From Halalkaliarchaeum sp. AArc-CO (lineage in GTDB: Archaea > Halobacteriota > Halobacteria > Halobacteriales > Haloferacaceae): 64,000 bases of DNA. Shown here piece by piece: positions 1 to 64,000 of the stretch. Each line of letters begins with the position of its first letter. Position 1 is the stretch's first letter. The translations under genes and the position numbers were made by a program. The DNA is taken from the NCBI RefSeq assembly GCF_024972735.1, contig NZ_CP087723.1, positions 124,001 to 188,000 on the forward strand. The letters run 5' to 3'. Under the pieces are notes generated by a model. The model was not told the DNA's origin and made no database searches. It saw nothing but the letters and a program-made list of their open reading frames with translations.

Positions 1-20
1 CGCGTAGACGACAGTCGATC

Positions 21-95
21 GAACGCGACCTACCCCCTCACGCTCGAACGCGACCTACCCCCTCACGCTCGAACGCGACCCACCCCCTCACGCGG
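21..95. repeat. 25-bp tandem repeat, three copies
   Basis: Three head-to-tail 25-bp units at 21-45, 46-70 and 71-95, each starting gaacgcgacc. The first two are identical; the third differs at the t/c after gaacgcgacc and in its last two bases. They lie just upstream of the hjc promoter. The first 20 bases of the window are non-repetitive, so the array starts inside the window. Confidence 0.9.
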
Positions 96-107
96 CGACT
101 CGGCGAC

Positions 108-115
108 CTTTTTAG
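108..115 (+). promoter_or_regulatory. TATA-like box of hjc
   Basis: The sequence ctttttag ends about 24 nt before the ATG at 139, the spacing of a leaderless haloarchaeal promoter. It is the only AT-rich stretch between the upstream repeats and the start codon. Confidence 0.5.
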
Positions 116-138
116 TTCCGTGAAACAATCTCCCTTCG

Positions 139-561
139 ATGTCCGCAAACCGGAAGGGAGATAGACGGGAGCGCGAACTCGTCAACGCGCTCGACGAGGC
201 GGGATTCGCCGTAATGCGCGCGCCGGCGAGCGGCAGCGCGACCGACCGGGAACTCCCGGACGTGCTCGCCGGCAACGGCGAGGAATTCTACGCCATCGAG
301 GCGAAGTCCAGCGCCGGCGATCCGATCTATCTCACCGGGGAGGAGGTCGAGGCGCTGGTGTACTTCGCGCGGAACTTCGGCGCCAAACCCCGGATCGGCG
401 TCCGGTTCGACCGCGAAGACTGGTACTTCTTCCATCCAGGGGATCTCTACACCACCGACGCCGGAAGCTATCGGGTCAAAAAGGAAACCGCACTCGCGGA
501 AGGAACTGACTTCGCGGAGTTCGTCGGCGAGTCGAAGCGGACGACCCTCGACGACCTGTGA
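139..561 (+). CDS. hjc: Holliday junction resolvase Hjc
   Basis: 140 aa, the usual size for archaeal Hjc. The enzyme is a structure-specific dimeric endonuclease that cuts four-way DNA junctions during recombination and fork repair. Visible features are the N-terminal basic/acidic stretch ([11 protein letters not shown]), then the nuclease core with D41 (ELPDVLAG) and the E54-x-K56 pair in YAIEAKSS, matching the E-D-ExK active site of the family. The acidic C-terminus is typical of halophiles. The ATG at 139 follows a TATA-like box at leaderless spacing. It is a stand-alone gene convergent with the ggt gene downstream. Confidence 0.95.
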
Positions 562-567
562 GTCGGA

Positions 568-2226
568 TCAAAACACCTGCGCGTTGCCGTCCTTTCGCGG
601 CTCGGTCGCCGCAGACAACACCCCGTCGTCGTTTCGGACCGCCTGTGCCCCGCCGAACAGCAGCGGCTGGAGGAGCCGGACGTCGTGGCCCCGCCGGACG
701 AGCTTTGCCGCCACGTCCGAGTCGAAGTGCGGTTCGACCGCGAGCTCACCCGACTCCCGGTAGCGCCACCGCGGTCGGTCCAGCGCCGCCTGCAGCGGCA
801 GGTCGTAGTCGACGAGGTTCGACAGCACCTGGACGTGCCCCTGTGGCTGCATGTACCCGCCCATCACGCCGAAGCCGAGCCAGTCGTCCGGCCCCAGCCG
901 CGCGACCGCCGGAATCAGGGTGTGGAACGGGCGTTTCCCCGGCTCCAGCCGGTTCGGGTGGTCGGGATCGAGCGAGAACGACGCACCGCGGTTCTGTAAG
1001 GCGATGCCGGTGTCGCCGGCCACGAGCCCGGAGCCGAACCCCGCAAAGCGGGAGTTGATGTACGAGACGACGTTGCCCGCCTCGTCGGCGACGGTGAGCA
1101 GCACGGTGTCGGCGTCCTCGGCGTTCGCTTCGGGCACGCCGAAAGTGACGTCGTCGCTCGCCTCCTCGCCCACCGTGTCGGCCCGCTTTTTCGCCCACGA
1201 CTGCGACCCCAGCGGCGGGTGGTCCTCGTAGTCGGGATCAGTGATGTACCGGTGGCCGTCGTGGAACGCGCGCTTCATCGCCTCCGCGAAGTAGTGAACC
1301 CGCTCCGGCGAGTCGAGCGGGTGGTCGCCGGCACCCAGCTCGGCGGCGACGTTGAGCGCCTCCAGCGCGATCAGTCCCTGGTTGTTCGGCGGCAGTTCGT
1401 ACACCTCGGCGCCGTTGTACGTCGTCGAGACCGGCTCGGGCCACTCCACTTCGAAGCCCGCGAGGTCCTCGACGGTCAGGAACCCCCCACGCGACTGCAC
1501 CTCCCGTGCGATCGCCTCGCCGATTTCGCCCTCGTAGACGACGTCTGCGCCCTCCTCGGCGATTTTTTGCATCGATCGCCCGAGTTTCGGGAGCGTCACT
1601 ACCTCGCCCGTCTCGGGTGCTCTGTCGTCGACCAGGTACGCCTCCCTGGCGTTGTCCGTCCGGAAGAGCGCGTCGGCGTGGCTCCAGGAGTCGGCGATCA
1701 CCTCCGAGACCGGATACCCCTCGATCGCGTACTCGATCGCCGGTTCGAGCAGCTCCGAGAGCGGTTTCGTCCCCAGTTCCCGGGCCGTCGCCTCCCACCC
1801 TCTGGCGGTCCCGGGGACCGTCACCGTGTGGGGGCCGTGCATCGGCATCTCGACGTCGTCGGGATCGTCGGTTTCGGGCGCCCACGGGTAGTCGGTGTCG
1901 GCCGCGGGCTCCGCCTCGGCCAGCGCCGCTTTGACGCGCTCGATCGTCGCGCCCGCTGGGGCACCGCCACAGGCGCGCATTGCGCCCACCTCGCCGTCGG
2001 CGGTTCGGTACAGCGCGAACACGTCGCCGCCGAGGCCGGTCGAGGTCGGTTCGACGACGTTGAGCGCCGCCGCGGTCGCGACGGCGGCGTCGAACGCGTT
2101 GCCCCCCTCCCGGAGAGTCCGAATGCCCGCCTCCGCAGCCAGCGGCTGGCTGGTCGCGACGGCGCCGCGTCGTCCGTAGGCGGTCGAACGCCTCGAGGTA
2201 AACCGGTCGAGATCGGGTTCTGCCAT
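568..2226 (-). CDS. ggt: Gamma-glutamyltransferase
   Basis: 552 aa, Ntn-hydrolase of the gamma-glutamyltranspeptidase family. It transfers or hydrolyses gamma-glutamyl groups, in haloarchaea probably from gamma-glutamylcysteine, the main low-molecular-weight thiol. The proenzyme should cleave itself before the nucleophile Thr374 (context EDADTVLLTVAD), giving a large N-terminal and a small C-terminal subunit. GGNAFDAAVA near residue 41 and the glycine-rich ALGHP-like GVMGGYMQPQGH near the end are family hallmarks. No signal peptide is visible: the N-terminus is MAEPDLDRF, so it looks cytoplasmic, unlike the periplasmic bacterial enzymes. It is divergent from the MobA-like gene, about 100 bp away. 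Confidence 0.93.
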   Translation of the reverse strand: MAEPDLDRFTSRRSTAYGRRGAVATSQPLAAEAGIRTLREGGNAFDAAVATAAALNVVEPTSTGLGGDVFALYRTADGEVGAMRACGGAPAGATIERVKAALAEAEPAADTDYPWAPETDDPDDVEMPMHGPHTVTVPGTARGWEATARELGTKPLSELLEPAIEYAIEGYPVSEVIADSWSHADALFRTDNAREAYLVDDRAPETGEVVTLPKLGRSMQKIAEEGADVVYEGEIGEAIAREVQSRGGFLTVEDLAGFEVEWPEPVSTTYNGAEVYELPPNNQGLIALEALNVAAELGAGDHPLDSPERVHYFAEAMKRAFHDGHRYITDPDYEDHPPLGSQSWAKKRADTVGEEASDDVTFGVPEANAEDADTVLLTVADEAGNVVSYINSRFAGFGSGLVAGDTGIALQNRGASFSLDPDHPNRLEPGKRPFHTLIPAVARLGPDDWLGFGVMGGYMQPQGHVQVLSNLVDYDLPLQAALDRPRWRYRESGELAVEPHFDSDVAAKLVRRGHDVRLLQPLLFGGAQAVRNDDGVLSAATEPRKDGNAQVF

Positions 2227-2327
2227 GGGATCGTTTGCGCGGGGAGCCGCAAAAGCGTCAGGCTCCCGGGCCGGATTGCCAGCTTCGGGAACAAGCGCCT
2301 AAGTCGCTCCGTCCCGAACCGCGTCGC

Positions 2328-2969
2328 ATGAAGTCGGCGGTCATCGTCGCCGGGGGGAGATCGACCCGATTCGGCAGCCAGGACAAGGCCGTCGCCGAAC
2401 TTGCCGGGACGCCGATGATCCGCCGCGTCGCCGACCGGATCGCCGACGTCGTGGAGGCGGTCGTGGTGAACTGCCGAACGGAGCAGGTCCCGGCGATCCG
2501 CGAGGCGATGGCGGGGTATCCCCGCCGCGTCACGTTCGCCGTCGATCCCGAACCCGACCGGGGGCCGATGGCCGGCATCATGACCGGGCTCCGCGGGATC
2601 GAGTCGATCGCGGGGCCGGACGCACCGGCGTTCGTCGTCGCCTGCGACATGCCGTTCGTCGATCCCGGCTTCGTCGAGTACCTGTTCGATCGCGTCGACG
2701 GCTACGACGCGGCCGTCCCTCGACTCGACGACCAGTGGTTCCAGACGACACACGCCGTCTATCGCGCCGCACCGATGGCCGAGGCCTGCCAGGTCGCGCT
2801 CGACCGGGGCGACCGGAAGATCATCGAACCCCTGTTCGATCTGAACTACGTCGTCGTCGAGGAGGAGCACGCGCTGGAGTACACGACGAGGGCCGCCTTC
2901 GAGAACCTCAACACCCGCGAGGAGTTCCGCCGGGCCGAAGAACGGGTTCTCGAGCGGGAGGGTCGCTAA
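2328..2969 (+). CDS. mobA: MobA-like molybdenum cofactor guanylyltransferase
   Basis: 213 aa. NTP-transferase fold: the N-terminus VIVAGGRSTRFGSQDKA is the nucleotide-binding signature (GGxSxRxG...K) of MobA, which joins GMP to molybdopterin. DRGPMAGIMTGL (about residues 80-91) and VACDMPFVDPGF (about 108-119) carry the conserved Gly and Asp residues of the family. I chose the ATG at 2328; an upstream in-frame ATG at 2235 would add 31 basic residues unlike the rest. It follows the ggt start divergently and is convergent with the aminotransferase gene, with only 6 bp between them. Specificity for GTP versus CTP (MocA) cannot be settled by eye. Confidence 0.85.
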   Translation: MKSAVIVAGGRSTRFGSQDKAVAELAGTPMIRRVADRIADVVEAVVVNCRTEQVPAIREAMAGYPRRVTFAVDPEPDRGPMAGIMTGLRGIESIAGPDAPAFVVACDMPFVDPGFVEYLFDRVDGYDAAVPRLDDQWFQTTHAVYRAAPMAEACQVALDRGDRKIIEPLFDLNYVVVEEEHALEYTTRAAFENLNTREEFRRAEERVLEREGR

Positions 2970-2975
2970 CCGCGA

Positions 2976-4163
2976 TCACTCCTCGAGCGCGCGGGCCGTC
3001 GCGACGGCGCCGGCGTCGGGATCGACGTCGGCCCCCTCGGCTTCGAGAATCGACCCGAACGCGGCAACGAAGTGGGTGACGTTCTCCGGTCGTGCGGAGT
3101 TGCCCATACATCCCACGCGGAAGATATCGCCCGACAGCGCGCCGAGCCCCCCGACGATTTCGATCCCGTGTTCGTCCATCAGGCGATCGATCACCCGGCC
3201 GTCGTCGACGCCGTCGGGCACCTGTACGGGGTTGAGCGTCGGCAGCCAGTGGTCGTCGTCCACGTTCAGGGGCAGTCCCATCGCCTCGACGCCGGCCTTG
3301 AGCGCGCCGGCGACACGCCGGTGACGCGCCCAGCGGTCATCGAGCCCCTCCTCGTCGACCATCCGGAGCGCCTCGCGGAGCGCGTACGTCGTCGCCGTCG
3401 GTCCGGTGTGGTGGTAGTTCCGTTCCTCGCCCCAGTACTCCCAGACGCCTTCCAGGTCGAGATACCACGACCGCACGGGCTCCTCCCGCGACTCGACCTT
3501 CTCGACTGCACGGTCGTTGAACGTGATCGGGCTCGATCCCGGCGGCGCCGAGAGACACTTCTGGGACCCCGAATACACCACGTCGACGTCCCACTCGTCG
3601 GTCCGGAACTCGACCCCGCCCAGCGACGCGACCGTGTCCGCGATCACGTACGCGTCGTGGTCGTGGGCGATCTGCGTGAGTTCGGGGATCGCCGTCTGTC
3701 GCGCTCCGGTGCTCGTCTCGCCGTGCACGAACCCGAACACCGTCGGGTCGTGGCGGTCGAACGCCGCGGCCACGTCGTCCGGATCGAGCGGTTCGCCCCA
3801 GGGCGCGTCGACGGTGACCACCTCGCCCCCCGCGCGCTCGGCGATCTGGCCCATGCGGTCGCCGAAGTAGCCGTTCGACGGCACGAGAACGGTCTCACCC
3901 GGTTCGACGAGGTTCGCGAACGCCGTCTCCATGGCCGCCGAGCCGGTGCCGCTGACCGCGAACGTACACTCGTTGTCGGTCCGAAACAGCATCCGGAGCA
4001 GTTCCTGGACGTCGTTCATCACCTCGACGTAGTAGTCGTCGAGGTAGCCGACGAACGGGGTGGCCATCGCCTTCAACACCCGTGGGTGGGCGTCGCTCGG
4101 CCCGGGGCCCAGTAGCGTCCGATCCGGCGGTACCAGCTCGTCGATCTCCGAGTTGCGCGCCAT
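2976..4163 (-). CDS. Class V aminotransferase (alanine-glyoxylate/serine-pyruvate type)
   Basis: 395 aa, PLP fold type I. The Schiff-base lysine is K202 in [15 protein letters not shown]. The phosphate-binding [10 protein letters not shown] (71-80) and the D176 region ([12 protein letters not shown]) match alanine:glyoxylate / serine:pyruvate aminotransferases. Likely substrates are glyoxylate, pyruvate, alanine or serine; the exact pair cannot be read from sequence. The start at 4163 gives [10 protein letters not shown]; the longer frame upstream overlaps menC and is rich in Arg/Ser/Gly, so I rejected it. It lies 31 bp downstream of menC on the same strand, so read-through from menA-menC is possible, though no functional link is obvious. 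Confidence 0.9.
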
Positions 4164-4194
4164 GCTCGCGGGTACACCCGACTCGCAGGTAAAA

Positions 4195-5304
4195 CTACCC
4201 GCCGTTCGTGTCGTCGCAGAGCCCGTCGAACGCCCCGCCTGCGATCCCCGGCCCGTGTGGCACCCGGATCCGCCCGCCGTCGACGGGCGCGGGATCAGGC
4301 GCGAGATCGTCCGCGAGCATCCCTCCGGTCGCGAGCCCACATGGGGGGATTTCGGGAATCGCCGCGGCGACGTGGACGGCGGCAGTCCGGGCGACGACGG
4401 CGTCGATCGTGGTCGTGATCACGGGCTCGACGCCGGCCTCTTTGGCCGTCGACGCTGCCTCGAGTGTCCGATCCGGCCCACCGAGCGCCATCGGCTTCAA
4501 CACGACGACGTCGGCCGCCCCCACCTCGACTGCGGTCCGGACCCGGTCGATGGCTCGCGTATCGCCGTTTCCCCCGGTCGCAAGCGACTCGTCGAGTGCG
4601 ACGTCGACCCCCCGACCGCGGAGTCGAGCGTGTCCCTCGAGATCGTCGGCTGGAAGCGGCTGTTCGACGTAGTCGACGCCGAGCGCGCCGAGTTCGTCGA
4701 GCGCCAGATCGGCGGTTTTCCGATCCCATGCGCCGTTGGCGTCTGCCCGGAGCGTCACTGCCTCCCCGACAGCGTCCCGGACGGCACGCAGCCGGTCGAG
4801 ATCCGCCGCGAGCGCCCGTTTTCCGACCTTTATCTTGAGGCAGCCGAAGCCGGCCTCGACAGCCTCGCGGCAGCGTTCGGCCGACTCCGCCGGCGATCCG
4901 TCGCCGACGGTAGCGTTGACTGGAACCGTGTCGGCCGCAGCGGCGCCGGTTCCGTAGCGGCCCGAGAGCTCTTCGGCGAGGGACACGTCTGCCCTCCGGG
5001 CGTCCCGGTCGAGCCGCGCCAGCGCGATGCCGTGGCGGGCCGCCGGCGTCCCGGGAGTTTCGACGTTGCCCGTCTCGTTCCCGCACGTGTCGACGGCCGA
5101 CTCGAGTTCCTCGCGACAGCGGTCGTACGGCTCGGTCCATCCCGAGAGCGGTGTCGCCTCCCCTATTCCGTGGACCACCGGCTCCCCGTCCGTCGTGTCG
5201 CCGTCGGCGTCGGTCCCCACGAGAAACCCTCGCCGCCGTGAGATCTCCCCACGCGCGGTCGAAAGCGGCGAGTCGAGCGGCACTGAAAAGGGACGAATTC
5301 GCAT
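4195..5304 (-). CDS. menC: o-Succinylbenzoate synthase (enolase superfamily)
   Basis: 369 aa. Dehydrates SHCHC to o-succinylbenzoate in menaquinone synthesis. Enolase-superfamily residues are in order: K157-x-K159 (GCLKIKVGK), metal ligands D188 (RADANGAW), E214 (DYVEQPL) and D238/E239 (ALDESL), then a second lysine in VVVLKPMALGG. The ATG at 5304 begins MRIRPFSVPL; a GTG at 5313 overlapping the menA stop is the alternative. The same frame stays open back through menA as an arginine-rich shadow, so an apparent 689-aa fusion is not real. It follows menA directly, so the two menaquinone genes are co-transcribed. Some family members racemise N-acyl amino acids instead; the menA neighbour favours MenC. 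Confidence 0.9.
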   Translation of the reverse strand: MRIRPFSVPLDSPLSTARGEISRRRGFLVGTDADGDTTDGEPVVHGIGEATPLSGWTEPYDRCREELESAVDTCGNETGNVETPGTPAARHGIALARLDRDARRADVSLAEELSGRYGTGAAAADTVPVNATVGDGSPAESAERCREAVEAGFGCLKIKVGKRALAADLDRLRAVRDAVGEAVTLRADANGAWDRKTADLALDELGALGVDYVEQPLPADDLEGHARLRGRGVDVALDESLATGGNGDTRAIDRVRTAVEVGAADVVVLKPMALGGPDRTLEAASTAKEAGVEPVITTTIDAVVARTAAVHVAAAIPEIPPCGLATGGMLADDLAPDPAPVDGGRIRVPHGPGIAGGAFDGLCDDTNGG

Positions 5305-5309
5305 CCGGA

Positions 5310-6245
5310 TCACCCGACCGCGAGCCCGGCCGCAAACAGGATCGCGAACGCGGCCAGCAGTTTGCCCGCCGATTCGAGCGCGGGGTTGAGCGCGTCGCCA
5401 GACGTTTCCTCCCGTACGGTCTGTGCGATACGTCCGGCGTACGGCAGCGTCACGAGCGGTGCCAGAACCACGACAGACCATCCCTGGAGCAGGAACCAGA
5501 ACGGGACCGCGTACGCCAGCGCGAGCATCGAGAGGAACTGAACGCGGGAAAACCGGTAGCCGAACCGCACCGCGAGCGTCCGCTTTCCGGTCTCGGCGTC
5601 CTCCTCGCGGTCGCGGACGTTGTTCACAACGAGAATGTTCGTCGAGAGGGCCGCGATCGGAAGGCTGGCCACCACTGCCGGGACGGTGACGGTCCCCGGC
5701 GGGAGCCAGAGCGGAAACGTGCCCGAAAGCAGCGCCGCCGCCTGGACGTAGTAGGTTCCAACCACCGCGACCACCCCGAAGAAGACGAACACGAACAGGT
5801 CGCCGAGCCCGTGATAACCGAGCGGATACGGGCCGCCGGTGTAGGCGATTCCGGTGGCGATCGACAGCAGGCCGACGACGAGGATCGGCACCCCACCGAC
5901 GGACACCAGGTACGTGCCCACGAGCACCGCGGCGGCGAACGTGAGCCACATCGCCCGTTTTACGGACGGGGGGTCGATCAACCCGCCGGCGGTCACCCGC
6001 GTGAACCCCTCGCGCTGCTCGGTGTCGGCCCCCTGGACGGCGTCGTAGTAGTCGTTGGCGAAGTTGGTGCCGATCTGGATGAGCGAAGCCCCGACCAGCG
6101 CGGCAACTGCCGGCAGCGCCGCGAATACGCCGTCGTGAAGGGCGACCCCCACCCCGACGACGACCGGCGCGAGCGCCGCCGGTAGCGTCTGTGGCCGCGC
6201 GGCGATGAGCCAGGCCTTCCGACGCGAGACGTCCTGCGTAGCCAT
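5310..6245 (-). CDS. menA: 1,4-Dihydroxy-2-naphthoate polyprenyltransferase
   Basis: 311 aa integral membrane UbiA-family prenyltransferase that attaches the isoprenoid tail to DHNA, the membrane step of menaquinone synthesis. RPQTLPAALAPVVVG near the N-terminus and the Asp-rich motif NFANDYYDAVQGAD (about 60-73) are MenA signatures; the second Asp motif is VNNVRDREEDAETGKRTLAVRFG. Eight to nine hydrophobic segments are visible. The start at 6245 (MATQDVSRRKAW) places the conserved RPQTLP at the usual distance; an ATG 30 bp upstream is less likely. It heads the minus-strand run menA-menC and is divergent from the ferredoxin gene. Confidence 0.94.
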   Translation of the reverse strand: MATQDVSRRKAWLIAARPQTLPAALAPVVVGVGVALHDGVFAALPAVAALVGASLIQIGTNFANDYYDAVQGADTEQREGFTRVTAGGLIDPPSVKRAMWLTFAAAVLVGTYLVSVGGVPILVVGLLSIATGIAYTGGPYPLGYHGLGDLFVFVFFGVVAVVGTYYVQAAALLSGTFPLWLPPGTVTVPAVVASLPIAALSTNILVVNNVRDREEDAETGKRTLAVRFGYRFSRVQFLSMLALAYAVPFWFLLQGWSVVVLAPLVTLPYAGRIAQTVREETSGDALNPALESAGKLLAAFAILFAAGLAVG

Positions 6246-6385
6246 CACCCGTGATTCGGGCCACCCTGTCCTCAAAGTTGTTATCCGGAGCGGCGTGTTC
6301 CCGTCACACAGGTTCCCTCACTTCGTTCGGTCACGAGCGCGGATCACGCCGCTCGTTTTATGAGACGGGTCGCACAACAGGGAGT

Positions 6386-7198
6386 ATGACCGAACTGGAT
6401 GGAGTGCCCGTCGAGGATCTCCGGGAGTGGCTCGAACACGTTTCCGAAAAGGAGTCGGCACAGTTCCTGATGGTGGCGCTGGCGAACGCCGAGGAAGGAC
6501 GAGACGTCGGCGAACTGGCCGACCTGTACGGGCTCGACTCCGGAGAGCTCGCCGACTGGATCGACACCGCAAACGAGGAGTCGATCGTCACCGCAGTCGC
6601 CCGGACCGAGGGCGTCGACGTCGAGGAACTCGCCGACACGTACGGCCTGTCGCCGCGGACGGTGCGCGACTGGTTCCGGAACCTCGAAGGGGAGCCGATC
6701 CCGGACGCGGCGGCGGTCATCGCGCGATACAGCCAGCGGGGATCCGCGCCGGTCGTTCGACAGACGCCAGCACGGGTGACCTACCTCGACTACGAGGCGA
6801 TCGAGGCCAACGGCTGGTCGGTCGAGGACGACGACCTGTTCGAGAAAGCCTCCGCGGAGTACCGGCTCAACTCCGCGGAGTACGGCCGCATCCTGGTCGA
6901 ACCCGGCGAGACGATCCTCGAGGCCGCCGAGAACCGCGGGCTGTCGTGGCCGTACGCCTGTCGCGGCGGCGCCTGTGCGAACTGTGCGGTGCTCGTAAAG
7001 GAGGGCGATGTCGCAATGCCCGGAAACCACGTGCTCACAGACGACCAGGTGAACGTGATGAACGCCCGACTCACCTGTGTCGGGGTTCCGGTGACGGACA
7101 CGGTGAAGCTCGTGACGAACGTCCAGAAACTCGAGGATTTCGAGGACCTCCGCCTGCCGTCGCCGCTTGGCGAAAGCGACACGCCGCCGTCGGTGTGA
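6386..7198 (+). CDS. 2Fe-2S ferredoxin with two N-terminal HTH-like modules
   Basis: 270 aa. The C-terminal ~100 residues are a plant-type ferredoxin: C192, C197 and C200 (CRGGACANC) plus C231 (LTCVG), giving CX4CX2CX30C. The N-terminal 130 residues contain two related segments, about 41-60 (VGELADLYGLDSGELADW) and 79-96 (VEELADTYGLSPRTVRDW), which look like duplicated helix-turn-helix units. The middle (about 108-160) carries a haloarchaeal acidic linker. Cytoplasmic; either a dedicated electron carrier or a redox-responsive DNA-binding protein. The ATG at 6386 (MTELDGVPVED) was chosen; the upstream extension is non-halophilic. Monocistronic and divergent from menA. Confidence 0.88.
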   Translation: MTELDGVPVEDLREWLEHVSEKESAQFLMVALANAEEGRDVGELADLYGLDSGELADWIDTANEESIVTAVARTEGVDVEELADTYGLSPRTVRDWFRNLEGEPIPDAAAVIARYSQRGSAPVVRQTPARVTYLDYEAIEANGWSVEDDDLFEKASAEYRLNSAEYGRILVEPGETILEAAENRGLSWPYACRGGACANCAVLVKEGDVAMPGNHVLTDDQVNVMNARLTCVGVPVTDTVKLVTNVQKLEDFEDLRLPSPLGESDTPPSV

Positions 7199-7232
7199 CG
7201 CTGTTGTGTGCGCCGCAGTACGTCCTCGACGG

Positions 7233-8003
7233 TCACTCGGCGACGAGCGGTTCTTCGGCCCGGTAGACGATCCGCATCGGGAGCCCACGCTCGTCGGTCG
7301 GCGGGTCTTCCGGCAGCGACCGGAGCGGGACCGGGGACGGTCGGGCGGTGTACCCCAGAACCACGGCGTCGAGCACCTCTTCGATCCGCACCTCCTGGCC
7401 CGCGGTCGCCTCCGCGGCCGCCTGCACCGTCGGCGCTCCGTCCCGGTCGAACGCCGCCAGTTTGCGCATCCGTTCGGCGTACCCTCCTGCAGTCTCCCGA
7501 TCGTACTGCAGCGGCTCCCCGCCGATGGCACGAAAACAGACCGCCGGCCGCGATTCGAGTATCGTCGCTCTCGCCTCCGGGAGCTCCCCGACGAGTTCGT
7601 CGACTGCAGCGATCGCGGGGACCTGCTCGAAGGACATCTCCGGTAGTTGTTCGCCCGTCTTTCGCTCGTGAACTTTCGCGGCGGTCGAGTACCGACGCTT
7701 TCGGGTCGCCTCGCGTACCGGGGAAACGACCGACCGGTCGGAGTTTCCTCTCGATTCGTCGCCGTCTTCGTCGCGTTCCAGGACGCGTTCCGCGAGGACG
7801 TCACACCGGCGGCGGGGATCCCCCTCGTCGACCAGACCGATCGGCACGTCGAGGAGGATCCGATCGGCCTCCTCATAACGGAGCCACAGGTCGCCGATCT
7901 CGGGGAAGACTGCGGCGTGATCGAACTCCCTGCCGGCGAAGGCGACGGCGACCCACACGGCGTCACCCCGAACCGCGCCCACCGACAGTGACGCGTCACT
8001 CAT
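7233..8003 (-). CDS. DUF429 domain protein
   Basis: 256 aa. Matches the DUF429 family (predicted RNase-H-like nuclease fold) in overall pattern: an N-terminal SVGAVRGDAVWVAVAF, then ILLDVPIGL at about 46-54, a lysine-free acidic middle, the conserved ESRPAVCFRAI, and a C-terminal LDAVVLGYTA. Function is not known for the family; D in ILLDVPIGL and E in LESRP are candidate catalytic acids by comparison with RNase-H folds. The start MSDASLSVG at 8003 is preferred over an ATG nine codons upstream. It ends 34 bp from the convergent ferredoxin gene and has no obvious operon partner. Confidence 0.8.
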   Translation of the reverse strand: MSDASLSVGAVRGDAVWVAVAFAGREFDHAAVFPEIGDLWLRYEEADRILLDVPIGLVDEGDPRRRCDVLAERVLERDEDGDESRGNSDRSVVSPVREATRKRRYSTAAKVHERKTGEQLPEMSFEQVPAIAAVDELVGELPEARATILESRPAVCFRAIGGEPLQYDRETAGGYAERMRKLAAFDRDGAPTVQAAAEATAGQEVRIEEVLDAVVLGYTARPSPVPLRSLPEDPPTDERGLPMRIVYRAEEPLVAE

Positions 8004-8092
8004 CGTTCGATCGTTCAGCGGCCGGAACAAAAACGGTACGGTCGTCTATGCGGCTATTTCTCCTGCAGCTAGTTGCTCGGCGTCGCCTGGGA

Positions 8093-8557
8093 CTATTTCG
8101 CTGGCGCGTACTTCCGGGCGTACGTTCCCGCGATCGGAACCGCGTACTCCGACCCCTGGTATGCCTTGTACATCAGGAACAGCCAGGCGACGAACGCGAC
8201 CGGCGCCAGAAGTATGCTCGCGATACCGAGCACCGCGCCGGCGATCCAGCCGACGACCGGGATCGCAGCCAGCACCCCCAAAAGCACCGTCATGCCGATG
8301 CTGAGGACGAACAGTCCGCCGAAGACGATCGTGCTCTGGGCGCCGTGGAATCGGACGAACTCGTCGTCGTCCTCCACGAGATAAAAGAGGATGCCCGTGA
8401 TCGGCCCGAGGAGATAGCTCAACGCCCCGGCGACGTTCGGCTCGAGGCCGGTCCCCGAGCCAGCTTCCGTCTCGCCGGCCCCTTCGACGATGTCGGAGTC
8501 GTGTTCGTCCTGCGTTCCCTCGCCCTGTTCGTTCGACGTGTTCTGTTTGCTCGACAT
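8093..8557 (-). CDS. DUF4870 small membrane protein
   Basis: 154 aa. The first ~38 residues are Asp/Glu/Gly/Ser-rich (cytoplasmic tail), followed by three to four hydrophobic helices: ALSYLLGPITGILFYLV, TIVFGGLFVLSIGMTVLLGVL, VVGWIAGAVLGIASILLAPVAFVAWLF. DEFVRFHGAQS between the first two helices is the DUF4870 hallmark (an amphipathic loop with F-H-x-x-Q). The family is widespread and of unknown function. Single gene, divergent from cspA. Confidence 0.85.
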   Translation of the reverse strand: MSSKQNTSNEQGEGTQDEHDSDIVEGAGETEAGSGTGLEPNVAGALSYLLGPITGILFYLVEDDDEFVRFHGAQSTIVFGGLFVLSIGMTVLLGVLAAIPVVGWIAGAVLGIASILLAPVAFVAWLFLMYKAYQGSEYAVPIAGTYARKYAPAK

Positions 8558-8711
8558 AGTTGTGTCTCTCCGGGGATATGTGGACGCTCAAAGGGAAAAG
8601 GTATGCGTTGCCTACCACCCGGAACTCCGGACCCAGCGCCGAACGATGACGGATTGTTTTCCTCAACCCATCGCCGTTTCCCGCGAGTCAAGTCAACAGT
8701 TCTCTCACAAC

Positions 8712-8718
8712 CCTTATG
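8712..8718 (+). promoter_or_regulatory. TATA-like box of cspA
   Basis: ccttatg lies 28 nt before the cspA ATG at 8746, compatible with a leaderless or near-leaderless transcript. An in-frame ATG at 8716 sits inside this box, which argues against using it as the start. Confidence 0.45.
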
Positions 8719-8745
8719 CCTCCCCTGCCCCTTTCACAACAGGCA

Positions 8746-8940
8746 ATGGCAACTGGTACTGTTGATTTCTTCAACGACACAGGCGGCTACGGTTTCATCT
8801 CGACTGAGGACGCGGACGACGACGTGTTCTTCCACATGGAAGACGTTGGCGGCCCGGATCTCGAAGAGGGGCAGGAAGTCGAATTCGACATCGAGCAGGC
8901 CGACAAAGGCCCGCGCGCGAAAAACCTGCAGCGGCTGTAA
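8746..8940 (+). CDS. cspA: Cold-shock domain protein
   Basis: 64 aa single cold-shock domain: RNP1-like GGYGFIS and RNP2-like DVFFHMED are intact, with an acidic halophilic surface. Binds single-stranded RNA/DNA and probably acts as an RNA chaperone. Start MATGTVDFFND; the preceding ten in-frame residues (MPPLPLSQQA) overlap the promoter. The basic RNA-contact loop of bacterial Csp is largely replaced by acidic residues, as in other haloarchaeal Csp proteins. Confidence 0.95.
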   Translation: MATGTVDFFNDTGGYGFISTEDADDDVFFHMEDVGGPDLEEGQEVEFDIEQADKGPRAKNLQRL

Positions 8941-9072
8941 CTCGGTTTTCCCGACGTTCTAGCCCGGTATCGGCGATCGAAAGAAGCGGTCCGTGGTTTC
9001 TGCGGGCCGGAACTGACAGACGAGCGGCGCCTCTCCGCTGTCGTAGGACGTTTTCAACTCGGTGAACTGCTG

Positions 9073-9495
9073 CTACGCGTGGATGGTTTCGAAGTCGTCG
9101 ACCGGCATCACGCTGTAATCGATCGTGAGTGTGTCCTGTGTCGCCCGGATCTTGCCCACGAACGTGGAAATCTCCTCGAGGTCGCCCTCGAGCACGAACA
9201 GTTCCATGCAGTAGTGGTTCCCGACGTGGCTGTGGAAGTTCGAGGCGACCAGTTCCTCGTGTTCGTGGCGGAGGTGCATCATCCGCTCTTCGACGGCCGT
9301 CGTCTCGTAGTTGAAAAGCACCGTCACGACTGCCATCAACTCGCGGCCCTCCAGCCGGCTGTCCTCGAACTCGTCGAGCAGGTTCCGGGAGGCCTCCCGG
9401 ACGACCTCGCTTCGCCCCGTGTAGCCGTGATCCTCGGCGAACTCGTCGATCCGCTCGAGCAACTCTTCGGGCATCGAGACGCTCACTACCGTCAT
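9073..9495 (-). CDS. nikR: NikR-type ribbon-helix-helix regulator (copy 1)
   Basis: 140 aa. N-terminal ribbon-helix-helix DNA-binding domain ([16 protein letters not shown], residues 4-19) and a C-terminal ACT-like nickel-binding domain. All four nickel ligands of the family can be aligned: H77, H88, H90 and C96 ([10 protein letters not shown]), with the same spacing as in E. coli NikR. Acts as a nickel-dependent tetrameric repressor or activator. A perfect 8-bp inverted repeat sits immediately upstream (9498-9525), suggesting autoregulation. No nickel transporter is adjacent; the second NikR in this window (56.3 kb) does have one. Confidence 0.9.
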
Positions 9496-9497
9496 GT

Positions 9498-9525
9498 ATT
9501 AACAGAGGCGCCTATTCCTGTTAAT
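9498..9525. promoter_or_regulatory. Inverted-repeat operator upstream of nikR copy 1
   Basis: attaacag at 9498-9505 and its exact complement ctgttaat at 9518-9525, separated by 12 bp (9506-9517). The left arm begins 3 bp from the start codon at 9495, and the right arm adjoins an AT-rich promoter-like stretch (to about 9537). This two-arm, wide-spacer layout resembles NikR boxes, so self-binding is the simplest idea. Confidence 0.7.
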
Positions 9526-9535
9526 CCTTATTATC

Positions 9536-10825
9536 TTACGTTCCGTGCTGCCACGAGGAGAGGTACTCCTCCTGTTCGGCCGACAGGGAGTCGAATTCGA
9601 CGCCCTCCGCCTCGAGCTTGATCTCGGCGATCTCGCGGTCGAGTTCGTCGGGGACATCGTGGACGCGCGGCTCGTAGTCGTCGCCGTGGCCGGCGAGTTC
9701 GCGCACGCAGACGGCCTGGACGCCGAACGACTGATCCATCACCTCGACGGGGTGGCCCAGCGCGATCGGTGCCGCGAGGTTGACGAGTCGCCCTTCCGCC
9801 AGCACGTTCAGCCGCCGACCGTCCTCGAGTTCGTACGCTTCGACGCCCTCTCGGGCCTCGTAGCGGTCGACCGCGAGGTCGTCGAGCGCCTCCAGGTCGA
9901 TTTCGACGTCGAAGTGACCCGCGTTCGCCAGCAGGACGCCGTCTTGCATCTTCCGGAAGTGCTCCTCGACGATCACGTCGCGGTTGCCCGTCGTCGTGAT
10001 GAAGACGTCGCCCACCTCGGCGGCCTCGGCCATCGGCATCACGTCGTACCCCTCCATGTGCGCCTCCAGTGCCTTCCGGGAGTCGACTTCTGCGACGATG
10101 ACGTCCGCGTTCTGTCCGGCTGCCTTCTTGGCGACGCCCTTCCCGCAGTAGCCGAAGCCGGCGACGACGACGTCTTTGCCCGCAAACGAGAGGTTTGTCG
10201 TCATCGCGATCGTCGCGAGGGAGGACTCTCCGGTCCCGTGGACGTTGTCGAACAGCCGCTTCATCGGCGTGTCGTTCACCGCGAAGACGGGATACTCCAG
10301 CGCGCCGTCCTCGGCCATCGACCGCAGTCGGTGGACGCCGGTAGTCGTCTCCTCGCAACCGCCGACGATGGTGTCGATGAGTTCGGGGTAGTCCTCGTGG
10401 ATCGCGAACACGAGGTCGCCGCCGTCGTCGACGGTGATCGTCGGATCGTGGCCGATGGTGGCCTCGATCGCCTCGTAATACTCCTCGTCGTCGACGCCCC
10501 GAACCGCATAGGAGGTGATCTTCTCGTGGGCGTCCAGCGCCGCGCTCACGTCGTCGTGGGTCGAAAGCGGGTTACAGCCGGTGATCGCCACCTCGGCACC
10601 GCCGTCGGCCAGCAGCTCGACGAGGTTGGCCGTCTTCGCCTCGACGTGCATCGCCATTGCCACTCGCTCTCCTTCGAGCGGTTTCTCCGCCCGAAACTCC
10701 TCGCGGAGCGCTTCCAGGATCGGCATGTGCTGTAGCGCCCACTCCATCTTCCGGCGACCCTCCTCGCGTGCCGACTCCGGCTCCGCGAGCTGTTCGGTCA
10801 CCGGCGAGTATCCGGTTTGACTCAT
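9536..10825 (-). CDS. ahcY: Adenosylhomocysteinase (S-adenosylhomocysteine hydrolase)
   Basis: 429 aa, size of the archaeal form without the long bacterial insertion. Cleaves S-adenosylhomocysteine to adenosine and homocysteine, keeping methylation reactions running. Substrate-domain motifs [10 protein letters not shown] and [13 protein letters not shown], the catalytic lysine region [18 protein letters not shown], the NAD-binding [10 protein letters not shown] and the hinge [10 protein letters not shown] are all present. The start at 10825 ([13 protein letters not shown]) is supported by the core beginning soon after; the 55-residue upstream extension has the wrong composition. It shares a minus-strand orientation with nikR downstream but has its own context. 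Confidence 0.95.
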
Positions 10826-10905
10826 ACATATCAGGTTCGGGAACGCCGGTGAAAACGCTACCGACACACCACGATACGCCCGCTGTGCGAGCTGTTCGGT
10901 CACCG
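10785..10905. repeat. 19-bp direct repeat at the 5' end of ahcY
   Basis: The 19-bp sequence gcgagctgttcggtcaccg occurs at 10785-10803 (inside the ahcY coding start, encoding VTEQLAE) and again at 10887-10905 upstream of the gene, in the same frame (VTEQLAQ). It looks like a small local duplication of the gene's 5' end. Confidence 0.8.
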
Positions 10906-10995
10906 CTGGCGGCCGTTCCGGCGGGGACGGGACCGTCCGGCGGGGACGGGACCGGGGACTCAACCTTTTTGTCGGCGAGGGTCGTCTCATCGGAC

Positions 10996-11415
10996 ATGAA
11001 CTATCGGGAAGTCACGCCGACGCGAGAGTTCCTCGCACGGCTCGACACCGGGGCGGACTGGCGCGAGGAGATCGAATCGCTGGCGCGCGAGGAAGGGATC
11101 GAGTCGGCCTGGTTCAACGCGATGGGGGCGGTCCAGGACGCCGAAATCTGGTTTTACGACCAGGAGACCAAGGAGTACCAGCCGGTGACGTTCGAGGAGC
11201 CGCTGGAGGTCGCCGCCTGCGTGGGGAACATCGCGCTGCTCGAGGACGAGGTGTTCGCACACACCCACGCCGTGTTGTCTCGCCCGAGCGGGCAGACTCT
11301 CGCGGGACATCTCAACTCTGCGACCGTCTTCGCCGGCGAGGTCCATATGCGGGCGTTCGAGGAGCCGCTCGAACGGTCTCACGACGACGTGACCGATCTG
11401 GATCTCTGGCTGTGA
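10996..11415 (+). CDS. PPC (DUF296) domain DNA-binding-like protein
   Basis: 139 aa, a complete PPC/DUF296 domain. Typical elements are [23 protein letters not shown] (N-terminal), [19 protein letters not shown] and the conserved HTHAVLS with histidines that form a metal site in bacterial and archaeal homologues. In plants the domain is part of AT-hook proteins; the archaeal role is unknown. The ATG at 10996 follows an AT-rich stretch (caacctttttg). It is divergent from ahcY and ends about 30 bp before polC, so it may be co-transcribed with the polymerase gene. Confidence 0.88.
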
Positions 11416-11443
11416 ACGGCGGGAGGGACGGGAGCGAACAACC

Positions 11444-14400
11444 GTGAGACCGGACGACGAGCGCTACTTCGAGCGGATCGAATCGCGACTCGAGGAGGCG
11501 TTCGACCGCGCGGAGGCCGCGAAAGCGCAGGGACGCGACCCCGAACCGGAGATCGAGATCCCGGTCGCACGCGACATGGCCGACCGGGTGGAGAACATCC
11601 TCGGGATCGACGGCGTGGCCGAACGCGTCCGCGAACTCGAAGGCGAGATGTCTCGCGAGGAGGCCGCCCTCGAGCTGGTGACCGACTTCGTCGAGGGCTC
11701 CGTGGGGGAGTTCGACTCCCGCGCAGGGAAGGTCGAGGGGGCGGTTCGGACCGCGGTAGCGCTGCTCACCGAAGGAGTCGTCGCCGCGCCCATCGAGGGG
11801 ATCGATCGGGTCGAACTGTTGCAAAACGACGACGGGACCGAGTTCATCAACGTCTACTACGCCGGTCCAATACGATCGGCGGGGGGGACCGCCCAGGCGC
11901 TGTCGGTGCTTGTGGCCGACTACGCCCGGTCGCTTCTGGACATCGAGGAGTATCACGCCCGAAGCGACGAGATCGAGCGCTACGCGGAGGAGGTCTCCCT
12001 CTACGACAAGGAGACCGGTCTCCAGTACTCCCCGAAAGACAAGGAGACGAAGTTCATCGCCGAGCACCTGCCGATCATGCTCGACGGGGAAGCCACCGGC
12101 GACGAGGAGGTCTCCGGCTTCCGGGATCTCGACCGCGTCGACACCAACTCGGCCCGCGGCGGGATGTGTCTCGTGCTCGCGGAGGGGATCGCCCTCAAGG
12201 CGCCGAAGATCCAGCGATACACCCGCGAGCTCGAGGAGGTCGACTGGCCGTGGCTCCAGGACCTCATCGACGGCACGATCGGCGAGGAAAACGCTGCCGG
12301 TGACGGATCCAGCGAAGATACTGGACCGGGCGAGGCTGACGTCGAAGGCGAAGGGTCGAACGACGAGGATTCGGATGAAACGGGGGACGCCGCCGACGAA
12401 CGTTCTTCGGGCGGCGACGGCACTCCCGGCCCGCCGCGACCCGAGCCTTCCGAGAAGTTCCTCCGTGACCTGATCGCCGGGCGGCCGGTGTTTTCCCATC
12501 CGTCGGAGCCGGGCGGCTTCCGACTCCGCTACGGTCGCGCCCGTAACCACGGCTTCGCGACCGGTGGGATCCATCCGGCGACGATGCACATCGTCGATGA
12601 CTTCCTCGCGGCCGGCACCCAGATCAAGACCGAACGCCCCGGCAAGGCACACGGCATCGTGCCGGTCGACAGCATCGAAGGGCCGACCGTCCGGCTGGCA
12701 AACGGCGACGTCCGGCGGATCGACGACCCCGAGGAAGCACTGGAAGTGCACAACGGCGTCGAGGAGATCATCGACGCAGGGGAGTATCTCGTCAATTACG
12801 GTGAGTTCGTCGAGAACAACCACCCGCTGGCGCCCGCGTCGTACACGGTCGAGTGGTGGGTTCAGGAGTTCGACGCCGCCGGCGCGGACGTCCAGGCGCT
12901 CCGGGACGATCCCCACGTCGATCTCGCGGATCCGACCGTCGAGGAGGCGCTCTCGTGGGCCCGCGAGTACGACTGTCCGCTCCACCCGACGTACACCTAC
13001 CTGTGGCACGACGTCGACGTCGAGACGTTCGAGGCGCTCGCGGAGGCCGTGGCCGACGGGGAAGTCGTCGACTCGACAGCTGATCACTCCTCCGACGCGG
13101 GCGTCGCGGACGGCGGTGTGATCGATCGAAAACCCTCGGAAATCGGTCCGGCTGCCGAGGAGGCTTCACTCGTCATCGAGCGCACGGAGACGACGCGACG
13201 GGCGCTCGAACTGTTGCTCGTCGAACACACACAGACGGACGAGACGCTCGAGATTCCCACCTGGCGACCCCTCGCTCGCTCGCTGGGGATCGACGACGAC
13301 CTGCAGCGGACCTGGGAGTCGGCGGCGCTGTCGTCGGCTCGCGAGTACGCCGGCGGCGACAACGCCGTCGAGGCCGTCAACGCGGTCGCCCCCTTCGAGA
13401 TCCGGGAGCGCGCCCCAACCCGGATCGGAAACCGGATGGGCCGTCCGGAAAAATCCGAGTCGCGGGAGCTCTCGCCGGCGGTCCACGCGCTGTTCCCGAT
13501 CACGGAGGCCGGTGGGAGCCAGCGCGACATCGCCAAGGCCGCCAAGACGCTGGACGACCGGGGACGGCGAGGAATGCTCGACGTCGACATCAACGACCGC
13601 GTCTGCCCCGGCTGCGGCGACCACACCTACCACAACCGATGTCCCGACTGCGAGGTCCACACCGAACTGTACTACGAGTGCGGCGAGTGTGGAACCGAGT
13701 GTGAACCCGACGAGTCGGGGCGGGTGGTCTGTCCCCGGTGCGAGTGGGACGTGACGGCGGCGACGCGCCGGGAGATCGACCTCAACGAGCGGTTCCACGC
13801 GGCGATGGAGTCGGTCGCAGAGCGCGAGGCGGCCTTCGACGTCCTGAAAGGCGTCAAGGGGCTCTCCTCGGAGCACAAGGTCCCCGAACCGATCGAGAAG
13901 GGGATCCTCCGGGCGAAACACGGCGTCTCGTCGTTCAAGGACGGCACGGTCCGATACGACATGACCGACCTCCCGGTGACGGCCGTTCGGCCGGCCGAAC
14001 TGGACGTCACCGCCGACCAGTTCCGCGAACTGGGGTATCACGCCGACATCGACGGGGAGCCGCTGCGCCACGACGACCAGCTGGTCGAGCTGAAGGTGCA
14101 GGACATCGTCCTCTCGGACGGCGCCGCCGAGCACATGATGAACACCGCCGACTTCGTCGACGAACTGCTGGAGGACTTCTACGACCTGCCGCCCTTCTAC
14201 GAGCTCGAGGATCGGGAGGACCTGGTCGGCGAGCTGGTGTTCGGCATGGCCCCCCACACGAGTGCGGCGACGGTGGGGCGCGTCGTCGGCTTCACGTCGG
14301 CGGCGGTCGGCTACGCGCACCCGTACTTTCACGCGGCGAAGCGACGGAACTGCTTCCATCCGGAGACTCAGATCACGTTCGACGACGGCGACGGCTGGCG

Positions 14401-17260
14401 AACCACATCGATTCGGGACTTGGTGGAAGAACGGCTTCGGGATTCCGGTGAGGAAGACCTCGATGAGGACAACTTCGGGACGCTGACGCGAGAGCTGGAC
14501 GGAACCGACGGCGAGCTTCGGGTGCGATCCGTCGACGCAGTCGGGACCCCGACGCCCAAGCCCGTCTCGGCGGTTTCGAAACATCCGAGCCAGGACCACC
14601 TCCTGTGGATTCGAACCTCCGGCGGGAACGAGATCCGGGTTACCCCCGATCACACGATGCTCCGGCTCGAGGACGGCACTCCGAGTCACGTTAGCGCGAG
14701 CGAACTCGCGGTCGGCGACGAGGTGCCTGCAGCGACGATGGACGAGGGAACGGCACCCGTCGGCGGAGCGACGGCGAGTGGGGGTGTCGATGCCCTCGTC
14801 TCCGAGTCCGGCGACGTCGAACACGACGAAGTCCTGGCTGTCGACGCCGATCAAATCGTGGCCATCGACGTCGTCGAAAGCGACGTCGAATACACGTACA
14901 ACCTCACGGTCGAGGAGACTCACACCGTCGTCGCCGACGGAATCGCGGCCAAGCAGTGCGATGGCGACGAGGATTGCGTAATGCTGCTCATGGACGGGCT
15001 GTTGAACTTCAGCAGACAGTATTTGCCGGATAAACGGGGCGGGAGCGTCGCGGAAGATGCTCGACTCGTTGCAGTCGATCCCGACGATCGAGTTCAGTAC
15101 CTCACTTTCGACGAACTCTGGCACGCACTCGACGCTCCCGTCGAGGTTGACGGGAAGTTCAGGAAACGAACCTGTGTGGAAGAAGGATGGCAGACGTACG
15201 CGTTCGATGCGAATCACGAAGCCAGCCTCAAGCCGATCGAGAAGGCAATCCGGTATCGTGCGGACGAAGACGACGAACTGCTACGGGTCGAAACGCAGTT
15301 CGGACGGTCTCTCGAAATTACTCCAAATCACAGTCTCTTTCGTTACGACGACGGTATCGAGGAGGTTGCCGGCGAGAACCTCGGAGCGGGTGACCTGATT
15401 GTCGCCCCGCAGTCTCTCGATATCGATCCGACAGGTTCTGTCATCGATGTTGCAGAGTGTGTTCCAGATCCGTACGTATTTATCGACGATCGGGTCGAAG
15501 AGTATCTCCGCCGGGTGTGGGAGAACGCCGATCACGGCAGCGAAACGAGAGCCGCATTTGACGGCGGACTTTCCTACCGGCTATCAAAAAAGAAGGTGTC
15601 CCTCGAAACGCTAGCGGAAATCGAAACGACGTCGGGGAAGTGGCGGGACGACTGGAACCCGAAAATCGGACTGAAGGGATCTTCGGAGGGGATTCAGCGG
15701 TACATTACTCTCGACGAAGACTTCGCCTGGCTACTCGGGATGTTCGCCGCGGAGGGATCCCTCTCCAGTACTCGTCCGACGATCCACAACGGCGAGGAAG
15801 AACTCGTGCGCCGCGTTGAGCGGACGACCGAGGACAGCCTCGGAACTGGTCCGACTGTTCGATGGTCGAACAAGGCCTACGAAGTCGCATTCCCTGCGGT
15901 ATTCAGAGAGGTGCTCTTCGATCTCGGATTCGCGGACAAAGACTCATACAATTCGAGCGAGAAGGTCGTTCCCGACCCGATCCTTCGAAGCGAGAAGTCG
16001 GTCGTCAAAGCGTTCCTCCGTGGATTCATTGCCGGTGACGGAAGCGAGACGAGCAACGATAACCACACGACAATCGGCTTCCATACGACCAGTGAGGATC
16101 TCAAGGACGGAATCGTTTTCCTCCTGCATCGACTCGGGATCGTCGCCAACATTTCTCGAAAGGAACGAGACGAATCGCGCCAGCCGATTTACACCGTCTC
16201 TGTCTCGGGTGGGGCCGCCGACAACCCACTGAGGAAGATTCTCGACGATGAGGAGATGTATCAGCCGAAAAGTCTTGTCGTGACGGTTCCCGATGCGTTG
16301 ATGGAGATCCGCGAGATGGATCTCACGGGGGTCAAACAGCTGATTCCGAAGTACCTGAAACGCCGCGAGAACATATCGTTAGAGAAGCTCGAGGAGATCG
16401 TAACTGAACTCGACGGTCGGGAACTTCCCTCGGCCGCCGCCGATAAATTGACTGAGATCCGCCCGTTGATCGACGGCGATCTGTCGTATCTTCGGATTAC
16501 AGACATCGATCGCGTCGATTACGAAGGATACCTCTATGACCTCCAGGTCGGTGGAGAACCGATCTTTACTGCGAACTGGCTGTACGCACACAATTCTATG
16601 GACGCACCCCTGGTGATGTCCTCCCGGATCGACCCCTCCGAGATCGACGACGAGGCGCACAACATGGACATCGTTCGGGAGTACCCCCTGGAGTTTTACG
16701 AGGCGACCCGTCGGATGGCCGATCCCGGGGAGGTGGAGGAACTGATCCAGCTCGGGGAGGACACCCTCGGCACCGACGACGAGTATCGCGGGTTCGACCA
16801 CACCCACGACACCACCGACATCGCGATGGGACCGGATCTTTCGGCGTACAAGACGCTGGGGTCGATGATGGACAAGATGGACGCCCAGTTGGAGCTGGCC
16901 CGGAAGCTCCGGGCGGTCGACGAGACCGACGTCGCCGAACGAGTGATCGAGTATCACTTCCTGCCGGACTTGATCGGCAACCTCCGGGCGTTCGCCCGCC
17001 AGGAGACCCGGTGTCTCGACTGCGAGACGAAGTACCGCAGGATGCCCTTGTCCGGCGAGTGTCGCAACTGCGGCGGCACCGTCAACCTCACGGTTCACGA
17101 GGGGTCGGTGAACAAGTACATGGACACCGCCATCGAGGTGGCCGACCGGTTCGACTGCCGGGAGTACACCAAACAGCGGCTGGAGATCCTCGACCAGTCG
17201 CTGGAGTCGATATTCGAGGACGACACCAACAAACAGTCGGGAATTGCCGACTTCATGTAA
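11444..17260 (+). CDS. polC: DNA polymerase D large subunit (DP2) with two inteins
   Basis: 1938 codons; removing both inteins (202 and 517 aa) leaves 1219 aa, the normal size of haloarchaeal DP2. It is the catalytic subunit of the replicative archaeal PolD; the DP1 partner is not in this window. GTG start at 11444. An Asp/Glu/Gly/Ser-rich insertion near residues 285-330 is halophile-specific. A zinc-ribbon cluster (CPGCGDHTYHNRCPDC ... CGECGTEC ... CPRCEW) lies near 720-770, the catalytic Asp motif CDGDEDC starts at 1172, and a C-terminal zinc finger (CLDCETKY ... CRNCGG) follows. Both inteins interrupt the catalytic core, and only a 29-residue extein island lies between them. The splice products join as RRN-CDGDED and KRGG-SMDAPL. 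Confidence 0.96.
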   Translation: MRPDDERYFERIESRLEEAFDRAEAAKAQGRDPEPEIEIPVARDMADRVENILGIDGVAERVRELEGEMSREEAALELVTDFVEGSVGEFDSRAGKVEGAVRTAVALLTEGVVAAPIEGIDRVELLQNDDGTEFINVYYAGPIRSAGGTAQALSVLVADYARSLLDIEEYHARSDEIERYAEEVSLYDKETGLQYSPKDKETKFIAEHLPIMLDGEATGDEEVSGFRDLDRVDTNSARGGMCLVLAEGIALKAPKIQRYTRELEEVDWPWLQDLIDGTIGEENAAGDGSSEDTGPGEADVEGEGSNDEDSDETGDAADERSSGGDGTPGPPRPEPSEKFLRDLIAGRPVFSHPSEPGGFRLRYGRARNHGFATGGIHPATMHIVDDFLAAGTQIKTERPGKAHGIVPVDSIEGPTVRLANGDVRRIDDPEEALEVHNGVEEIIDAGEYLVNYGEFVENNHPLAPASYTVEWWVQEFDAAGADVQALRDDPHVDLADPTVEEALSWAREYDCPLHPTYTYLWHDVDVETFEALAEAVADGEVVDSTADHSSDAGVADGGVIDRKPSEIGPAAEEASLVIERTETTRRALELLLVEHTQTDETLEIPTWRPLARSLGIDDDLQRTWESAALSSAREYAGGDNAVEAVNAVAPFEIRERAPTRIGNRMGRPEKSESRELSPAVHALFPITEAGGSQRDIAKAAKTLDDRGRRGMLDVDINDRVCPGCGDHTYHNRCPDCEVHTELYYECGECGTECEPDESGRVVCPRCEWDVTAATRREIDLNERFHAAMESVAEREAAFDVLKGVKGLSSEHKVPEPIEKGILRAKHGVSSFKDGTVRYDMTDLPVTAVRPAELDVTADQFRELGYHADIDGEPLRHDDQLVELKVQDIVLSDGAAEHMMNTADFVDELLEDFYDLPPFYELEDREDLVGELVFGMAPHTSAATVGRVVGFTSAAVGYAHPYFHAAKRRNCFHPETQITFDDGDGWRTTSIRDLVEERLRDSGEEDLDEDNFGTLTRELDGTDGELRVRSVDAVGTPTPKPVSAVSKHPSQDHLLWIRTSGGNEIRVTPDHTMLRLEDGTPSHVSASELAVGDEVPAATMDEGTAPVGGATASGGVDALVSESGDVEHDEVLAVDADQIVAIDVVESDVEYTYNLTVEETHTVVADGIAAKQCDGDEDCVMLLMDGLLNFSRQYLPDKRGGSVAEDARLVAVDPDDRVQYLTFDELWHALDAPVEVDGKFRKRTCVEEGWQTYAFDANHEASLKPIEKAIRYRADEDDELLRVETQFGRSLEITPNHSLFRYDDGIEEVAGENLGAGDLIVAPQSLDIDPTGSVIDVAECVPDPYVFIDDRVEEYLRRVWENADHGSETRAAFDGGLSYRLSKKKVSLETLAEIETTSGKWRDDWNPKIGLKGSSEGIQRYITLDEDFAWLLGMFAAEGSLSSTRPTIHNGEEELVRRVERTTEDSLGTGPTVRWSNKAYEVAFPAVFREVLFDLGFADKDSYNSSEKVVPDPILRSEKSVVKAFLRGFIAGDGSETSNDNHTTIGFHTTSEDLKDGIVFLLHRLGIVANISRKERDESRQPIYTVSVSGGAADNPLRKILDDEEMYQPKSLVVTVPDALMEIREMDLTGVKQLIPKYLKRRENISLEKLEEIVTELDGRELPSAAADKLTEIRPLIDGDLSYLRITDIDRVDYEGYLYDLQVGGEPIFTANWLYAHNSMDAPLVMSSRIDPSEIDDEAHNMDIVREYPLEFYEATRRMADPGEVEELIQLGEDTLGTDDEYRGFDHTHDTTDIAMGPDLSAYKTLGSMMDKMDAQLELARKLRAVDETDVAERVIEYHFLPDLIGNLRAFARQETRCLDCETKYRRMPLSGECRNCGGTVNLTVHEGSVNKYMDTAIEVADRFDCREYTKQRLEILDQSLESIFEDDTNKQSGIADFM
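14351..14956 (+). other. Mini-intein 1 in polC (residues 970-1171)
   Basis: 202 aa. Starts with Cys970 (CFHPETQITF, block A), has the block B motif TPDH (T1067-H1070), and ends ...HTVVADGIAAKQ before the +1 Cys1172. No LAGLIDADG motifs are visible, so it lacks a homing endonuclease. The last residue is Gln instead of Asn, as reported for the Pyrococcus abyssi PolII intein, and the penultimate residue is Lys rather than the usual His. It sits directly before the catalytic CDGDED motif. Confidence 0.9.
15044..16594 (+). other. Full-length intein 2 with LAGLIDADG endonuclease (residues 1201-1717)
   Basis: 517 aa. Starts with Ser1201 (SVAEDARLVAV) and ends LYAHN with canonical H1716-N1717; the +1 residue is Ser1718. 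Block B is TPNH (T1293-H1296). Two LAGLIDADG-type motifs are visible, LLGMFAAEG (1430-1438, acidic E1437) and FIAGDG (1528-1533, acidic D1532), so the homing endonuclease may be active. Base composition is visibly more AT-rich than the flanking exteins, consistent with horizontal acquisition. Confidence 0.92.
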
Positions 17261-17307
17261 CTCCTCGCCTGCGAGGGCACGCCGGGGGTCGCGGACGAAC
17301 CAGCCGG

Positions 17308-17315
17308 TATAATAA
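17308..17315 (+). promoter_or_regulatory. TATA box of the UbiD-AcnX-UbiX operon
   Basis: tataataa ends 22 nt before the ATG at 17338, the typical distance for a leaderless haloarchaeal transcript. It lies in the short gap after polC and marks the operon as an independent transcription unit. Confidence 0.7.
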
Positions 17316-17337
17316 GGCCGCGCGTTCGACCCGGGGT

Positions 17338-18639
17338 ATGGGTCTCAGGAGCTTTCTGGAGGGGACGGAGCCAACCGTGCTCACCGAGCCGGTCGATCCC
17401 CGGTTCGAACTCCCGGCGCTTTCGACGCGCGAGGAGACGCGTCCGATCGTCTTCGAGGACGTGGCCGGTCATCCGAACGTGCGCGCGGTCGCCAACCTGG
17501 TGTCCACCCGGTCGCTGATCGGATCGGCGCTGGGCGTCGAGCCGTCGGCGATCATCGACGAGGTGAGTTCGGCGATGGACGATCCGACGCCGCTATCCCG
17601 GACGGAACCGCCGGCGTTCGAGCACGTCGCCGACGAGCCCGCGATCGCCGAGGAGTTGCCGGTGCCGATCTACTACGACGAACACGAGCGGCAGTACTTC
17701 GCCTCGACGATCGTGATCGCGAAGGACCCCGACACCGGCGTCCACAACCTCTCGTTCCATCGGATGATGGTCGAGGAGGGCAACCGGCTCGTGATGCGGA
17801 TGGTCGAGCGCCACCTCCACGACATCTACACCCGATCGGGGGAAGAACTCGATGTCGCGATCGTCGTGGGCGTCCATCCGGCCGTCGAGATCGCCGCCGC
17901 GACGTCGTTTTCGCCGGACATGAGCGAACTGAAGCTCGCCAACCGGCTCCACGGCGGGGAGCTGGCGACGACGGAAGTGAAGGGGTTGCAGATCCCCAGC
18001 GAAGCCGAGGTCGTCATGTTCGCGACGATCACGGACGAGCTGGCCGAGGAAGGGCCGTTCGTCGACCTCTCGCGCACCTGGGACAAGGTCCGACAGCAGC
18101 CGGTCGTCGAAGTCAACGAACTGTGGACGCGGCCGGATCCGCTGGCGCGGGTGATCGTCCCCGGCAAGCGGGAGCACGCGCACCTGATGGGGATCCCCCA
18201 GGAGCCCCGGATCTACCGGATCGTCGAGAACACCGTCCCCACGGTACAGAACGTGGTGCTCACCCCCGGCGGCTGTTCGTGGCTCCACGGCGTCGTCCAG
18301 CTGGAGCCGCGGGCCGCGGGGGATCCGAAGAACGCCGGGATGGCGGCGCTTGCGGCCCACCCGTCGATGAAGAAGGTGACACTCGTGGATCCGGACGTCG
18401 ACCCCGCCGATCCGGACGCCGTCGAGTGGGCCACCGCGACCCGGATGCAACCCGACGAGGACATCGTCACCATCGAGGGGGCGAAGGGGTCTTCGCTCGA
18501 TCCCTCGCAGGACTACGACCGCGGCGTGACGAGCAAGTGGATCGTCGACGCGACGATGCCCCGCGATCGGGACCGGGAGGCGTTCCTGGAGGCGACCGTC
18601 CCCGGCGCCGATGACGTCACCCTCGAGGAGTATCGGTAG
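17338..18639 (+). CDS. UbiD-family decarboxylase, candidate anhydromevalonate phosphate decarboxylase
   Basis: 433 aa, in the length range of archaeal UbiD homologues. UbiD enzymes use prenylated FMN for reversible decarboxylation. Visible family parts are HNLSFHRMMV with a following NRLVMRMVERHLHDIY (cofactor/metal region), IPSEAEVVMFATI and EEGPFVDLSRTWD (the E/EGPF motif), and RIYRIVENTVPTVQNV near the prFMN pocket. The neighbours are AcnX large and small subunits and UbiX, exactly the set that converts mevalonate 5-phosphate to isopentenyl phosphate in Aeropyrum pernix (phosphomevalonate dehydratase, then this decarboxylase). Alternative: an aromatic-acid decarboxylase. The ATG at 17338 follows a TATA box. 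Confidence 0.85.
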   Translation: MGLRSFLEGTEPTVLTEPVDPRFELPALSTREETRPIVFEDVAGHPNVRAVANLVSTRSLIGSALGVEPSAIIDEVSSAMDDPTPLSRTEPPAFEHVADEPAIAEELPVPIYYDEHERQYFASTIVIAKDPDTGVHNLSFHRMMVEEGNRLVMRMVERHLHDIYTRSGEELDVAIVVGVHPAVEIAAATSFSPDMSELKLANRLHGGELATTEVKGLQIPSEAEVVMFATITDELAEEGPFVDLSRTWDKVRQQPVVEVNELWTRPDPLARVIVPGKREHAHLMGIPQEPRIYRIVENTVPTVQNVVLTPGGCSWLHGVVQLEPRAAGDPKNAGMAALAAHPSMKKVTLVDPDVDPADPDAVEWATATRMQPDEDIVTIEGAKGSSLDPSQDYDRGVTSKWIVDATMPRDRDREAFLEATVPGADDVTLEEYR

Positions 18640-18695
18640 TCGACTGTCGTCGAATCGAGGCCGAACGCAACCGAACCCACAGGAGGAGACATAAC

Positions 18696-19880
18696 ATGCA
18701 TCTCACACGCGAGGAAGAGGAACTGCTCGAATCGGACACTCCCGGCGAGCGAAAGGCGATGGAGCTGCTGGTGACGCTGGGAGACGTGTACGGCGCCGAG
18801 GAGATGGTCGAGATCGGTTCGGCACAGGCGTCCGGCATCTCTTATAAGTCGATCGGCGACCCGGGGGTGGAGTTCCTGGAAGGGTTCGCCGCGGAGGGTG
18901 CCGAGGTGTCGGTGCCGACGTTCGCCAACCCCGCCGGCATGGACATGCAGCAGTGGCGCGAGATGGGCGTCAGCGAGGAGTTCGCCGAGAAACAGGAGCG
19001 CATCCAGGACGCGCTGCGCGAGATGGGGATCACGCTGTCGTTCACCTGCACGCCGTACCTGGCGGGGAACCTGCCCCGTCGCGGCGAGCACGTCGCGTGG
19101 GCGGAGTCGTCGGCGGTGTCGTTCGTCAACTCCGTAGTCGGCGCGCGGACGAACCGCGAGGGGGGGCCGTCGGCGCTGGCGGCAGCGATCACCGGCCGGA
19201 CGCCGAAACACGGCCTCCACCTCGAGGAGAACCGCCGGCCCGACTACCTGATCGAAGTCGACGCCGAGATCGACTCCCAGTCGGACTTCGCCGCGCTCGG
19301 CTCGTGGGCCGGCCGGATCGTCGAGGACGACATCCCGTACTTCACGGGAATCGACCACGGCAGGACGGACGAGTTGAAATCCCTGGGCGCCGCGATGGCC
19401 GCCTCCGGGGCCGTCGCGCTGTACTACGTCGAGGGGGTGACGACAGACGAGACACCCCCCGCGTCCGAAGCGGTCGAGACCCTCACGTTCGAGCCGTCGG
19501 ACCTCCAGGCGGAGTACGATGAACTCACGACCGGCGAGAACCCCGAACTGGTCGTCTTCGGCTGTCCGCACGCCTCGATGGAGGAGATCGAGGAGATCGC
19601 CGCCACCGTCGAGGGGAAGACACTCACGAGCGACCTGTGGGTGTGCACGAGCGGTGCCGTCAAGACGTGGGCCGACCGCAACGGTCACACCGAGACGATC
19701 GAGGCCGCCGGCGGGATGGTGCTTGCCGACACCTGCAACGTCGTCTCCCCGATCGAGGAACTCGGCTACGAGACCAGCGCCACCGACTCGGCGAAGGCCG
19801 CGAACTACCTGCCCGGCTTCTGCAACCAGCAGGTGGTCTTCGAGGACAAGCGCGCGCTGCTCGAGGAGGTGGTCGAATGA
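18696..19880 (+). CDS. Aconitase X catalytic subunit (candidate phosphomevalonate dehydratase large subunit)
   Basis: 394 aa, the AcnX (DUF521) large subunit. It carries conserved cysteines suited to an iron-sulfur cluster: C118 (FTCTPYL), C290 (FGCPH), C317 (LWVCTSG), C347 (ADTCNVV) and C376 (GFCNQQ). SAQASGISYKSIG near residue 42 and NSVVGARTNREGGPSAL (145-161) are family hallmarks. In archaea it pairs with the small swivelling subunit encoded next. AcnX proteins in bacteria can be cis-3-hydroxyproline dehydratases; the UbiD and UbiX neighbours favour the mevalonate-phosphate role here. The stop codon overlaps the next start (ATGA at 19877), indicating translational coupling. Confidence 0.88.
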   Translation: MHLTREEEELLESDTPGERKAMELLVTLGDVYGAEEMVEIGSAQASGISYKSIGDPGVEFLEGFAAEGAEVSVPTFANPAGMDMQQWREMGVSEEFAEKQERIQDALREMGITLSFTCTPYLAGNLPRRGEHVAWAESSAVSFVNSVVGARTNREGGPSALAAAITGRTPKHGLHLEENRRPDYLIEVDAEIDSQSDFAALGSWAGRIVEDDIPYFTGIDHGRTDELKSLGAAMAASGAVALYYVEGVTTDETPPASEAVETLTFEPSDLQAEYDELTTGENPELVVFGCPHASMEEIEEIAATVEGKTLTSDLWVCTSGAVKTWADRNGHTETIEAAGGMVLADTCNVVSPIEELGYETSATDSAKAANYLPGFCNQQVVFEDKRALLEEVVE

Positions 19881-20302
19881 CGCAAGCGCCGATCGAGGGT
19901 CGCGCGATCACCGACGGCCGCGGCGAGGGCGAGGTGATCCGGTCGTCGGAGCCGGTGAGCTTCTACGGCGCGGTCGACCTGGACACCGGGGAGTTCATCG
20001 AGGAGGGACACGAACTCGAGGGGCACAACGTGGCCGGCAAAGTGCTCGTCTTCCCCCGCGGAAAGGGATCGACCGTCGGGTCGTACGTGCTCTACGGGCT
20101 CGCGAAGAACGGCGTCGCCCCGGCGGCGATCCTCAACGAGGAGACCGAGACGATCGTGGCGACGGGCGCGATCCTCGGTGAGATCCCCTGTATGGACTCG
20201 CTTTCGGCGCCGTTGTCGTCGCTTCCCGAGGGCGAACGGGTGGTCGTCGACGCCGACGCAGAACGGGTGCTCGTCGACGGCGACGTCGGGGAGGAACCGT
20301 GA
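19877..20302 (+). CDS. Aconitase X swivel subunit (candidate phosphomevalonate dehydratase small subunit)
   Basis: 141 aa, DUF126 swivelling domain. The active-site serine motif is PRGKGST (S65), which equals the catalytic serine of aconitase swivel domains. It completes the heterodimeric dehydratase with the upstream gene, with which it overlaps by 4 bp. The downstream ubiX also overlaps (GTGA at 20299), so three genes form an uninterrupted coupled unit. Confidence 0.9.
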   Translation: MTQAPIEGRAITDGRGEGEVIRSSEPVSFYGAVDLDTGEFIEEGHELEGHNVAGKVLVFPRGKGSTVGSYVLYGLAKNGVAPAAILNEETETIVATGAILGEIPCMDSLSAPLSSLPEGERVVVDADAERVLVDGDVGEEP

Positions 20303-20919
20303 CCGACCGAGTGCCCGACAGACAGAATGGGAACACGGGGGACGACGGCCAGCCCAGGGTCGTGCTCGGAGTGACCGGCGCGTCGGGGATCCCGATCGCG
20401 CTCCGGACCGCGGAGGCGCTCGCGGCCCGGACGGAGCTGGTCACGGTCGTCTCCGAGGCGGCCCGAAAGACCGCCCGCCACGAGGTCGCCGATCCCGACG
20501 CCGCCCTCGAGCGGTTCGCGGAGCTGTCGACGGCGACGTACGACGAAGACGAGATCGCCGCCGCAGTGGCCTCGGGATCGGTGGCGTTCCGGGGGATGGC
20601 GATCGTGCCGGCGTCGATGAACACCGTCGCCGCGATCGCCTCGGGGCGGGCCGATTCGCTCATCACCCGGACTGCCGGCGTCTGTCTCAAGGAGCGACGG
20701 ACGCTCGTGGTCGTCCCCCGGGAGACCCCGCTGAGCGAGATTCACCTGCGGAACCTGACCGACCTCGCGGGCATGGGTGTCGACGTCGTGCCGCCGGTGC
20801 TGGGCTTTTATTACGAGCCTGACGGGATCGACGACGTCGTCGACCACGTCGCAGGTCGCGTACTCGATCGGTTCGGGTTCGATCACGACCTCTACGAGTC
20901 GTGGGGCGACTTGGATTGA
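20299..20919 (+). CDS. ubiX: UbiX flavin prenyltransferase
   Basis: 206 aa. Makes prenylated FMN, the cofactor of UbiD decarboxylases, by joining dimethylallyl phosphate to FMN. Motifs are GVTGASGIPIALR (about 27-39), the mid-domain VPASMNTVAAIA, and LKERRTLVVVPRETPLSEIHLRNL near the C-terminus, all characteristic of UbiX. The GTG start overlaps the preceding stop. Its presence next to the UbiD gene strongly suggests that UbiD needs prFMN. Confidence 0.94.
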   Translation: MTDRVPDRQNGNTGDDGQPRVVLGVTGASGIPIALRTAEALAARTELVTVVSEAARKTARHEVADPDAALERFAELSTATYDEDEIAAAVASGSVAFRGMAIVPASMNTVAAIASGRADSLITRTAGVCLKERRTLVVVPRETPLSEIHLRNLTDLAGMGVDVVPPVLGFYYEPDGIDDVVDHVAGRVLDRFGFDHDLYESWGDLD

Positions 20920-21043
20920 GAAGGGCAGCGAACGTGTCGGCTGTGGGATCTGTTCGTCGGCGGTACGTCCGTCGATTCTCGGCTGTGGACAACCGAGATA
21001 ACAAGCCTTATTTATTCCCACCGGATACGGAGTAATGCGGCAA

Positions 21044-21116
21044 GCCCGGGTGGTGTAGTGGCCCATCATACGACCCTGTCACGGTCGTGACGCGGGTTCA
21101 AATCCCGCCTCGGGCG
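21044..21116 (+). tRNA. tRNA-Asp (GTC)
   Basis: 73 nt, no intron. Acceptor GCCCGGG pairs with CTCGGGC, discriminator G at 21116; anticodon arm at 21071-21087 with loop ctgtcac and anticodon gtc at 21078-21080; T arm gcggg-ttcaaat-cccgc at 21092-21108. CCA is not encoded. It is followed by partial copies of its own 3' half. Confidence 0.95.
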
Positions 21117-21445
21117 TTTTTGAAGCGGACACAGCGAACGAGGAGCGAAGCGACGAGTGAGCCGTCCGCTTTATAAACTCCACTCAAAGGGACTTGAATC
21201 CTACCAGACGCGCGCAGCGAACGGAGTGAGCGAGCACGTCTGGTTTTGGTTCAAATCCCGCCTCGGGCGTACTTTTCGGCGGACACAGCGAACGAGGAGC
21301 GAAGCGACGAGTGAGCCGTCCGCCGAAATACCCGTCTCAAAGGGATTTGAACCAGACGAGTCGCAGCCCGCGCAGCGAAGCGAGCAGGACCGTCTCGGCG
21401 AGGTTCACAATCCCGCCTCGGGCGCTTATAAACCGGACACACCAA
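21095..21445. repeat. ~154-bp tandem array of tRNA-Asp 3'-end copies
   Basis: The tRNA 3' end ggttcaaatcccgcctcggg recurs at 21248-21269 (22 of 22 bases) and 21402-21424 (one base inserted), a period of 153-154 bp from the real tRNA. Each copy is followed by a hairpin-like unit (gcggac ... gtccgc). The 45-bp unit at 21125-21169 is identical at 21279-21323, and a decayed third one begins near 21432. The pattern looks like successive duplications at a tRNA integration (att) site. Confidence 0.85.
21125..21169. repeat. 45-bp hairpin repeat after tRNA-Asp, copy 1
   Basis: Ends are complementary (gcggac and gtccgc), with an interior rich in agcgaacgaggagcgaagcg-type words. Identical copy at 21279-21323. 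Similar gcgaacg/gtgagcg hairpins occur next to tRNA-Arg near 32.4 kb. Confidence 0.85.
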
Positions 21446-21545
21446 CGAGGAGCGGACCAACGACTGACCCCCCGATCCACACCAGTCCGTTTCAGAACGC
21501 CCCGCGAACGCGTCGCTTTTGTGCCCGCCTCGCCCACGGATAGCC

Positions 21546-22181
21546 ATGAAAGCGGGCGTCATCGCGGTCCAGGGCGACGTAAGCGAGCACGCGGCGGCGA
21601 TCCGCCGGGCCGGACAGGCCCACGGCGTCGACGTCGAGACTGTGTCGATCCGTCAGTCCGGGATCGTTCCCGACTGTGATCTGCTGGCGATACCGGGCGG
21701 CGAATCGACGACGATCTCGCGGCTGGTCCACGACGAGGGGATCGCCCCGGAGATCCGGGCACACGTCACGGCGGACAAGCCGGTGCTCGCGACCTGCGCC
21801 GGGCTGATCGTGCTCTCCCGGGACGCGAAGGACGACCGCGTGTCCACACTCGATCTCCTCGACGCCACCGTCGACCGGAACGCCTTCGGCAGACAGGCGG
21901 ACAGCTTCCGGGCGCCGATCGACGTCACCGGACTCGAGGATCCGTTCCCCGGCGTGTTCATCCGGGCACCGGTCGTCGACGAGGTCGGCGACGGCGTCGA
22001 AACGCTTTCGACCTGGGGGAACCACGCAGTCGCCGTTCGAGAGGGACCGATCCTGGCGACTGCTTTCCACCCGGAGCTCACCGAGGACGTCCGGATCCAC
22101 CGGCTCGCGTTCTTCGACGCCCACCTCGCCGTCGACGGCGACAATCCCGAAGACGATCGCGAGGGGGTGGCTGCCGAATGA
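21546..22181 (+). CDS. pdxT: Pyridoxal 5'-phosphate synthase glutaminase subunit
   Basis: 211 aa class I glutaminase. Releases ammonia from glutamine and delivers it to PdxS, which makes pyridoxal phosphate; PdxS is not in this window. Catalytic triad: C84 (LATCAGLIVL), H175 and E177 (ATAFHPELTE). IPGGEST at 49-55 forms the oxyanion region. ATG at 21546 (MKAGVIAVQGD). The stop overlaps hisE by 4 bp (ATGA), so both are translated together. Confidence 0.95.
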   Translation: MKAGVIAVQGDVSEHAAAIRRAGQAHGVDVETVSIRQSGIVPDCDLLAIPGGESTTISRLVHDEGIAPEIRAHVTADKPVLATCAGLIVLSRDAKDDRVSTLDLLDATVDRNAFGRQADSFRAPIDVTGLEDPFPGVFIRAPVVDEVGDGVETLSTWGNHAVAVREGPILATAFHPELTEDVRIHRLAFFDAHLAVDGDNPEDDREGVAAE

Positions 22182-22549
22182 CAGCCCCGGACAGTGACGG
22201 AGGCGAAACGGACGAGGCGGAATCCGAACCGGCCGGGACGGAACCCGAACCGGACGTGGAGCTCGAGGCTGTCCTCGACGACCTCTTTGAAACGATCGAG
22301 GACAGACAGCGTGAGCTGCCGGAGGGGTCGTACACGGCGTCGCTTTTCACCCACGAGAAGGGGGAAAACGCCGTCCTGGAGAAACTCGGCGAAGAGGCGA
22401 CCGAGATCCTGCTCGCGGCCAAAGACGACGACGTCGACGAACTGGCCCACGAGAGCGCCGACTTCGTCTATCACCTGCTCGTGCTGTTCGCGATGAAGGG
22501 GCTGGACGTCGACGACCTCCGCGCGGAGTTGCGCTCCCGATTCGGATAA
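22178..22549 (+). CDS. hisE: Phosphoribosyl-ATP pyrophosphatase
   Basis: 123 aa, MazG-like all-alpha fold. Hydrolyses PR-ATP to PR-AMP in histidine synthesis. An acidic N-terminal tail (about 30 residues) precedes the core: LDDLFETIEDRQ, FTHEKGENAVLEKLGEEATEILLAAKDDD and ELAHESADFVYHLLVLFAMKGL with the metal-binding E-E-x2-E/D pattern. Overlaps pdxT. The DNA at its 3' end belongs to a 20-bp tandem repeat that runs past the stop codon. Confidence 0.94.
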   Translation: MTAPDSDGGETDEAESEPAGTEPEPDVELEAVLDDLFETIEDRQRELPEGSYTASLFTHEKGENAVLEKLGEEATEILLAAKDDDVDELAHESADFVYHLLVLFAMKGLDVDDLRAELRSRFG

Positions 22550-22609
22550 GCGGTTTCCGGTTCGGCGAAGCGGCTCCCGGTTCGGATACGCGGTTTCCAG
22601 TTCGACTTC
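22531..22609. repeat. 20-bp tandem repeat spanning the hisE stop
   Basis: Four imperfect units: 22531-22549, 22550-22569, 22570-22589 and 22590-22609, all of the form gcgg/ctttccggttcgg. The first encodes the last residues of HisE (RSRFG), so the repeat extends from coding into intergenic DNA. Confidence 0.8.
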
Positions 22610-22625
22610 AGTTTTAAAGCACTCC

Positions 22626-24125
22626 TCAGGACCGCAACTCGGCTGCTGTCTCCCGGAACAACCCGTCGAGAATCTCCGGCGTCGTCGGATGGTACGCCCG
22701 GTCGGGGAGTTCGCGGACGTCCAGCCCGAGTTCGACGACGACCTGCATCGTCTTCGCCATCACGTCCGCGTGGTAGTGGAGCCCCTGGTAGCCAAGCACT
22801 GTCCCGTCGTCGGCGTCGACAACGAGCCGCGCCAGGCCGCCTGGAACGTCTTTCGTTTCGAACACGCCGTCGTCAGCGGCCCGTCGGGTCGCGACTGCGA
22901 TCTCGTAGCCAGCGTCTCGTGCGCTTTCCTCGGTGTGTCCCACGCGGGCGAACGGGTAGACGCCTGCACCCGAGAACACAACGTGATGGTGGACGTTGCG
23001 ATACGGTGCGAGCGGCTCCTCGCGGACGTGTGCGAGGATGTTCTCTGCGGTGTGGTACCCCTGCTCTTTGGCGACGTGGAGGATCGGCTCCCGTGCGTTT
23101 GCGTCGCCGACGACGAAGGTGTGCTCGGTGCCGGGTGGCCGCATCGTGGCGTCGATCCAGCCGTTCTCGGGGGTCAATGTCGTGTTACCAAGCCCCAGAG
23201 CGTCCAGGTTCGGCCGCCGACCGGTAAACAGGAACGCCGCCTCCGCCTCGACCGTCTCGCCGGTGTCCAGCCCGAGCCGGACACCCCCCTCGACCTGGTC
23301 GATCCGGTCCTCTGCGGCGTCGGTGACGATTCGGACGCCGAACTCCTCGCGATACAGTGAGAGCAAGGCGTCCCCGAACGCCGGATCAGCCTCGTCCAGG
23401 GGTCGGGCGTCGTGCTCGACGACGGTGAGGTCGACGCCCGCCTCCGCGAGATACGGGACCAGCTCCAGCCCGACGTAGCCGAACCCCATCACGACTCCCG
23501 ACTCGGGGAGGTCAGTCGCGTCGAGCACGTCACCACTGGTGTACAACCGGGCCGGATCGACCGCCTCGAGGCCTGCAAGATCCGGTCGGTTCAGCACGGA
23601 GCCGGTGGCGATCACGACGTAGTCGGCGTCGATCACCGACTCGTCTCCGCCGTGTCCCTCGTCTCCGCCGGCGTGTCCAGATTCTCCGTCCGTGTCGTCG
23701 ATCAGGATCGTCCGATCGTCGAGGAAGGCAGCGGTTCCCCGACGGAACTCGACCCCGTCGTTGTCGGCGAGGTCCCGGACTGCCTTCCGGCGGTGGCGTG
23801 CGAACGCGGCGACGTGGCCGTCCTTCCGGTCGACGACCGACGCGAGATCCATCCCCGGCGGCTCCTCGTCGAGGCGTTCGTCTGACCGCGCCTGATACCG
23901 GTGCTGGGCCGCCGAAAGCACCTCCTTCGACGGCATACACCCCCGGAGAATACACAGCCCACCACCGGGCTCGCCGTCGTCGACGAGCGTGAGCCGACCG
24001 ATCTCCCGGCCGACGTGGGGAGCCAACCCCTCGGCCACGGCGACCCCGGCGCTCCCGTACGCCCCGATCACGACGACGTGGGGACGGTTTTCGCGTTCGT
24101 CCGCGTTCCTGGAACGTTCACTCAT
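22626..24125 (-). CDS. Mer/Lpd-type pyridine nucleotide-disulfide oxidoreductase
   Basis: 499 aa flavoprotein of the dihydrolipoamide dehydrogenase / mercuric reductase family. FAD-binding N-terminus VVVIGAYGSAGVAV (GxxGxxG variant), redox-active disulfide C58/C63 in GGGLCILRGCMPSK, NAD(P)-binding GFGYVGLELVPYLAEAG, and a C-terminal dimerisation domain with the base motif AYHPTTPE. No N-terminal heavy-metal-associated domain and no C-terminal Cys pair, so true mercuric reductase activity is doubtful. A TATA-like stretch (tatttaaa) at 24145-24152 suits a leaderless transcript. Confidence 0.85.
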   Translation of the reverse strand: MSERSRNADERENRPHVVVIGAYGSAGVAVAEGLAPHVGREIGRLTLVDDGEPGGGLCILRGCMPSKEVLSAAQHRYQARSDERLDEEPPGMDLASVVDRKDGHVAAFARHRRKAVRDLADNDGVEFRRGTAAFLDDRTILIDDTDGESGHAGGDEGHGGDESVIDADYVVIATGSVLNRPDLAGLEAVDPARLYTSGDVLDATDLPESGVVMGFGYVGLELVPYLAEAGVDLTVVEHDARPLDEADPAFGDALLSLYREEFGVRIVTDAAEDRIDQVEGGVRLGLDTGETVEAEAAFLFTGRRPNLDALGLGNTTLTPENGWIDATMRPPGTEHTFVVGDANAREPILHVAKEQGYHTAENILAHVREEPLAPYRNVHHHVVFSGAGVYPFARVGHTEESARDAGYEIAVATRRAADDGVFETKDVPGGLARLVVDADDGTVLGYQGLHYHADVMAKTMQVVVELGLDVRELPDRAYHPTTPEILDGLFRETAAELRS

Positions 24126-24144
24126 GTGGCGATCTTACGACCGC

Positions 24145-24152
24145 TATTTAAA
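24145..24152 (-). promoter_or_regulatory. TATA box of the Mer/Lpd-type oxidoreductase gene
   Basis: Read on the minus strand this is tttaaata, 20-27 nt before the start at 24125. It is the clear AT-rich island in the gap between this gene and kdgK. Confidence 0.6.
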
Positions 24153-24217
24153 AAGCGACGTGGAGGGTGGACGTCGGTCGCGCACACCTGTGCCGTGTCG
24201 AGTTCGAAGCGGTCCTT

Positions 24218-25177
24218 TCACCGGGAGATGTCGCCCCGTTCGTCGCCGAGAACGTCGACGAGTTCGCGATGGGTGAGCACCGCGACGTCGCCCGAGACCG
24301 TCCGCTTTAACGCTGCCGCCCCAGCGCCGTACGCGAGACACTCGTCGACGTCGCCGCCGTGAATCCGCCTGGAGAGAAATCCCCCGACGAACGCGTCGCC
24401 GGTACCGATCGCGTCGACAGTGTCGGCCGGCAGCGTCCCCTGCTGGTGGAGTTCGCCGCCGTGGAGGGCGAGCGATCCGGCTTCCCCGCGGGTGAGCACG
24501 ACCGTCTCGAAGTCGTAGTCGGTGCCGATCCCGTGGGCGATCTCGACGGCGTTCCCCTCGTATCCGAACACCCGCGTGGCGTCCCGTTCGGGGGCGAACA
24601 GCACGTCGACGTGCTCGAACAGGGATTCGTAGGTCTCCCGCGCCTCCTCCGGGGACCACAGCTTCGACCGATAGTTCACGTCGAAACTGCAGGTCGTACC
24701 GGCCTCACCAGCCGTCTCCAGCAGTGCGCGTGTGGTCTCGGCGGTCGACGCCGAGAGCGCGGGCGTGATCCCGGTGGTGTGAAACACCGACGCCCCCTGA
24801 ATCGCCTCAACGGGCAGCTCACCGGGCGATACTGTAGTGATCGCCGCGTCCGCCCGGTCGTAGACGACGTTCGTCCCGCGGGGGGCACCGCCGTATTCGA
24901 GGTAGTACGTTCCCAGGCGGCTTCCCTCGGTGTCGTCCCAGGTAACGCCCGTCCGTACCCCGTGACCCCGGAGTTCGCGGGCGACCCGCCGACCGAGCGG
25001 GGAGTCGGGGAGCTTCGAGAGCCACACCGCGTCGACGCCCAGCTGGGCCGCCGCGACGGCGACGTTGCTCTCGGCACCGCCGATCCCCGCGTCGAACTGG
25101 TCTGCGGTTTCGAGGCGCTCGCCTTTCGGCGGCGAGAGCCGGAGCATGGTCTCGCCGAACGTCACGAGCTGCGTCAC
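24218..25177 (-). CDS. kdgK: 2-Keto-3-deoxygluconate kinase (PfkB family)
   Basis: 319 aa ribokinase-fold sugar kinase. The N-terminal VTFGETMLRLSPPKGERL, GGAESNVAVAAAQLG, and the catalytic anion-hole motif DAIGTGDAFVGGFL are all typical of KDG kinases of the haloarchaeal semi-phosphorylative Entner-Doudoroff pathway. I prefer the GTG at 25177 (VTQLVTFGETML); upstream in-frame codons back to 25339 read as low-complexity, non-conserved sequence. Substrate assignment is by overall likeness to haloarchaeal KdgK; other ketose kinases of the family remain possible. Confidence 0.85.
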   Translation of the reverse strand: MTQLVTFGETMLRLSPPKGERLETADQFDAGIGGAESNVAVAAAQLGVDAVWLSKLPDSPLGRRVARELRGHGVRTGVTWDDTEGSRLGTYYLEYGGAPRGTNVVYDRADAAITTVSPGELPVEAIQGASVFHTTGITPALSASTAETTRALLETAGEAGTTCSFDVNYRSKLWSPEEARETYESLFEHVDVLFAPERDATRVFGYEGNAVEIAHGIGTDYDFETVVLTRGEAGSLALHGGELHQQGTLPADTVDAIGTGDAFVGGFLSRRIHGGDVDECLAYGAGAAALKRTVSGDVAVLTHRELVDVLGDERGDISR

Positions 25178-25379
25178 CGTCGACCCCTCCAAGATCGGTC
25201 CCCACCTCGAGTTCCCCTCTCGGTACGATTGGAGCTGTCTCCGCGACTCAATCGATGCTGCATACTCGCCTGCTAACGCGGGGAGAATATAAGTCCCGGC
25301 TGTCGTCGAATCCGACACGCCGCTCGGTGTCGACTTCACCCGGAACCGCGACGGGGTCCCGGCCCCATAATGATTATTG

Positions 25380-25817
25380 TCACTCGTCGGTCGATTCCAC
25401 TTCGTCTTCGACGTCGACAGCGGTCATTCGTGGGTCCTTGCGGATCCGAACCTTCAGCGTGCCCGCGTCAGTGAGCGTCGCCGTCGCGCCGGCGGGAGTG
25501 ATGTCGGCGTCCTCGGGAAGCGTCGCGCTGCCGGTGAGGGTCAGCCCGCGGCCCGGGAACCGCATTTCGAACCCCTCGTGGAACGGGCGAAACCGTTCGA
25601 GGCGGACCTCGACCGTGTCGTCGATGAACTGGACCTGGACGTCCTCCTTCGCGACGCCCGGGGCGTCGAAGACGATCAGGTACTCTTCCTCCGATTCCAG
25701 CAGGTCGTGTTCGAGCGGACGCCGTTCCTGGTACCGGCCGATACCGCGGCCGACCCGTTCCAGCACGGTGCGGACCGCCGAGCTACCCAGTTCGGTGAGC
25801 CGATTCACGGCATCCAC
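25380..25817 (-). CDS. Small heat shock protein, Hsp20 family
   Basis: About 145 aa if the GTG at 25817 is used. The alpha-crystallin-like core runs from EHDLLESEEEYLIVFDAPGVAKEDVQV to FPGRGLTLTGSATLPEDADIT and the C-terminal VRIRKD. ATP-independent holdase chaperone, cytoplasmic. The start is uncertain: an ATG at 25922 would add about 35 strongly basic residues, unlike the acidic remainder, and a TATA-like atttataa (25935-25942) is too close to that ATG for a leaderless start, so the downstream GTG is preferred. Confidence 0.8.
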   Translation of the reverse strand: MDAVNRLTELGSSAVRTVLERVGRGIGRYQERRPLEHDLLESEEEYLIVFDAPGVAKEDVQVQFIDDTVEVRLERFRPFHEGFEMRFPGRGLTLTGSATLPEDADITPAGATATLTDAGTLKVRIRKDPRMTAVDVEDEVESTDE

Positions 25818-25934
25818 CTCGGGGAGCCATTGTGGTTGGACGGCGAGAACGGCCGACGCGAACCGATCGTGTCGTGGACGGAACCGACTCCGGTTTCGGG
25901 AGGCTGCATACGTCCGAAACAAGGGTCGCAGCGC

Positions 25935-25942
25935 ATTTATAA
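25935..25942 (-). promoter_or_regulatory. TATA box of hsp20
   Basis: Minus-strand ttataaat. If transcription begins about 25 nt downstream (near 25910), the ATG at 25922 would be untranscribed, which supports an internal start codon for hsp20. Confidence 0.55.
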
Positions 25943-26053
25943 TCCTCGACAGGATTGGCCCGTAGCGCCCCGGGTGAAACGGAGGTGCCTCGGGAACTGA
26001 GCTACCCCGGGAACAGGGGTGTCTCGAGCGGGATCAACACTCTCCGACTGCCC

Positions 26054-26212
26054 CTACAGTTCGATCCGTTCGAGGCAGTCGGTCCCGCCACACACCGGAC
26101 ACGACATGTCGGCAACCGAGTGGTCCTCGGGAACGTCGTAGGTGTAGTGGTTCTCCCACATGTCCAGAAAGCAGTCCACATTTGTGCACTTGATCTCCTC
26201 GGTCGGCGGCAT
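26054..26212 (-). CDS. 52-aa zinc-binding micro-protein
   Basis: 52 aa (MPPTEEIKCTNVDCFLDMWE ... MSCPVCGGTDCLERIEL). Two cysteine pairs: C9/C14 (KCTNVDC) and a CPxCGG zinc-ribbon half-site near residue 39, plus C45. It resembles the CPxCG small zinc-finger proteins that are common and largely uncharacterised in haloarchaea. The acidic middle and clean start/stop support it as real. It lies 44 bp from another small Cys-rich gene in the same orientation. Confidence 0.8.
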   Translation of the reverse strand: MPPTEEIKCTNVDCFLDMWENHYTYDVPEDHSVADMSCPVCGGTDCLERIEL

Positions 26213-26256
26213 ACCTGACGGTGGGAACCCCGACTAATCAACGTTGGCGTCGGGAG

Positions 26257-26430
26257 TCAGTCGTCACCGAACGGTCCGGGACCGCCGCCCCCTGGTCGCT
26301 CGTCTTTGCTCGCACACTCGCCGTTGCCGTTAATCTGGAGTCGACCCTGGAAGTTGCACGTTCTGCTCTGGTTGTACATACAACGGGTGCAGCCACATTC
26401 GACCGGGATCCGGTTGTTACGACGGGACAT
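26257..26430 (-). CDS. 57-aa Cys-rich micro-protein (DUF1540-like)
   Basis: 57 aa beginning MSRRNNRIPVECGCTRCMYN. Five cysteines arranged CGCxRC ... TCNF ... GECASKD, similar to DUF1540-type metal-binding domains, then a glycine/proline-rich tail (ERPGGGGPGPFGDD). An AT-rich stretch (caataatcc, about 26453-26461) lies about 25 nt upstream of the start at 26430, as expected of a leaderless gene. Function unknown. It may be co-transcribed with the zinc micro-protein gene that follows. Confidence 0.75.
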   Translation of the reverse strand: MSRRNNRIPVECGCTRCMYNQSRTCNFQGRLQINGNGECASKDERPGGGGPGPFGDD

Positions 26431-26638
26431 GGTTCGGGTTCGGAAACGACGGGCAATAATCCTTCGGCGGGACGAACTCGTGACCTGTTTTGATACTCGC
26501 GACGGAGCCGCCTGCATGACCAGAAAAGATATCTAGTTATCAATTCAAGAGTCGGATATGGTGCTCCACGCTCGGCGGCAACGCGGCCAGTGTTCTGCCT
26601 GTGGCTGGGCGACGTCTGCCGTTTCGAGGTGGCCGTAG

Positions 26639-28549
26639 ATGCGCAGTCGGACGGTTTTGGCGCTCGTGGCGGTCGTCGTGGTCGGATCGCTGGCGGGGAT
26701 AAGCGCGGTCCAGGCACAGGGACAGTACGTGAGCGGCGAACCGGCGCTTTCCGTGTTTGCCCCGAACCCGACCCTCGAGCCGGGCGAGACCACCCAACTC
26801 GACGTCCAGGTCGCCAACGACGGGACCCAGCGGTGGGGTCCCGGCGCACAGCGGGACGAAGTGACCACGGCCCGTAGCGTCCAGATCGAAGTCCGGGACG
26901 GCGGGACGCCGTTTGCGGTCGAAACCGAACGGCAGTCGATCGGATCGCTCCGGGACGGCGACGTACGCTCGGTCCCCATTGCGGTGCGCGTCCCGGAGGG
27001 CGTCGAACCGGGCACGTACTCGCTCGACGTCCGGCTGCGCTACTCGTACGTGGCCCAGTCGGATCCCGGAAGCGGCGTCATTCAGGAGCGAACGCGGCGG
27101 GTGACCCGGACGATCGACGTCAGGGTCGAGGATCGACCCCGGTTCCAGCTTCACGGGATCGAAAGCAACGTCCAGATCGGGGGAACCGGAACAGTCGCAG
27201 TCGAGGTCGAAAACACGGGCGAGGAGCCCGCAAGCGAACTCGCAGTCCCCCTCGAGTCGACCAGTCCGAACGTTGGATTCGGCGAGGCGCAACGCGACAC
27301 CGCGCGTGTCGACCGACTCGAAGCGGGAGAATCGACGGTCCTCGAATACGACGTCGTCGTTCGCGAGGGAACCACGGTCCGGAACTACTCGCTCGACGGG
27401 TCGGTTCAGTTCACTGATCCCGACGGGATCCGTGGGGTCGAGGACGGTCTCTCGGTCGGCTTCACCCCGCTTGATCCACAGGGCTTCGCGTTCGAGATCG
27501 AGGAGTCGACCCTGCGGGTCGGCGAGGTGGGGACGATCACGGGAACGGTGCGAAACGACGGCCCGCTGCCGGTCGAGGGCGTCTCGATCGCGCCCGCGGA
27601 AGGGTCGCTGGAGGTACAGGGGGGTCCGTACGCAGTCGGCGATCTGGCCGTCGACGAATCGGCCACCTTCCGTCTGCGGGTCGCGGTTCCGGAGGCCGCC
27701 GACACCGCCCCACAGCGGATCGATCTGTCGACGACCTACCGGACCGACGGGGACCGTGACCGGGTGGCGACCGAGCCGGTGAGCGTCCCGATCGACGAGC
27801 AGGAGTTCGACGTGCGTCTCGAGGAGTCGACGCTACGGATCGGTGAAACCGGCGAAATCGTCGGCACTGTCCGGAACGACGGCCCCGTCGCAGTCGAGGG
27901 CGTGACGGTGACGCTCGGTGAGGGTACCGTCGAGCCGCGGAGTCGGAGCTACGCAGTCGGCGATCTCGAGGTCGACGAGGCGGCCGAATTCCGGTTCCGG
28001 GCGGTGGTGCCGGCGGGGACCGACGCCACGCCACAGCGGATCGACGTGACGACCACCTACCGCACCGCAGCGGGTCACGACCGGTCGGTGATTGACCCAG
28101 TGCGCGTCCCCGTCGCCGAGCGCCGGGACGCGGTTTCGGTGACGGCCCTCGACCCGACGTTCGTCGCCGGCGGGGAAGGAGCGCTCGCTCTCGAGGTGAC
28201 AAACCAGCGGGACGTCGAGATACGCGACGTCCGGCTTCGCCTCGCCGTCGAGGACCCCCTCGAGAGCGACTTTACGACCACGATCGTCCCCTCCCTTGCG
28301 CCCGGGGAGACCGACCGGGTCGCGTTCGATCTCGAAGTCGACGGCGATGCGCCTCCCAGCCAGTACCCTGCCGTCATCGACGTCGAATATCTCGACCCCG
28401 ACGACGAAACGCAGACTGTGAGACCACTCACCGTCTCCGTCTCGGTGACCGAGGACCCGGACGAGCCGGTGCTCGCGATAGAGATCATCGCATTCATCGC
28501 CGTGATGATCCTCGTCGTCGCGGCGTTCGTGTGGCTTTACCGGAGGTGA
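26639..28549 (+). CDS. Secreted, membrane-anchored NEW3/COG1361-type protein
   Basis: 636 aa. N-terminal signal peptide (RTVLALVAVVVVGSLAGISAVQAQG) and a C-terminal transmembrane helix (EIIAFIAVMILVVAAFVWLYRR) place a ~580-residue domain outside the membrane. The body consists of immunoglobulin-like beta modules with GETT.LDV.V.NDG-type repeats. Two of them, about 283-385 and 393-495, are near duplicates (FEIEESTLRVGEVGTITGT / VRLEESTLRIGETGEIVGT). The stop codon is 6 bp before the ABC ATPase start, so it is the first gene of the export cassette and probably an extracellular partner of the transporter. No enzymatic motif was seen. Confidence 0.85.
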   Translation: MRSRTVLALVAVVVVGSLAGISAVQAQGQYVSGEPALSVFAPNPTLEPGETTQLDVQVANDGTQRWGPGAQRDEVTTARSVQIEVRDGGTPFAVETERQSIGSLRDGDVRSVPIAVRVPEGVEPGTYSLDVRLRYSYVAQSDPGSGVIQERTRRVTRTIDVRVEDRPRFQLHGIESNVQIGGTGTVAVEVENTGEEPASELAVPLESTSPNVGFGEAQRDTARVDRLEAGESTVLEYDVVVREGTTVRNYSLDGSVQFTDPDGIRGVEDGLSVGFTPLDPQGFAFEIEESTLRVGEVGTITGTVRNDGPLPVEGVSIAPAEGSLEVQGGPYAVGDLAVDESATFRLRVAVPEAADTAPQRIDLSTTYRTDGDRDRVATEPVSVPIDEQEFDVRLEESTLRIGETGEIVGTVRNDGPVAVEGVTVTLGEGTVEPRSRSYAVGDLEVDEAAEFRFRAVVPAGTDATPQRIDVTTTYRTAAGHDRSVIDPVRVPVAERRDAVSVTALDPTFVAGGEGALALEVTNQRDVEIRDVRLRLAVEDPLESDFTTTIVPSLAPGETDRVAFDLEVDGDAPPSQYPAVIDVEYLDPDDETQTVRPLTVSVSVTEDPDEPVLAIEIIAFIAVMILVVAAFVWLYRR

Positions 28550-28554
28550 CCCCC

Positions 28555-29558
<1,004 letters not shown>

Positions 29559-29562
<4 letters not shown>

Positions 29563-30341
29563 CGGCCATCGTTCTCGACGAGTCCCGAAAGCTTCGTCGG
29601 GGATCGCTCATCCTGACCGGCGTGTTCGCGATGCTAACCGCGTTCATGCTCGCGATCTTTCCGGCGATGAAAGAGGAGGCGGAGCTGATCGAGGAGGTGT
29701 ATCCGGAGTACATACTTGTCATGCTTGGGTTCGAGGAGATGCACACAATCGAGGGGTTCGCCGGAGGCTACGTCTATCCGTTCGTCTGGATCCTGTTCGG
29801 CGGGGTCTACTTCGCGTACGTCGGCGGGGGTCTAGTCGCCGGGGACATTCGGTCCCGGAAGATGGATCTCACACTCGCGAATCCGGTGTCTCGGGAGTCT
29901 GTACTGGTCCAGAAGGTCGCCGCGCTGTGGGTTCCGCTGGTCGCGCTGAACGCCGGCCTGCTGGCCGTGATGTTCGTCGGATCGCGACTGGTCGGCGAAC
30001 CGCTTGCACTTTCCGACGTCGGACTCGTCCATCTGCTCAGCGTCCCGTATCTGCTGGTGTGTGCCGGGATCGGGGTGGTCTTCTCGGTCGTCTTCGATCG
30101 GGTCGGGCGGGCACAGGTCACCGCGCTGGGGTTGGTTTTCATGCTCTGGCTGGTGGACGGGATCTCGCTCATGCAACCGGACTACGAGTGGGTGGGCGAC
30201 TTCACGCCGAGCCGATACTACGACCCGTCGGCGATTCTTCTCCACGCCGAGTACGCGTTCTTCGACGCCGCGGTTCTCCTCGTGGCGTTTCTGGCCCTGC
30301 TCGGCGTCGCCACAGTGATCTTCACGCGGAGGGACATCTGA
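29559..30341 (+). CDS. ABC-2 type transporter permease 1
   Basis: 260 aa, six hydrophobic segments expected of an ABC-2 permease. Conserved block DIRSRKMDLTLANPVSRESVLVQK and the membrane stretch HLLSVPYLLVCAGIG are shared almost word for word with the next gene, so the two are tandem duplicates and probably form a heterodimeric pore. ATG overlaps the ATPase stop by 4 bp. Confidence 0.9.
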
Positions 30342-30383
30342 CGTGCCCGGGGGATTTTCTGACGTATCTGGGGGGATTTCGAC

Positions 30384-31169
30384 GTGACGGCCATCCTTCG
30401 TTCCGAGTCCAGGCGGCTCCAGCGGAGTTCCGTCGTGCTGGTCGTCGTGTTCGCGCTGCTTTCGGTTCTGTACTTCTCGATGTTTCCCGAACTGGGTGGC
30501 GAGGAGGCGGAAGAGCTCTTCGAGGCGTTTCCGGAGGCGATGTTCGACCTGTTCGGGATCGAGGCGATCCACACGATCGAGGGGTTCATCGCCGCGGAGG
30601 TGTACTCCTTCTTTTGGGTGATCCTGCTCGGGATCTACTTCGCGTACGTCGGTGCCGGGATGATCGCGGGGGACATCGAGGACCGCAAGATGGACCTCAC
30701 GCTTGCGAACCCGGTCTCCCGGGAATCGGTGCTGGTCCAGAAGATCGCCGCCTTCTGGGTCCCGCTGGTCGTGTTGAACACCGTCGTTCCGGTCATCGTC
30801 TACGTCGGGTCGCGTCTCATCGAGGAACCGATCGACGGCGTTGCGATCGCGATGGTTCACCTGCTCAGCGTCCCGTACCTGCTGGTGTGTGCCGGGATCG
30901 GGATCCTGCTGTCGGTCGTTATCGACCGCAAACGCACCGCTCAATCCACGGCGCTCGGGCTCGTGTTCGTTCTCTGGTTGATCGAGGGCACCTCCAACAT
31001 GGCCTCGGATTACGAGTGGGTCGGCTACTTCACCCCGAGCCGGTATTACGACGAGACAGCGATCCTCGTCCGCGAGGAGTACGCGTTCCTCGACGCCGCA
31101 ATCCTGCTCTCCGCGTTTCTTCTTCTGGTACTTCTCGCGGTCGGCATCTTCGTCCGTCGGGACATTTGA
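30384..31169 (+). CDS. ABC-2 type transporter permease 2
   Basis: 261 aa paralogue of the preceding permease, with the same order of helices and the shared blocks DIEDRKMDLTLANPVSRESVLVQK, HLLSVPYLLVCAGIG and the ending FVRRDI. GTG start at 30384; the short gap before it holds a small repeat of ggggattt words. With the ATPase and the NEW3-type protein it makes a complete exporter of unknown substrate. Confidence 0.88.
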   Translation: MTAILRSESRRLQRSSVVLVVVFALLSVLYFSMFPELGGEEAEELFEAFPEAMFDLFGIEAIHTIEGFIAAEVYSFFWVILLGIYFAYVGAGMIAGDIEDRKMDLTLANPVSRESVLVQKIAAFWVPLVVLNTVVPVIVYVGSRLIEEPIDGVAIAMVHLLSVPYLLVCAGIGILLSVVIDRKRTAQSTALGLVFVLWLIEGTSNMASDYEWVGYFTPSRYYDETAILVREEYAFLDAAILLSAFLLLVLLAVGIFVRRDI

Positions 31170-31236
31170 CTCGAAATCCCACGGAGATTTGACTCATAAC
31201 CGGTTCGTTTTTGAAGTCACGGACCGAGGAAACCGC

Positions 31237-31836
31237 ATGCACGGGTTCAGCGACGAGGAGCGGACACGGATCGAGGACCGCCTCGTCGAGACCGGTCGGG
31301 AACTGCTCCGGGTGTATGGCCCCCACAAGACCAACGTGAAAGACGTCACGGAGCCGGTCGGGATCGCGAAGAGTTCGTTTTACCTCTTTTTCGACTCGAA
31401 AGCCGAACTGTACGTAGAGGTCGTCCAGCGGGAAAGCGACGAGTTCCTCGAAGAGGTCGAACGCGAACTGGAAGGGCTCACTGATCCACGGGGTGGGCTC
31501 GAACAGTTATTTCGGCTGTACGCTGAATTCGCCGAAACGAATCCGTTGATCCAGTACCGCGAGGAACTTCTCAACAGCATCTCCCCCGAGCTCCTCGAGG
31601 AACTGGGAACCGAACAACTGGCCGACTACGTGCCGATCGTCGAATCACTCCAGGAGCGAAGCGACGGGCGGTTTTCGGAGTACGAGCCGGAGACCGTTCT
31701 CGGTGTGATGGGGACGATCGGCTATCTCGCGGTACACAGAGATGAATTAGATGCCTACCGGGAGGGGTACTACGAAGAAGTCAGGGAACTCGCGATCGTC
31801 GCGCTTGCTCGGGGGTTGACGGCGCCCGAAGCGTGA
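31237..31836 (+). CDS. TetR/AcrR-family regulator
   Basis: 199 aa. N-terminal HTH of the TetR type (TNVKDVTEPVGIAKSSFYLFFDSKAELY, about residues 29-56), then an all-helical ligand-binding domain. It is the last gene of the export cassette on the same strand, so it is a likely local regulator of the NEW3-ABC genes. Start ATG at 31237 (MHGFSDEERTR); 16 in-frame codons upstream are rejected because of composition. Confidence 0.88.
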   Translation: MHGFSDEERTRIEDRLVETGRELLRVYGPHKTNVKDVTEPVGIAKSSFYLFFDSKAELYVEVVQRESDEFLEEVERELEGLTDPRGGLEQLFRLYAEFAETNPLIQYREELLNSISPELLEELGTEQLADYVPIVESLQERSDGRFSEYEPETVLGVMGTIGYLAVHRDELDAYREGYYEEVRELAIVALARGLTAPEA

Positions 31837-31935
31837 TCGGGTCCCGCGTTCGACCGCTCCGGTGGCTCTCCTGTCGTTCTGTGAGTGTCGATCGACTGTC
31901 CTCTCCCGCTTCGGATCGCGTCGAGAGCAGTCAGG

Positions 31936-32145
31936 TCACCACTTCCCGACCTTCCCGCAGTTCGGACATTTGATTTTGATCTTGTCGCCCCTGATGAGCC
32001 GATTCTTCTTTTTTACGTTCCCGATGTTTTTCAGACACTGCGAGTGATACGCTGCGCCGCAGTTCGGACATCGCCCTCCGAGATCCTTCGTCACTTCCGA
32101 TCCACAGACCGTGCACGGAAACGAGTCGCTGCTAAACAGTCCCAT
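31936..32145 (-). CDS. Zinc-ribbon / treble-clef small protein
   Basis: 69 aa. Three zinc-knuckle pairs are visible: CTVCG (about 11-14), CPNCGAAYHSQC (26-37) and CPNCGKVGKW at the C-terminus; the middle is lysine-rich (VKKKNRLIRGDKIKIK). It resembles a RING-like or double zinc-ribbon fold and is not acidic like its neighbours, which hints at nucleic-acid binding or recent acquisition. A TATA-like tatttaaa at 32173-32180 (minus strand) fits the start at 32145. Function unknown. Confidence 0.75.
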   Translation of the reverse strand: MGLFSSDSFPCTVCGSEVTKDLGGRCPNCGAAYHSQCLKNIGNVKKKNRLIRGDKIKIKCPNCGKVGKW

Positions 32146-32445
32146 GATCCGAGTATGACGTTTCACCTAATGTATTTAAATCCGGTTGTTAAGCTGACGT
32201 GTGTGATTATGATCATTTCTGTTATACAGGTATCGATAAAAGGCCGGAGTATTTCGATACGTGCCGAAAATATCGACAAAAGCACTTATTTACTACCGTA
32301 GAGTCGCTTCCGGCCCGAGACCCGCGCAAACGCAAGCGAGTGTCCAGTTACCCGCCAGAAAAGTCCGGACGGAGTCCCACGCGAACGCAAGTGAGCGTGG
32401 GGCACGTCCGGACGTGAACGTAACGAACGAAGTGAGTGAAGAGAA
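32146..32445. other. AT-rich, repeat-bearing intergenic region before tRNA-Arg
   Basis: About 300 bp without a convincing gene. The left half (32146-32300) is much more AT-rich than the window average. The right half holds palindromes: cccacgc (32376-32382) with gcgtggg (32395-32401), and an extra copy of the tRNA-Arg 3'-end core gtccggacggag at 32363-32374. Short ORFs here were judged spurious. Confidence 0.6.
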
Positions 32446-32454
32446 CGTCCGGAC
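32363..32454. repeat. Copies of the tRNA-Arg 3'-end sequence and GCGAACG-type hairpin
   Basis: The 12-bp word gtccggacggag, which is the tRNA 3' end as seen on the plus strand, occurs at 32363-32374 and in the tRNA itself at 32447-32458. The 8-bp core gtccggac also occurs at 32406-32413. Between them lie gcgaacgcaagtgagcg and cgaacgaagtgagtg words, like those after tRNA-Asp. Confidence 0.75.
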
Positions 32455-32518
32455 GGAGATTTGAACTCCGGTCCCTGGCTCCGCAAGCCAAGAGGATAGT
32501 CCACTACCCTACCCGGAC
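32446..32518 (-). tRNA. tRNA-Arg (GCG)
   Basis: 73 nt on the minus strand. Acceptor GTCCGGG pairs with TCCGGAC; discriminator G at 32446; anticodon loop ttgcgga with anticodon gcg (plus-strand cgc at 32482-32484), reading CGC codons; T arm ccgga-gttcaaa-tctccg. No intron, no encoded CCA. Confidence 0.93.
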
Positions 32519-32784
32519 TCACTCCTACCTATCCGGGGTCGACTTAAGACGGTTACGGTCCGGGACGTGACCTGGATGTGGTCGGGTCGTAGTTTGGACG
32601 TCGGCGTCGACATCCACCGGACCGACGGGGAAACTGCGACTGTCGGACGCGAGGGTTCAAAAGTGATCCCGAACCAACCCGTCTCGATGCGACGATCGAT
32701 CACGATACAACCGCGAGACTCCGGCGCCTCGACCGGCCAACGGCAACGCTTAAGCGGCGTCTCTTCCTGCCTGTGTGTACGACT

Positions 32785-34263
32785 ATGGGTGTGATCGAGG
32801 ACGTCTACGAGGAGCTGGAAACGGACGTCCCGCTCGAGGAGTTCCGGGCCGCCGTCGAGGAGAAAGTCGAGCAGATGGGCGGGCTCGCCGACGAGGAGAC
32901 GGCGGCGATGCTGATCGCGCACGACCTCCGCGACGAGGAGGTGAGTGGCATCGCCGACATCGAGCCGGGGATGGACGAGGTGAAGTTCCTCGGCAAGGTC
33001 GTCTCGATCGGCGACGTCCGGACGTTCGAGCGTGACGGCGAGGACGAACCGGACGGGCGGGTCTGCAACGTCGAGGTCGCCGACGAGACGGGGCGAATCC
33101 GGATCTCGCTGTGGGACGAAGCCGCCGGTGCGGCCGAAGACCAGCTCGAGGTCGGCCAGGTGCTCCGGATCGCCGGCCGGCCGACCGACGGCTACGACGG
33201 GGTCGAGGTGAGCGTCGACAAGGTCGAACCCGACGAGGAGGCCGAGGTCGATGTCGAAGTCCTCGACACCTACCGGGTCGAGGACCTCGCGCTGGGGCGG
33301 TCGGACGTCGACCTCGTCGGCAAGGTGCTGGATACGGATTCTGTCCGGACGTTCGATCGGGACGACGGCTCGGAAGGAAAGGTCGCAAACCTCACGCTGG
33401 GGGACGAGACCGGCCGCGTGCGGGTGACGCTGTGGGACGAACAGGCCGACCTGGTCGAGGAGTTCGACCCGGGGGAAACCGTCGAGGTGGTCGACGGCTA
33501 CGTTCGGGAGCGCGACGGCGACCTCGAACTCCACGTCGGCTCCCGGGGCGACGTCGAACGCGTCGACGAGGACGTCGAGTACGTCCCGGAGACGACCGAC
33601 ATCGCCGACCTCGAAATCGACCAGACCGCCGACATCGCCGGGGGCGTCGTCGAGACGGATCCCAAACGGACGTTCGACCGGGACGACGGCTCGCAGGGCC
33701 AGGTTCGCAACGTCCGAATCAAAGACGAGACTGGCGAGATCCGGGTCGCGCTGTGGGGCGAGAAGGCCGACGCCGACGTCGATCTCGCGGATCACCTCCT
33801 GGTGACCGACGCCGAGATCCAGGACGGCTGGCAGGACGATCTCGAGGCGTCCGCCAACTGGCGCTCGACCGTGACCGTCCTGAACGAAGAGCCGGCCGCC
33901 GGGGACGCGACCTCCGCTGGTTCTCCCACCAGCGAGGCGCAGGCGGTCGCCGGCGACGCCGGCGGAACTGGGGACGCGGCGGGGGGCCTCTCGGCGTTCG
34001 CCGACGAGGGATCCACGAAGGCGGGATCCACGAACGCAGGAACCACGGACGGGACGACCCAGACCGCACCCGACGCCGGGGCTGACGCCGGCGAGACAGT
34101 CGAGTTTACGGGAACCGTCGTTCAGGCGGGGAACCCGGTCGTCCTCGACGACGGGCGAACGACCCGAAACGTCGAGACGGACGCGACGCTCCGTCTCGGC
34201 GAGGAAGTGACGGTTCGCGGCGAGGAGCGGAACGGGAAGATCGACGCCGACGAAGTGTTCTGA
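32785..34263 (+). CDS. rpaC: RpaC-type replication protein A (ssDNA-binding)
   Basis: 492 aa. At least three OB folds in a row, each with a similar motif: RTFERDGEDEPDGRVCNVEVADE (about 77-100), RTFDRDDGSEGKVANLTLGDE (about 188-208) and RTFDRDDGSQGQVRNVRIKDE (about 294-314). A disordered Ser/Thr/Gly/Ala-rich stretch (375-440) and a short C-terminal OB-like segment follow. No zinc finger, unlike RpaA/RpaB. Protects and organises single-stranded DNA in replication and repair. The gene arrangement rpa - histone - histone-deacetylase-family gene matches that known for Haloferax volcanii. ATG at 32785. Confidence 0.88.
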   Translation: MGVIEDVYEELETDVPLEEFRAAVEEKVEQMGGLADEETAAMLIAHDLRDEEVSGIADIEPGMDEVKFLGKVVSIGDVRTFERDGEDEPDGRVCNVEVADETGRIRISLWDEAAGAAEDQLEVGQVLRIAGRPTDGYDGVEVSVDKVEPDEEAEVDVEVLDTYRVEDLALGRSDVDLVGKVLDTDSVRTFDRDDGSEGKVANLTLGDETGRVRVTLWDEQADLVEEFDPGETVEVVDGYVRERDGDLELHVGSRGDVERVDEDVEYVPETTDIADLEIDQTADIAGGVVETDPKRTFDRDDGSQGQVRNVRIKDETGEIRVALWGEKADADVDLADHLLVTDAEIQDGWQDDLEASANWRSTVTVLNEEPAAGDATSAGSPTSEAQAVAGDAGGTGDAAGGLSAFADEGSTKAGSTNAGTTDGTTQTAPDAGADAGETVEFTGTVVQAGNPVVLDDGRTTRNVETDATLRLGEEVTVRGEERNGKIDADEVF

Positions 34264-34372
34264 GCCGAAGCGCCGGCACCCGTCGTCGATCCGGTTCGAC
34301 CCACGAAGGGGCCCGACGGCGCAAACTTCGCCAACGGAAAGGATTATACCCGGGACGAACGGGTTTTGGTGT

Positions 34373-34804
34373 ATGAGTGTCGAGTTGCCGTTCGCTCCCG
34401 TGGATACGGTCATCCGGCGCAACGCCGGTGACCTCCGCGTGAGCGCCGGCGCGGCCGAGGAGCTGGCCCGCCGGATACAGGACCACGGGGCCGCTCTCGC
34501 CGTCGACGCCGCAGAGGAGGCGACCGCAGACGGTCGCAAGACGTTGATGGCGTCGGACTTCGGCGTCGAGCAGGTGATCGACCGCGAGGACCTCACCCTT
34601 CCGATCGCTCCCGTGGACCGGATCGCTCGACTCCGGATCGACGACTCCTATCGGGTGTCGATGGACGCGCGGATCGCGCTCGCGGACGTTCTCGAGGACT
34701 ACGCCGACAACGTCGCCGCCGCAGCCGCCACGCTCGCTCGCCACGCCGACAGACGGACGGTCCAGGCGGAAGACATCCGGACGTACTTCTCGCTATTCGA
34801 GTGA
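34373..34804 (+). CDS. hstA: Archaeal histone, fused double histone fold
   Basis: 143 aa carrying two histone folds in one chain (about 1-67 and 73-143), the haloarchaeal form. Fold one includes APVDTVIRRNAGDLRVSAGAAEELARRI; fold two APVDRIARLRIDDSYRVSMDARIALADVLEDYADNV. The surface is acidic, so it may act more as a transcription factor than as a compacting protein, as reported for Halobacterium. The stop overlaps the start of the next gene (TGATG), giving translational coupling to the deacetylase-family gene. Confidence 0.95.
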   Translation: MSVELPFAPVDTVIRRNAGDLRVSAGAAEELARRIQDHGAALAVDAAEEATADGRKTLMASDFGVEQVIDREDLTLPIAPVDRIARLRIDDSYRVSMDARIALADVLEDYADNVAAAAATLARHADRRTVQAEDIRTYFSLFE

Positions 34805-35805
34805 TGCAATTCGGCTACAGCGAGACGTGTCTCGACCACGACACTGGCCCGCGTCATCCGGAGAACCCCGACCGGCTTCGCGCGATCCGGCGTCGGCTCG
34901 CGAAACGACACGGCGTCGTCTATCGGGAGGCCTCCCCGGCCGACAGGGAGTCTGTGGCTGCGGTTCACACCCCGGCATACGTCGACGAAGTCCAGGAGTT
35001 CGCCGATCGCGGCGGCGGCAACTGGGACGCCGACACCGTCGCCAGCGAGGCCACCTGGGAGGCCGCGCTCGCGTCGGCTGGACTCGCCCAGTGGGCTGTC
35101 AGGGAGGCGATGGACGGCGCCAACGGACGGGAGACCCCGTTCTCGCTCGGCCGGCCGCCGGGCCATCACGCGATCGAGGACGACGCGATGGGGTTCTGTT
35201 TCTTCAACAACGCCGCCATTGCCGCACAGACGGCGCTGGATTCGACGTCCGTCGAGCGTGTTGCGATCTTCGACTGGGACGTCCACCACGGCAACGGCAC
35301 ACAGGACCTCTTTTACGATCGTGGGGACGTCTTCTATGCTTCGATCCACGAGGACGGACTCTACCCCGGCACCGGGGAGATCGACGAAACCGGCACCGGT
35401 TCGGGCGCGGGATCAACGCTGAACGTCCCGTTCCCGGCCGGCGCCGACGACGCCGACTACGAGTATGCGATCACCGAGGCGGTCGTACCGGCTTTCGAGT
35501 CGTTCGATCCGGACCTCCTGATCGTCTCGGCGGGCTTCGACGCCCACAGACACGACCCGATCTCCCGGATGCGCGTCTCGACGGAGGGGTACGCGCTGTT
35601 CACACAGCTCCTCCGTCGGTTCGGGGATCGGACTTCCACACCGCTCGCGTTCGTTCTCGAGGGCGGCTACGGTCTGGAGACGCTGTCGGACGGCGTCGCC
35701 GCCGTCCACGAGACGTTCGACGGGCGGGACCCGACCGTCGGCGAGGGGGAGCCGTCCCCCGACGCGAAGACGATCGTCGATGGTCTCCTAGAGCGGATCG
35801 AGTGA
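34804..35805 (+). CDS. hdaI: Histone deacetylase-family protein
   Basis: 333 aa class I/II HDAC fold (AcuC-like). Zinc/catalytic residues: PPGHHAIEDDAMGFCFFNN and FDWDVHHGNGTQD, plus the conserved SAGFDAH and a C-terminal EGGYGLETL. Its position directly after the histone gene, with a start-stop overlap, suggests protein deacetylation in the same pathway; the Haloferax homologue was reported as essential. ATG at 34804 (a GTG one codon upstream is equally possible). Confidence 0.9.
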   Translation: MQFGYSETCLDHDTGPRHPENPDRLRAIRRRLAKRHGVVYREASPADRESVAAVHTPAYVDEVQEFADRGGGNWDADTVASEATWEAALASAGLAQWAVREAMDGANGRETPFSLGRPPGHHAIEDDAMGFCFFNNAAIAAQTALDSTSVERVAIFDWDVHHGNGTQDLFYDRGDVFYASIHEDGLYPGTGEIDETGTGSGAGSTLNVPFPAGADDADYEYAITEAVVPAFESFDPDLLIVSAGFDAHRHDPISRMRVSTEGYALFTQLLRRFGDRTSTPLAFVLEGGYGLETLSDGVAAVHETFDGRDPTVGEGEPSPDAKTIVDGLLERIE

Positions 35806-35822
35806 CCGGATCGAGGCCCGTC

Positions 35823-36761
35823 TCACCGACAGAACTCGTCGACGTCGCGTGCGGGATAGCCGACGACGACGTCGGCGCCGGCCGCCCGGAGCGCGTCGAC
35901 GCGTTCCCGGACCGTCTCGGGCTCGCCGACGAGTGCGTAGTCCCGTACGGCGGCCGACAGCACCTCGCGTGCCCGGCCCGTCGCCGACGAGTCGCTCGAA
36001 GCACCGTCCGGGAGCGCCCGGGAGACGGGTTTTCGGCGGGCGGCGTACGCGCCGACGGCGTCGAGGACCTCGTCCTCGTTGTCGGTGAGCACAGTCGGCG
36101 CGTACACCGCGATCTCGCCGTCGAACCCCGCCGCACGGAGCGCCCGGAGGTCGCGTTCGGTCGACCGCGAGAGCAGTTCGTACTGGGTCCCGCCGGCCGC
36201 GAGTGCGAGCCGCTCGACGCCTTCGGTGCCGATCCACGCGTCTTGTGCGTCTTCCCTCGCCGCGGCGAACCGCGGTGCGACGGTGCGTCGTTTCTCTTCC
36301 TCGGAGAGGTACGCGGGATGTCCGGCCACGATCACGCGCCCGACGCCGGACGGGAGCGCAGCGACCCGACTGTCGTCGCCCAGGGGATCGTAGCCGTCGG
36401 CCCGTACCGGCGTCGTTTCTCGCACCTGTTTTTCGTTCGCGAGCGCCGAAAGCGTCGACGGATCGGGCGCCTCTTCGAGGCCCTCGTAGTCGATCATCAC
36501 CCGCTCCAGCGGGACCGCCAGCGCTCGGCGGACGTCACACTCGGTGGGCTTGAGCGCCACGGCGTCGAGACCGGCGCGGATCACGGCCGGCGTCGACGAC
36601 TGCTCCGGGGTGGACCTCACACCGGAACCGGCCGACGCCGCACCACCGTCGGGGACGGCCGTGTCCGCGGCCGTGTCCGCGGCCGTCTCGGATCCGTCAT
36701 CTTTCGTCACTACACTCCTGTCGTCTGTCGCCTCCTCGCGGCGGCGCTGGTCGTCACTCAT
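35823..36761 (-). CDS. Haloarchaeal hypothetical protein with a luciferase-like C-terminus
   Basis: 312 aa. An acidic, low-complexity first 55 residues precede a compact domain (ALKPTECDVRRALAVPLERVMIDYEGLEEAP ... GRVIVAGHPAYLS). The C-terminal segment AVRDYALVGEPETVRERVDALRAAGADVVVGYPA resembles the last part of F420-dependent luciferase-like oxidoreductases. A specific function cannot be assigned. It is convergent with hdaI and ends 17 bp from it. Confidence 0.7.
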   Translation of the reverse strand: MSDDQRRREEATDDRSVVTKDDGSETAADTAADTAVPDGGAASAGSGVRSTPEQSSTPAVIRAGLDAVALKPTECDVRRALAVPLERVMIDYEGLEEAPDPSTLSALANEKQVRETTPVRADGYDPLGDDSRVAALPSGVGRVIVAGHPAYLSEEEKRRTVAPRFAAAREDAQDAWIGTEGVERLALAAGGTQYELLSRSTERDLRALRAAGFDGEIAVYAPTVLTDNEDEVLDAVGAYAARRKPVSRALPDGASSDSSATGRAREVLSAAVRDYALVGEPETVRERVDALRAAGADVVVGYPARDVDEFCR

Positions 36762-37032
36762 ATAACTCGTCCTCCTGTAGTCGTCCTCTCCGACGCCGGC
36801 CGTCGCTTGCGGCCCGACGAACGCACGCTACACTGATCGAGAAAAGGTCGGTTCTACCGTCGCGGAACGCGATCAATCGCCTGTGAGGCCATGTGAACCC
36901 TCATTTGGAACAGAACCGGATAAACGTGTCGGGCGGGTCAGTATTGGCCACATCGGGGGCCGTGGCTGTCGATTGCTGGTATAACCCCCATAGACCGGGG
37001 TTTTCTATATCCGGGGCGTCGAAGCCGAGGGT
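36762..37032. other. Intergenic region between the hypothetical gene and the DUF389 gene
   Basis: 271 bp without a convincing ORF. A TATA-like ctatat (37005-37010) sits 22 nt before the GTG at 37033 and probably serves the DUF389 gene. No other structure was noticed. Confidence 0.6.
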
Positions 37033-38325
37033 GTGCGACTCGTTCAGGTCACGATCCCGTCGGGCAAACAGCAGGCGGTACTCGAGACGCTCGAGGAGGA
37101 GGGAATCGACTACGTGTTGACCGACGAGACGAGCGGCCGGGAGGCCACTTCGGTCGTAACGTTCCCGATCCCGAAGTCGGCAGTCGAACACGTCCTCGAA
37201 CAGCTTCGCGAGGTCGGAATCGACGACTCGACGTACACGGTTATCGTCAGCGCCGAGACGGTCATCTCCCGACACTACGACGAGCTGTCCGAGAAGTACG
37301 CCGAGGAGAACGACCACAGCGACGAGCTGATCGCCCGCGAGGAGCTCACGACCAAGGCCGAAGAGCTGGCGCGCTCGACCCCGACGTACGTGATCATGAC
37401 GGTCGTCTCGGCCGTGATCGCGACCGCCGGGCTGCTGCTCGATTCTCCGGCGACCGTCGTGGGGTCGATGGTGATTGCCCCCCTGATCGGCCCGGCGATG
37501 TCCGCGAGTGTCGGCACGGTCGTCGACGACAACGAACTGTTCCGCCAGGGCGTTCGCATGCAAGCGCTGGGGATCGGGCTCTCGATCGGTGCGAGCGCGC
37601 TGTTCGCCAGTTTTCTGCGGGCGGCCAACCTGGTTCCGCCGGGGCTGGATCTCCTCGAACTCTCCGAGGTCGCAGAGCGGGTCGCCCCGAACGTGCTCGC
37701 GCTGGCGGTCGCGCTGGGAGCCGGCGTCGCGGGGATCCTGTCGCTCACGACCGGCGTCTCCTCGGCGCTCGTGGGCGTGATGATCGCGGTCGCGCTCATC
37801 CCGCCTGCCGCAACCGCCGGGCTGGGGATCGCCTACATGGACCCGACGCTCGCGTTCGGATCCACGATCCTCGTGTTCGTGAACGTGCTGTCGATCAACT
37901 TCGCCGCCCTGCTGGTGCTGTGGTACGAGGGATACCGCCCCGAAAGCTGGTTCCGGGCCGATCGTGCCCGGTCGGCGATGCTCAAGCGGGCGGCCGTCCT
38001 CGCGGCGGCGATCGCGCTCCTGTCGATGTTCCTCGGCGGCGTCACCTACGACGGCTACGCCGCAGCCACGACCGAACAGGAGATCCGCGACGGGGTAGCC
38101 GACGAACTCGCCGCGGTCGACGAATCGCTGTCGCTCGTGGGGGTCGATGTCCGACGGACCGGGACGATCCCGCCGCTGGACACCGAACGCGTCGTCGTCA
38201 CTGTCGGCTATCCACCAGGTGAACCCCCCGGGCCGCTGGCCGAACGGCTCGACACCCGCATCGAGGCGGTGACCGGAACGGACGTCACCGTCGAAGTGCG
38301 TTACGTCCAGCGAGAAACGACCTGA
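37033..38325 (+). CDS. DUF389 membrane protein
   Basis: 430 aa. The N-terminal ~85 residues form a soluble ACT-like region (RLVQVTIPSGKQQAVLETLEEEGIDYVL), followed by six to seven hydrophobic helices with the DUF389 core (MVIAPLIGPAMSASVG, VGVMIAVALIPPAATAGLGIAY), and a soluble C-terminal domain. Function of the family is unknown. GTG start at 37033 following a TATA-like box. Convergent with the NOG1-type GTPase gene. Confidence 0.88.
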   Translation: MRLVQVTIPSGKQQAVLETLEEEGIDYVLTDETSGREATSVVTFPIPKSAVEHVLEQLREVGIDDSTYTVIVSAETVISRHYDELSEKYAEENDHSDELIAREELTTKAEELARSTPTYVIMTVVSAVIATAGLLLDSPATVVGSMVIAPLIGPAMSASVGTVVDDNELFRQGVRMQALGIGLSIGASALFASFLRAANLVPPGLDLLELSEVAERVAPNVLALAVALGAGVAGILSLTTGVSSALVGVMIAVALIPPAATAGLGIAYMDPTLAFGSTILVFVNVLSINFAALLVLWYEGYRPESWFRADRARSAMLKRAAVLAAAIALLSMFLGGVTYDGYAAATTEQEIRDGVADELAAVDESLSLVGVDVRRTGTIPPLDTERVVVTVGYPPGEPPGPLAERLDTRIEAVTGTDVTVEVRYVQRETT

Positions 38326-38362
38326 CGTTCTGGTGCGGTCTTCGGGCGCCGGATGGGAACCG

Positions 38363-39340
38363 TCACTCCTGCCGGGACGGCGGGAGCTCTCCCTCGAACT
38401 CGACAGCGTCTGCGGCCATCTCGAGCACCCGTTCGACGTTCTCGCCGGTCTCGACGCTCATGTAGGCGTCCGCATCGACGTCGGTCGACCGGTCGCTTTT
38501 GTTACAGACGGTGATGAGCTCGATCCCGCGACGGGAGAACCGCTCTTCGAGTTCGTCTCGGAGCGCGAGCTGCGATTCGAGCGGATAGCCACACGACCCG
38601 CTCGCGTCGACGAGGAACACCACGACGTCGGCGAGATGTTCCAGCGCGCTGACTGCCTGCTGTTCGATCTCGTTTCGCTCCTCCTCGGGGCGGTCGAGCA
38701 ACCCGGGGGTGTCGATGATCTGGTACCTGATGTGGCCCCGTGTGAAGTGGCCGAGCTGGACGCCCTTCGTGGTGAAGGGGTACCGCGCGATCTCGTTGGA
38801 GGCGCGCGTGACGTCGTTGACGAAGGAGGACTTGCCGACGTTCGGATAGCCGGCGACGACGATCGCGGGCTCGTCGGCCCGAACGTCCGGGAGGTTCTTC
38901 AACGCGTCGCGGGCCTCCCCGACCAGTTCGAGGTCGTCTTCGATCTGCCGGACCACGTCAGCCATCCGGGCGAACGCCTGCTTGCGCTGTTTCCGTGCGG
39001 TGTCGACGTCGGTCTTCCGGAGCTTCGACTGGTACTCGTTGCGGATCGAGCCCACCTGTCGGCTCGCCCAGGTGATCCGCGACAGCGACTGGCGGAGTTC
39101 GTCGACGCCGACGATCGCGTCGGCGAGTTCCCTGTAGAACGGATCGACCTCGTACTCGAAGTCGGGCCAGGCGGTGACGACGTTCTCGAGGTTGTCCGAG
39201 AGAATGTTGCCCGCCGTCGTGAGCATCGACTGCTGGGCCTCCAGGCCGCTCTTCGCGCGGCCGGACCGCGCCGCCCGGGAGAACGCTTTGTCGATGAGTT
39301 CCTCCGCTCGCGGCGTCGTCGGGAGGTCCTCGAATATCAT
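38363..39340 (-). CDS. NOG1-type GTPase
   Basis: 325 aa. N-terminal helical domain (MIFEDLPTTPRAEELIDKAFSRAARS, about 1-160) and a GTPase domain with G1 GYPNVGKSS (about 173), G3 DTPGLLDRP and G4 CNKSDRS. It matches archaeal NOG1/OBG-like GTPases linked to large-subunit ribosome assembly. The ATG at 39340 begins the conserved N-terminus; the ORF extends 83 codons upstream over the neighbouring gene and is not coding there. Divergent from the 82-aa gene. Confidence 0.9.
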   Translation of the reverse strand: MIFEDLPTTPRAEELIDKAFSRAARSGRAKSGLEAQQSMLTTAGNILSDNLENVVTAWPDFEYEVDPFYRELADAIVGVDELRQSLSRITWASRQVGSIRNEYQSKLRKTDVDTARKQRKQAFARMADVVRQIEDDLELVGEARDALKNLPDVRADEPAIVVAGYPNVGKSSFVNDVTRASNEIARYPFTTKGVQLGHFTRGHIRYQIIDTPGLLDRPEEERNEIEQQAVSALEHLADVVVFLVDASGSCGYPLESQLALRDELEERFSRRGIELITVCNKSDRSTDVDADAYMSVETGENVERVLEMAADAVEFEGELPPSRQE

Positions 39341-39445
39341 TTCCCGTCTCTTCGCGGTCCGGCCGTATAAGACCGTCCGTTCGGCCCTCGGACGATGCCG
39401 CCCCGAGCACGGAAGTTTTTGTCCGAGGGGGCTGTCAGTCCCTCT

Positions 39446-39694
39446 ATGACGGAACTGCAGACCGCGTTGCGGGAGACGTTCGAGACGAACGGCTACGACG
39501 TCGCCGAAGTGAGCGTCAATCGGGATCGCGTGCGGATCGTCGTGCTCGAGGGCGACGCGAGCGCCGACGACCTCGAGGCGCTCACCCACGAGGTGCTCGA
39601 CCCCGAGGAGACGCTCGGGCTGAACGTGACCACAGAGACGATCGACGGGCAGGACGTCGTCGGGACGGTCGTTTCGTTCCGACGCCGTGCGTGA
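39446..39694 (+). CDS. Conserved haloarchaeal 82-aa protein
   Basis: 82 aa, acidic, with alternating beta/alpha pattern (MTELQTALRETFETNGYDVAEVSV, then RVRIVVLEGDASADDLEALTHEVL). I do not recognise a named family. Start ATG at 39446; the in-frame codons from 39395 overlap the promoter region of the divergent GTPase gene. Stands alone. Confidence 0.7.
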   Translation: MTELQTALRETFETNGYDVAEVSVNRDRVRIVVLEGDASADDLEALTHEVLDPEETLGLNVTTETIDGQDVVGTVVSFRRRA

Positions 39695-39741
39695 TTGGCC
39701 CTCCCCGTCGAATTATCGTTCCCGAGAACGTCTGACAAACC

Positions 39742-39747
39742 TTTAAA
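39742..39747 (+). promoter_or_regulatory. TATA box upstream of the HEAT-repeat gene
   Basis: tttaaa lies 28 nt before an ATG at 39776 that opens a 5-codon mini-ORF, and 45 nt before the ATG of the HEAT-repeat gene. The position suits a transcript starting at or near the mini-ORF. Confidence 0.5.
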
Positions 39748-39775
39748 CTGTAAGCGTCAGTATCTCGACGAGAGG

Positions 39776-39793
39776 ATGGGTGTGATCACGTAA
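39776..39793 (+). CDS. Five-codon leader mini-ORF (MGVIT)
   Basis: ATG GGT GTG ATC ACG TAA; the stop TAA (39791-39793) shares its last base with the ATG of the HEAT-repeat gene at 39793 (TAATG). Positioned at leaderless distance from the TATA box. Too short to judge by composition; the overlap suggests termination-reinitiation control. Confidence 0.35.
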   Translation: MGVIT

Positions 39794-40785
39794 TGCCGGC
39801 ACCGGGACCGGGTCCGGACGCGCGACCGGACCCCGAGACGGAAGGATCGACTGACCGACCTGATCGAACCGACGGCGGAGCTCCGACCCACCCGTCGTTC
39901 GATCAGGTCCAGGGTCTGGTCGTCGATCCGGACGACGTCCCCGTTCGAACGACTGCGGACGGGGCCGCCGGCGACAGCGCTACGGATCGGTATCGCACGG
40001 ACGACGACGGGATCCGGACCGAATCCGGATCCGAAGAGACGTCACTCTCCCCGAGGGAGTACGCGGTTCGCGTCCACGAACTCGTGTATCGGGACCCCAC
40101 CGCGGCGGGCGACAGGGTCGGCGACCTGCTCGTTCTGGCGTCGGAGGGCGACCCGGACGTCCGGGAGATGGCCGGCGAGACGCTGGCGTGGCTCGGCGAG
40201 CGTCGCCCCCGCGAGTTCGAGGTGTGGGCCGACGACCTCGCAGCCTTTGCGGACAGGCGGGAGCCGGAACTCTCGTATCTCGGGATCCGGGCACTCGCGC
40301 AGCTCGGCTCCTGCCACGAGGACGCGGCGGCAAAGGGTCTCGAACCGGCGATCCGCCGGCTGGGTTCCGACCACGAGGACCTGCGGGCGGCGTCGCTCGC
40401 GCTCGTCGCGGAGGTCGGTCACGTGAAGGCGGACGCGATCGGCGACGCCGACCGCCCCATCGCGGCGGCGATGGAGGCGGCGTCCGAACGGATCCGAACG
40501 GGCGCCGCGATCGCGGCCGGCAACCTGCTCGCGGCGACACCCCAGCGGTTCCCCCGGACGTCGATGGCGCTCGTGGATACCCTCTCGGACCCGGACGACG
40601 GCGTCAGGACGTACGCACACGTGGCGCTGGTCGCCTTCGCCAGGGAGCATCCGTCGGTGGTTCCCGACAAGGAGACTGCGCTGTCGGCGCTGGAGGCGAC
40701 TGACGACGCGGAGCTCGGGCTCAAAGACGGGGCCGTCGCCGAGGCGGAGAACGCGCTGCTTCGCGAACTGGCCGGGTTCCGCTGA
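39793..40785 (+). CDS. HEAT-repeat protein
   Basis: 330 aa. The first ~95 residues are an unstructured Asp/Pro/Thr-rich stretch; the rest consists of helical repeats typical of HEAT/ARM proteins, for example DPDVREMAGETLAWLGERRPREF, EDLRAASLALVAEVGHV and DDGVRTYAHVALVAFAREHPSVV. Probably a protein-interaction scaffold; no catalytic motif. Convergent with the ABC importer genes. Confidence 0.8.
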   Translation: MPAPGPGPDARPDPETEGSTDRPDRTDGGAPTHPSFDQVQGLVVDPDDVPVRTTADGAAGDSATDRYRTDDDGIRTESGSEETSLSPREYAVRVHELVYRDPTAAGDRVGDLLVLASEGDPDVREMAGETLAWLGERRPREFEVWADDLAAFADRREPELSYLGIRALAQLGSCHEDAAAKGLEPAIRRLGSDHEDLRAASLALVAEVGHVKADAIGDADRPIAAAMEAASERIRTGAAIAAGNLLAATPQRFPRTSMALVDTLSDPDDGVRTYAHVALVAFAREHPSVVPDKETALSALEATDDAELGLKDGAVAEAENALLRELAGFR

Positions 40786-40841
40786 TCTGTCGGTCTCCGG
40801 TCTGACCCCTGGACTCCGTCCGACGGTGACACACCCAGTTT

Positions 40842-41984
40842 TCAGTCGATCTCGACGAGATGTGCCCCGTCGGGGTCGAACCCGAAGGTCACCTCCCCCG
40901 AAAGCGGTTCCGCCGTCCTGAGCAGCAGCTCCCGCCCGCGCCACTCCAGGTGGATTCTGGTGGTTTCGCCCAGGAACTCCGTCCCGGTGACACGCGCGTC
41001 GAAGCGGTTTTCGGCCGCGTTCGGCTCCATCGCCTCCGGACGAACGCAGAACACGGCCCGTGACCCCGTCGCCGGCGGATCGATCGCCGGATCTCCGTCG
41101 GTCGCGATGGAAAACCGAGTGCCGTCGACGTCGACGTCCAGTTGCGCGCCGGTCGATCCCGCGCCGTCACCGGGATCGGCGACCGCCTCGCCGACGACCT
41201 CGCCGACGAAGACGTTGTTGTCGCCGACGAACTCCGCGACGAACCGGGTGTCGGGCCGGCGGTACACCGCCCGCGGCTCCCCGACCTGTTCGAGCCGGCC
41301 GTCCTGCATCACCGCCATTCGATCGGAGATCGACAGCGCCTCCTCCTGGTCGTGGGTAACGTAGACGGTGGTGATCCCCAGTTCGGTCTGGATCCGCTTT
41401 ACCTGCAGTCGGAGCCGTTCGCGCAACCGGGCGTCGAGGGCGCTCATCGGCTCGTCGAGCAACAGCAGCTCCGGCCCCGGCGCCAGCGCCCGGGCGATCG
41501 CGACGCGCTGTTGTTGCCCGCCGGAAAGCGACTCCGGCTTTCGGTTCTGCAGTCCCGGGAGATCGACGAGTTCGAGCAGTTCAGCGACGCGTTCTCCCCT
41601 GGACTTTCCGTCGGGCGGATCCGCAAACCGAAGCCCGTAGCCGACGTTCTCCCCGACGGTCATGTGGGGAAACAACGCGTAGTTTTGAAACACGACGCCG
41701 ATGTTCCGGGATTCGGGGGGGACGCCGGTCACGTCTGCCCCGCCGATCCGGATCGTCCCTGCGGTGGGCGACTCGAAGCCGGCGATCAAACGCAGCGTCG
41801 TGGTCTTCCCGCAGCCGGACGGTCCCACGAGGGTGAAAAACTCCCCCTCCCGGACCGAAAGCGAGACGTCACGGAGCGCGACGGTCTCGCCGTAGGTCCG
41901 GGTGACGCCGTCGAGTTCGACCGCCGTTGGGGCGTTCCCTTCCGGGTTCTTTCCGCTCCCGCGGGGCGTCCGTTCGCGAGTCAT
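40842..41984 (-). CDS. ABC importer ATP-binding protein (thiamine/Fe3+ type)
   Basis: 380 aa. Walker A GPSGCGKTT, signature LSGGQQQRVAIARAL, Walker B LLLLDEPMSALD, H-loop YVTHDQEEAL, and a C-terminal TOBE-like regulatory domain (FCVRPEAMEPN ... TEFLGETTRIHLEW). The overall pattern is that of the CUT1/PotA/FbpC group. Its start overlaps the permease stop (41984), so the three importer genes are translated as a unit: binding protein, permease, ATPase. Confidence 0.9.
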   Translation of the reverse strand: MTRERTPRGSGKNPEGNAPTAVELDGVTRTYGETVALRDVSLSVREGEFFTLVGPSGCGKTTTLRLIAGFESPTAGTIRIGGADVTGVPPESRNIGVVFQNYALFPHMTVGENVGYGLRFADPPDGKSRGERVAELLELVDLPGLQNRKPESLSGGQQQRVAIARALAPGPELLLLDEPMSALDARLRERLRLQVKRIQTELGITTVYVTHDQEEALSISDRMAVMQDGRLEQVGEPRAVYRRPDTRFVAEFVGDNNVFVGEVVGEAVADPGDGAGSTGAQLDVDVDGTRFSIATDGDPAIDPPATGSRAVFCVRPEAMEPNAAENRFDARVTGTEFLGETTRIHLEWRGRELLLRTAEPLSGEVTFGFDPDGAHLVEID

Positions 41985-43834
41985 CAGTGTCGTACGTACC
42001 CCCCGAGCCGTTCGACGACGATGAAACTGGCGCTCGTCACCGCGAGCAGGACGACCCCCATCGCGGTCGCGGGACCGAGCCGCCGGCCGAGATACCGCTC
42101 GACGGCGACCGGCATCGTGTAGCTGTCGGTGCCGGTCGCGAGGACGATCGTGGAGTTGAACTCTCCGATGCTGATCGCGACCGCGAAGGCGGCGCCCGCG
42201 ACGACGCCGGGCCACACGAGCGGCAGTTCGACGTCCACGAGTGCCCGGGCCCGGGAGGCCCCCAGCGCCCGCGCCGATTCGGTCAACGCCGGATCCAGCC
42301 CCTCGAGGCCGGGGGCGACGTTGCGCGTGACGAACGGATAGGCGCTCACCGCGTGGGCGGCGACGATGGCGACCGCGCCGGCGACGGTGATCCGCCAGCC
42401 GCCGATCTCGACGCCGAACACGAGTCCCCGGAGCAGCCCGAGTCCGACGATGATCCCCGACACCGCAAACGGGGCCATTGCCAGCGCGTCGACGACTTTC
42501 CGACCCCGATACCGGCGCGTGGTGGCGACCGCGACGACGAGCCCCATCGGCACCGCCACGCCCAGCGTCGCGACCGCGAACACGAGCGAGTTCCTGACCG
42601 CCGGCCACGGCTGCACCTGAAATGCCGCCCCCGTGGCCTGCCGCTCCAGGAGGAACCGGTAGTGGTCCAGCGTGAACCCTGCGGGGCCGGTGAGGCTCGC
42701 CCAGATCATGCTGGCGAGCGGCAACACGAACACCGCGACCGCGAGGAGGGCGTAGCCGGCGACAGCGAACCGCTCGAGGAGGGCAGTCGGCGTCCACGTC
42801 CGGGGAAACAGCTGCTTTCGCCGCCCCGGTGCCGACGCACCGCGGCGAACGGCGTTTGCCGCCTCGTACCGGAGATACGCGTAGGTGAGCGACAGCGAGA
42901 TGACGAGTTCCAGGATCGCCAGGCCGGCTGCCTCCGCATAGTTGAGATCCCTGATCAGTCGGTAGATGAACACCTCGACGGTCGCCAGCTGGAACCCCCC
43001 CAGCGCGAGCACGATCGGGAACGACGCGAACGTGAACACGAACGTGAGCGTCGCGCCCATCAACACGGCGGGGTACAGCTGCGGGGCGACCACGTCGAGG
43101 AACGCCCGGTGTGGGGACGCCCCCAGCGACCGGGCGGTCTCGATGGCCCGGGCGTCGACGGCCTCCCAGGCGGCGGTGACGACCCGCGCCACCAGTGGTG
43201 CATTGTAAAAGGCGTGGGCGATCACGATCGCCTCCAGCGTGAACATCAGCTCGACGGGGCCGACACCGACGGTCCCCAGGATCGCGTTGAGCGTGCCGTT
43301 TCGCCCGAACGTCGCCACGAAGCCGACAGCGACCATGATCGACGGCAGCACGAACGGGAGGATCGTAAGCGACCGCAGGGTTTCCCGACCGCGGAACTCG
43401 AAGCGGGCGAGGATCCACGCCGCCGGCACGCCGAGCGCGACGCTTGCGACCGTCGACAGCGCCGCCTGGTACGCCGTGAAGCCGAGTATTCCGAGCTGGC
43501 GGTCCGGGCTCGCGATCCGCCGCAGCACTTCCCCTGGCGGCTCCCCCGACAGGAGCCGGCCAAGCTCCCCCATATAAAAGGGATCCGTCAGGATCGAGAC
43601 GAATACAGAGCCGGTGAGCAGTCCTTCCGGGAAGAAGGCCTCGCGAAACACGGTGGCGACCGGATAATAAAAGACGGCGACGAGAACCAGCCCCGTCGCC
43701 GCGGCTCCGAGCCCGATCGCGTAGCGTTCGATCCCCGCGAACGCCCGCTGGGTCACCGTGTCGCTTCCTGCGTCGTCCGTCGGCGGCGCCGACGACTCCT
43801 CGGTCACGTCAGTACGACTCCCGTCGACCGACAA
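41984..43834 (-). CDS. ABC importer permease, fused double domain (ThiP/FbpB-like)
   Basis: 616 aa, about twelve transmembrane segments in two halves, each with the EAA-type loop: EAVDARAIETARSLGASPHRAF (about 212-233) and EGLDPALTESARALGASRARAL (about 531-552). The double-length format is typical of thiamine and ferric-iron importers. The first codon read at 43834 is TTG, 1 bp after the preceding gene's stop; a GTG nine codons in is the alternative. Membrane protein. Confidence 0.85.
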   Translation of the reverse strand: MSVDGSRTDVTEESSAPPTDDAGSDTVTQRAFAGIERYAIGLGAAATGLVLVAVFYYPVATVFREAFFPEGLLTGSVFVSILTDPFYMGELGRLLSGEPPGEVLRRIASPDRQLGILGFTAYQAALSTVASVALGVPAAWILARFEFRGRETLRSLTILPFVLPSIMVAVGFVATFGRNGTLNAILGTVGVGPVELMFTLEAIVIAHAFYNAPLVARVVTAAWEAVDARAIETARSLGASPHRAFLDVVAPQLYPAVLMGATLTFVFTFASFPIVLALGGFQLATVEVFIYRLIRDLNYAEAAGLAILELVISLSLTYAYLRYEAANAVRRGASAPGRRKQLFPRTWTPTALLERFAVAGYALLAVAVFVLPLASMIWASLTGPAGFTLDHYRFLLERQATGAAFQVQPWPAVRNSLVFAVATLGVAVPMGLVVAVATTRRYRGRKVVDALAMAPFAVSGIIVGLGLLRGLVFGVEIGGWRITVAGAVAIVAAHAVSAYPFVTRNVAPGLEGLDPALTESARALGASRARALVDVELPLVWPGVVAGAAFAVAISIGEFNSTIVLATGTDSYTMPVAVERYLGRRLGPATAMGVVLLAVTSASFIVVERLGGYVRH

Positions 43835-43835
43835 A

Positions 43836-44993
43836 TCAGTTGCCCGCGAACTGACGCTCCCACCCGGAGATCCACCCCTCGAGCCCCTCGGCGAGTTCGT
43901 CGTAGCCGAACGTCACCGCCGTCGGGGGTTCGTGAGCGTACTGGGAGTACTCTTCGGGAAGCTCGGCGTCGTCGGTCGCCGGGAACTGGACGTTCCGCTG
44001 GGCGATCTCCCCCTGGACGTCGGCCCGAAGCATGAACGCGAGGAACTCCTGGGCGAGGTCGGGGGCGTTGGCGTCGGTAAAGCGGGCCATCCCCTCGGGG
44101 TTGGCGTACCCCTCGCCGTCGAGGAACCTGATCTGGTGTTCATCGAGGTCGGCCCCCTCCTGGCTGGCGAACACCTGGTCGGTGGAGTAGGAAACTACCA
44201 TCGGCGCTTCCCCGCCCATCCACGCCGAGTACGCGTCGTTCCACGAACCGAGCACCCGGACGTCGTTCTCCTGGAGGTCCGCCCAGAAGTCGAGGTAGTC
44301 GTCGCCGTAGCGGTGGATCGTATGCAACAGGAACGCCCGTCCGGTCGTCGACTGGCCCGGGTTCTGGGCGATCAACTCGCCGCGGTGGTCCTCTTCGAGC
44401 AGGCCCTCGAACGTCTCCGGAGCCTCTGTCTCCGTGGAGTCGTACACCAGGCTGATGTAGCCGGTGTCGTACGGGACCGCCCGCCCCTCGGGGTCGAACT
44501 CCAGCCCGTCGCGGACCCGATCGCGCCGGGTGAGTTCGCCCGGATCGTCGAACAGCGGCTCCGAGACCGCGTCGTCGATCCGGACCAGATCGTCGGCGTT
44601 CAGCCCGACGTAAACGTCCGCGTCCGTCTCTACGCCGGCCTCGGCCCGTTCGATGTAGTAGTTCACGTCGTTCGGCGGCGTCTGCCAGACCAGCGTCGCG
44701 TCGAACTCCGACTCGAACGTCTCCTTGATCCACGCTCCGGGGCTCGTGCTCGGCGCGTCGACGAACGAGTCGTAGGTGCCGACCACGAGCGTGTCAGGCC
44801 CGTCCGACCCGGCGGTCGCACCCGGTTCCGTCTCGGTGCCGTCACCGGGATCGGTCGGCGTCTCGTCGCCGTTCGTCTGTTCGGCCGAACAGCCGGCCAG
44901 AAGCGCCGACGCGCCGGCCGCGCCGGCCGTCGCGAGAAACCGCCGGCGGGTCGATGGGTCGGTGATGTGTCCTGCGCCGTTTCTGGTCATCAC
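43836..44993 (-). CDS. ABC importer substrate-binding lipoprotein (thiamine/iron type)
   Basis: 385 aa. Twin-arginine signal RRRFLATAGAAGASALLAGC with a lipobox Cys at about residue 35, then an acidic linker and a periplasmic-binding-protein fold (TLVVGTYDSFVDAPSTSPGAWIKETFE; YYIERAEAGVETDADVYVGL). The binding-protein class is used for thiamine and Fe3+. Thiamine is favoured by the TYDSF start of the mature fold, typical of TbpA, but this is not decisive. A TATA-like ttaag (about 45016) suits a leaderless transcript. Confidence 0.85.
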   Translation of the reverse strand: MMTRNGAGHITDPSTRRRFLATAGAAGASALLAGCSAEQTNGDETPTDPGDGTETEPGATAGSDGPDTLVVGTYDSFVDAPSTSPGAWIKETFESEFDATLVWQTPPNDVNYYIERAEAGVETDADVYVGLNADDLVRIDDAVSEPLFDDPGELTRRDRVRDGLEFDPEGRAVPYDTGYISLVYDSTETEAPETFEGLLEEDHRGELIAQNPGQSTTGRAFLLHTIHRYGDDYLDFWADLQENDVRVLGSWNDAYSAWMGGEAPMVVSYSTDQVFASQEGADLDEHQIRFLDGEGYANPEGMARFTDANAPDLAQEFLAFMLRADVQGEIAQRNVQFPATDDAELPEEYSQYAHEPPTAVTFGYDELAEGLEGWISGWERQFAGN

Positions 44994-45091
44994 TGAGTGG
45001 TTTCACCCGGTTGTACTTAAGCTCGGCGGGAGTGAAGCGTCCGGATGCGGCCGCACGGAGAGGGGATCTGTCTGGCCGGTCGGATCCGTCC

Positions 45092-46324
45092 TCAGTTCCC
45101 GAGACGGTTCCTGGCGAACGACGCCAGTAGGGGAACGTCCCGGAGGTGCAGCAGCTTCGCGATCGCGCGTTTGTCCCCTTTGTTGGCTCGCGCGAGCGTG
45201 TCGGGTTCCAGCTCGCCGAGATCTCGAAGGAGAGTGTCGTACCGTTCGTTGGGGGCGAAGTACATCAGTTCGGTCATCAACAGGCGGGCGTCCATCCGGG
45301 GGGCGACCTCGCGGTGCCAGAGTTCCTCGTACAGGGCGATGTTCTCCGCGGAGGTGTCCCGTTCCTCTGGGGTGAGACAGTGATCGACTGTCATCGCGGC
45401 CGCCCGCGCCGAACGCATCCCCTTGTGGATCCCCTCGCCCCACAGCGGGTCGATCGACGGGACCGTGTCGCCGATCGCCATGAAGTTATCCGTGCTCAGT
45501 TTTCCAGGCGGCTGGATGTGTGCCGAGCCCCGGTGCTGTTTCCCCTCGATGGGTTCGGCGTCCGCAAAGCGGGGGTCGGTGTCGATCCAGTGCTGGAGGT
45601 AGCCGTCGACGGTGCGGCGTTCGTCGGCGTACCGCTGGTAGCTCTCGTTTTGGATGTAACAGACGCCGACCTTGGCGGTGTCCTCGCCGGTGTGGAAGAT
45701 CCACGAGTAGCCGCCTGGAGCGTACTCGTGATCGAGGCGGAGCATCATCGCGTCTTCGAGGTCGGCGTAGCCGTCGCGATCGAGTTCGATCCCCTCGAGT
45801 TCGTACTCGATGCCGATCGCCTGGTGGTCCCGCTGCAGGTCGCTGACCCCGAGCGCCTTCGCCAGCGGGGCGGACGGGCCGGTTGCATCGATCACGATGT
45901 CCCCGTACACCGTCTCGGTGCCGTTGTACTCGACGCCGACGATCTCGCCGTCCTCCACGACCGGGTTGGACACTCGGGCGTCGAACCGGTACTCGGCGCC
46001 GGCGTCCCGGCCGTCCTCGACGAGGAACCGCTTGAAGTCGGCGAACTCCAGCACCGCACCCGTTTGCTCTTGAACGAAGTGTTCGTTCGGGGATTCGATG
46101 ACGACGGTGTCCGTGAACTGCATCACCACGTCATCGGGGATCCCGAACGCGGTCAACATCGAGGGGAACGTTCCCCCAGTTGACTTGTTGCTCTGTCGCG
46201 GGAACCCATCCTCCGGTTCGGCTTCCAGAACGACGACGTCGAAACCCCGGTTCGCGAGGTCGCGCGCACACTGTGTGCCGGCGGGACCAGCCCCGGCGAT
46301 TACGACGTCGTACCCGTCGTGCAT
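45092..46324 (-). CDS. Geranylgeranyl reductase-family FAD oxidoreductase
   Basis: 410 aa. FAD-binding GAGPAGTQCARDLANRGFDVVVLEAEP (10-36), the mid-domain DATGPSAPLAKALG and the substrate-side GDTVPSIDPLWGEGIHKGMRSA. The family includes digeranylgeranylglycerophospholipid reductase, which saturates archaeal membrane lipid chains, and halophile menaquinone/carotenoid reductases; which one cannot be told here. Cytoplasmic face of the membrane. It is not coupled to its neighbours. Confidence 0.88.
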   Translation of the reverse strand: MHDGYDVVIAGAGPAGTQCARDLANRGFDVVVLEAEPEDGFPRQSNKSTGGTFPSMLTAFGIPDDVVMQFTDTVVIESPNEHFVQEQTGAVLEFADFKRFLVEDGRDAGAEYRFDARVSNPVVEDGEIVGVEYNGTETVYGDIVIDATGPSAPLAKALGVSDLQRDHQAIGIEYELEGIELDRDGYADLEDAMMLRLDHEYAPGGYSWIFHTGEDTAKVGVCYIQNESYQRYADERRTVDGYLQHWIDTDPRFADAEPIEGKQHRGSAHIQPPGKLSTDNFMAIGDTVPSIDPLWGEGIHKGMRSARAAAMTVDHCLTPEERDTSAENIALYEELWHREVAPRMDARLLMTELMYFAPNERYDTLLRDLGELEPDTLARANKGDKRAIAKLLHLRDVPLLASFARNRLGN

Positions 46325-46391
46325 GAGGCGTGAGTACGTGAGGATCGTAAAATAACCCGGGGAAAACAGACGGGGAACCGTTCCGATCGTG

Positions 46392-47381
46392 TCACCCGAC
46401 AGTCAGCTTCTCGCGTCCGGGTTCGATCAGCCGGTCGAGATACTCCGCGAGAGCGCCCTTCGCGTCGGCGGGGTGGAGCTCGCCGGACTCGAGGTGCGTC
46501 GCGAGCGCCTCGTACGCCTCGTAGGTGAGGTCGCCGCCGTACTTTTCGGGCCGCTCGACGACGACCGTCTCGAACCGGGGGAACACGTGGTACTGGAACA
46601 GTTCGAGGACAGGGTTTTCACGCTCGTTGCCGTCCTCGTCGGGATCGGGGTCGCGGGTGGGCGGGCAGAAGGCGTCGTTTACCTTCTGTTCGATCTCCTC
46701 GCGGGTGTCCTCCATCGAGATCGTCACGCCGGTCGAGGAGGACATCTTCCCGACGCCAGTACCGAGGTCGGCGATGATCGGCGTGTGCAGACAGGGTCGC
46801 GCCTCGTAACCCAGGTCCTCGATCTCCTCGCGGTGGAGCATGTGGACCTTCCGCTGGTCCATACCGCCGACCGCCAGATCGAGATCCAGGTACTCGATGT
46901 CCAGCGCCTGCATCAGCGGGTACACCACGTGGCTCACTTTTGCAGTCTCGCCGCTTTGCAGCTCGGCCATCGCCCGCTGGGCGCGGTTGAGCGTCGTCGA
47001 CAGCTCGAGTTCGTGGAGGTCCAGCACGTACTCTTCGTCGAGCTGGAACTCGGATCCGTAGACGAACTCCGTCTCGTCGGGGTCGAGGCCGTACGCGAGA
47101 AACTGCTGGCGCATCCGCTGTGCGGTCTCGCGGATCTCCTCGAAGGTACCCTTCCCGTTGAGATAGGCGTGAACGTCCGCGAGCAGCACCACGACTTCCA
47201 TCCCGACCTCCTGGAGGTCGATCAGCTTGTTGGCCGTCAGCATATGTCCCAGATGGAGGACGCCGGACGGCTCGTACCCGACGTACGCCCGCGCTCCGTC
47301 CGGATCCGCGGCCAGCGCTTCGACCTCGTCTTCGGTGATCACCTCGTCGGCGTTCCGGGTGAGCAGCTCGTAGGCGTCCAT
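46392..47381 (-). CDS. tyrS: Tyrosyl-tRNA synthetase
   Basis: 329 aa archaeal/eukaryotic-type TyrRS. Class I signatures HLGH (LHLGHMLTANK, about 42-52) and KMSSSTGV (about 212), with the tyrosine pocket YVGYEPSG and DLDLAVGGMDQRK. Charges tRNA-Tyr; lacks the bacterial S4 domain as expected for archaea. Confidence 0.96.
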   Translation of the reverse strand: MDAYELLTRNADEVITEDEVEALAADPDGARAYVGYEPSGVLHLGHMLTANKLIDLQEVGMEVVVLLADVHAYLNGKGTFEEIRETAQRMRQQFLAYGLDPDETEFVYGSEFQLDEEYVLDLHELELSTTLNRAQRAMAELQSGETAKVSHVVYPLMQALDIEYLDLDLAVGGMDQRKVHMLHREEIEDLGYEARPCLHTPIIADLGTGVGKMSSSTGVTISMEDTREEIEQKVNDAFCPPTRDPDPDEDGNERENPVLELFQYHVFPRFETVVVERPEKYGGDLTYEAYEALATHLESGELHPADAKGALAEYLDRLIEPGREKLTVG

Positions 47382-47483
47382 ACTCCCGAATCCGCGGGCG
47401 GCGGGATATGACTTCTGGATGCCGGCGGCACCCGACCGTCCTTATTAGGAAGATACTTCCCGCTCGCTCCCGGATTCCGTGAC

Positions 47484-47660
47484 ATGGCTCAATTCGTCGT
47501 GAGCGGTCGGTTCCAGACGAGAGAAGACAAACAGCCGTTCGAACGAACGATCGACGCCGAAAACGAGTCGGTCGCCCGCGAACACGTGTTCTCGCAGTTC
47601 GGCAGCGAGCACGGGCTCAAGCGCACGCAGGTCGAAATCGAGGAGGTGGCTGCACAATGA
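47484..47660 (+). CDS. rplX: Ribosomal protein LX (L18Ae/L20a family)
   Basis: 58 aa (MAQFVVSGRFQTREDKQPFE ... VFSQFGSEHGLKRTQVEIEE). It is the short archaeal large-subunit protein that usually precedes pfdA. ATG at 47484; the stop overlaps the pfdA start at 47657. Too short to have been picked up by simple length filters. Confidence 0.92.
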   Translation: MAQFVVSGRFQTREDKQPFERTIDAENESVAREHVFSQFGSEHGLKRTQVEIEEVAAQ

Positions 47661-48118
47661 TGGGTGGCGGACAACAGCAGCTCCAGCAGCTCTCCCAGGA
47701 GCTCCAGATGATCGAAGAGGAGATCGAGGAGCTCGAAGGGGAGATCGAGGAGATCAACGGGGAGAAAGCCGACATCGACGACGCGATGGAGGCGATCGAG
47801 CTGCTCGAGACCGACGCGACGGTGCAGGTCCCCCTCGGCGGCGGCGCGTACGTCCGGGCGGAGATCCAGGACATCGACGAGATCATCGTCAAGATCGGCG
47901 CGGACTACGCGCTCGAACAGGACCAGGAGGACGCCGCGGACGCCCTGGAGCTGAAAAAGGAGTCGCTCGACGACCAGATCGAGGAGGTCCGCGAGCAGAT
48001 CAGCGAACTCGAAAGCGAGAGCGAACGACTCGAAACGCAGGCCCAGCAGATGCAACAGCAGATGCAGCAACAGCAGATGCAGCAGATGCAGCAGATGCAG
48101 GAAGACGAGGACGAGTAG
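47657..48118 (+). CDS. pfdA: Prefoldin alpha subunit
   Basis: 153 aa. Two long coiled-coil helices (LQQLSQELQMIEEEIEELEGEIEEINGEK at the start and EVREQISELESESERLETQAQQMQ at the end) with the central beta hairpin VQVPLGGGAYVRAEI; the last ~25 residues are Gln/Met-rich. Part of the hexameric prefoldin that hands unfolded proteins to the thermosome. Overlaps rplX by 4 bp; ftsY follows 4 bp later. Confidence 0.94.
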   Translation: MMGGGQQQLQQLSQELQMIEEEIEELEGEIEEINGEKADIDDAMEAIELLETDATVQVPLGGGAYVRAEIQDIDEIIVKIGADYALEQDQEDAADALELKKESLDDQIEEVREQISELESESERLETQAQQMQQQMQQQQMQQMQQMQEDEDE

Positions 48119-48122
48119 AGCC

Positions 48123-49229
48123 GTGTTCGACGGACTCAAAGAGAAGCTGAACGGGTTCCGCGAGGACGTCGAAGACTCGGCCGAAGTCGAAGAGGAAGCC
48201 GAACCGGAAGTCGAAGAGGAAGCCGAACCGGAAGTCGAAGAGGAAGCCGAACCGGAAGCTGCGGTCGACGCTGCAGCATCCGAAGACGAAACGTCGGTGG
48301 AATCTGCCGAGGGATCGGCCGACGAACCTGCCGAGGAGGACGGCCCCGGCACGTTCGCCCGAGCGAAGGCGTTCGCGACCGGCCGGATCATCATCGAGGA
48401 GGAGGACCTCGAGGAGCCGCTGTGGGAGCTGGAAATGGCGCTTCTGGAAAGCGACGTCGAGATGAGCGTCGCGGAACGGATCCTCGAGAACGTCCGCGAG
48501 AACATGCTCGGGGAGACCCGAAAGCAGGTCGAAACCACCGGAGAGCTCGTCGAATCGGCGCTGCAGGACGCCCTGCTCGACGTGATCTCCGTCGGCCAGT
48601 TCGACTTCGAGTCCCGAATCGAGGGGACCGAGTCGCCGGTGGTAATCGTCTTTACCGGCGTCAACGGCGTCGGCAAGACCACCAGCATCGCCAAACTGTC
48701 GGAGTGGCTCGCGGATCGGGGCTACTCGTCGGTGCTTGCAAACGGCGACACCTACCGGGCGGGCGCCAACGAGCAGATCTCCGAACACGCCGACCGACTC
48801 GGCCGGAAGCTGATCAGCCACGAACAGGGGGGCGACCCCGCCGCGGTCATCTACGACGGCGTGGAGTACGCGAAGGCCCACGACGTCGACGTCGTGTTGG
48901 GCGATACGGCGGGGCGGCTCCACACCAGCGACGACCTGATGGCCCAGCTGGAGAAGATCGATCGGGTCGTCGATCCGGACCTGACGCTGTTCGTCGACGA
49001 GGCGGTCGCCGGACAGGACGCGGTCCAGCGTGCGAAACAGTTCAACGAGGCCGCCGAGATCGACGGGGCGATCCTCACGAAAGCCGACGCCGACTCCTCG
49101 GGCGGGGCGGCGATCTCGATCGCGTACGTCACCGGCAAGCCGATCCTCTTTCTGGGCACCGGCCAGGGGTACGACGACCTCGAGCGATTCGATCCCGGGG
49201 AGCTCGTCGACCGGCTGCTCGGCGACTGA
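48123..49229 (+). CDS. ftsY: Signal recognition particle receptor FtsY
   Basis: 368 aa. The N-terminal ~70 residues are an acidic EEEAEPEV repeat encoded by three exact 24-bp DNA units. The NG domain follows: G1 GVNGVGKTTS, the insertion-box DTYRAGANEQ, G3 DTAGRLHTSDDL, G4 TKADADSSG. Docks SRP-ribosome complexes at the membrane. GTG start at 48123. Final gene of the rplX-pfdA-ftsY block. Confidence 0.95.
   Translation: MFDGLKEKLNGFREDVEDSAEVEEEAEPEVEEEAEPEVEEEAEPEAAVDAAASEDETSVESAEGSADEPAEEDGPGTFARAKAFATGRIIIEEEDLEEPLWELEMALLESDVEMSVAERILENVRENMLGETRKQVETTGELVESALQDALLDVISVGQFDFESRIEGTESPVVIVFTGVNGVGKTTSIAKLSEWLADRGYSSVLANGDTYRAGANEQISEHADRLGRKLISHEQGGDPAAVIYDGVEYAKAHDVDVVLGDTAGRLHTSDDLMAQLEKIDRVVDPDLTLFVDEAVAGQDAVQRAKQFNEAAEIDGAILTKADADSSGGAAISIAYVTGKPILFLGTGQGYDDLERFDPGELVDRLLGD
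48183..48254. repeat. 24-bp in-frame tandem repeat in ftsY
   Basis: Three exact units beginning gaagtcgaagaggaagcc at 48183, 48207 and 48231, encoding the EEEAEPEV repeats of the acidic tail. Copy number could vary without frameshift. Confidence 0.9.
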
Positions 49230-49232
49230 TAC

Positions 49233-49326
49233 TGATTATTGTAGCGATTTACCGGTCGATCGGCCATCCGGTGGGTCGATCGGCCACCCGGTGGGTCGAT
49301 CGTCCGGTTACGGCCGAGAATAATCA
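49233..49326. repeat. MITE-like inverted-repeat element after ftsY
   Basis: tgattatt (49233-49240) and its complement aataatca (49319-49326) bound a 94-bp segment; similarity continues imperfectly inward to ccgg on both sides (about 16 of 23 positions). Inside are three copies of a 20-bp unit (ccggtgggtcgatcggccac type, about 49253-49305). No ORF. Confidence 0.6.
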
Positions 49327-49385
49327 TTATGACACGGGACACCCGACGGTTCGATCGAAAACAGACCAGGGGCCTACCACGGGAA

Positions 49386-49408
49386 GCCTCGGGGCTTGAC
49401 CCCGAGGC
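49386..49408. mobile_element. Hairpin resembling an IS200/IS605-type right end (remnant?)
   Basis: gcctcgggg (49386-49394), loop cttga, ccccgaggc (49400-49408): a perfect 9-bp stem. Such cctcgggg hairpins followed by gtttcac are the usual shape of haloarchaeal IS200/IS605 3' ends. No transposase or left end is present here; it could equally be a terminator for ftsY and hcp. Confidence 0.4.
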
Positions 49409-49449
49409 GTTTCACCGGGAGCCGAAGGCGCTCTTCCTTTTAAACCGGT

Positions 49450-50763
49450 TCAGTCCGCGGCACCGGGCGCGACCTGTCCACCGAGCATCTCCTGGAGGTC
49501 CGCCTGCGGCTCGCCGATCGGCTGGAGGCCGTACTCGGCGTTCAGCGCCTCCACCAGCTCCGGCGTGAGGAACTCCGGGATCGACGGGCCCAGCCGGATA
49601 TCCTCGACGCCCAGCGACAGCAGCCCCAAAAGCACCGCGACCGCCTTCTGCTCGAACCACGACAGCACGATGCTCACCGGGAGGTCGTTGACGCCGCAGT
49701 CGAGTTCCTCCGCGAGGGCAGTGGCGATCCGCACCGTCGAATAGGAGTTGTTACACTGCCCCTGATCGAGGAACCGCGGGATCTCCGTCCCCGGGACCGT
49801 CCCGAACTCGAGGTCGTTGAACCGGAACTTCCCGCAGGAGGTCGTCATCACGATGCAGTCTTCGGGGATCGACTTCACGAGCTCGCGGTAGTAGTCACGA
49901 CCGGGGGTGGGGGCGTCACACCCCGCGACGACGAAGACGTGCCGCAGTTTGCCCGCCTCGATCGCGTCGATGATCTCGTCGGCCAGCTCCAGGACCGGCT
50001 GGTGGTGGAAGCCCGTCGTCACTGTGCCGGTCGGCTCCCAGTCGACCGCCGGCAGCGACTTCGCTTTCTCGATCACGGGGGAGAAGTCGCCGTCCTCGAT
50101 CGAGACGGCCTCCTCGAGCCCGGCGACGCCGGTGGTGAAAAAGCGGTCCTCGTACGCCTCGCGGGTGGGCTGGACACAGTTGCTCGTTCCGACGATCGCG
50201 CCCGGGAAGTCGACGAACAGGGTGCGCTGGTCGTGCCAGGCGCCGCCGACGTTCCCCTTCAGGTGGTCGTACTTCGCAAGCTCCGGGTACGCGTGAGCGG
50301 GCAGCATCTCCGAGTGGGTGTACACGGACACACCCTCGCCGTCCGACTGTTCGAGCAACTGCTTGAGGTCGTGGAGATCGTGACCCGTGACCAAAATCGC
50401 GTTGCCCTCGACGCCGTTCTGAGGAACTTCAGTGGGTTCGGGGACGCCGAGTTCGTTCGTGTGCGCTTCGTCGAGCAGTTCCATCGCGGAGACGGCCGCC
50501 TCGCCGACCTCCAGCGCCTGTTCGAGCGTCTCCTCGGGGTCGAAGTTCACGTTCGTCAGCGTCGAGTACAGCGCCTCGTGGACTGCGGCGTCGACCTCCG
50601 GATCACGGTAGCCCAGCCGGCGGGCGTGGGTGGCGTACGCCGAGACACCCTTGAGACCGTAGACAGTCAGATCCTGGATCCCCTGGATGTCGGGCTCTTT
50701 GCCACACACGCCGCGTGTCGTACAGCCGCCGTCGGGCGTCTGCTCGCACTGGTTACAGAACAT
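49450..50763 (-). CDS. hcp: Hybrid cluster protein (hydroxylamine reductase), class III
   Basis: 437 aa, the short class III form. N-terminal cluster ligands C3, C6, C14 and C20 (CNQCEQ ... GCTTRGVCGK). Hybrid-cluster ligands are spread through GTSNCVQPT, VVAGCDAPTPGRDYY, TTSCGKFRFN and GQCNNSYST. Reduces hydroxylamine or nitric oxide and counters nitrosative stress. Start ATG at 50763 (MFCNQC); an ATG ten codons upstream is possible because the promoter is more distant. The regulator gene upstream is on the same strand. Confidence 0.92.
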   Translation of the reverse strand: MFCNQCEQTPDGGCTTRGVCGKEPDIQGIQDLTVYGLKGVSAYATHARRLGYRDPEVDAAVHEALYSTLTNVNFDPEETLEQALEVGEAAVSAMELLDEAHTNELGVPEPTEVPQNGVEGNAILVTGHDLHDLKQLLEQSDGEGVSVYTHSEMLPAHAYPELAKYDHLKGNVGGAWHDQRTLFVDFPGAIVGTSNCVQPTREAYEDRFFTTGVAGLEEAVSIEDGDFSPVIEKAKSLPAVDWEPTGTVTTGFHHQPVLELADEIIDAIEAGKLRHVFVVAGCDAPTPGRDYYRELVKSIPEDCIVMTTSCGKFRFNDLEFGTVPGTEIPRFLDQGQCNNSYSTVRIATALAEELDCGVNDLPVSIVLSWFEQKAVAVLLGLLSLGVEDIRLGPSIPEFLTPELVEALNAEYGLQPIGEPQADLQEMLGGQVAPGAAD

Positions 50764-50831
50764 CGTATTCGAAGGGAGGGGAGTCGACACCAAAACGTCG
50801 GCCGAGATTCCTACCGTCGGATACCGATTCC

Positions 50832-50858
50832 CGAACGCGTTCGGCTCGAGTATAAAAG
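50832..50858 (-). promoter_or_regulatory. hcp promoter with 12-bp palindrome
   Basis: TATA-like tataaaag on the plus strand (50851-50858; minus-strand cttttata) is followed downstream on the minus strand by the perfect palindrome cgaacgcgttcg (50832-50843). The arms cgaac/gttcg are those of the haloarchaeal NarO box, but with a 2-bp instead of 4-bp spacer. Its place between TATA and the expected start site suits a repressor. Confidence 0.5.
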
Positions 50859-50932
50859 TCCCGTGGGGCGGCGTGACACGATCGGCCGACGAAGTGGCAG
50901 CGTCGGGCGCGCATCGCTCCGACGAGAAGGGA

Positions 50933-51592
50933 TCACCGGACGTCCGACTGTAACCCGATTGGGCCGGTCAGTTCTTCGACGAATGTCTCGATCACGGCCC
51001 CCTCTGCCCGCTGGAGTGTCTCGCTGCAGGTCGACTTCGCCAGGCCAACCTCCTCGGCGAGTTCCGTCAACGAACACTGTCGCGGCGTCTCGTAGTAGCC
51101 CTGTTCGACGGCGGTCAACAGCAGATCACGCTGCGTCTCCGTCAGCAACTCCTCCGGACGGGGATCATCGCGGATGTACTCGACCCGGTACTCGACCCCC
51201 GCCCGTTCGAACTCCTCGAACAACGCCGCCAGCCTGTCGGCGGCGCCACTCACCTCGAGGGTGACCTGCCCCTCGCTGATGCGCACCGGGAAGTCGATCA
51301 GCACGCCCGACGTCTGGGCCGACAAGACGAGCATCGGCGTCCTGGTTTCGATCTGGACTGTCACCTGTCCCGTTGATTCGTGGACCAGTTCCGCTTCGAG
51401 AATTCCAGGATGGGATTCGATCGCCGGGACGATTTCGTCCGGGTCGTCTGCGTAGACGGTGATCAGGGCGATCCCGGAGTCCTCCGCCGGGACGGCCGAC
51501 AGCACGCAGACCGTCGCGTCCGGATGTTCCGCCGTCACTTCCGAGACCCACACTCCCTCGGGCATCTCCAGTACGATCCGCGCCCTGCTCAT
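50933..51592 (-). CDS. Bat-type HTH transcription regulator (HTH_10)
   Basis: 219 aa. N-terminal sensory-like domain (MSRARIVLEMPEGVWVSEVTAEHP) and C-terminal bacterioopsin-activator HTH: LTETQRDLLLTAVEQGYYETPRQCSLTELAEEVGLAKSTCSETLQRAEG. The start overlaps the mutS stop by 4 bp, so it is translated from the mutS message, and hcp follows after a 169-bp gap holding hcp's own promoter. A regulator of hcp or nitrosative stress is a reasonable guess. Confidence 0.88.
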   Translation of the reverse strand: MSRARIVLEMPEGVWVSEVTAEHPDATVCVLSAVPAEDSGIALITVYADDPDEIVPAIESHPGILEAELVHESTGQVTVQIETRTPMLVLSAQTSGVLIDFPVRISEGQVTLEVSGAADRLAALFEEFERAGVEYRVEYIRDDPRPEELLTETQRDLLLTAVEQGYYETPRQCSLTELAEEVGLAKSTCSETLQRAEGAVIETFVEELTGPIGLQSDVR

Positions 51593-54393
51593 CGCTCTGG
51601 CGCCTCTTCGGGCTCTTCGCCTCGGGCGGCGGTTCCCCCGGAGTCGTCGTCGCCGTCGACGATCCGTGCTTGCCACTCCTGGACTTTCGCCATCAGTTCG
51701 ACCGGCGGTGTTTCGTTGACGTCCGTCTCCGAGAGTTCATCCAGCACCTCGTCGGCCCCCGGCGGGAGGGCCGGACCGGCTTCCCGATCCGTCCCCTCGG
51801 CCCGTCCGTCAGGCTTCGGATCGTCGCCGGCTGGACCGTCGTCGCCGTCCGCCGACCGGAACGACCCCGACGAGAGGTCGAACACCGCCTGGACCGGTTC
51901 GCCGGCCCCCTTGCCGAACTCGTCGCCGGCCTCCACATCCCCGCCACCGGAGCCGCGCGCCTCGATGGCCTTCTCCTCGCGGAGCCGCCCGAGCACCTCG
52001 CCGGCCCGGGAGACGACCGGCTCCGGAACTCCAGCGAGGTCGGCCACGTGGATGCCGTAGGAGCGATCCGTGGGCCCCTCCCGGATCGTCCGGAGGAACG
52101 TCACGTCGCCGTCGCGTTCCTCGGCGGCGACGTGGATGTTCTCGACTCGGGGGAGATGCTCGGCGAGCGTCGTCAGTTCGTGGTAGTGGGTCGCAAACAG
52201 CGTCTTCGCGCCCACCTCGTTGTGGAGGTACTCGGTGGCCGCCCAGGCGATCGAAATCCCGTCGTAGGTGGCGGTCCCGCGGCCGACTTCGTCGAGTATC
52301 ACGAGGGAGTCTTCGGTCGCCGAGTGGAGAATGTTCGACAGTTCCTGCATCTCCACCATGAACGTCGATCTACCCTCCGCGAGTTCGTCGAGCGCCCCGA
52401 CGCGGGTGTAGATGCCGTCGACGACACCGACGGTCGCCTCGCGGGCGGGGACGAAGCTGCCCGCCTGCGCGAGCAACGCGATCAGCGCGGCCTGGCGCAT
52501 ATACGTCGACTTCCCGCTCATGTTCGGGCCGGTGACCAGCAGGAACCGCCGGCGGTCGTCCATCGCGAGGTCGTTCGGGACGAACTCGGTTGACTGCTCG
52601 ACGACGGGGTGTCGGCCCGCCTCGATCGACAGCTCGTCGCCGTCGGTGACGGTCGGGCGCGTCCAGCCGTTGACGGCGGCGTGTTCCGCGAGCGCGGCGA
52701 GGACGTCAACCCTCGCAAGCGCCCGGCCGACGTCCTGCAGCAGCTCCGCCCGGTCGGCGACGCGTTCCCGGAGCTCGCAGAACAGCTCGTGTTCCAGTTC
52801 GCCGCGGGCCTCCTCCAGGCGGAGCACCTCCCGCTCCCGCTCTTCCAGCTCGTCGGTGGTGAACCGCTTGGAGTTCTTCAGCGTCTTCACCTCGCGGTAG
52901 TGCGCCGGCACCTGATCGGCGACGGACTTGCCGACCTGGATGTAGTAGCCGTCCGTCTTGTTCCGATCGACGGTGACGTGCGAGAGTCCGTGGCGTTCCC
53001 GCTCCCGGTCGGCCAGCCCGTCGAGCCACTCGCGGACCTCCTCGTGACGGTCGATGATTTCGTCGAGTTCCTCGTCGTACCCACGCTGGAACAGCCCGCC
53101 CTGCCTGACCGAGTCTGGAGGGTCTTCCGCGAGCGCCGAGGCGAGCTCTTCCCGCGTTCCGCGGACGGTTTCGAGATCGAGCCCGTGAAGCGTCTCGGCG
53201 ATCGGCGACCCCTCGAGTTCGGTGCCGTCGATCGCCTCGAGCAGCCGGTCGGGAACCGCGAGCGTGTCCCGAACCGAAAGCAGATCGCGGGCGTCGGCGC
53301 TCCCGTTTGCCGTCCGGGAGCCGAGCCGCTCCAGGTCGCCAGCCTCGCCGAGGACGTCCCGGACCCGATCCCGCGCGAGCGCTGCCGAGGCGAACGCCTC
53401 CAGGGCGTCGAGTCGGCGGTCGATCTCCGCCCGATCACGTCGGGGGCGGGTGAGCCACTCCCGGAGCAGCCGGCGACCGGGGGTCGTCACCGTGTGATCC
53501 AGCGTCGCGAACAGCGATCCCTCCCGGCCCCCCTGCATCGTCTCGGTGAGTTCCAGGTTGCGCTGGGTGGTCGCGTCCAGTGCGACGTGGTCGCCGGACT
53601 CGTAGGCCTGGAGCCGGGTCATCGCGGCGGTCACACCGGCGCCGGTCGCCTCCGTGTAGCCGACGACGGCGCCGGCCGCCCGGATTGCGACCTCGGAGTC
53701 GAGCCCCACCGTCTCCGGCGTCGACGCCCCGAACTGCTCGCGGACGGCGTGTCGGGCCCGTCCCGTCGCGAACAGCTCGGCGTCCGGCAGCGACAGCGTC
53801 GCGTCGGTCTCCTCCCGGATCGCCGACAGCATCGGCTCGTCGGTCCGCACCGACGGCCCGGGAATCACCTCCGCCGGGGCGAACCGGTGCAGCTCCGCGC
53901 GGGCGGCGTCCCGATCCTCGACGGCGGTCGCGGTGAACCGACCAGTCGTCACGTCCGCGAACGCGAGCCCGTACGCCGTGTCCGTCCCGTCGTCGTGGTC
54001 GCCGGAGGCTGTGCCATCGCGGTCGGCGACGACCGCGGCGAGATACTGCGCGTCCGCGTCGTGGGTGCCGAGAAACGTCCCGGGGGTGACGACTTTCGTG
54101 ATCTCCCGGGCGTGGCCGCCGCCGTCGGTGTCGTACTGGTCGGCGACGGCGACGCGGTACCCCTTCTCGACCAGCGCCTTCAGGTACGGCGAAAGCTCCG
54201 ACAGTGGAACGCCCGCCATCGGGTACGACGACCCGTGGGAGGACTTCTGGGAGACCTTCAAGTCGAGCTCCCGACCGACGAGTTCGGCGTCCTCGGCGAA
54301 GAACTCGTAGAAGTCGCCACACTGCATCGCCAGCAGGTCCGCGTCGGTCTCCTCTTTCAGCGAGAGGAACTCGCCGACGATCCCGTCAGTCAT
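51589..54393 (-). CDS. mutS: DNA mismatch repair protein MutS (MutS1)
   Basis: 934 aa. Mismatch-recognition motif CGDFYEFF (about 24-31; F-x-E), ATPase Walker A GPNMSGKSTYM, Walker B SLVILDEVGRGTATYDG, and the His motif ATHYHEL. A halophile-specific acidic linker is present near the C-terminus (about 840-900). Start ATG at 54393; the ORF continues 194 codons upstream as an arginine-rich shadow of ilvE. No mutL is in this window. Confidence 0.95.
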   Translation of the reverse strand: MTDGIVGEFLSLKEETDADLLAMQCGDFYEFFAEDAELVGRELDLKVSQKSSHGSSYPMAGVPLSELSPYLKALVEKGYRVAVADQYDTDGGGHAREITKVVTPGTFLGTHDADAQYLAAVVADRDGTASGDHDDGTDTAYGLAFADVTTGRFTATAVEDRDAARAELHRFAPAEVIPGPSVRTDEPMLSAIREETDATLSLPDAELFATGRARHAVREQFGASTPETVGLDSEVAIRAAGAVVGYTEATGAGVTAAMTRLQAYESGDHVALDATTQRNLELTETMQGGREGSLFATLDHTVTTPGRRLLREWLTRPRRDRAEIDRRLDALEAFASAALARDRVRDVLGEAGDLERLGSRTANGSADARDLLSVRDTLAVPDRLLEAIDGTELEGSPIAETLHGLDLETVRGTREELASALAEDPPDSVRQGGLFQRGYDEELDEIIDRHEEVREWLDGLADRERERHGLSHVTVDRNKTDGYYIQVGKSVADQVPAHYREVKTLKNSKRFTTDELEEREREVLRLEEARGELEHELFCELRERVADRAELLQDVGRALARVDVLAALAEHAAVNGWTRPTVTDGDELSIEAGRHPVVEQSTEFVPNDLAMDDRRRFLLVTGPNMSGKSTYMRQAALIALLAQAGSFVPAREATVGVVDGIYTRVGALDELAEGRSTFMVEMQELSNILHSATEDSLVILDEVGRGTATYDGISIAWAATEYLHNEVGAKTLFATHYHELTTLAEHLPRVENIHVAAEERDGDVTFLRTIREGPTDRSYGIHVADLAGVPEPVVSRAGEVLGRLREEKAIEARGSGGGDVEAGDEFGKGAGEPVQAVFDLSSGSFRSADGDDGPAGDDPKPDGRAEGTDREAGPALPPGADEVLDELSETDVNETPPVELMAKVQEWQARIVDGDDDSGGTAARGEEPEEAPER

Positions 54394-54522
54394 ACCCGTT
54401 TGTCGGGCGGGCGGGCGGTAAAACGCTGTGGGTCTGCCGTGGCGCTTCCCCTCGACCTGCCTCGCCGTCGGGAGCTGTCCCCATCTCCCACATTTATGCC
54501 CCGCCACGTCGACCCCACTGAC

Positions 54523-55452
54523 ATGGCTTTCCACGAGATGGACGTCGACACGATTTGGCTGAACGGAGAGTTCGTGGACTGGGAGGACGCCACGACCCAC
54601 GTTCTCACCCACGCGCTCCACTACGGGACGGGCGTGTTCGAAGGGGTTCGCTGTTACGACACCGAAAACGGCCCGGCGATATTCCGGTGGGACGAACATC
54701 TCGATCGTCTCTACGACTCCGCGAAGCCGTACGAACTCGACATCGGTCACACTCACGAGGAGTTGACGGACGCGACGCTTGAACTCCTCCGTCGAGAGGG
54801 GCTCGAGAGCTGTTACATCCGGCCGATCGCGTACTACGGCTACCACTCGCTTGGCGTCTCGCCGGGCGACTGTCCCACCGACGTCGCGATCGCCGCCTGG
54901 CCGTGGGGGGCGTATCTCGGCGAGGAGGCGCTCGAAAACGGCGTCGACGTGATGGTCTCCTCCTGGCGGAAGCACGCCTCTTCACAGATTCCGACGAACG
55001 TGAAGACGACCGGGCTGTACGTCAACTCGATGCTCGCCGGCGAGGAGGCTCGGCGGAACGGCTACGTCGAGGCAATCGTGCTCAACAAGGAGGGCAACGT
55101 CGCCGAGGGTCCCGGAGAGAACCTCTTTATGGTGAACGACGGCGAGATCTACACCACTGGCCCGGCCCAGAGCATCCTCGAGGGGATCACCCGCGACACG
55201 GTGATCACGCTCGCCGAGGAGCGCGGCTACGCGGTCCACGACGAGGCGGTCATCTCCCGGGGACAGCTATACACCGCAGACGAACTGTTCTTCACCGGCT
55301 CCGCCGCGGAGGTCACCCCGATCCGGAAGGTTGACAACGTCGAGATCGGCGGCGGCACCCGGGGACCCGTCACCGAGGAGATCCAGCAGGCGTTCTTCGA
55401 ACTCGTCGAGCGGAAGACCGACGCCCACGACGACTGGTTCACCTACGTCTAG
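54523..55452 (+). CDS. ilvE: Branched-chain amino acid aminotransferase
   Basis: 309 aa, PLP fold type IV. Schiff-base K161 (NVKTTGLYVNSM), HYGTGVFEGVRCY near residue 33, EGPGENLFMV and GITRDTVITLAEERG downstream. Last step of Leu/Ile/Val synthesis. The ATG at 54523 is 26 nt after a TATA-like tttat (54493-54497), so the start is leaderless-type; a longer in-frame start overlaps mutS. Divergent from mutS. Confidence 0.95.
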   Translation: MAFHEMDVDTIWLNGEFVDWEDATTHVLTHALHYGTGVFEGVRCYDTENGPAIFRWDEHLDRLYDSAKPYELDIGHTHEELTDATLELLRREGLESCYIRPIAYYGYHSLGVSPGDCPTDVAIAAWPWGAYLGEEALENGVDVMVSSWRKHASSQIPTNVKTTGLYVNSMLAGEEARRNGYVEAIVLNKEGNVAEGPGENLFMVNDGEIYTTGPAQSILEGITRDTVITLAEERGYAVHDEAVISRGQLYTADELFFTGSAAEVTPIRKVDNVEIGGGTRGPVTEEIQQAFFELVERKTDAHDDWFTYV

Positions 55453-56192
55453 AACACGCCGAACACGAACGCGAGCCCGACGAGTATCAGGACGACCGCA
55501 GTCAACGTCGGCAGATACGGCGTGTACTGCTCGATGCGCTCGCGGTGGGTCTGATACCCCGCGATCAAAAGCAGCGTCGGCGCGAGGATCGCCAGGATCA
55601 CCGCAACCGAGTAGACCAGCATCAACTCGAGACAGAACTCGGTCCCCGCACAGATCGCGAGGATCTGGAGCGGCTCCTCGTGGGCGAACCCCAACAGGAG
55701 GGCGGTCATCCCGAGGGTTCGAAGGCCCCCTTCCGCGTGGCTCTCGTCGAAGTGGTCGTGGCTGCCGTTTCCGCCGGGGAGTCGAGCACGGATCCGGCCG
55801 AGCAGCCCGGGTTCGTCGTTCTCGTCGTGATCGTGATCGTGGTCGTGATCGTGATCGTGGTCGTGATCGTGATCGTGATCGTGGTCGTGGTGGCCGTGTC
55901 CCCCGCTCACGTATTCGTGGATCCCCAGCAGGATCAGCATCGCACCGGCGAGCGGTTTCATGTACGGCCCCTCCGCGAACGCGGCGAACCGGCTCACCGA
56001 AAAGTACGCGACCACGAGCGCCACGCTGCTTATCAGGTGGCCGACGCCGAGGACCATCCCGGCGATCGTCCCGCTGATCCACTTGCGCGGGCGATCGAGT
56101 GCGTAGGCCGCGGCGATCGGCCAGCCGTGATCCGGCAACACGCCGTGTATTACCCCGAGTGCGACGACGCCGACGACGAGCTCTACGTCCAC
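55449..56192 (-). CDS. Nickel/cobalt transporter-like membrane protein with His-Asp tract
   Basis: 247 aa, six transmembrane segments with a long His/Asp linker (ten HD dipeptides, about 97-126) between helices 3 and 4. HGVLPDHGWP near the N-terminus and GFAHEEP near helix 4 supply His/Asp/Glu positions typical of metal-pumping permeases (RcnA/NicO-like). The HD tract is built from a 6-bp DNA microsatellite (gatcgt, about 55824-55892). The opposite strand holds nikR copy 2, which starts 131 bp away, arguing for a nickel role. The stop overlaps the convergent ilvE stop. Confidence 0.8.
   Translation of the reverse strand: MDVELVVGVVALGVIHGVLPDHGWPIAAAYALDRPRKWISGTIAGMVLGVGHLISSVALVVAYFSVSRFAAFAEGPYMKPLAGAMLILLGIHEYVSGGHGHHDHDHDHDHDHDHDHDHDHDHDENDEPGLLGRIRARLPGGNGSHDHFDESHAEGGLRTLGMTALLLGFAHEEPLQILAICAGTEFCLELMLVYSVAVILAILAPTLLLIAGYQTHRERIEQYTPYLPTLTAVVLILVGLAFVFGVF
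55824..55892. repeat. 6-bp microsatellite encoding the HD tract
   Basis: Repeated gatcgt/ggtcgt units in frame inside the transporter gene. Slippage would change the His-Asp linker length, possibly altering metal binding. Confidence 0.85.
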
Positions 56193-56292
56193 GTCTGTTG
56201 ATCACCGGCGACTGGTGAAATGGGTTGTTACTACGCGATTGCCGATCCCGTATTATCCGACGGTCCCGGCGCCGAACCGCGATGGCGAACAG

Positions 56293-56297
56293 TATAT
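56293..56297 (+). promoter_or_regulatory. TATA box of nikR copy 2
   Basis: tatat, 26 nt before the ATG at 56324, fits a leaderless transcript and selects this ATG over an in-frame one at 56282. Confidence 0.55.
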
Positions 56298-56323
56298 CCT
56301 CCTCCGGGACCCAGCCCTCGGAC

Positions 56324-56704
56324 ATGCGTACCAGTCTGACGGTTCCCGAGGACCTTCTCGCGGAGTTCGATGAAACCTGGCAGTCGGAGGGGATCGACTC
56401 CCGGTCTCGGGCGATTCGGCAGGCGATGTCCGAATACGTCCAGCGGCACCACACGCTGGAGGCTGCAGACGGACGAGTCACCGGCGCGATTGTCACCGAC
56501 TACGACCACCACGCCGCCGTCGACCGGATGTACGACCTCCAGCACGAGTACGATGACGCCATCATTTCCATCAGTCACGCCCACCAGGGAGACTGGTGTC
56601 TGGAGACGCTGTTCGTCGACGGCGACGCCGCCCGGATCAGGGAACTGGTCTATCGACTCAAGAACTTCGACGGCGTTCGGCGCGTCCGAACGATGATGCT
56701 TTGA
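56324..56704 (+). CDS. nikR: NikR-type ribbon-helix-helix regulator (copy 2)
   Basis: 126 aa. RHH domain MRTSLTVPEDLLAEFDETW and nickel domain with H74, H85, H87 and C92. The loop between the last His and the Cys (HAHQGDWC) is one residue shorter than in copy 1 and in classical NikR. Divergent from the nickel/cobalt-type transporter gene, so that gene is its probable target. Convergent with the DUF502 gene. Confidence 0.85.
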   Translation: MRTSLTVPEDLLAEFDETWQSEGIDSRSRAIRQAMSEYVQRHHTLEAADGRVTGAIVTDYDHHAAVDRMYDLQHEYDDAIISISHAHQGDWCLETLFVDGDAARIRELVYRLKNFDGVRRVRTMML

Positions 56705-56729
56705 GTTCTCCGGGTTCGCTTTCGGTTGG

Positions 56730-57467
56730 CTACCGGTCGCCCGGCTCTCCGGATCGCGTTTCGCTTCTGTTGCCGTCGGTGGCGTCACGACCCAGATCGT
56801 CCCGCTGCCCGACATCGATCCTGGTCTGAGTTGATCCGTCGGTCGACTCGTCGAGGGCGTCCTCCTCGTCTTCGACGGGGATCTGGTGTGGCGACTCCGC
56901 GAAACCCGCAGAGAGGATCCGGGTGAGCGCTTCCTCGGTGGTCTCGCCGGTGTGGTCGATCCGTTCGGGCTCTACTTCGATCACGAATCCGGAGGTGATG
57001 TTCGGGGCGGTCGGCATGAACAGCACGACCTTTCCGTCGCGGGTCCGTTTTCCGGTTTTGAAGGCGGTCATCCGGATGCCGGCCCAGGTTTCGAGGTACA
57101 CCGGCGCCTGGAGGTCCTCCGTTCCCGAGAGGGCGGTTTCCACGGCCAGCTTCGAGGCGTTGTAGACCACTCGCAGAGCGGGCAGCCGGTTCATGAAGTC
57201 GTCGATCTGCTCCTCGGCGACGCGACCGAGCGTGGTTCGCATGAAGTACCCCGCCGCGAGGACGACGGTCGTGAACACTGTGAGTGCGATGACGGTCCGC
57301 GCAATCGGGACGAGGCTCGCCGGAACGCCGAGGTCGACCAGTTCGATCGTCCCGATGAGGGGGACCGACGCGACGTATCTGTAGATCCACCTGAGCACCA
57401 CGAGCACAACGAGCAGCGGAACCAGCAGAATCAGGCCGCTCGCGAAGTCGCGCTTCCAGGTGGACAT
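56730..57467 (-). CDS. DUF502 membrane protein
   Basis: 245 aa. Two transmembrane segments near the N-terminus (GLILLVPLLVVLVVLRWIY and TVIALTVFTTVVLAAGYF) and a soluble domain with the DUF502 core (RLPALRVVYNASKLAVETA; FKTGKRTRDGKVVLFMPTAPNITSGFV). The C-terminal 50 residues are acidic low-complexity. Function unknown. The ATG at 57467 was chosen over a 65-codon longer frame that overlaps the neighbouring gene's promoter. Confidence 0.85.
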   Translation of the reverse strand: MSTWKRDFASGLILLVPLLVVLVVLRWIYRYVASVPLIGTIELVDLGVPASLVPIARTVIALTVFTTVVLAAGYFMRTTLGRVAEEQIDDFMNRLPALRVVYNASKLAVETALSGTEDLQAPVYLETWAGIRMTAFKTGKRTRDGKVVLFMPTAPNITSGFVIEVEPERIDHTGETTEEALTRILSAGFAESPHQIPVEDEEDALDESTDGSTQTRIDVGQRDDLGRDATDGNRSETRSGEPGDR

Positions 57468-57567
57468 CACCCCAGTTTCGGTTGCCCCGGCATAAGGTAC
57501 TTTCGAGAGACGACACGTCGGCACGTCCGGCGGTCGCTTCCCGCGGCGTCGAACCGTCGGCGTGGAG

Positions 57568-57573
57568 TATATA
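57568..57573 (+). promoter_or_regulatory. TATA box of the DUF460 gene
   Basis: tatata, 18 nt before the ATG at 57592. An upstream in-frame ATG at 57562 is inside this promoter and is therefore unlikely to be used. Confidence 0.6.
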
Positions 57574-57591
57574 CCGCCGGATCGCCTACGG

Positions 57592-59595
57592 ATGGCCGTG
57601 ACTGTGCGGCCGACGGCACTCGATGGGCCGGTGTTCGGCGTCGACGTGCAAAGCGGCGACATCCGGGGGGATGCACCCTCCTATGCGCTCGTCGTCCTCG
57701 AGGAACGCGAGGTCGACGGGGAACGCGAAGAGCGGCTGGACCGCGACGTTGTTTCGTTCCGGAAGCTCTGCCGCCTCATCGATCAGCACGAGCCCACCCG
57801 GATCGCCACAGACAACGCCTACGAACTCGCCGAAGACAAGGACGCGCTGGTTCAGTTCCTCCAGTCGCTGCCGGCGGGGACGAAGCTGGTACAGGTGACC
57901 GGCGCCCAGCGCCCGGAACCGCTTTCGCGGGTCGCCGACCGCTACGGGGTCCCGTACGGCAAACAGCCGATGGAGGAGGCGGAGGCCGCCGCCCGCCTCG
58001 CGGCCGGAAACGTCGGCCACGAGGTGACCGCCTTCACCGACACCACCACCGTCAAGGTCGCCCGCGGTCGCTCGACGGGCAAAGGGGGCTGGAGCGAGGA
58101 CCGGTACACCCGGCGGATCCACGGCAGCGTCAAAAAACGGGCCCGGGAGGTCGAGTCCGAACTCGAGGACGCCGGCCTGGAGTTCACCCGGGAGGTGACC
58201 GAAAAATACGGCGGTTTCTCGAACGCGATCTTCACCGTCGAGGCGCCCCCCGAGGAGATCCCGGTGTCCCGCTCGCGGTCGGGAGACACCCGCGTCGAGA
58301 TCGAGCGCGAGCGCCGCGACGGTATCGAGTACGAACCGCTCGTCAAGCGCCGGGATCGGGTGATCGTCGGTATCGATCCCGGGACGACCACGGCGGCGGC
58401 GATCGTCGACCTGAACGGGGAGCCGCTTTCGGTGTACTCCTCCCGGACCGCCGACGCGGCGACGGTCACGGAGTGGATCGTCGAACGCGGTCGCCCGGCG
58501 CTGGTCGCGGCCGACGTGACGCCGATGCCCGAGACGGTCGAGAAGTTCCGCCGGTCGTTCGACGCCGCCGGCTGGACGCCCGACTCCGACCTCCCGATCG
58601 ACGAGAAGCTCCACCGCACCCGGGAGGCCGCCTACGACAACGACCACGAGCGGGACGCCCTCGCGGCGGCGCTGTTCGCCTTCGACGCCCACGAAGCACA
58701 GTTCGAGCGCATCTCGCGGAAGGTTCCCGCCCGCGTCGACACGGACGAGGTGATCGCCCGCGTACTCGCCGAGGAGACGAGCGTCGAGATCGTCCTGGAG
58801 GACATGCTCGAAGCGGACGACGACGCCGACGCGGAGTCGGACGCGCCACAGGAACCCGAGCTCACGGAAGAACAACGGGAGATCCGCCGGCTCGAGCGCC
58901 AGGTCGAGCGTCTCGAGGACCACGTCGAGGACCTCAGGGAACAGCTCGATGAAAAAGACGAGACGATCGAGGAGTACGAAGAGAAGCTCTCGTCGGCGCG
59001 CCGAAAGGAGCGTCGGGAGGCGCGGCGCCACCGGGAGGTCACCCGGCTCGAGCGGAAGGCCGAGCGGCTCGAACGCGAACGCGACGAGGCCCGCGAGGAG
59101 GTCGAGGAGCTCGATCGGAAGCTCGATCGGGTCAAGACGCTGTGGAAACTGGACCACGACGACTTCTCCGACGTCGCCGAGGGGCGCGGGCTGGTGTCGG
59201 TGAAGGTGCTCGACCAGTTCACCAAAGGCGAGATCGACCGCGTCAAATCCGAGTACGGGCTGGTGCCCGACGACGTCGTCTACCTCCGGGACGCGTCGGG
59301 TGCGGGCCGGACGACTGCGGAGCTGCTCGCGGAGACGGAGCCGCGTGTCGTCCTCAAGGAGGGCGGGCTCTCGGAGATCGCCGACGCGATCCTTTTCGAC
59401 CGGGAGATCCCCGTCGCGCCCGCCGACGACGTGACGATCCAGGAGGTCGACGAGCTGGCGGTCGCCCGCGAGCGGGACGTCGAAGATGCGATCGACGACT
59501 GGCACGAGCGGGCGACCGACCGGCGACGACGGCAGAAGGCGGAGATGGTCGACCGGCTCATCAGCGAACACCGCGCGGAAAACGGTGGCCCCTAG
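57592..59595 (+). CDS. DUF460 protein, predicted RuvC/RNase-H-like nuclease
   Basis: 667 aa. N-terminal RNase-H-like domain (FGVDVQSGDIRG; repeated theme VIVGIDPGTTTAAAIVDL at about 265), a long coiled coil (about 430-520) with RRLERQVERLEDHVEDLREQL, and a C-terminal domain. Family COG2433, archaea-specific, proposed to cut DNA or RNA, unproven. Acidic residues D270 (GIDPG) and the HERDAL motif fit a nuclease metal site. ATG at 57592. Confidence 0.85.
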   Translation: MAVTVRPTALDGPVFGVDVQSGDIRGDAPSYALVVLEEREVDGEREERLDRDVVSFRKLCRLIDQHEPTRIATDNAYELAEDKDALVQFLQSLPAGTKLVQVTGAQRPEPLSRVADRYGVPYGKQPMEEAEAAARLAAGNVGHEVTAFTDTTTVKVARGRSTGKGGWSEDRYTRRIHGSVKKRAREVESELEDAGLEFTREVTEKYGGFSNAIFTVEAPPEEIPVSRSRSGDTRVEIERERRDGIEYEPLVKRRDRVIVGIDPGTTTAAAIVDLNGEPLSVYSSRTADAATVTEWIVERGRPALVAADVTPMPETVEKFRRSFDAAGWTPDSDLPIDEKLHRTREAAYDNDHERDALAAALFAFDAHEAQFERISRKVPARVDTDEVIARVLAEETSVEIVLEDMLEADDDADAESDAPQEPELTEEQREIRRLERQVERLEDHVEDLREQLDEKDETIEEYEEKLSSARRKERREARRHREVTRLERKAERLERERDEAREEVEELDRKLDRVKTLWKLDHDDFSDVAEGRGLVSVKVLDQFTKGEIDRVKSEYGLVPDDVVYLRDASGAGRTTAELLAETEPRVVLKEGGLSEIADAILFDREIPVAPADDVTIQEVDELAVARERDVEDAIDDWHERATDRRRRQKAEMVDRLISEHRAENGGP

Positions 59596-59625
59596 GTTTC
59601 GGTTCCCGAAATCGTCTTCCGAAGC

Positions 59626-60636
59626 TTAGCGTTCGGGTCCGGAGCCGTCCTCGGTTTCGTTTTGTGTCTCCTCGAGATGGCTCCGAATCTCCCTCACGAG
59701 ATCGTACTGCGGGCTCACGCCGCCGAGCACGAACAGCGCGTAGTAGCGCAGATACGTCTGCACGGGCACCGCCACGAGAACGGTTCCGACGACCACGATC
59801 GCCAGCACGCCCACTGAAAAGAACCCGAACGCGAGCAGTTCGACGACCTGGACCGCGAGTACTTCGAACAGCACGAACCCGACCAGCAGGAACACCACGA
59901 GCAGGGGGATCCCAACGAGGATGGCGACCGCAAGATAGCCCACAGCGAGGACCACGCCAGCGAGCAAGCCGAGCACGATCCTCGCGAGCAGGTACAGCCC
60001 GTATTCGCGGAGTTCCCCCCGGAGTTCCGGCCAGAACTCCTTCCAGGCGTCGACGAGTCCACTGTCGCTCGCGATCATCACGGGGACGACGAAGTCGGTC
60101 GTGAGCCGGTTGGCGAGCCAGAGGACGACGCCGACGACGAACAGTGCCGGGAGGAACACAAGCAGGAGCAGGACGCCGGCGGTCCCGAACGCGGCGGGCA
60201 AAAGCGCCACGAACAGCGCGCTGGCGAGTGCGAACAGGCCGACGACCAGCCGGAAGGCGAAAAGCGAGACTCCCGGCGAGGCGGCCGGGGGGATCCGGCT
60301 CCACAGGCTGGCGTCTGCAGTCCGGAGTTGCTCGACGAAGACAAACTCGAACAGTGCCCCGAGATACAACGACACCAGCCCGCCGACCAGAATCACTGTC
60401 CCTACGACGACGAATTCCGGGGTCCCGAGCGCGGGGAGGAGCCCACCGGGGCCGACGATCGGCCCCGGGAGATCGACCCCTCCGGTGCCGACGTTGTAGT
60501 TGAGGTCGAACCCCGTGGTGCCGCCGACGAAGAACGCGGCCACAGCGAGGGCGAACCACCGGCGCAGCGAACGGGGCAACAGCAGGCGTTTTGTAGCGGC
60601 AAACGCGTCCCGGAGGGACTCGGTAACGTGGGACAT
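59626..60636 (-). CDS. Haloarchaeal multi-pass membrane protein
   Basis: 336 aa with six or more hydrophobic stretches (for example ALAVAAFFVGG, FALASALFVALLPAAFG, LLVVFLLVGFVLFEVLAV). Looks like the DUF7544-type haloarchaeal family; no functional motif recognised. ATG at 60636 (MSHVTESLRDAF). Divergent from uvrC. Confidence 0.78.
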   Translation of the reverse strand: MSHVTESLRDAFAATKRLLLPRSLRRWFALAVAAFFVGGTTGFDLNYNVGTGGVDLPGPIVGPGGLLPALGTPEFVVVGTVILVGGLVSLYLGALFEFVFVEQLRTADASLWSRIPPAASPGVSLFAFRLVVGLFALASALFVALLPAAFGTAGVLLLLVFLPALFVVGVVLWLANRLTTDFVVPVMIASDSGLVDAWKEFWPELRGELREYGLYLLARIVLGLLAGVVLAVGYLAVAILVGIPLLVVFLLVGFVLFEVLAVQVVELLAFGFFSVGVLAIVVVGTVLVAVPVQTYLRYYALFVLGGVSPQYDLVREIRSHLEETQNETEDGSGPER

Positions 60637-60751
60637 GTGAGAGCGATTCGTCGCGTGCACCTATAAAAGTCGACTCGCAGCGAAGGACCGCACTCGATCC
60701 GTCGGTGGCCTCTCGTAGCGTTCAAACGCCTCCGGCGTCTACTCGCCCCCG

Positions 60752-62539
60752 ATGGACGCGGCCGGGGTTCGGGATCGGGCCGGGGAGCTTCCGCGGGAGC
60801 CGGGGGTCTACCAGTTCCAGGCGGGCGACGCCGTCCTGTACGTGGGCAAGGCAGTCGACCTCCGGGATCGGGTCGCCTCCTACGCCGATCCCCGAAGCCG
60901 GCGGGTCCGCCGGATGGTCGAGTCCGCCGACGCGATCGACTTTGCCGTCACAGACACAGAGGCCCAGGCGCTGTTGCTCGAGGCGAACCTCATAAAGCGT
61001 CACGCCCCGCGGTACAACGTCCGCCTGAAGGACGACAAGTCCTACCCGCTGGTTCAGTTCACCGACCACCCCATCCCCCGGATCGAGATCACCCGCGATC
61101 CCGCGGATTCCGCGACCGTCTTCGGTCCGTTCACCGACAAGGGTGACGTCGAGACTGTCGTGAAGGCGATCCGAGAGACGTACGGCCTGCGCGGCTGCTC
61201 GGACCACAAGTACCGGGGGCGGGACCGACCGTGTCTCGACTACGAGATGGGGCTGTGTTCCGCGCCGTGTACCGGAGAGATCGACGCTGCGTCCTATCGG
61301 GAGGACGTCGAGAGCGCTGTGCGGTTTTTCGAGGGGGAGGCCGGCGTTCTCGCGGACCCGATCCGCCGGGAGATGGACGCCGCCGCCCAGGAGGCGGCCT
61401 TCGAGCGCGCCGCCCACCTCCGGGATCGGCTCTCCGTCGTCGAGGCGTTCCACGGCGGCGGGGGCGAGGCCGTCCAGTCGGGAACGGACGCCGGGGAACA
61501 GCACGTCGACGTGCTGGGAGTCGCCCTCGAGGGAACGACCGCGACGGTCGCCCGGCTCCACAGCGATCGCGGCCAGCTCGTCGACCGGTCACGTCACCGG
61601 CTGGACGTCCCCGAGTCGTCGGAGGGAGCGGAAGCGGGAGCGACCACCGACGGGGACCCGCCGGAGGCGAGCCGGAGCGCGGACGTGCTTGCGGCGTTTC
61701 TGACCCAGTATTACGCCGAGCGGGAGCTCCCCGACGCCGTGTTGCTTCCGGAGCGACCGTCGGATTCCGAGGTCCGGGAGTGGCTGGAGGCCGCCGGCGT
61801 CGCGGTCAGGGTCCCCGGCGCCGGTCGGGAGGCGAAGCTGATCGATCTCGCCTTGAAAAACGCCAGAAAAGGCCCCGAACGCGGCGACGAGCTCGGTATT
61901 CTGGCGGACGCGCTCGGAATCGACCGCCCCGAACGGATCGAGGGGTTCGACGTGAGCCACGCCGGGGGTCGTGCCGCCGTCGGCTCGAACGTCCGGTTCG
62001 TCGACGGGAGCGCAGAGAAGTCGGGCTACAGACGGAAGCGGCTCTCGGACCGCAACGACGACTACGCCAACATGCGCGAGCTGGTTTCCTGGCGGGCTAC
62101 CCGGGCGCTCGAGGGGCGCGACGACCGGTCGGATCCGGACCTCCTTTTGATCGACGGCGGCGACGGCCAGCTCGGCGCCGCCCTCGACGCCCTCGAGGCG
62201 ACCGGCTGGGAGGTCCCGGCGATCGCGCTCGCCAAGGAGTCCGAACTCGTAATCACCCCCGAGAGAACCTACGACTGGCCCGACGACGCTCCCCACCTGC
62301 ACGTGCTCCAACGCGTGCGAGACGAGGCCCACCGGTTTGCGGTGCAGTATCATCAGACGCTCCGGGACGACGTCTCTACCGCACTCGACGGAGTGCCGGG
62401 GGTCGGCCCGGAGCGCAGAAAGCGGCTGTTGCGCCGATTCGGCAGCGTCGAGAACGTGCGTGCAGCCTCCCGGGACGATCTGCTCGACGTCCCCGGCGTC
62501 GGCGACCGGACGGCCGACGCGATCGAAGAACGGCTGTGA
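60752..62539 (+). CDS. uvrC: Excinuclease ABC subunit C
   Basis: 595 aa. GIY-YIG domain ([28 protein letters not shown]), UVR motif ([27 protein letters not shown]), RNase-H-like nuclease core and C-terminal helix-hairpin-helix pair ([25 protein letters not shown]). Makes both incisions in nucleotide excision repair. UvrA/UvrB are not in this window. ATG at 60752. Confidence 0.95.
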
Positions 62540-62581
62540 TGCCCGAAGGAACTGCAGAGAAACCGTCCTCAGCGGTCCGTT

Positions 62582-63496
62582 TCAGGCGATCTCGGCGTAC
62601 TGATCCGAGAGCTTCTCGGCGGCCTCGTCCATCAGCTCCCGCTCGTAGTCGTCGAGCTCCCACTCGATGACCTCCTCGACGCCGCCGGCACCCAACTTCG
62701 CCGGGACGCCGAAGGCGGTGTCCTCGTAGCCGAACTCGCCGTCGAGCACCATCGAGCACGGCAGCACCTCGCCGGTGTCTTCCAGAATCGCCTCGACGGT
62801 ATGTGCGACGCCGGTTGCGGGCCCCCACTGCGTGGCGCCCTTGCGTTCGATGACGTCCATCGCAGACTCCTGGAGGTCCGCGAGGATCTCTTCTTTCTCG
62901 TCGGCGTCGAACGCGGGGTCGCGACCGTTCACTCGCACCTTCGAGAAGACCGGCACCTGCGCGTCGCCGTGTTCGCCGAGGATCGTCGCCTCGACGTTTC
63001 TCACGGGTGCATCGAACCGCTCGCCGAGCACGTACCGGAAGCGAGCGGAGTCGAGGCGACCGCCGAAGCCGATCACGGCCTGACGGTCGCGGTCGCCCGT
63101 CTCGTAGAGATGTCGGTTGAGCAGGTCCACCGGGTTCGACGTCGTGACGGTGACGAAGTCGTCGTTGTGCTCGGCGACCGAGGAGCCGATATCCTCCATG
63201 ATCGGCGCGTTATCGCCCGCGAGGTCGATGCGGGTCTGGCCGGGCTGGCGCGGGATGCCCGCGGTGATGACGACGACGTCCGAGCCGGCGGTGTCCGAAT
63301 AGTCCCCCTGTCGGACGCGCGTGTTGGAATCGTAGGCGATCCCGTGGTTCGTGTCGGCGGCCTGGCCGACTGTCTCCGGCTCCTTGTCCGGGATGTCGAC
63401 GAACACGAGCTCGTCGGCGACGTCCCGCAGCGCGAGGTTGTATCCCGCGGCGGCTCCGACGGTTCCGGCGGCTCCGATGATGCTAACTTTCGTCAT
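62582..63496 (-). CDS. mdh: Malate dehydrogenase (LDH-like)
   Basis: 304 aa, the tetrameric halophilic malate dehydrogenase type. NAD-binding [16 protein letters not shown], substrate-loop R83/R89 ([10 protein letters not shown]), R152 and catalytic H176 ([12 protein letters not shown]). TCA-cycle malate-oxaloacetate interconversion. It is convergent with uvrC, 42 bp away. Confidence 0.96.
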
Positions 63497-63611
63497 ACCA
63501 CGTAAAACGGCACCGGGGTGGCAGGTAATCGTTTCGGATACGACGCGAGAGATCCTCAGACGCCGAAAAGGAATTCGATATGTGTCGAAAAAGTCGTGTT
63601 TTCAGCGTCGG

Positions 63612-64000
63612 TCACGGCTGCGGTGGCTCCCCGTCGTAGGCGTCGTGGTCGGCGTAGAAGTTCAGCATCGCGAACTTGAGCTTCCCCGGCTGGAGGTCGA
63701 GCAGTTCTTCCCGTTCCTCGGGTGGGAACGTCCCGCGCACGGAGTACTTCCCCATGTCGGCGTCGGTGTACCGTTTGTCGATCAGTACCCGGACGCCGAA
63801 GTCGGCCGGCGATCGGATCACCCGCCCGATCGCCTGTCGGGTCTTTCGGATCGTCGGGATCTCGACGGCGTAGCGCCAGCCGGGGTCGTCGACGGCCGCG
63901 TCGGCGTACGCGTTGTCGTAGGCGTCCTGGACGGCCTCCATCCGCTCGGACAGCTGGGGATACGGAACCCCGACCACTACGACCGTTCGGGCGTCGCTGT
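63612..64000 (-). CDS. XPD/Rad3-type DNA helicase, C-terminal part (cut by window edge)
   Basis: At least 129 codons, open at the right edge. Motif V/VI region VVVGVPYPQLSER and RQAIGRVIRSPADFGVRVLIDKRY (the Q-x-x-GRxIR finger of motif VI) identify an XPD-family 5'-3' iron-sulfur helicase used in repair. The N-terminal part and FeS cluster lie outside the window. Confidence 0.88.
   Translation of the reverse strand, partial: SDARTVVVVGVPYPQLSERMEAVQDAYDNAYADAAVDDPGWRYAVEIPTIRKTRQAIGRVIRSPADFGVRVLIDKRYTDADMGKYSVRGTFPPEEREELLDLQPGKLKFAMLNFYADHDAYDGEPPQP

Follow-up and report, generated by a model that had tools for sequence, protein, structure and literature searches.

The locus raises the question of whether a haloarchaeon can hold the dehydratase–decarboxylase branch of the archaeal (modified) mevalonate pathway, known from Aeropyrum pernix and T. 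kodakarensis. Halobacteria are described as not using it, and reviews and enzyme papers assign phosphomevalonate decarboxylase (MvaD) to this class instead. The window, which is the whole stretch of 64,000 nucleotides analysed here, belongs to Halalkaliarchaeum sp. AArc-CO (contig NZ_CP087723.1, positions 124,001 to 188,000). A sequence-only reading had described four same-strand genes at 17338–20919, three of them joined by start-stop overlaps, with one leaderless promoter, and had seen in them this archaeal branch. All four open reading frames were confirmed there on the + strand, and the unit was composed of the following features:

17309–17316, + strand: TATA-like element TATAATAA, putative leaderless promoter, about 21–29 nt 5' of the UbiD ATG
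17338–18639, + strand: UbiD gene, 433 aa (TIGR00148, PF01977; in a clade with AcnX-associated UbiDs; dN/dS 0.11)
18696–19880, + strand: AcnX large subunit, 394 aa, assigned as phosphomevalonate dehydratase large subunit from PF04412, 7CNR and its residues
19877–20302, + strand: AcnX small (swivel) subunit, 141 aa (PF01989, 7CNR chain B, kept residues)
20299–20919, + strand: UbiX flavin prenyltransferase, 206 aa, GTG start, predicted prFMN supplier for UbiD (TIGR00421, NF004685)

The two AcnX genes overlapped by 4 nt (ATGA), and the small-subunit and UbiX genes likewise by 4 nt (GTGA). The overlaps join only three of the four genes, because 56 nt part UbiD from the AcnX large subunit. The TATA-like element fits a putative leaderless haloarchaeal promoter, and by eye such an element stood at about equal distance 5' of UbiD in most of the other 17 operon-bearing genomes. 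Up to this point, the layout described earlier was borne out. The unit was found in 18 of 391 Halobacteria genomes, representing 6 of 86 genera and three families, and the same four genes stood in identical order in all 18. Furthermore, short gaps or start-stop overlaps between them were retained in nearly all of these genomes, and the dN/dS of each gene was 0.10–0.17 when two Halalkaliarchaeum species were compared. The arrangement is not due to chance, because the order is conserved and the ratios are low. The patchy occurrence would suit a remnant of the ancestral archaeal pathway that is decaying and has no function today. However, four intact genes in one order, their retained spacing and dN/dS values near 0.1 make this extremely improbable, and it was rejected as contradicted by selection and conservation.

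The identity of the AcnX genes was established directly. Profile searches assigned the large subunit to PF04412 (7e-150) and the swivel domain to PF01989 (5e-32). The closest solved relative of the large subunit was the AcnX of T. kodakarensis (7CNR, 354 bits; its complex with mevalonate 5-phosphate, MVA5P, is 7CNS), compared with only 203–208 bits for hydroxyproline dehydratase, and the small subunit matched chain B of 7CNR. In the alignment, the cluster cysteines (T. kodakarensis C110, C283 and C342) and E129, S130, S131, K361, Y365, G48, S50 and N79 were identical in 18/18 operon genomes. The roles of the site residues have been described in PMC8184944, and the cluster cysteines in PMC10040528 and PMC8184944. 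In addition, Thr63 and Val64 of the small subunit, which contact MVA5P, were retained within GKGSTVG. Compared with T. kodakarensis, haloarchaeal AcnX carried Ser in place of N53 and the change A47S, and position L27 of the small subunit was Tyr. Separate large and small subunits in adjoining genes, the type IIb layout, were found in all 18 genomes. In the tree, the 19 haloarchaeal rows formed a single clade (100/100) on a long stem (0.51) among archaeal type IIb proteins; the nearest outside relative, G522, was from the same phylum with weak support (83/66). By its sequence, active-site residues and trees, the haloarchaeal AcnX is assigned to the archaeal phosphomevalonate-dehydratase class (type IIb), with that activity predicted. 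The heterodimeric AcnX of the archaeal pathway has the same cluster cysteines and MVA5P-contacting residues. Hydroxyproline dehydratase shares the AcnX superfamily fold but has its own cluster ligands and pyrrolidine-binding residues, and its subunits are fused in type I. This identity was ruled out by the scores above, by NF051439 (267 bits, under the cut-off of 700) and by the residues.

The operon UbiD matched PF01977/PF20695/PF20696 and TIGR00148 (323 bits, cut-off 245), and UbiX matched TIGR00421 (190 bits, cut-off 109) and, above its cut-off, NF004685. The nearest solved structure to UbiD was 6H6V, which we take to be HmfF. HmfF and other furan or aromatic UbiD decarboxylases share the prFMN-dependent UbiD fold, but they lie outside the haloarchaeal/methanogen clade and lack the EGPFVD and LMGxPxEP signatures. 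In each of 20 AcnX-positive Halobacteriota there was one strong match to the operon UbiD, scoring 216–268 bits, with no other match above 88. In these genomes, too, its gene often immediately preceded that of AcnX; the operon UbiD likewise adjoins AcnX as in many methanogens. The signatures EGPFVD[IL] and LMGxPxEP were common to the operon UbiD and these 20 proteins. The tree test proposed by the sequence-only reading placed AcnX with archaeal type IIb and joined haloarchaeal UbiD to the AcnX-associated UbiDs of methanogens (93/87), apart from HmfF, AnInD and AroY; the outcome named there as refuting did not occur. An aromatic- or furan-acid identity was ruled out by this position. UbiD groups with presumed anhydromevalonate-phosphate decarboxylases (AMPDs) of methanogens, the reference AMPDs of the tree being presumed and none biochemically proven, and its substrate and catalysis are predicted. 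The second Glu of AEIVxEG, present in most UbiDs, was lacking in the haloarchaeal proteins, which differ in this from the archaeal pathway; the AMPD candidates of G522 and G412 lacked it likewise. The co-occurrence of UbiD and AcnX was exact: a UbiD ortholog was present in 18/18 genomes with the AcnX unit and in 0/373 others. The UbiX gene occupied an identical position in all 18 operons, and its inclusion in the operon is a difference from the archaeal pathway. A UbiD-query scan of viral contigs gave no match; in the genome-contig scan, an alignment-based query succeeded and a single-protein query gave no match.

The genome search suggested by the earlier reading found both phosphomevalonate decarboxylase and isopentenyl phosphate kinase. 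An intact mvaD was present (NF040704, 587 bits, cut-off 475), and mevalonate kinase (TIGR00549, 252 bits) and isopentenyl phosphate kinase (NF040647, 167 bits), both above cut-off, were encoded by adjoining genes elsewhere in the genome than the operon. MvaD homologues were found in 391/391 Halobacteria genomes searched; therefore, two routes coexist. The unit thus adds a second route, and replacement of MvaD by the operon branch was ruled out. In the archaeal pathway, by comparison, the branch is normally used in place of phosphomevalonate decarboxylase, although this is not required for the reactions. The haloarchaea-type pathway of Haloferax volcanii (MvaD and isopentenyl phosphate kinase, both also encoded in the AArc-CO genome) has the same start, MVA5P, and the same end, isopentenyl phosphate. 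Its MvaD is a GHMP-family enzyme spending one ATP, whereas the operon encodes unrelated FeS and prFMN enzymes using no ATP. The MvaD route had a dN/dS of 0.095, similar to that of the unit, and both routes were under purifying selection.

A linkage with mvaD was also directly established in some genera. In four genomes of two genera, mvaD lay 66–82 bp downstream of ubiX on the same strand, a position that connects the unit with the mevalonate pathway; G002, a third lineage, had mvaD about 7 kb from the unit. Of the four mvaD-clustered genomes, three were examined for upstream genes, and each of these had a polyprenyl diphosphate synthase gene at a distance of a few kb. In both genera with this clustering, a separate TATA-like element may serve mvaD, and co-transcription with the unit is putative only. 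The earlier reading had alternatively considered a related pair acting on another hydroxy acid, which is disfavoured because the MVA5P-contacting residues are retained. In particular, it is very improbable that AcnX and UbiD, freed by MvaD from a role it made dispensable, were neofunctionalised to act, for instance catabolically, on a different beta-hydroxy acid. N53S, A47S, L27Y and the loss of one conserved UbiD Glu would agree with such a change, but N79, a residue particular to the MVA5P enzyme, is retained, and the neighbouring mvaD and prenyl synthase genes speak against it. Moreover, the changes at N53 and A47 are within the family range, because most methanogens have Thr at N53 and other archaea whose sites are intact also carry A47S.

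The archaeal branch therefore remains the preferred function, as the sequence-only reading had proposed, with AcnX, UbiD and UbiX fitting it by sequence. The heterodimeric [4Fe-4S] AcnX would convert mevalonate 5-phosphate to trans-anhydromevalonate 5-phosphate and water. The UbiX of the operon would make prFMN for UbiD, which would decarboxylate this intermediate to isopentenyl phosphate, and isopentenyl phosphate kinase would then form IPP. ATP-dependent MvaD would catalyse the same net conversion in the same cell, and the branch is dispensable in principle because MvaD is universal in the 391-genome sample. We consider it quite probable that the operon is a complete, ATP-free archaeal mevalonate branch serving as an anoxic bypass beside an oxygen-tolerant MvaD. 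According to PMC10040528, the dehydratase is oxygen-sensitive and depends on a [4Fe-4S] cluster, and use of the branch spares ATP. The most likely division would give anoxic, energy-limited growth to the oxygen-sensitive, ATP-saving branch and oxic conditions to MvaD. The catalysis, the substrate and this oxygen-dependent division of labour are predictions.

The distribution of the unit was skewed towards oxidase-poor genomes. Operon-bearing genomes had few or no heme-copper oxidases: the median COX1 number was 2 with the operon and 4 without it (P 7e-8 by genome; P 0.012 by genus, after size correction). Several operon-bearing genera are sulfur-respiring or strictly anaerobic. The tie to anaerobic life is a correlation over six genera, with exceptions: G129 had neither COX1 nor the unit, and the sole AcnX match in family f4 was of a distant type. 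It is rather unlikely that the unit forms an active second route with no anoxic specialisation, with both routes constitutive or the unit meeting a particular isoprenoid demand or stress. The similar purifying selection on both routes and the one to three COX1 genes kept by most operon-bearing genomes would be in agreement with it, but the [4Fe-4S] enzyme is known to be sensitive to oxygen (PMC10040528), and this and the enrichment in oxidase-poor genomes favour the anoxic bypass.

The origin of the unit was weighed using EF-2, AcnX and UbiD trees and an AU test. The haloarchaeal unit genes formed one clade. Acquisition followed by lateral spread among anaerobic haloarchaea is evenly balanced with retention from a methanogen-like ancestor and many losses. 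Spread is suggested by the patchiness over three families, the long stem of the AcnX clade, a best tree in which Haloarculaceae were not monophyletic, and G165 (Halapricum), which is without the unit. However, a Haloarculaceae clade was not rejected by the AU test (p 0.095), and the weakly supported nearest outside relative, G522, is of the same phylum. Of the earlier proposal that this organism runs or retains the ancestral branch, the presence of the branch genes stands; MvaD is not replaced, and ancestry was not established by the patchy distribution and the trees.

There is perhaps an even chance that the unit is part of an oxygen switch of an essential step, with the ATP-free FeS/prFMN pair in anoxia and an ATP-dependent GHMP decarboxylase in air, and a living transition state of phosphomevalonate decarboxylase displacing the dehydratase–decarboxylase system. 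In some genera, the genes for the two partners of such a switch adjoin each other. For annotation, the labels 'UbiD family' or 'aconitase X' alone would conceal a complete isoprenoid branch. A few haloarchaea, mostly capable of anaerobiosis, appear to possess an essential lipid-precursor step in both its versions, and several operon-bearing genera are already cultured. Their two-route genomes make it testable whether MvaD replaced the branch via a stage with both, and whether oxygen and energy supply drive the choice of route.

The four co-directional genes UbiD, AcnX, AcnX and UbiX proposed in the sequence-only reading were found at exactly matching coordinates, and their names were borne out by Pfam and NCBIfam models.

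Genes of the unit (window coordinates; identified with Pfam and NCBIfam models)
17338-18639, same direction as the other three genes, UbiD
18696-19880, co-directional, AcnX large subunit
19877-20302, co-directional, AcnX small subunit
20299-20919, co-directional, UbiX

AcnX large, AcnX small and UbiX were joined by 4-nt overlaps, and a 56-nt gap separated UbiD from AcnX large. A TATA-like element was seen by eye about 21-29 nt before the UbiD start and, also by eye, at a similar spacing in most of the 17 other unit genomes, which is consistent with a putative leaderless promoter. Upstream of the unit, an unusually long ORF of 1938 aa (window 11444-17260) with intein-like stretches resembled the DNA polymerase D large subunit.

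AcnX large scored 354 bits against the Thermococcus kodakarensis enzyme (7CNR; 7CNS is its complex with mevalonate 5-phosphate, MVA5P), compared with 203-208 bits against hydroxyproline dehydratases. All 18 haloarchaeal copies kept the three cluster cysteines as well as the residues that contact MVA5P; the roles of these positions have been described (PMC8184944, PMC10040528). Position 53 was Ser in haloarchaea, Thr in most methanogens and Asn in T. kodakarensis, and the L27 position of the small subunit was Tyr in haloarchaea. In the AcnX tree, every haloarchaeal copy fell in a single clade (100/100) among the archaeal type IIb enzymes, and the copy from a Halodesulfurarchaeum MAG grouped with that genus (g24). 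In the AcnX of Euryarchaeota MAGs (L048, L050, L052), Ser replaced one of the three cluster cysteines (C283 in T. kodakarensis).

Twenty AcnX-bearing Halobacteriota each had a single strong UbiD partner (216-268 bits, with no other UbiD above 88), often encoded immediately upstream of AcnX. The haloarchaeal UbiD joined these partner UbiDs (93/87), and HmfF, AnInD, AroY and the second UbiDs of methanogens fell outside the clade. The tree contained no biochemically proven anhydromevalonate-phosphate decarboxylase (AMPD), so the AMPD label of the methanogen UbiDs rests on their constant partnership with AcnX. In the AEIVxEG motif, the haloarchaeal UbiDs (L003-L020) lacked the second Glu, which other UbiDs keep. 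This loss is probably tolerated, since the residue was also absent from the AMPD candidates (L098, L099) of two AcnX-bearing archaea, G522 and G412.

At another place, the genome (3.18 Mb) carried adjoining genes for mevalonate kinase and isopentenyl phosphate kinase; both exceeded curated cut-offs. The possibility that the archaeal branch runs instead of the ATP-dependent phosphomevalonate decarboxylase MvaD was not supported, because an intact MvaD was found in the same genome (NF040704, 587 bits, cut-off 475; motif residues kept). Judged from gene content, both routes are present. Between two Halalkaliarchaeum species, dN/dS was 0.10-0.17 for the unit genes and 0.095 for mvaD, indicating purifying selection on both. 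In Halodesulfurarchaeum, both genomes had a second MvaD-like paralog (L041, G001 C1:863933; L042, G007 C1:1800475) with 47-48% identity to the MvaD of the window genome; the one scanned scored 393 bits, under the cut-off of 475.

An MvaD homologue was present in 391 of 391 Halobacteria genomes, and the AcnX unit in 18 (6 of 86 genera, three families), with its gene order kept in all 18. The UbiD ortholog occurred in exactly the same 18 genomes and in 0 of the remaining 373. A nineteenth AcnX match, in G272 (L021; Halobacteriales, another family), was left out of the count as a distant AcnX type; this pair lacked some MVA5P-binding residues. The unit was carried by Halalkaliarchaeum desulfuricum AArc-Sl, of the same genus as the window, and by Halorhabdus (g44), Halapricum (g50), Halodesulfurarchaeum, g53 (probably Halanaeroarchaeum) and g25. 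Within Halapricum, it was present in four genomes and absent from one (G165).

mvaD began 66-82 bp past ubiX on the same strand in four genomes, which represent two genera, Halodesulfurarchaeum and (probably) Halanaeroarchaeum; in a third lineage (G002), it lay about 7 kb from the unit. The same oxidoreductase gene followed mvaD in Halodesulfurarchaeum, Halorhabdus and Halalkaliarchaeum, so the clustered arrangement looks like the old mvaD locus with the unit next to it. A polyprenyl diphosphate synthase gene lay a few kb upstream in all three clustered genomes examined. The clustered mvaD may carry its own TATA-like element, so the unit and mvaD form a gene cluster there but not necessarily a single transcript.

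The patchy spread could fit either of two histories: the unit was retained and then lost many times, or it passed laterally between anaerobic haloarchaea. Haloarculaceae did not stay together in the combined UbiD-AcnX tree, although the AU test did not reject a Haloarculaceae clade (p 0.095). The enzymes and reactions are already known from other archaea, and Asgard MAGs have been described in which two branches coexist (PMC11052028). No report of the archaeal branch in Halobacteria was found in the literature searched, largely open-access papers, and an earlier report is possible.

Heme-copper oxidase genes were fewer in the unit genomes (median 2) than in 62 others (median 4), a non-random set hand-picked to span genera. 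P was 7e-8 when genomes were compared, 0.00025 when genera were compared, and 0.012 for genera once genome size was corrected for. The near-complete haloarchaeal genome G129 (family f10, genus g59) lacked both a heme-copper oxidase match and the AcnX unit, and so departed from the association with anaerobic life. Halorhabdus and Halapricum have anaerobic or fermentative abilities. Halanaeroarchaeum is strictly anaerobic (PMC4866403), Halodesulfurarchaeum is anaerobic (PMC5437934), and H. desulfuricum respires sulfur (PMC6176080). Since the [4Fe-4S] enzyme is oxygen-sensitive and the archaeal branch saves ATP (PMC10040528), a role of the unit under anoxic conditions would be the most economical reading.
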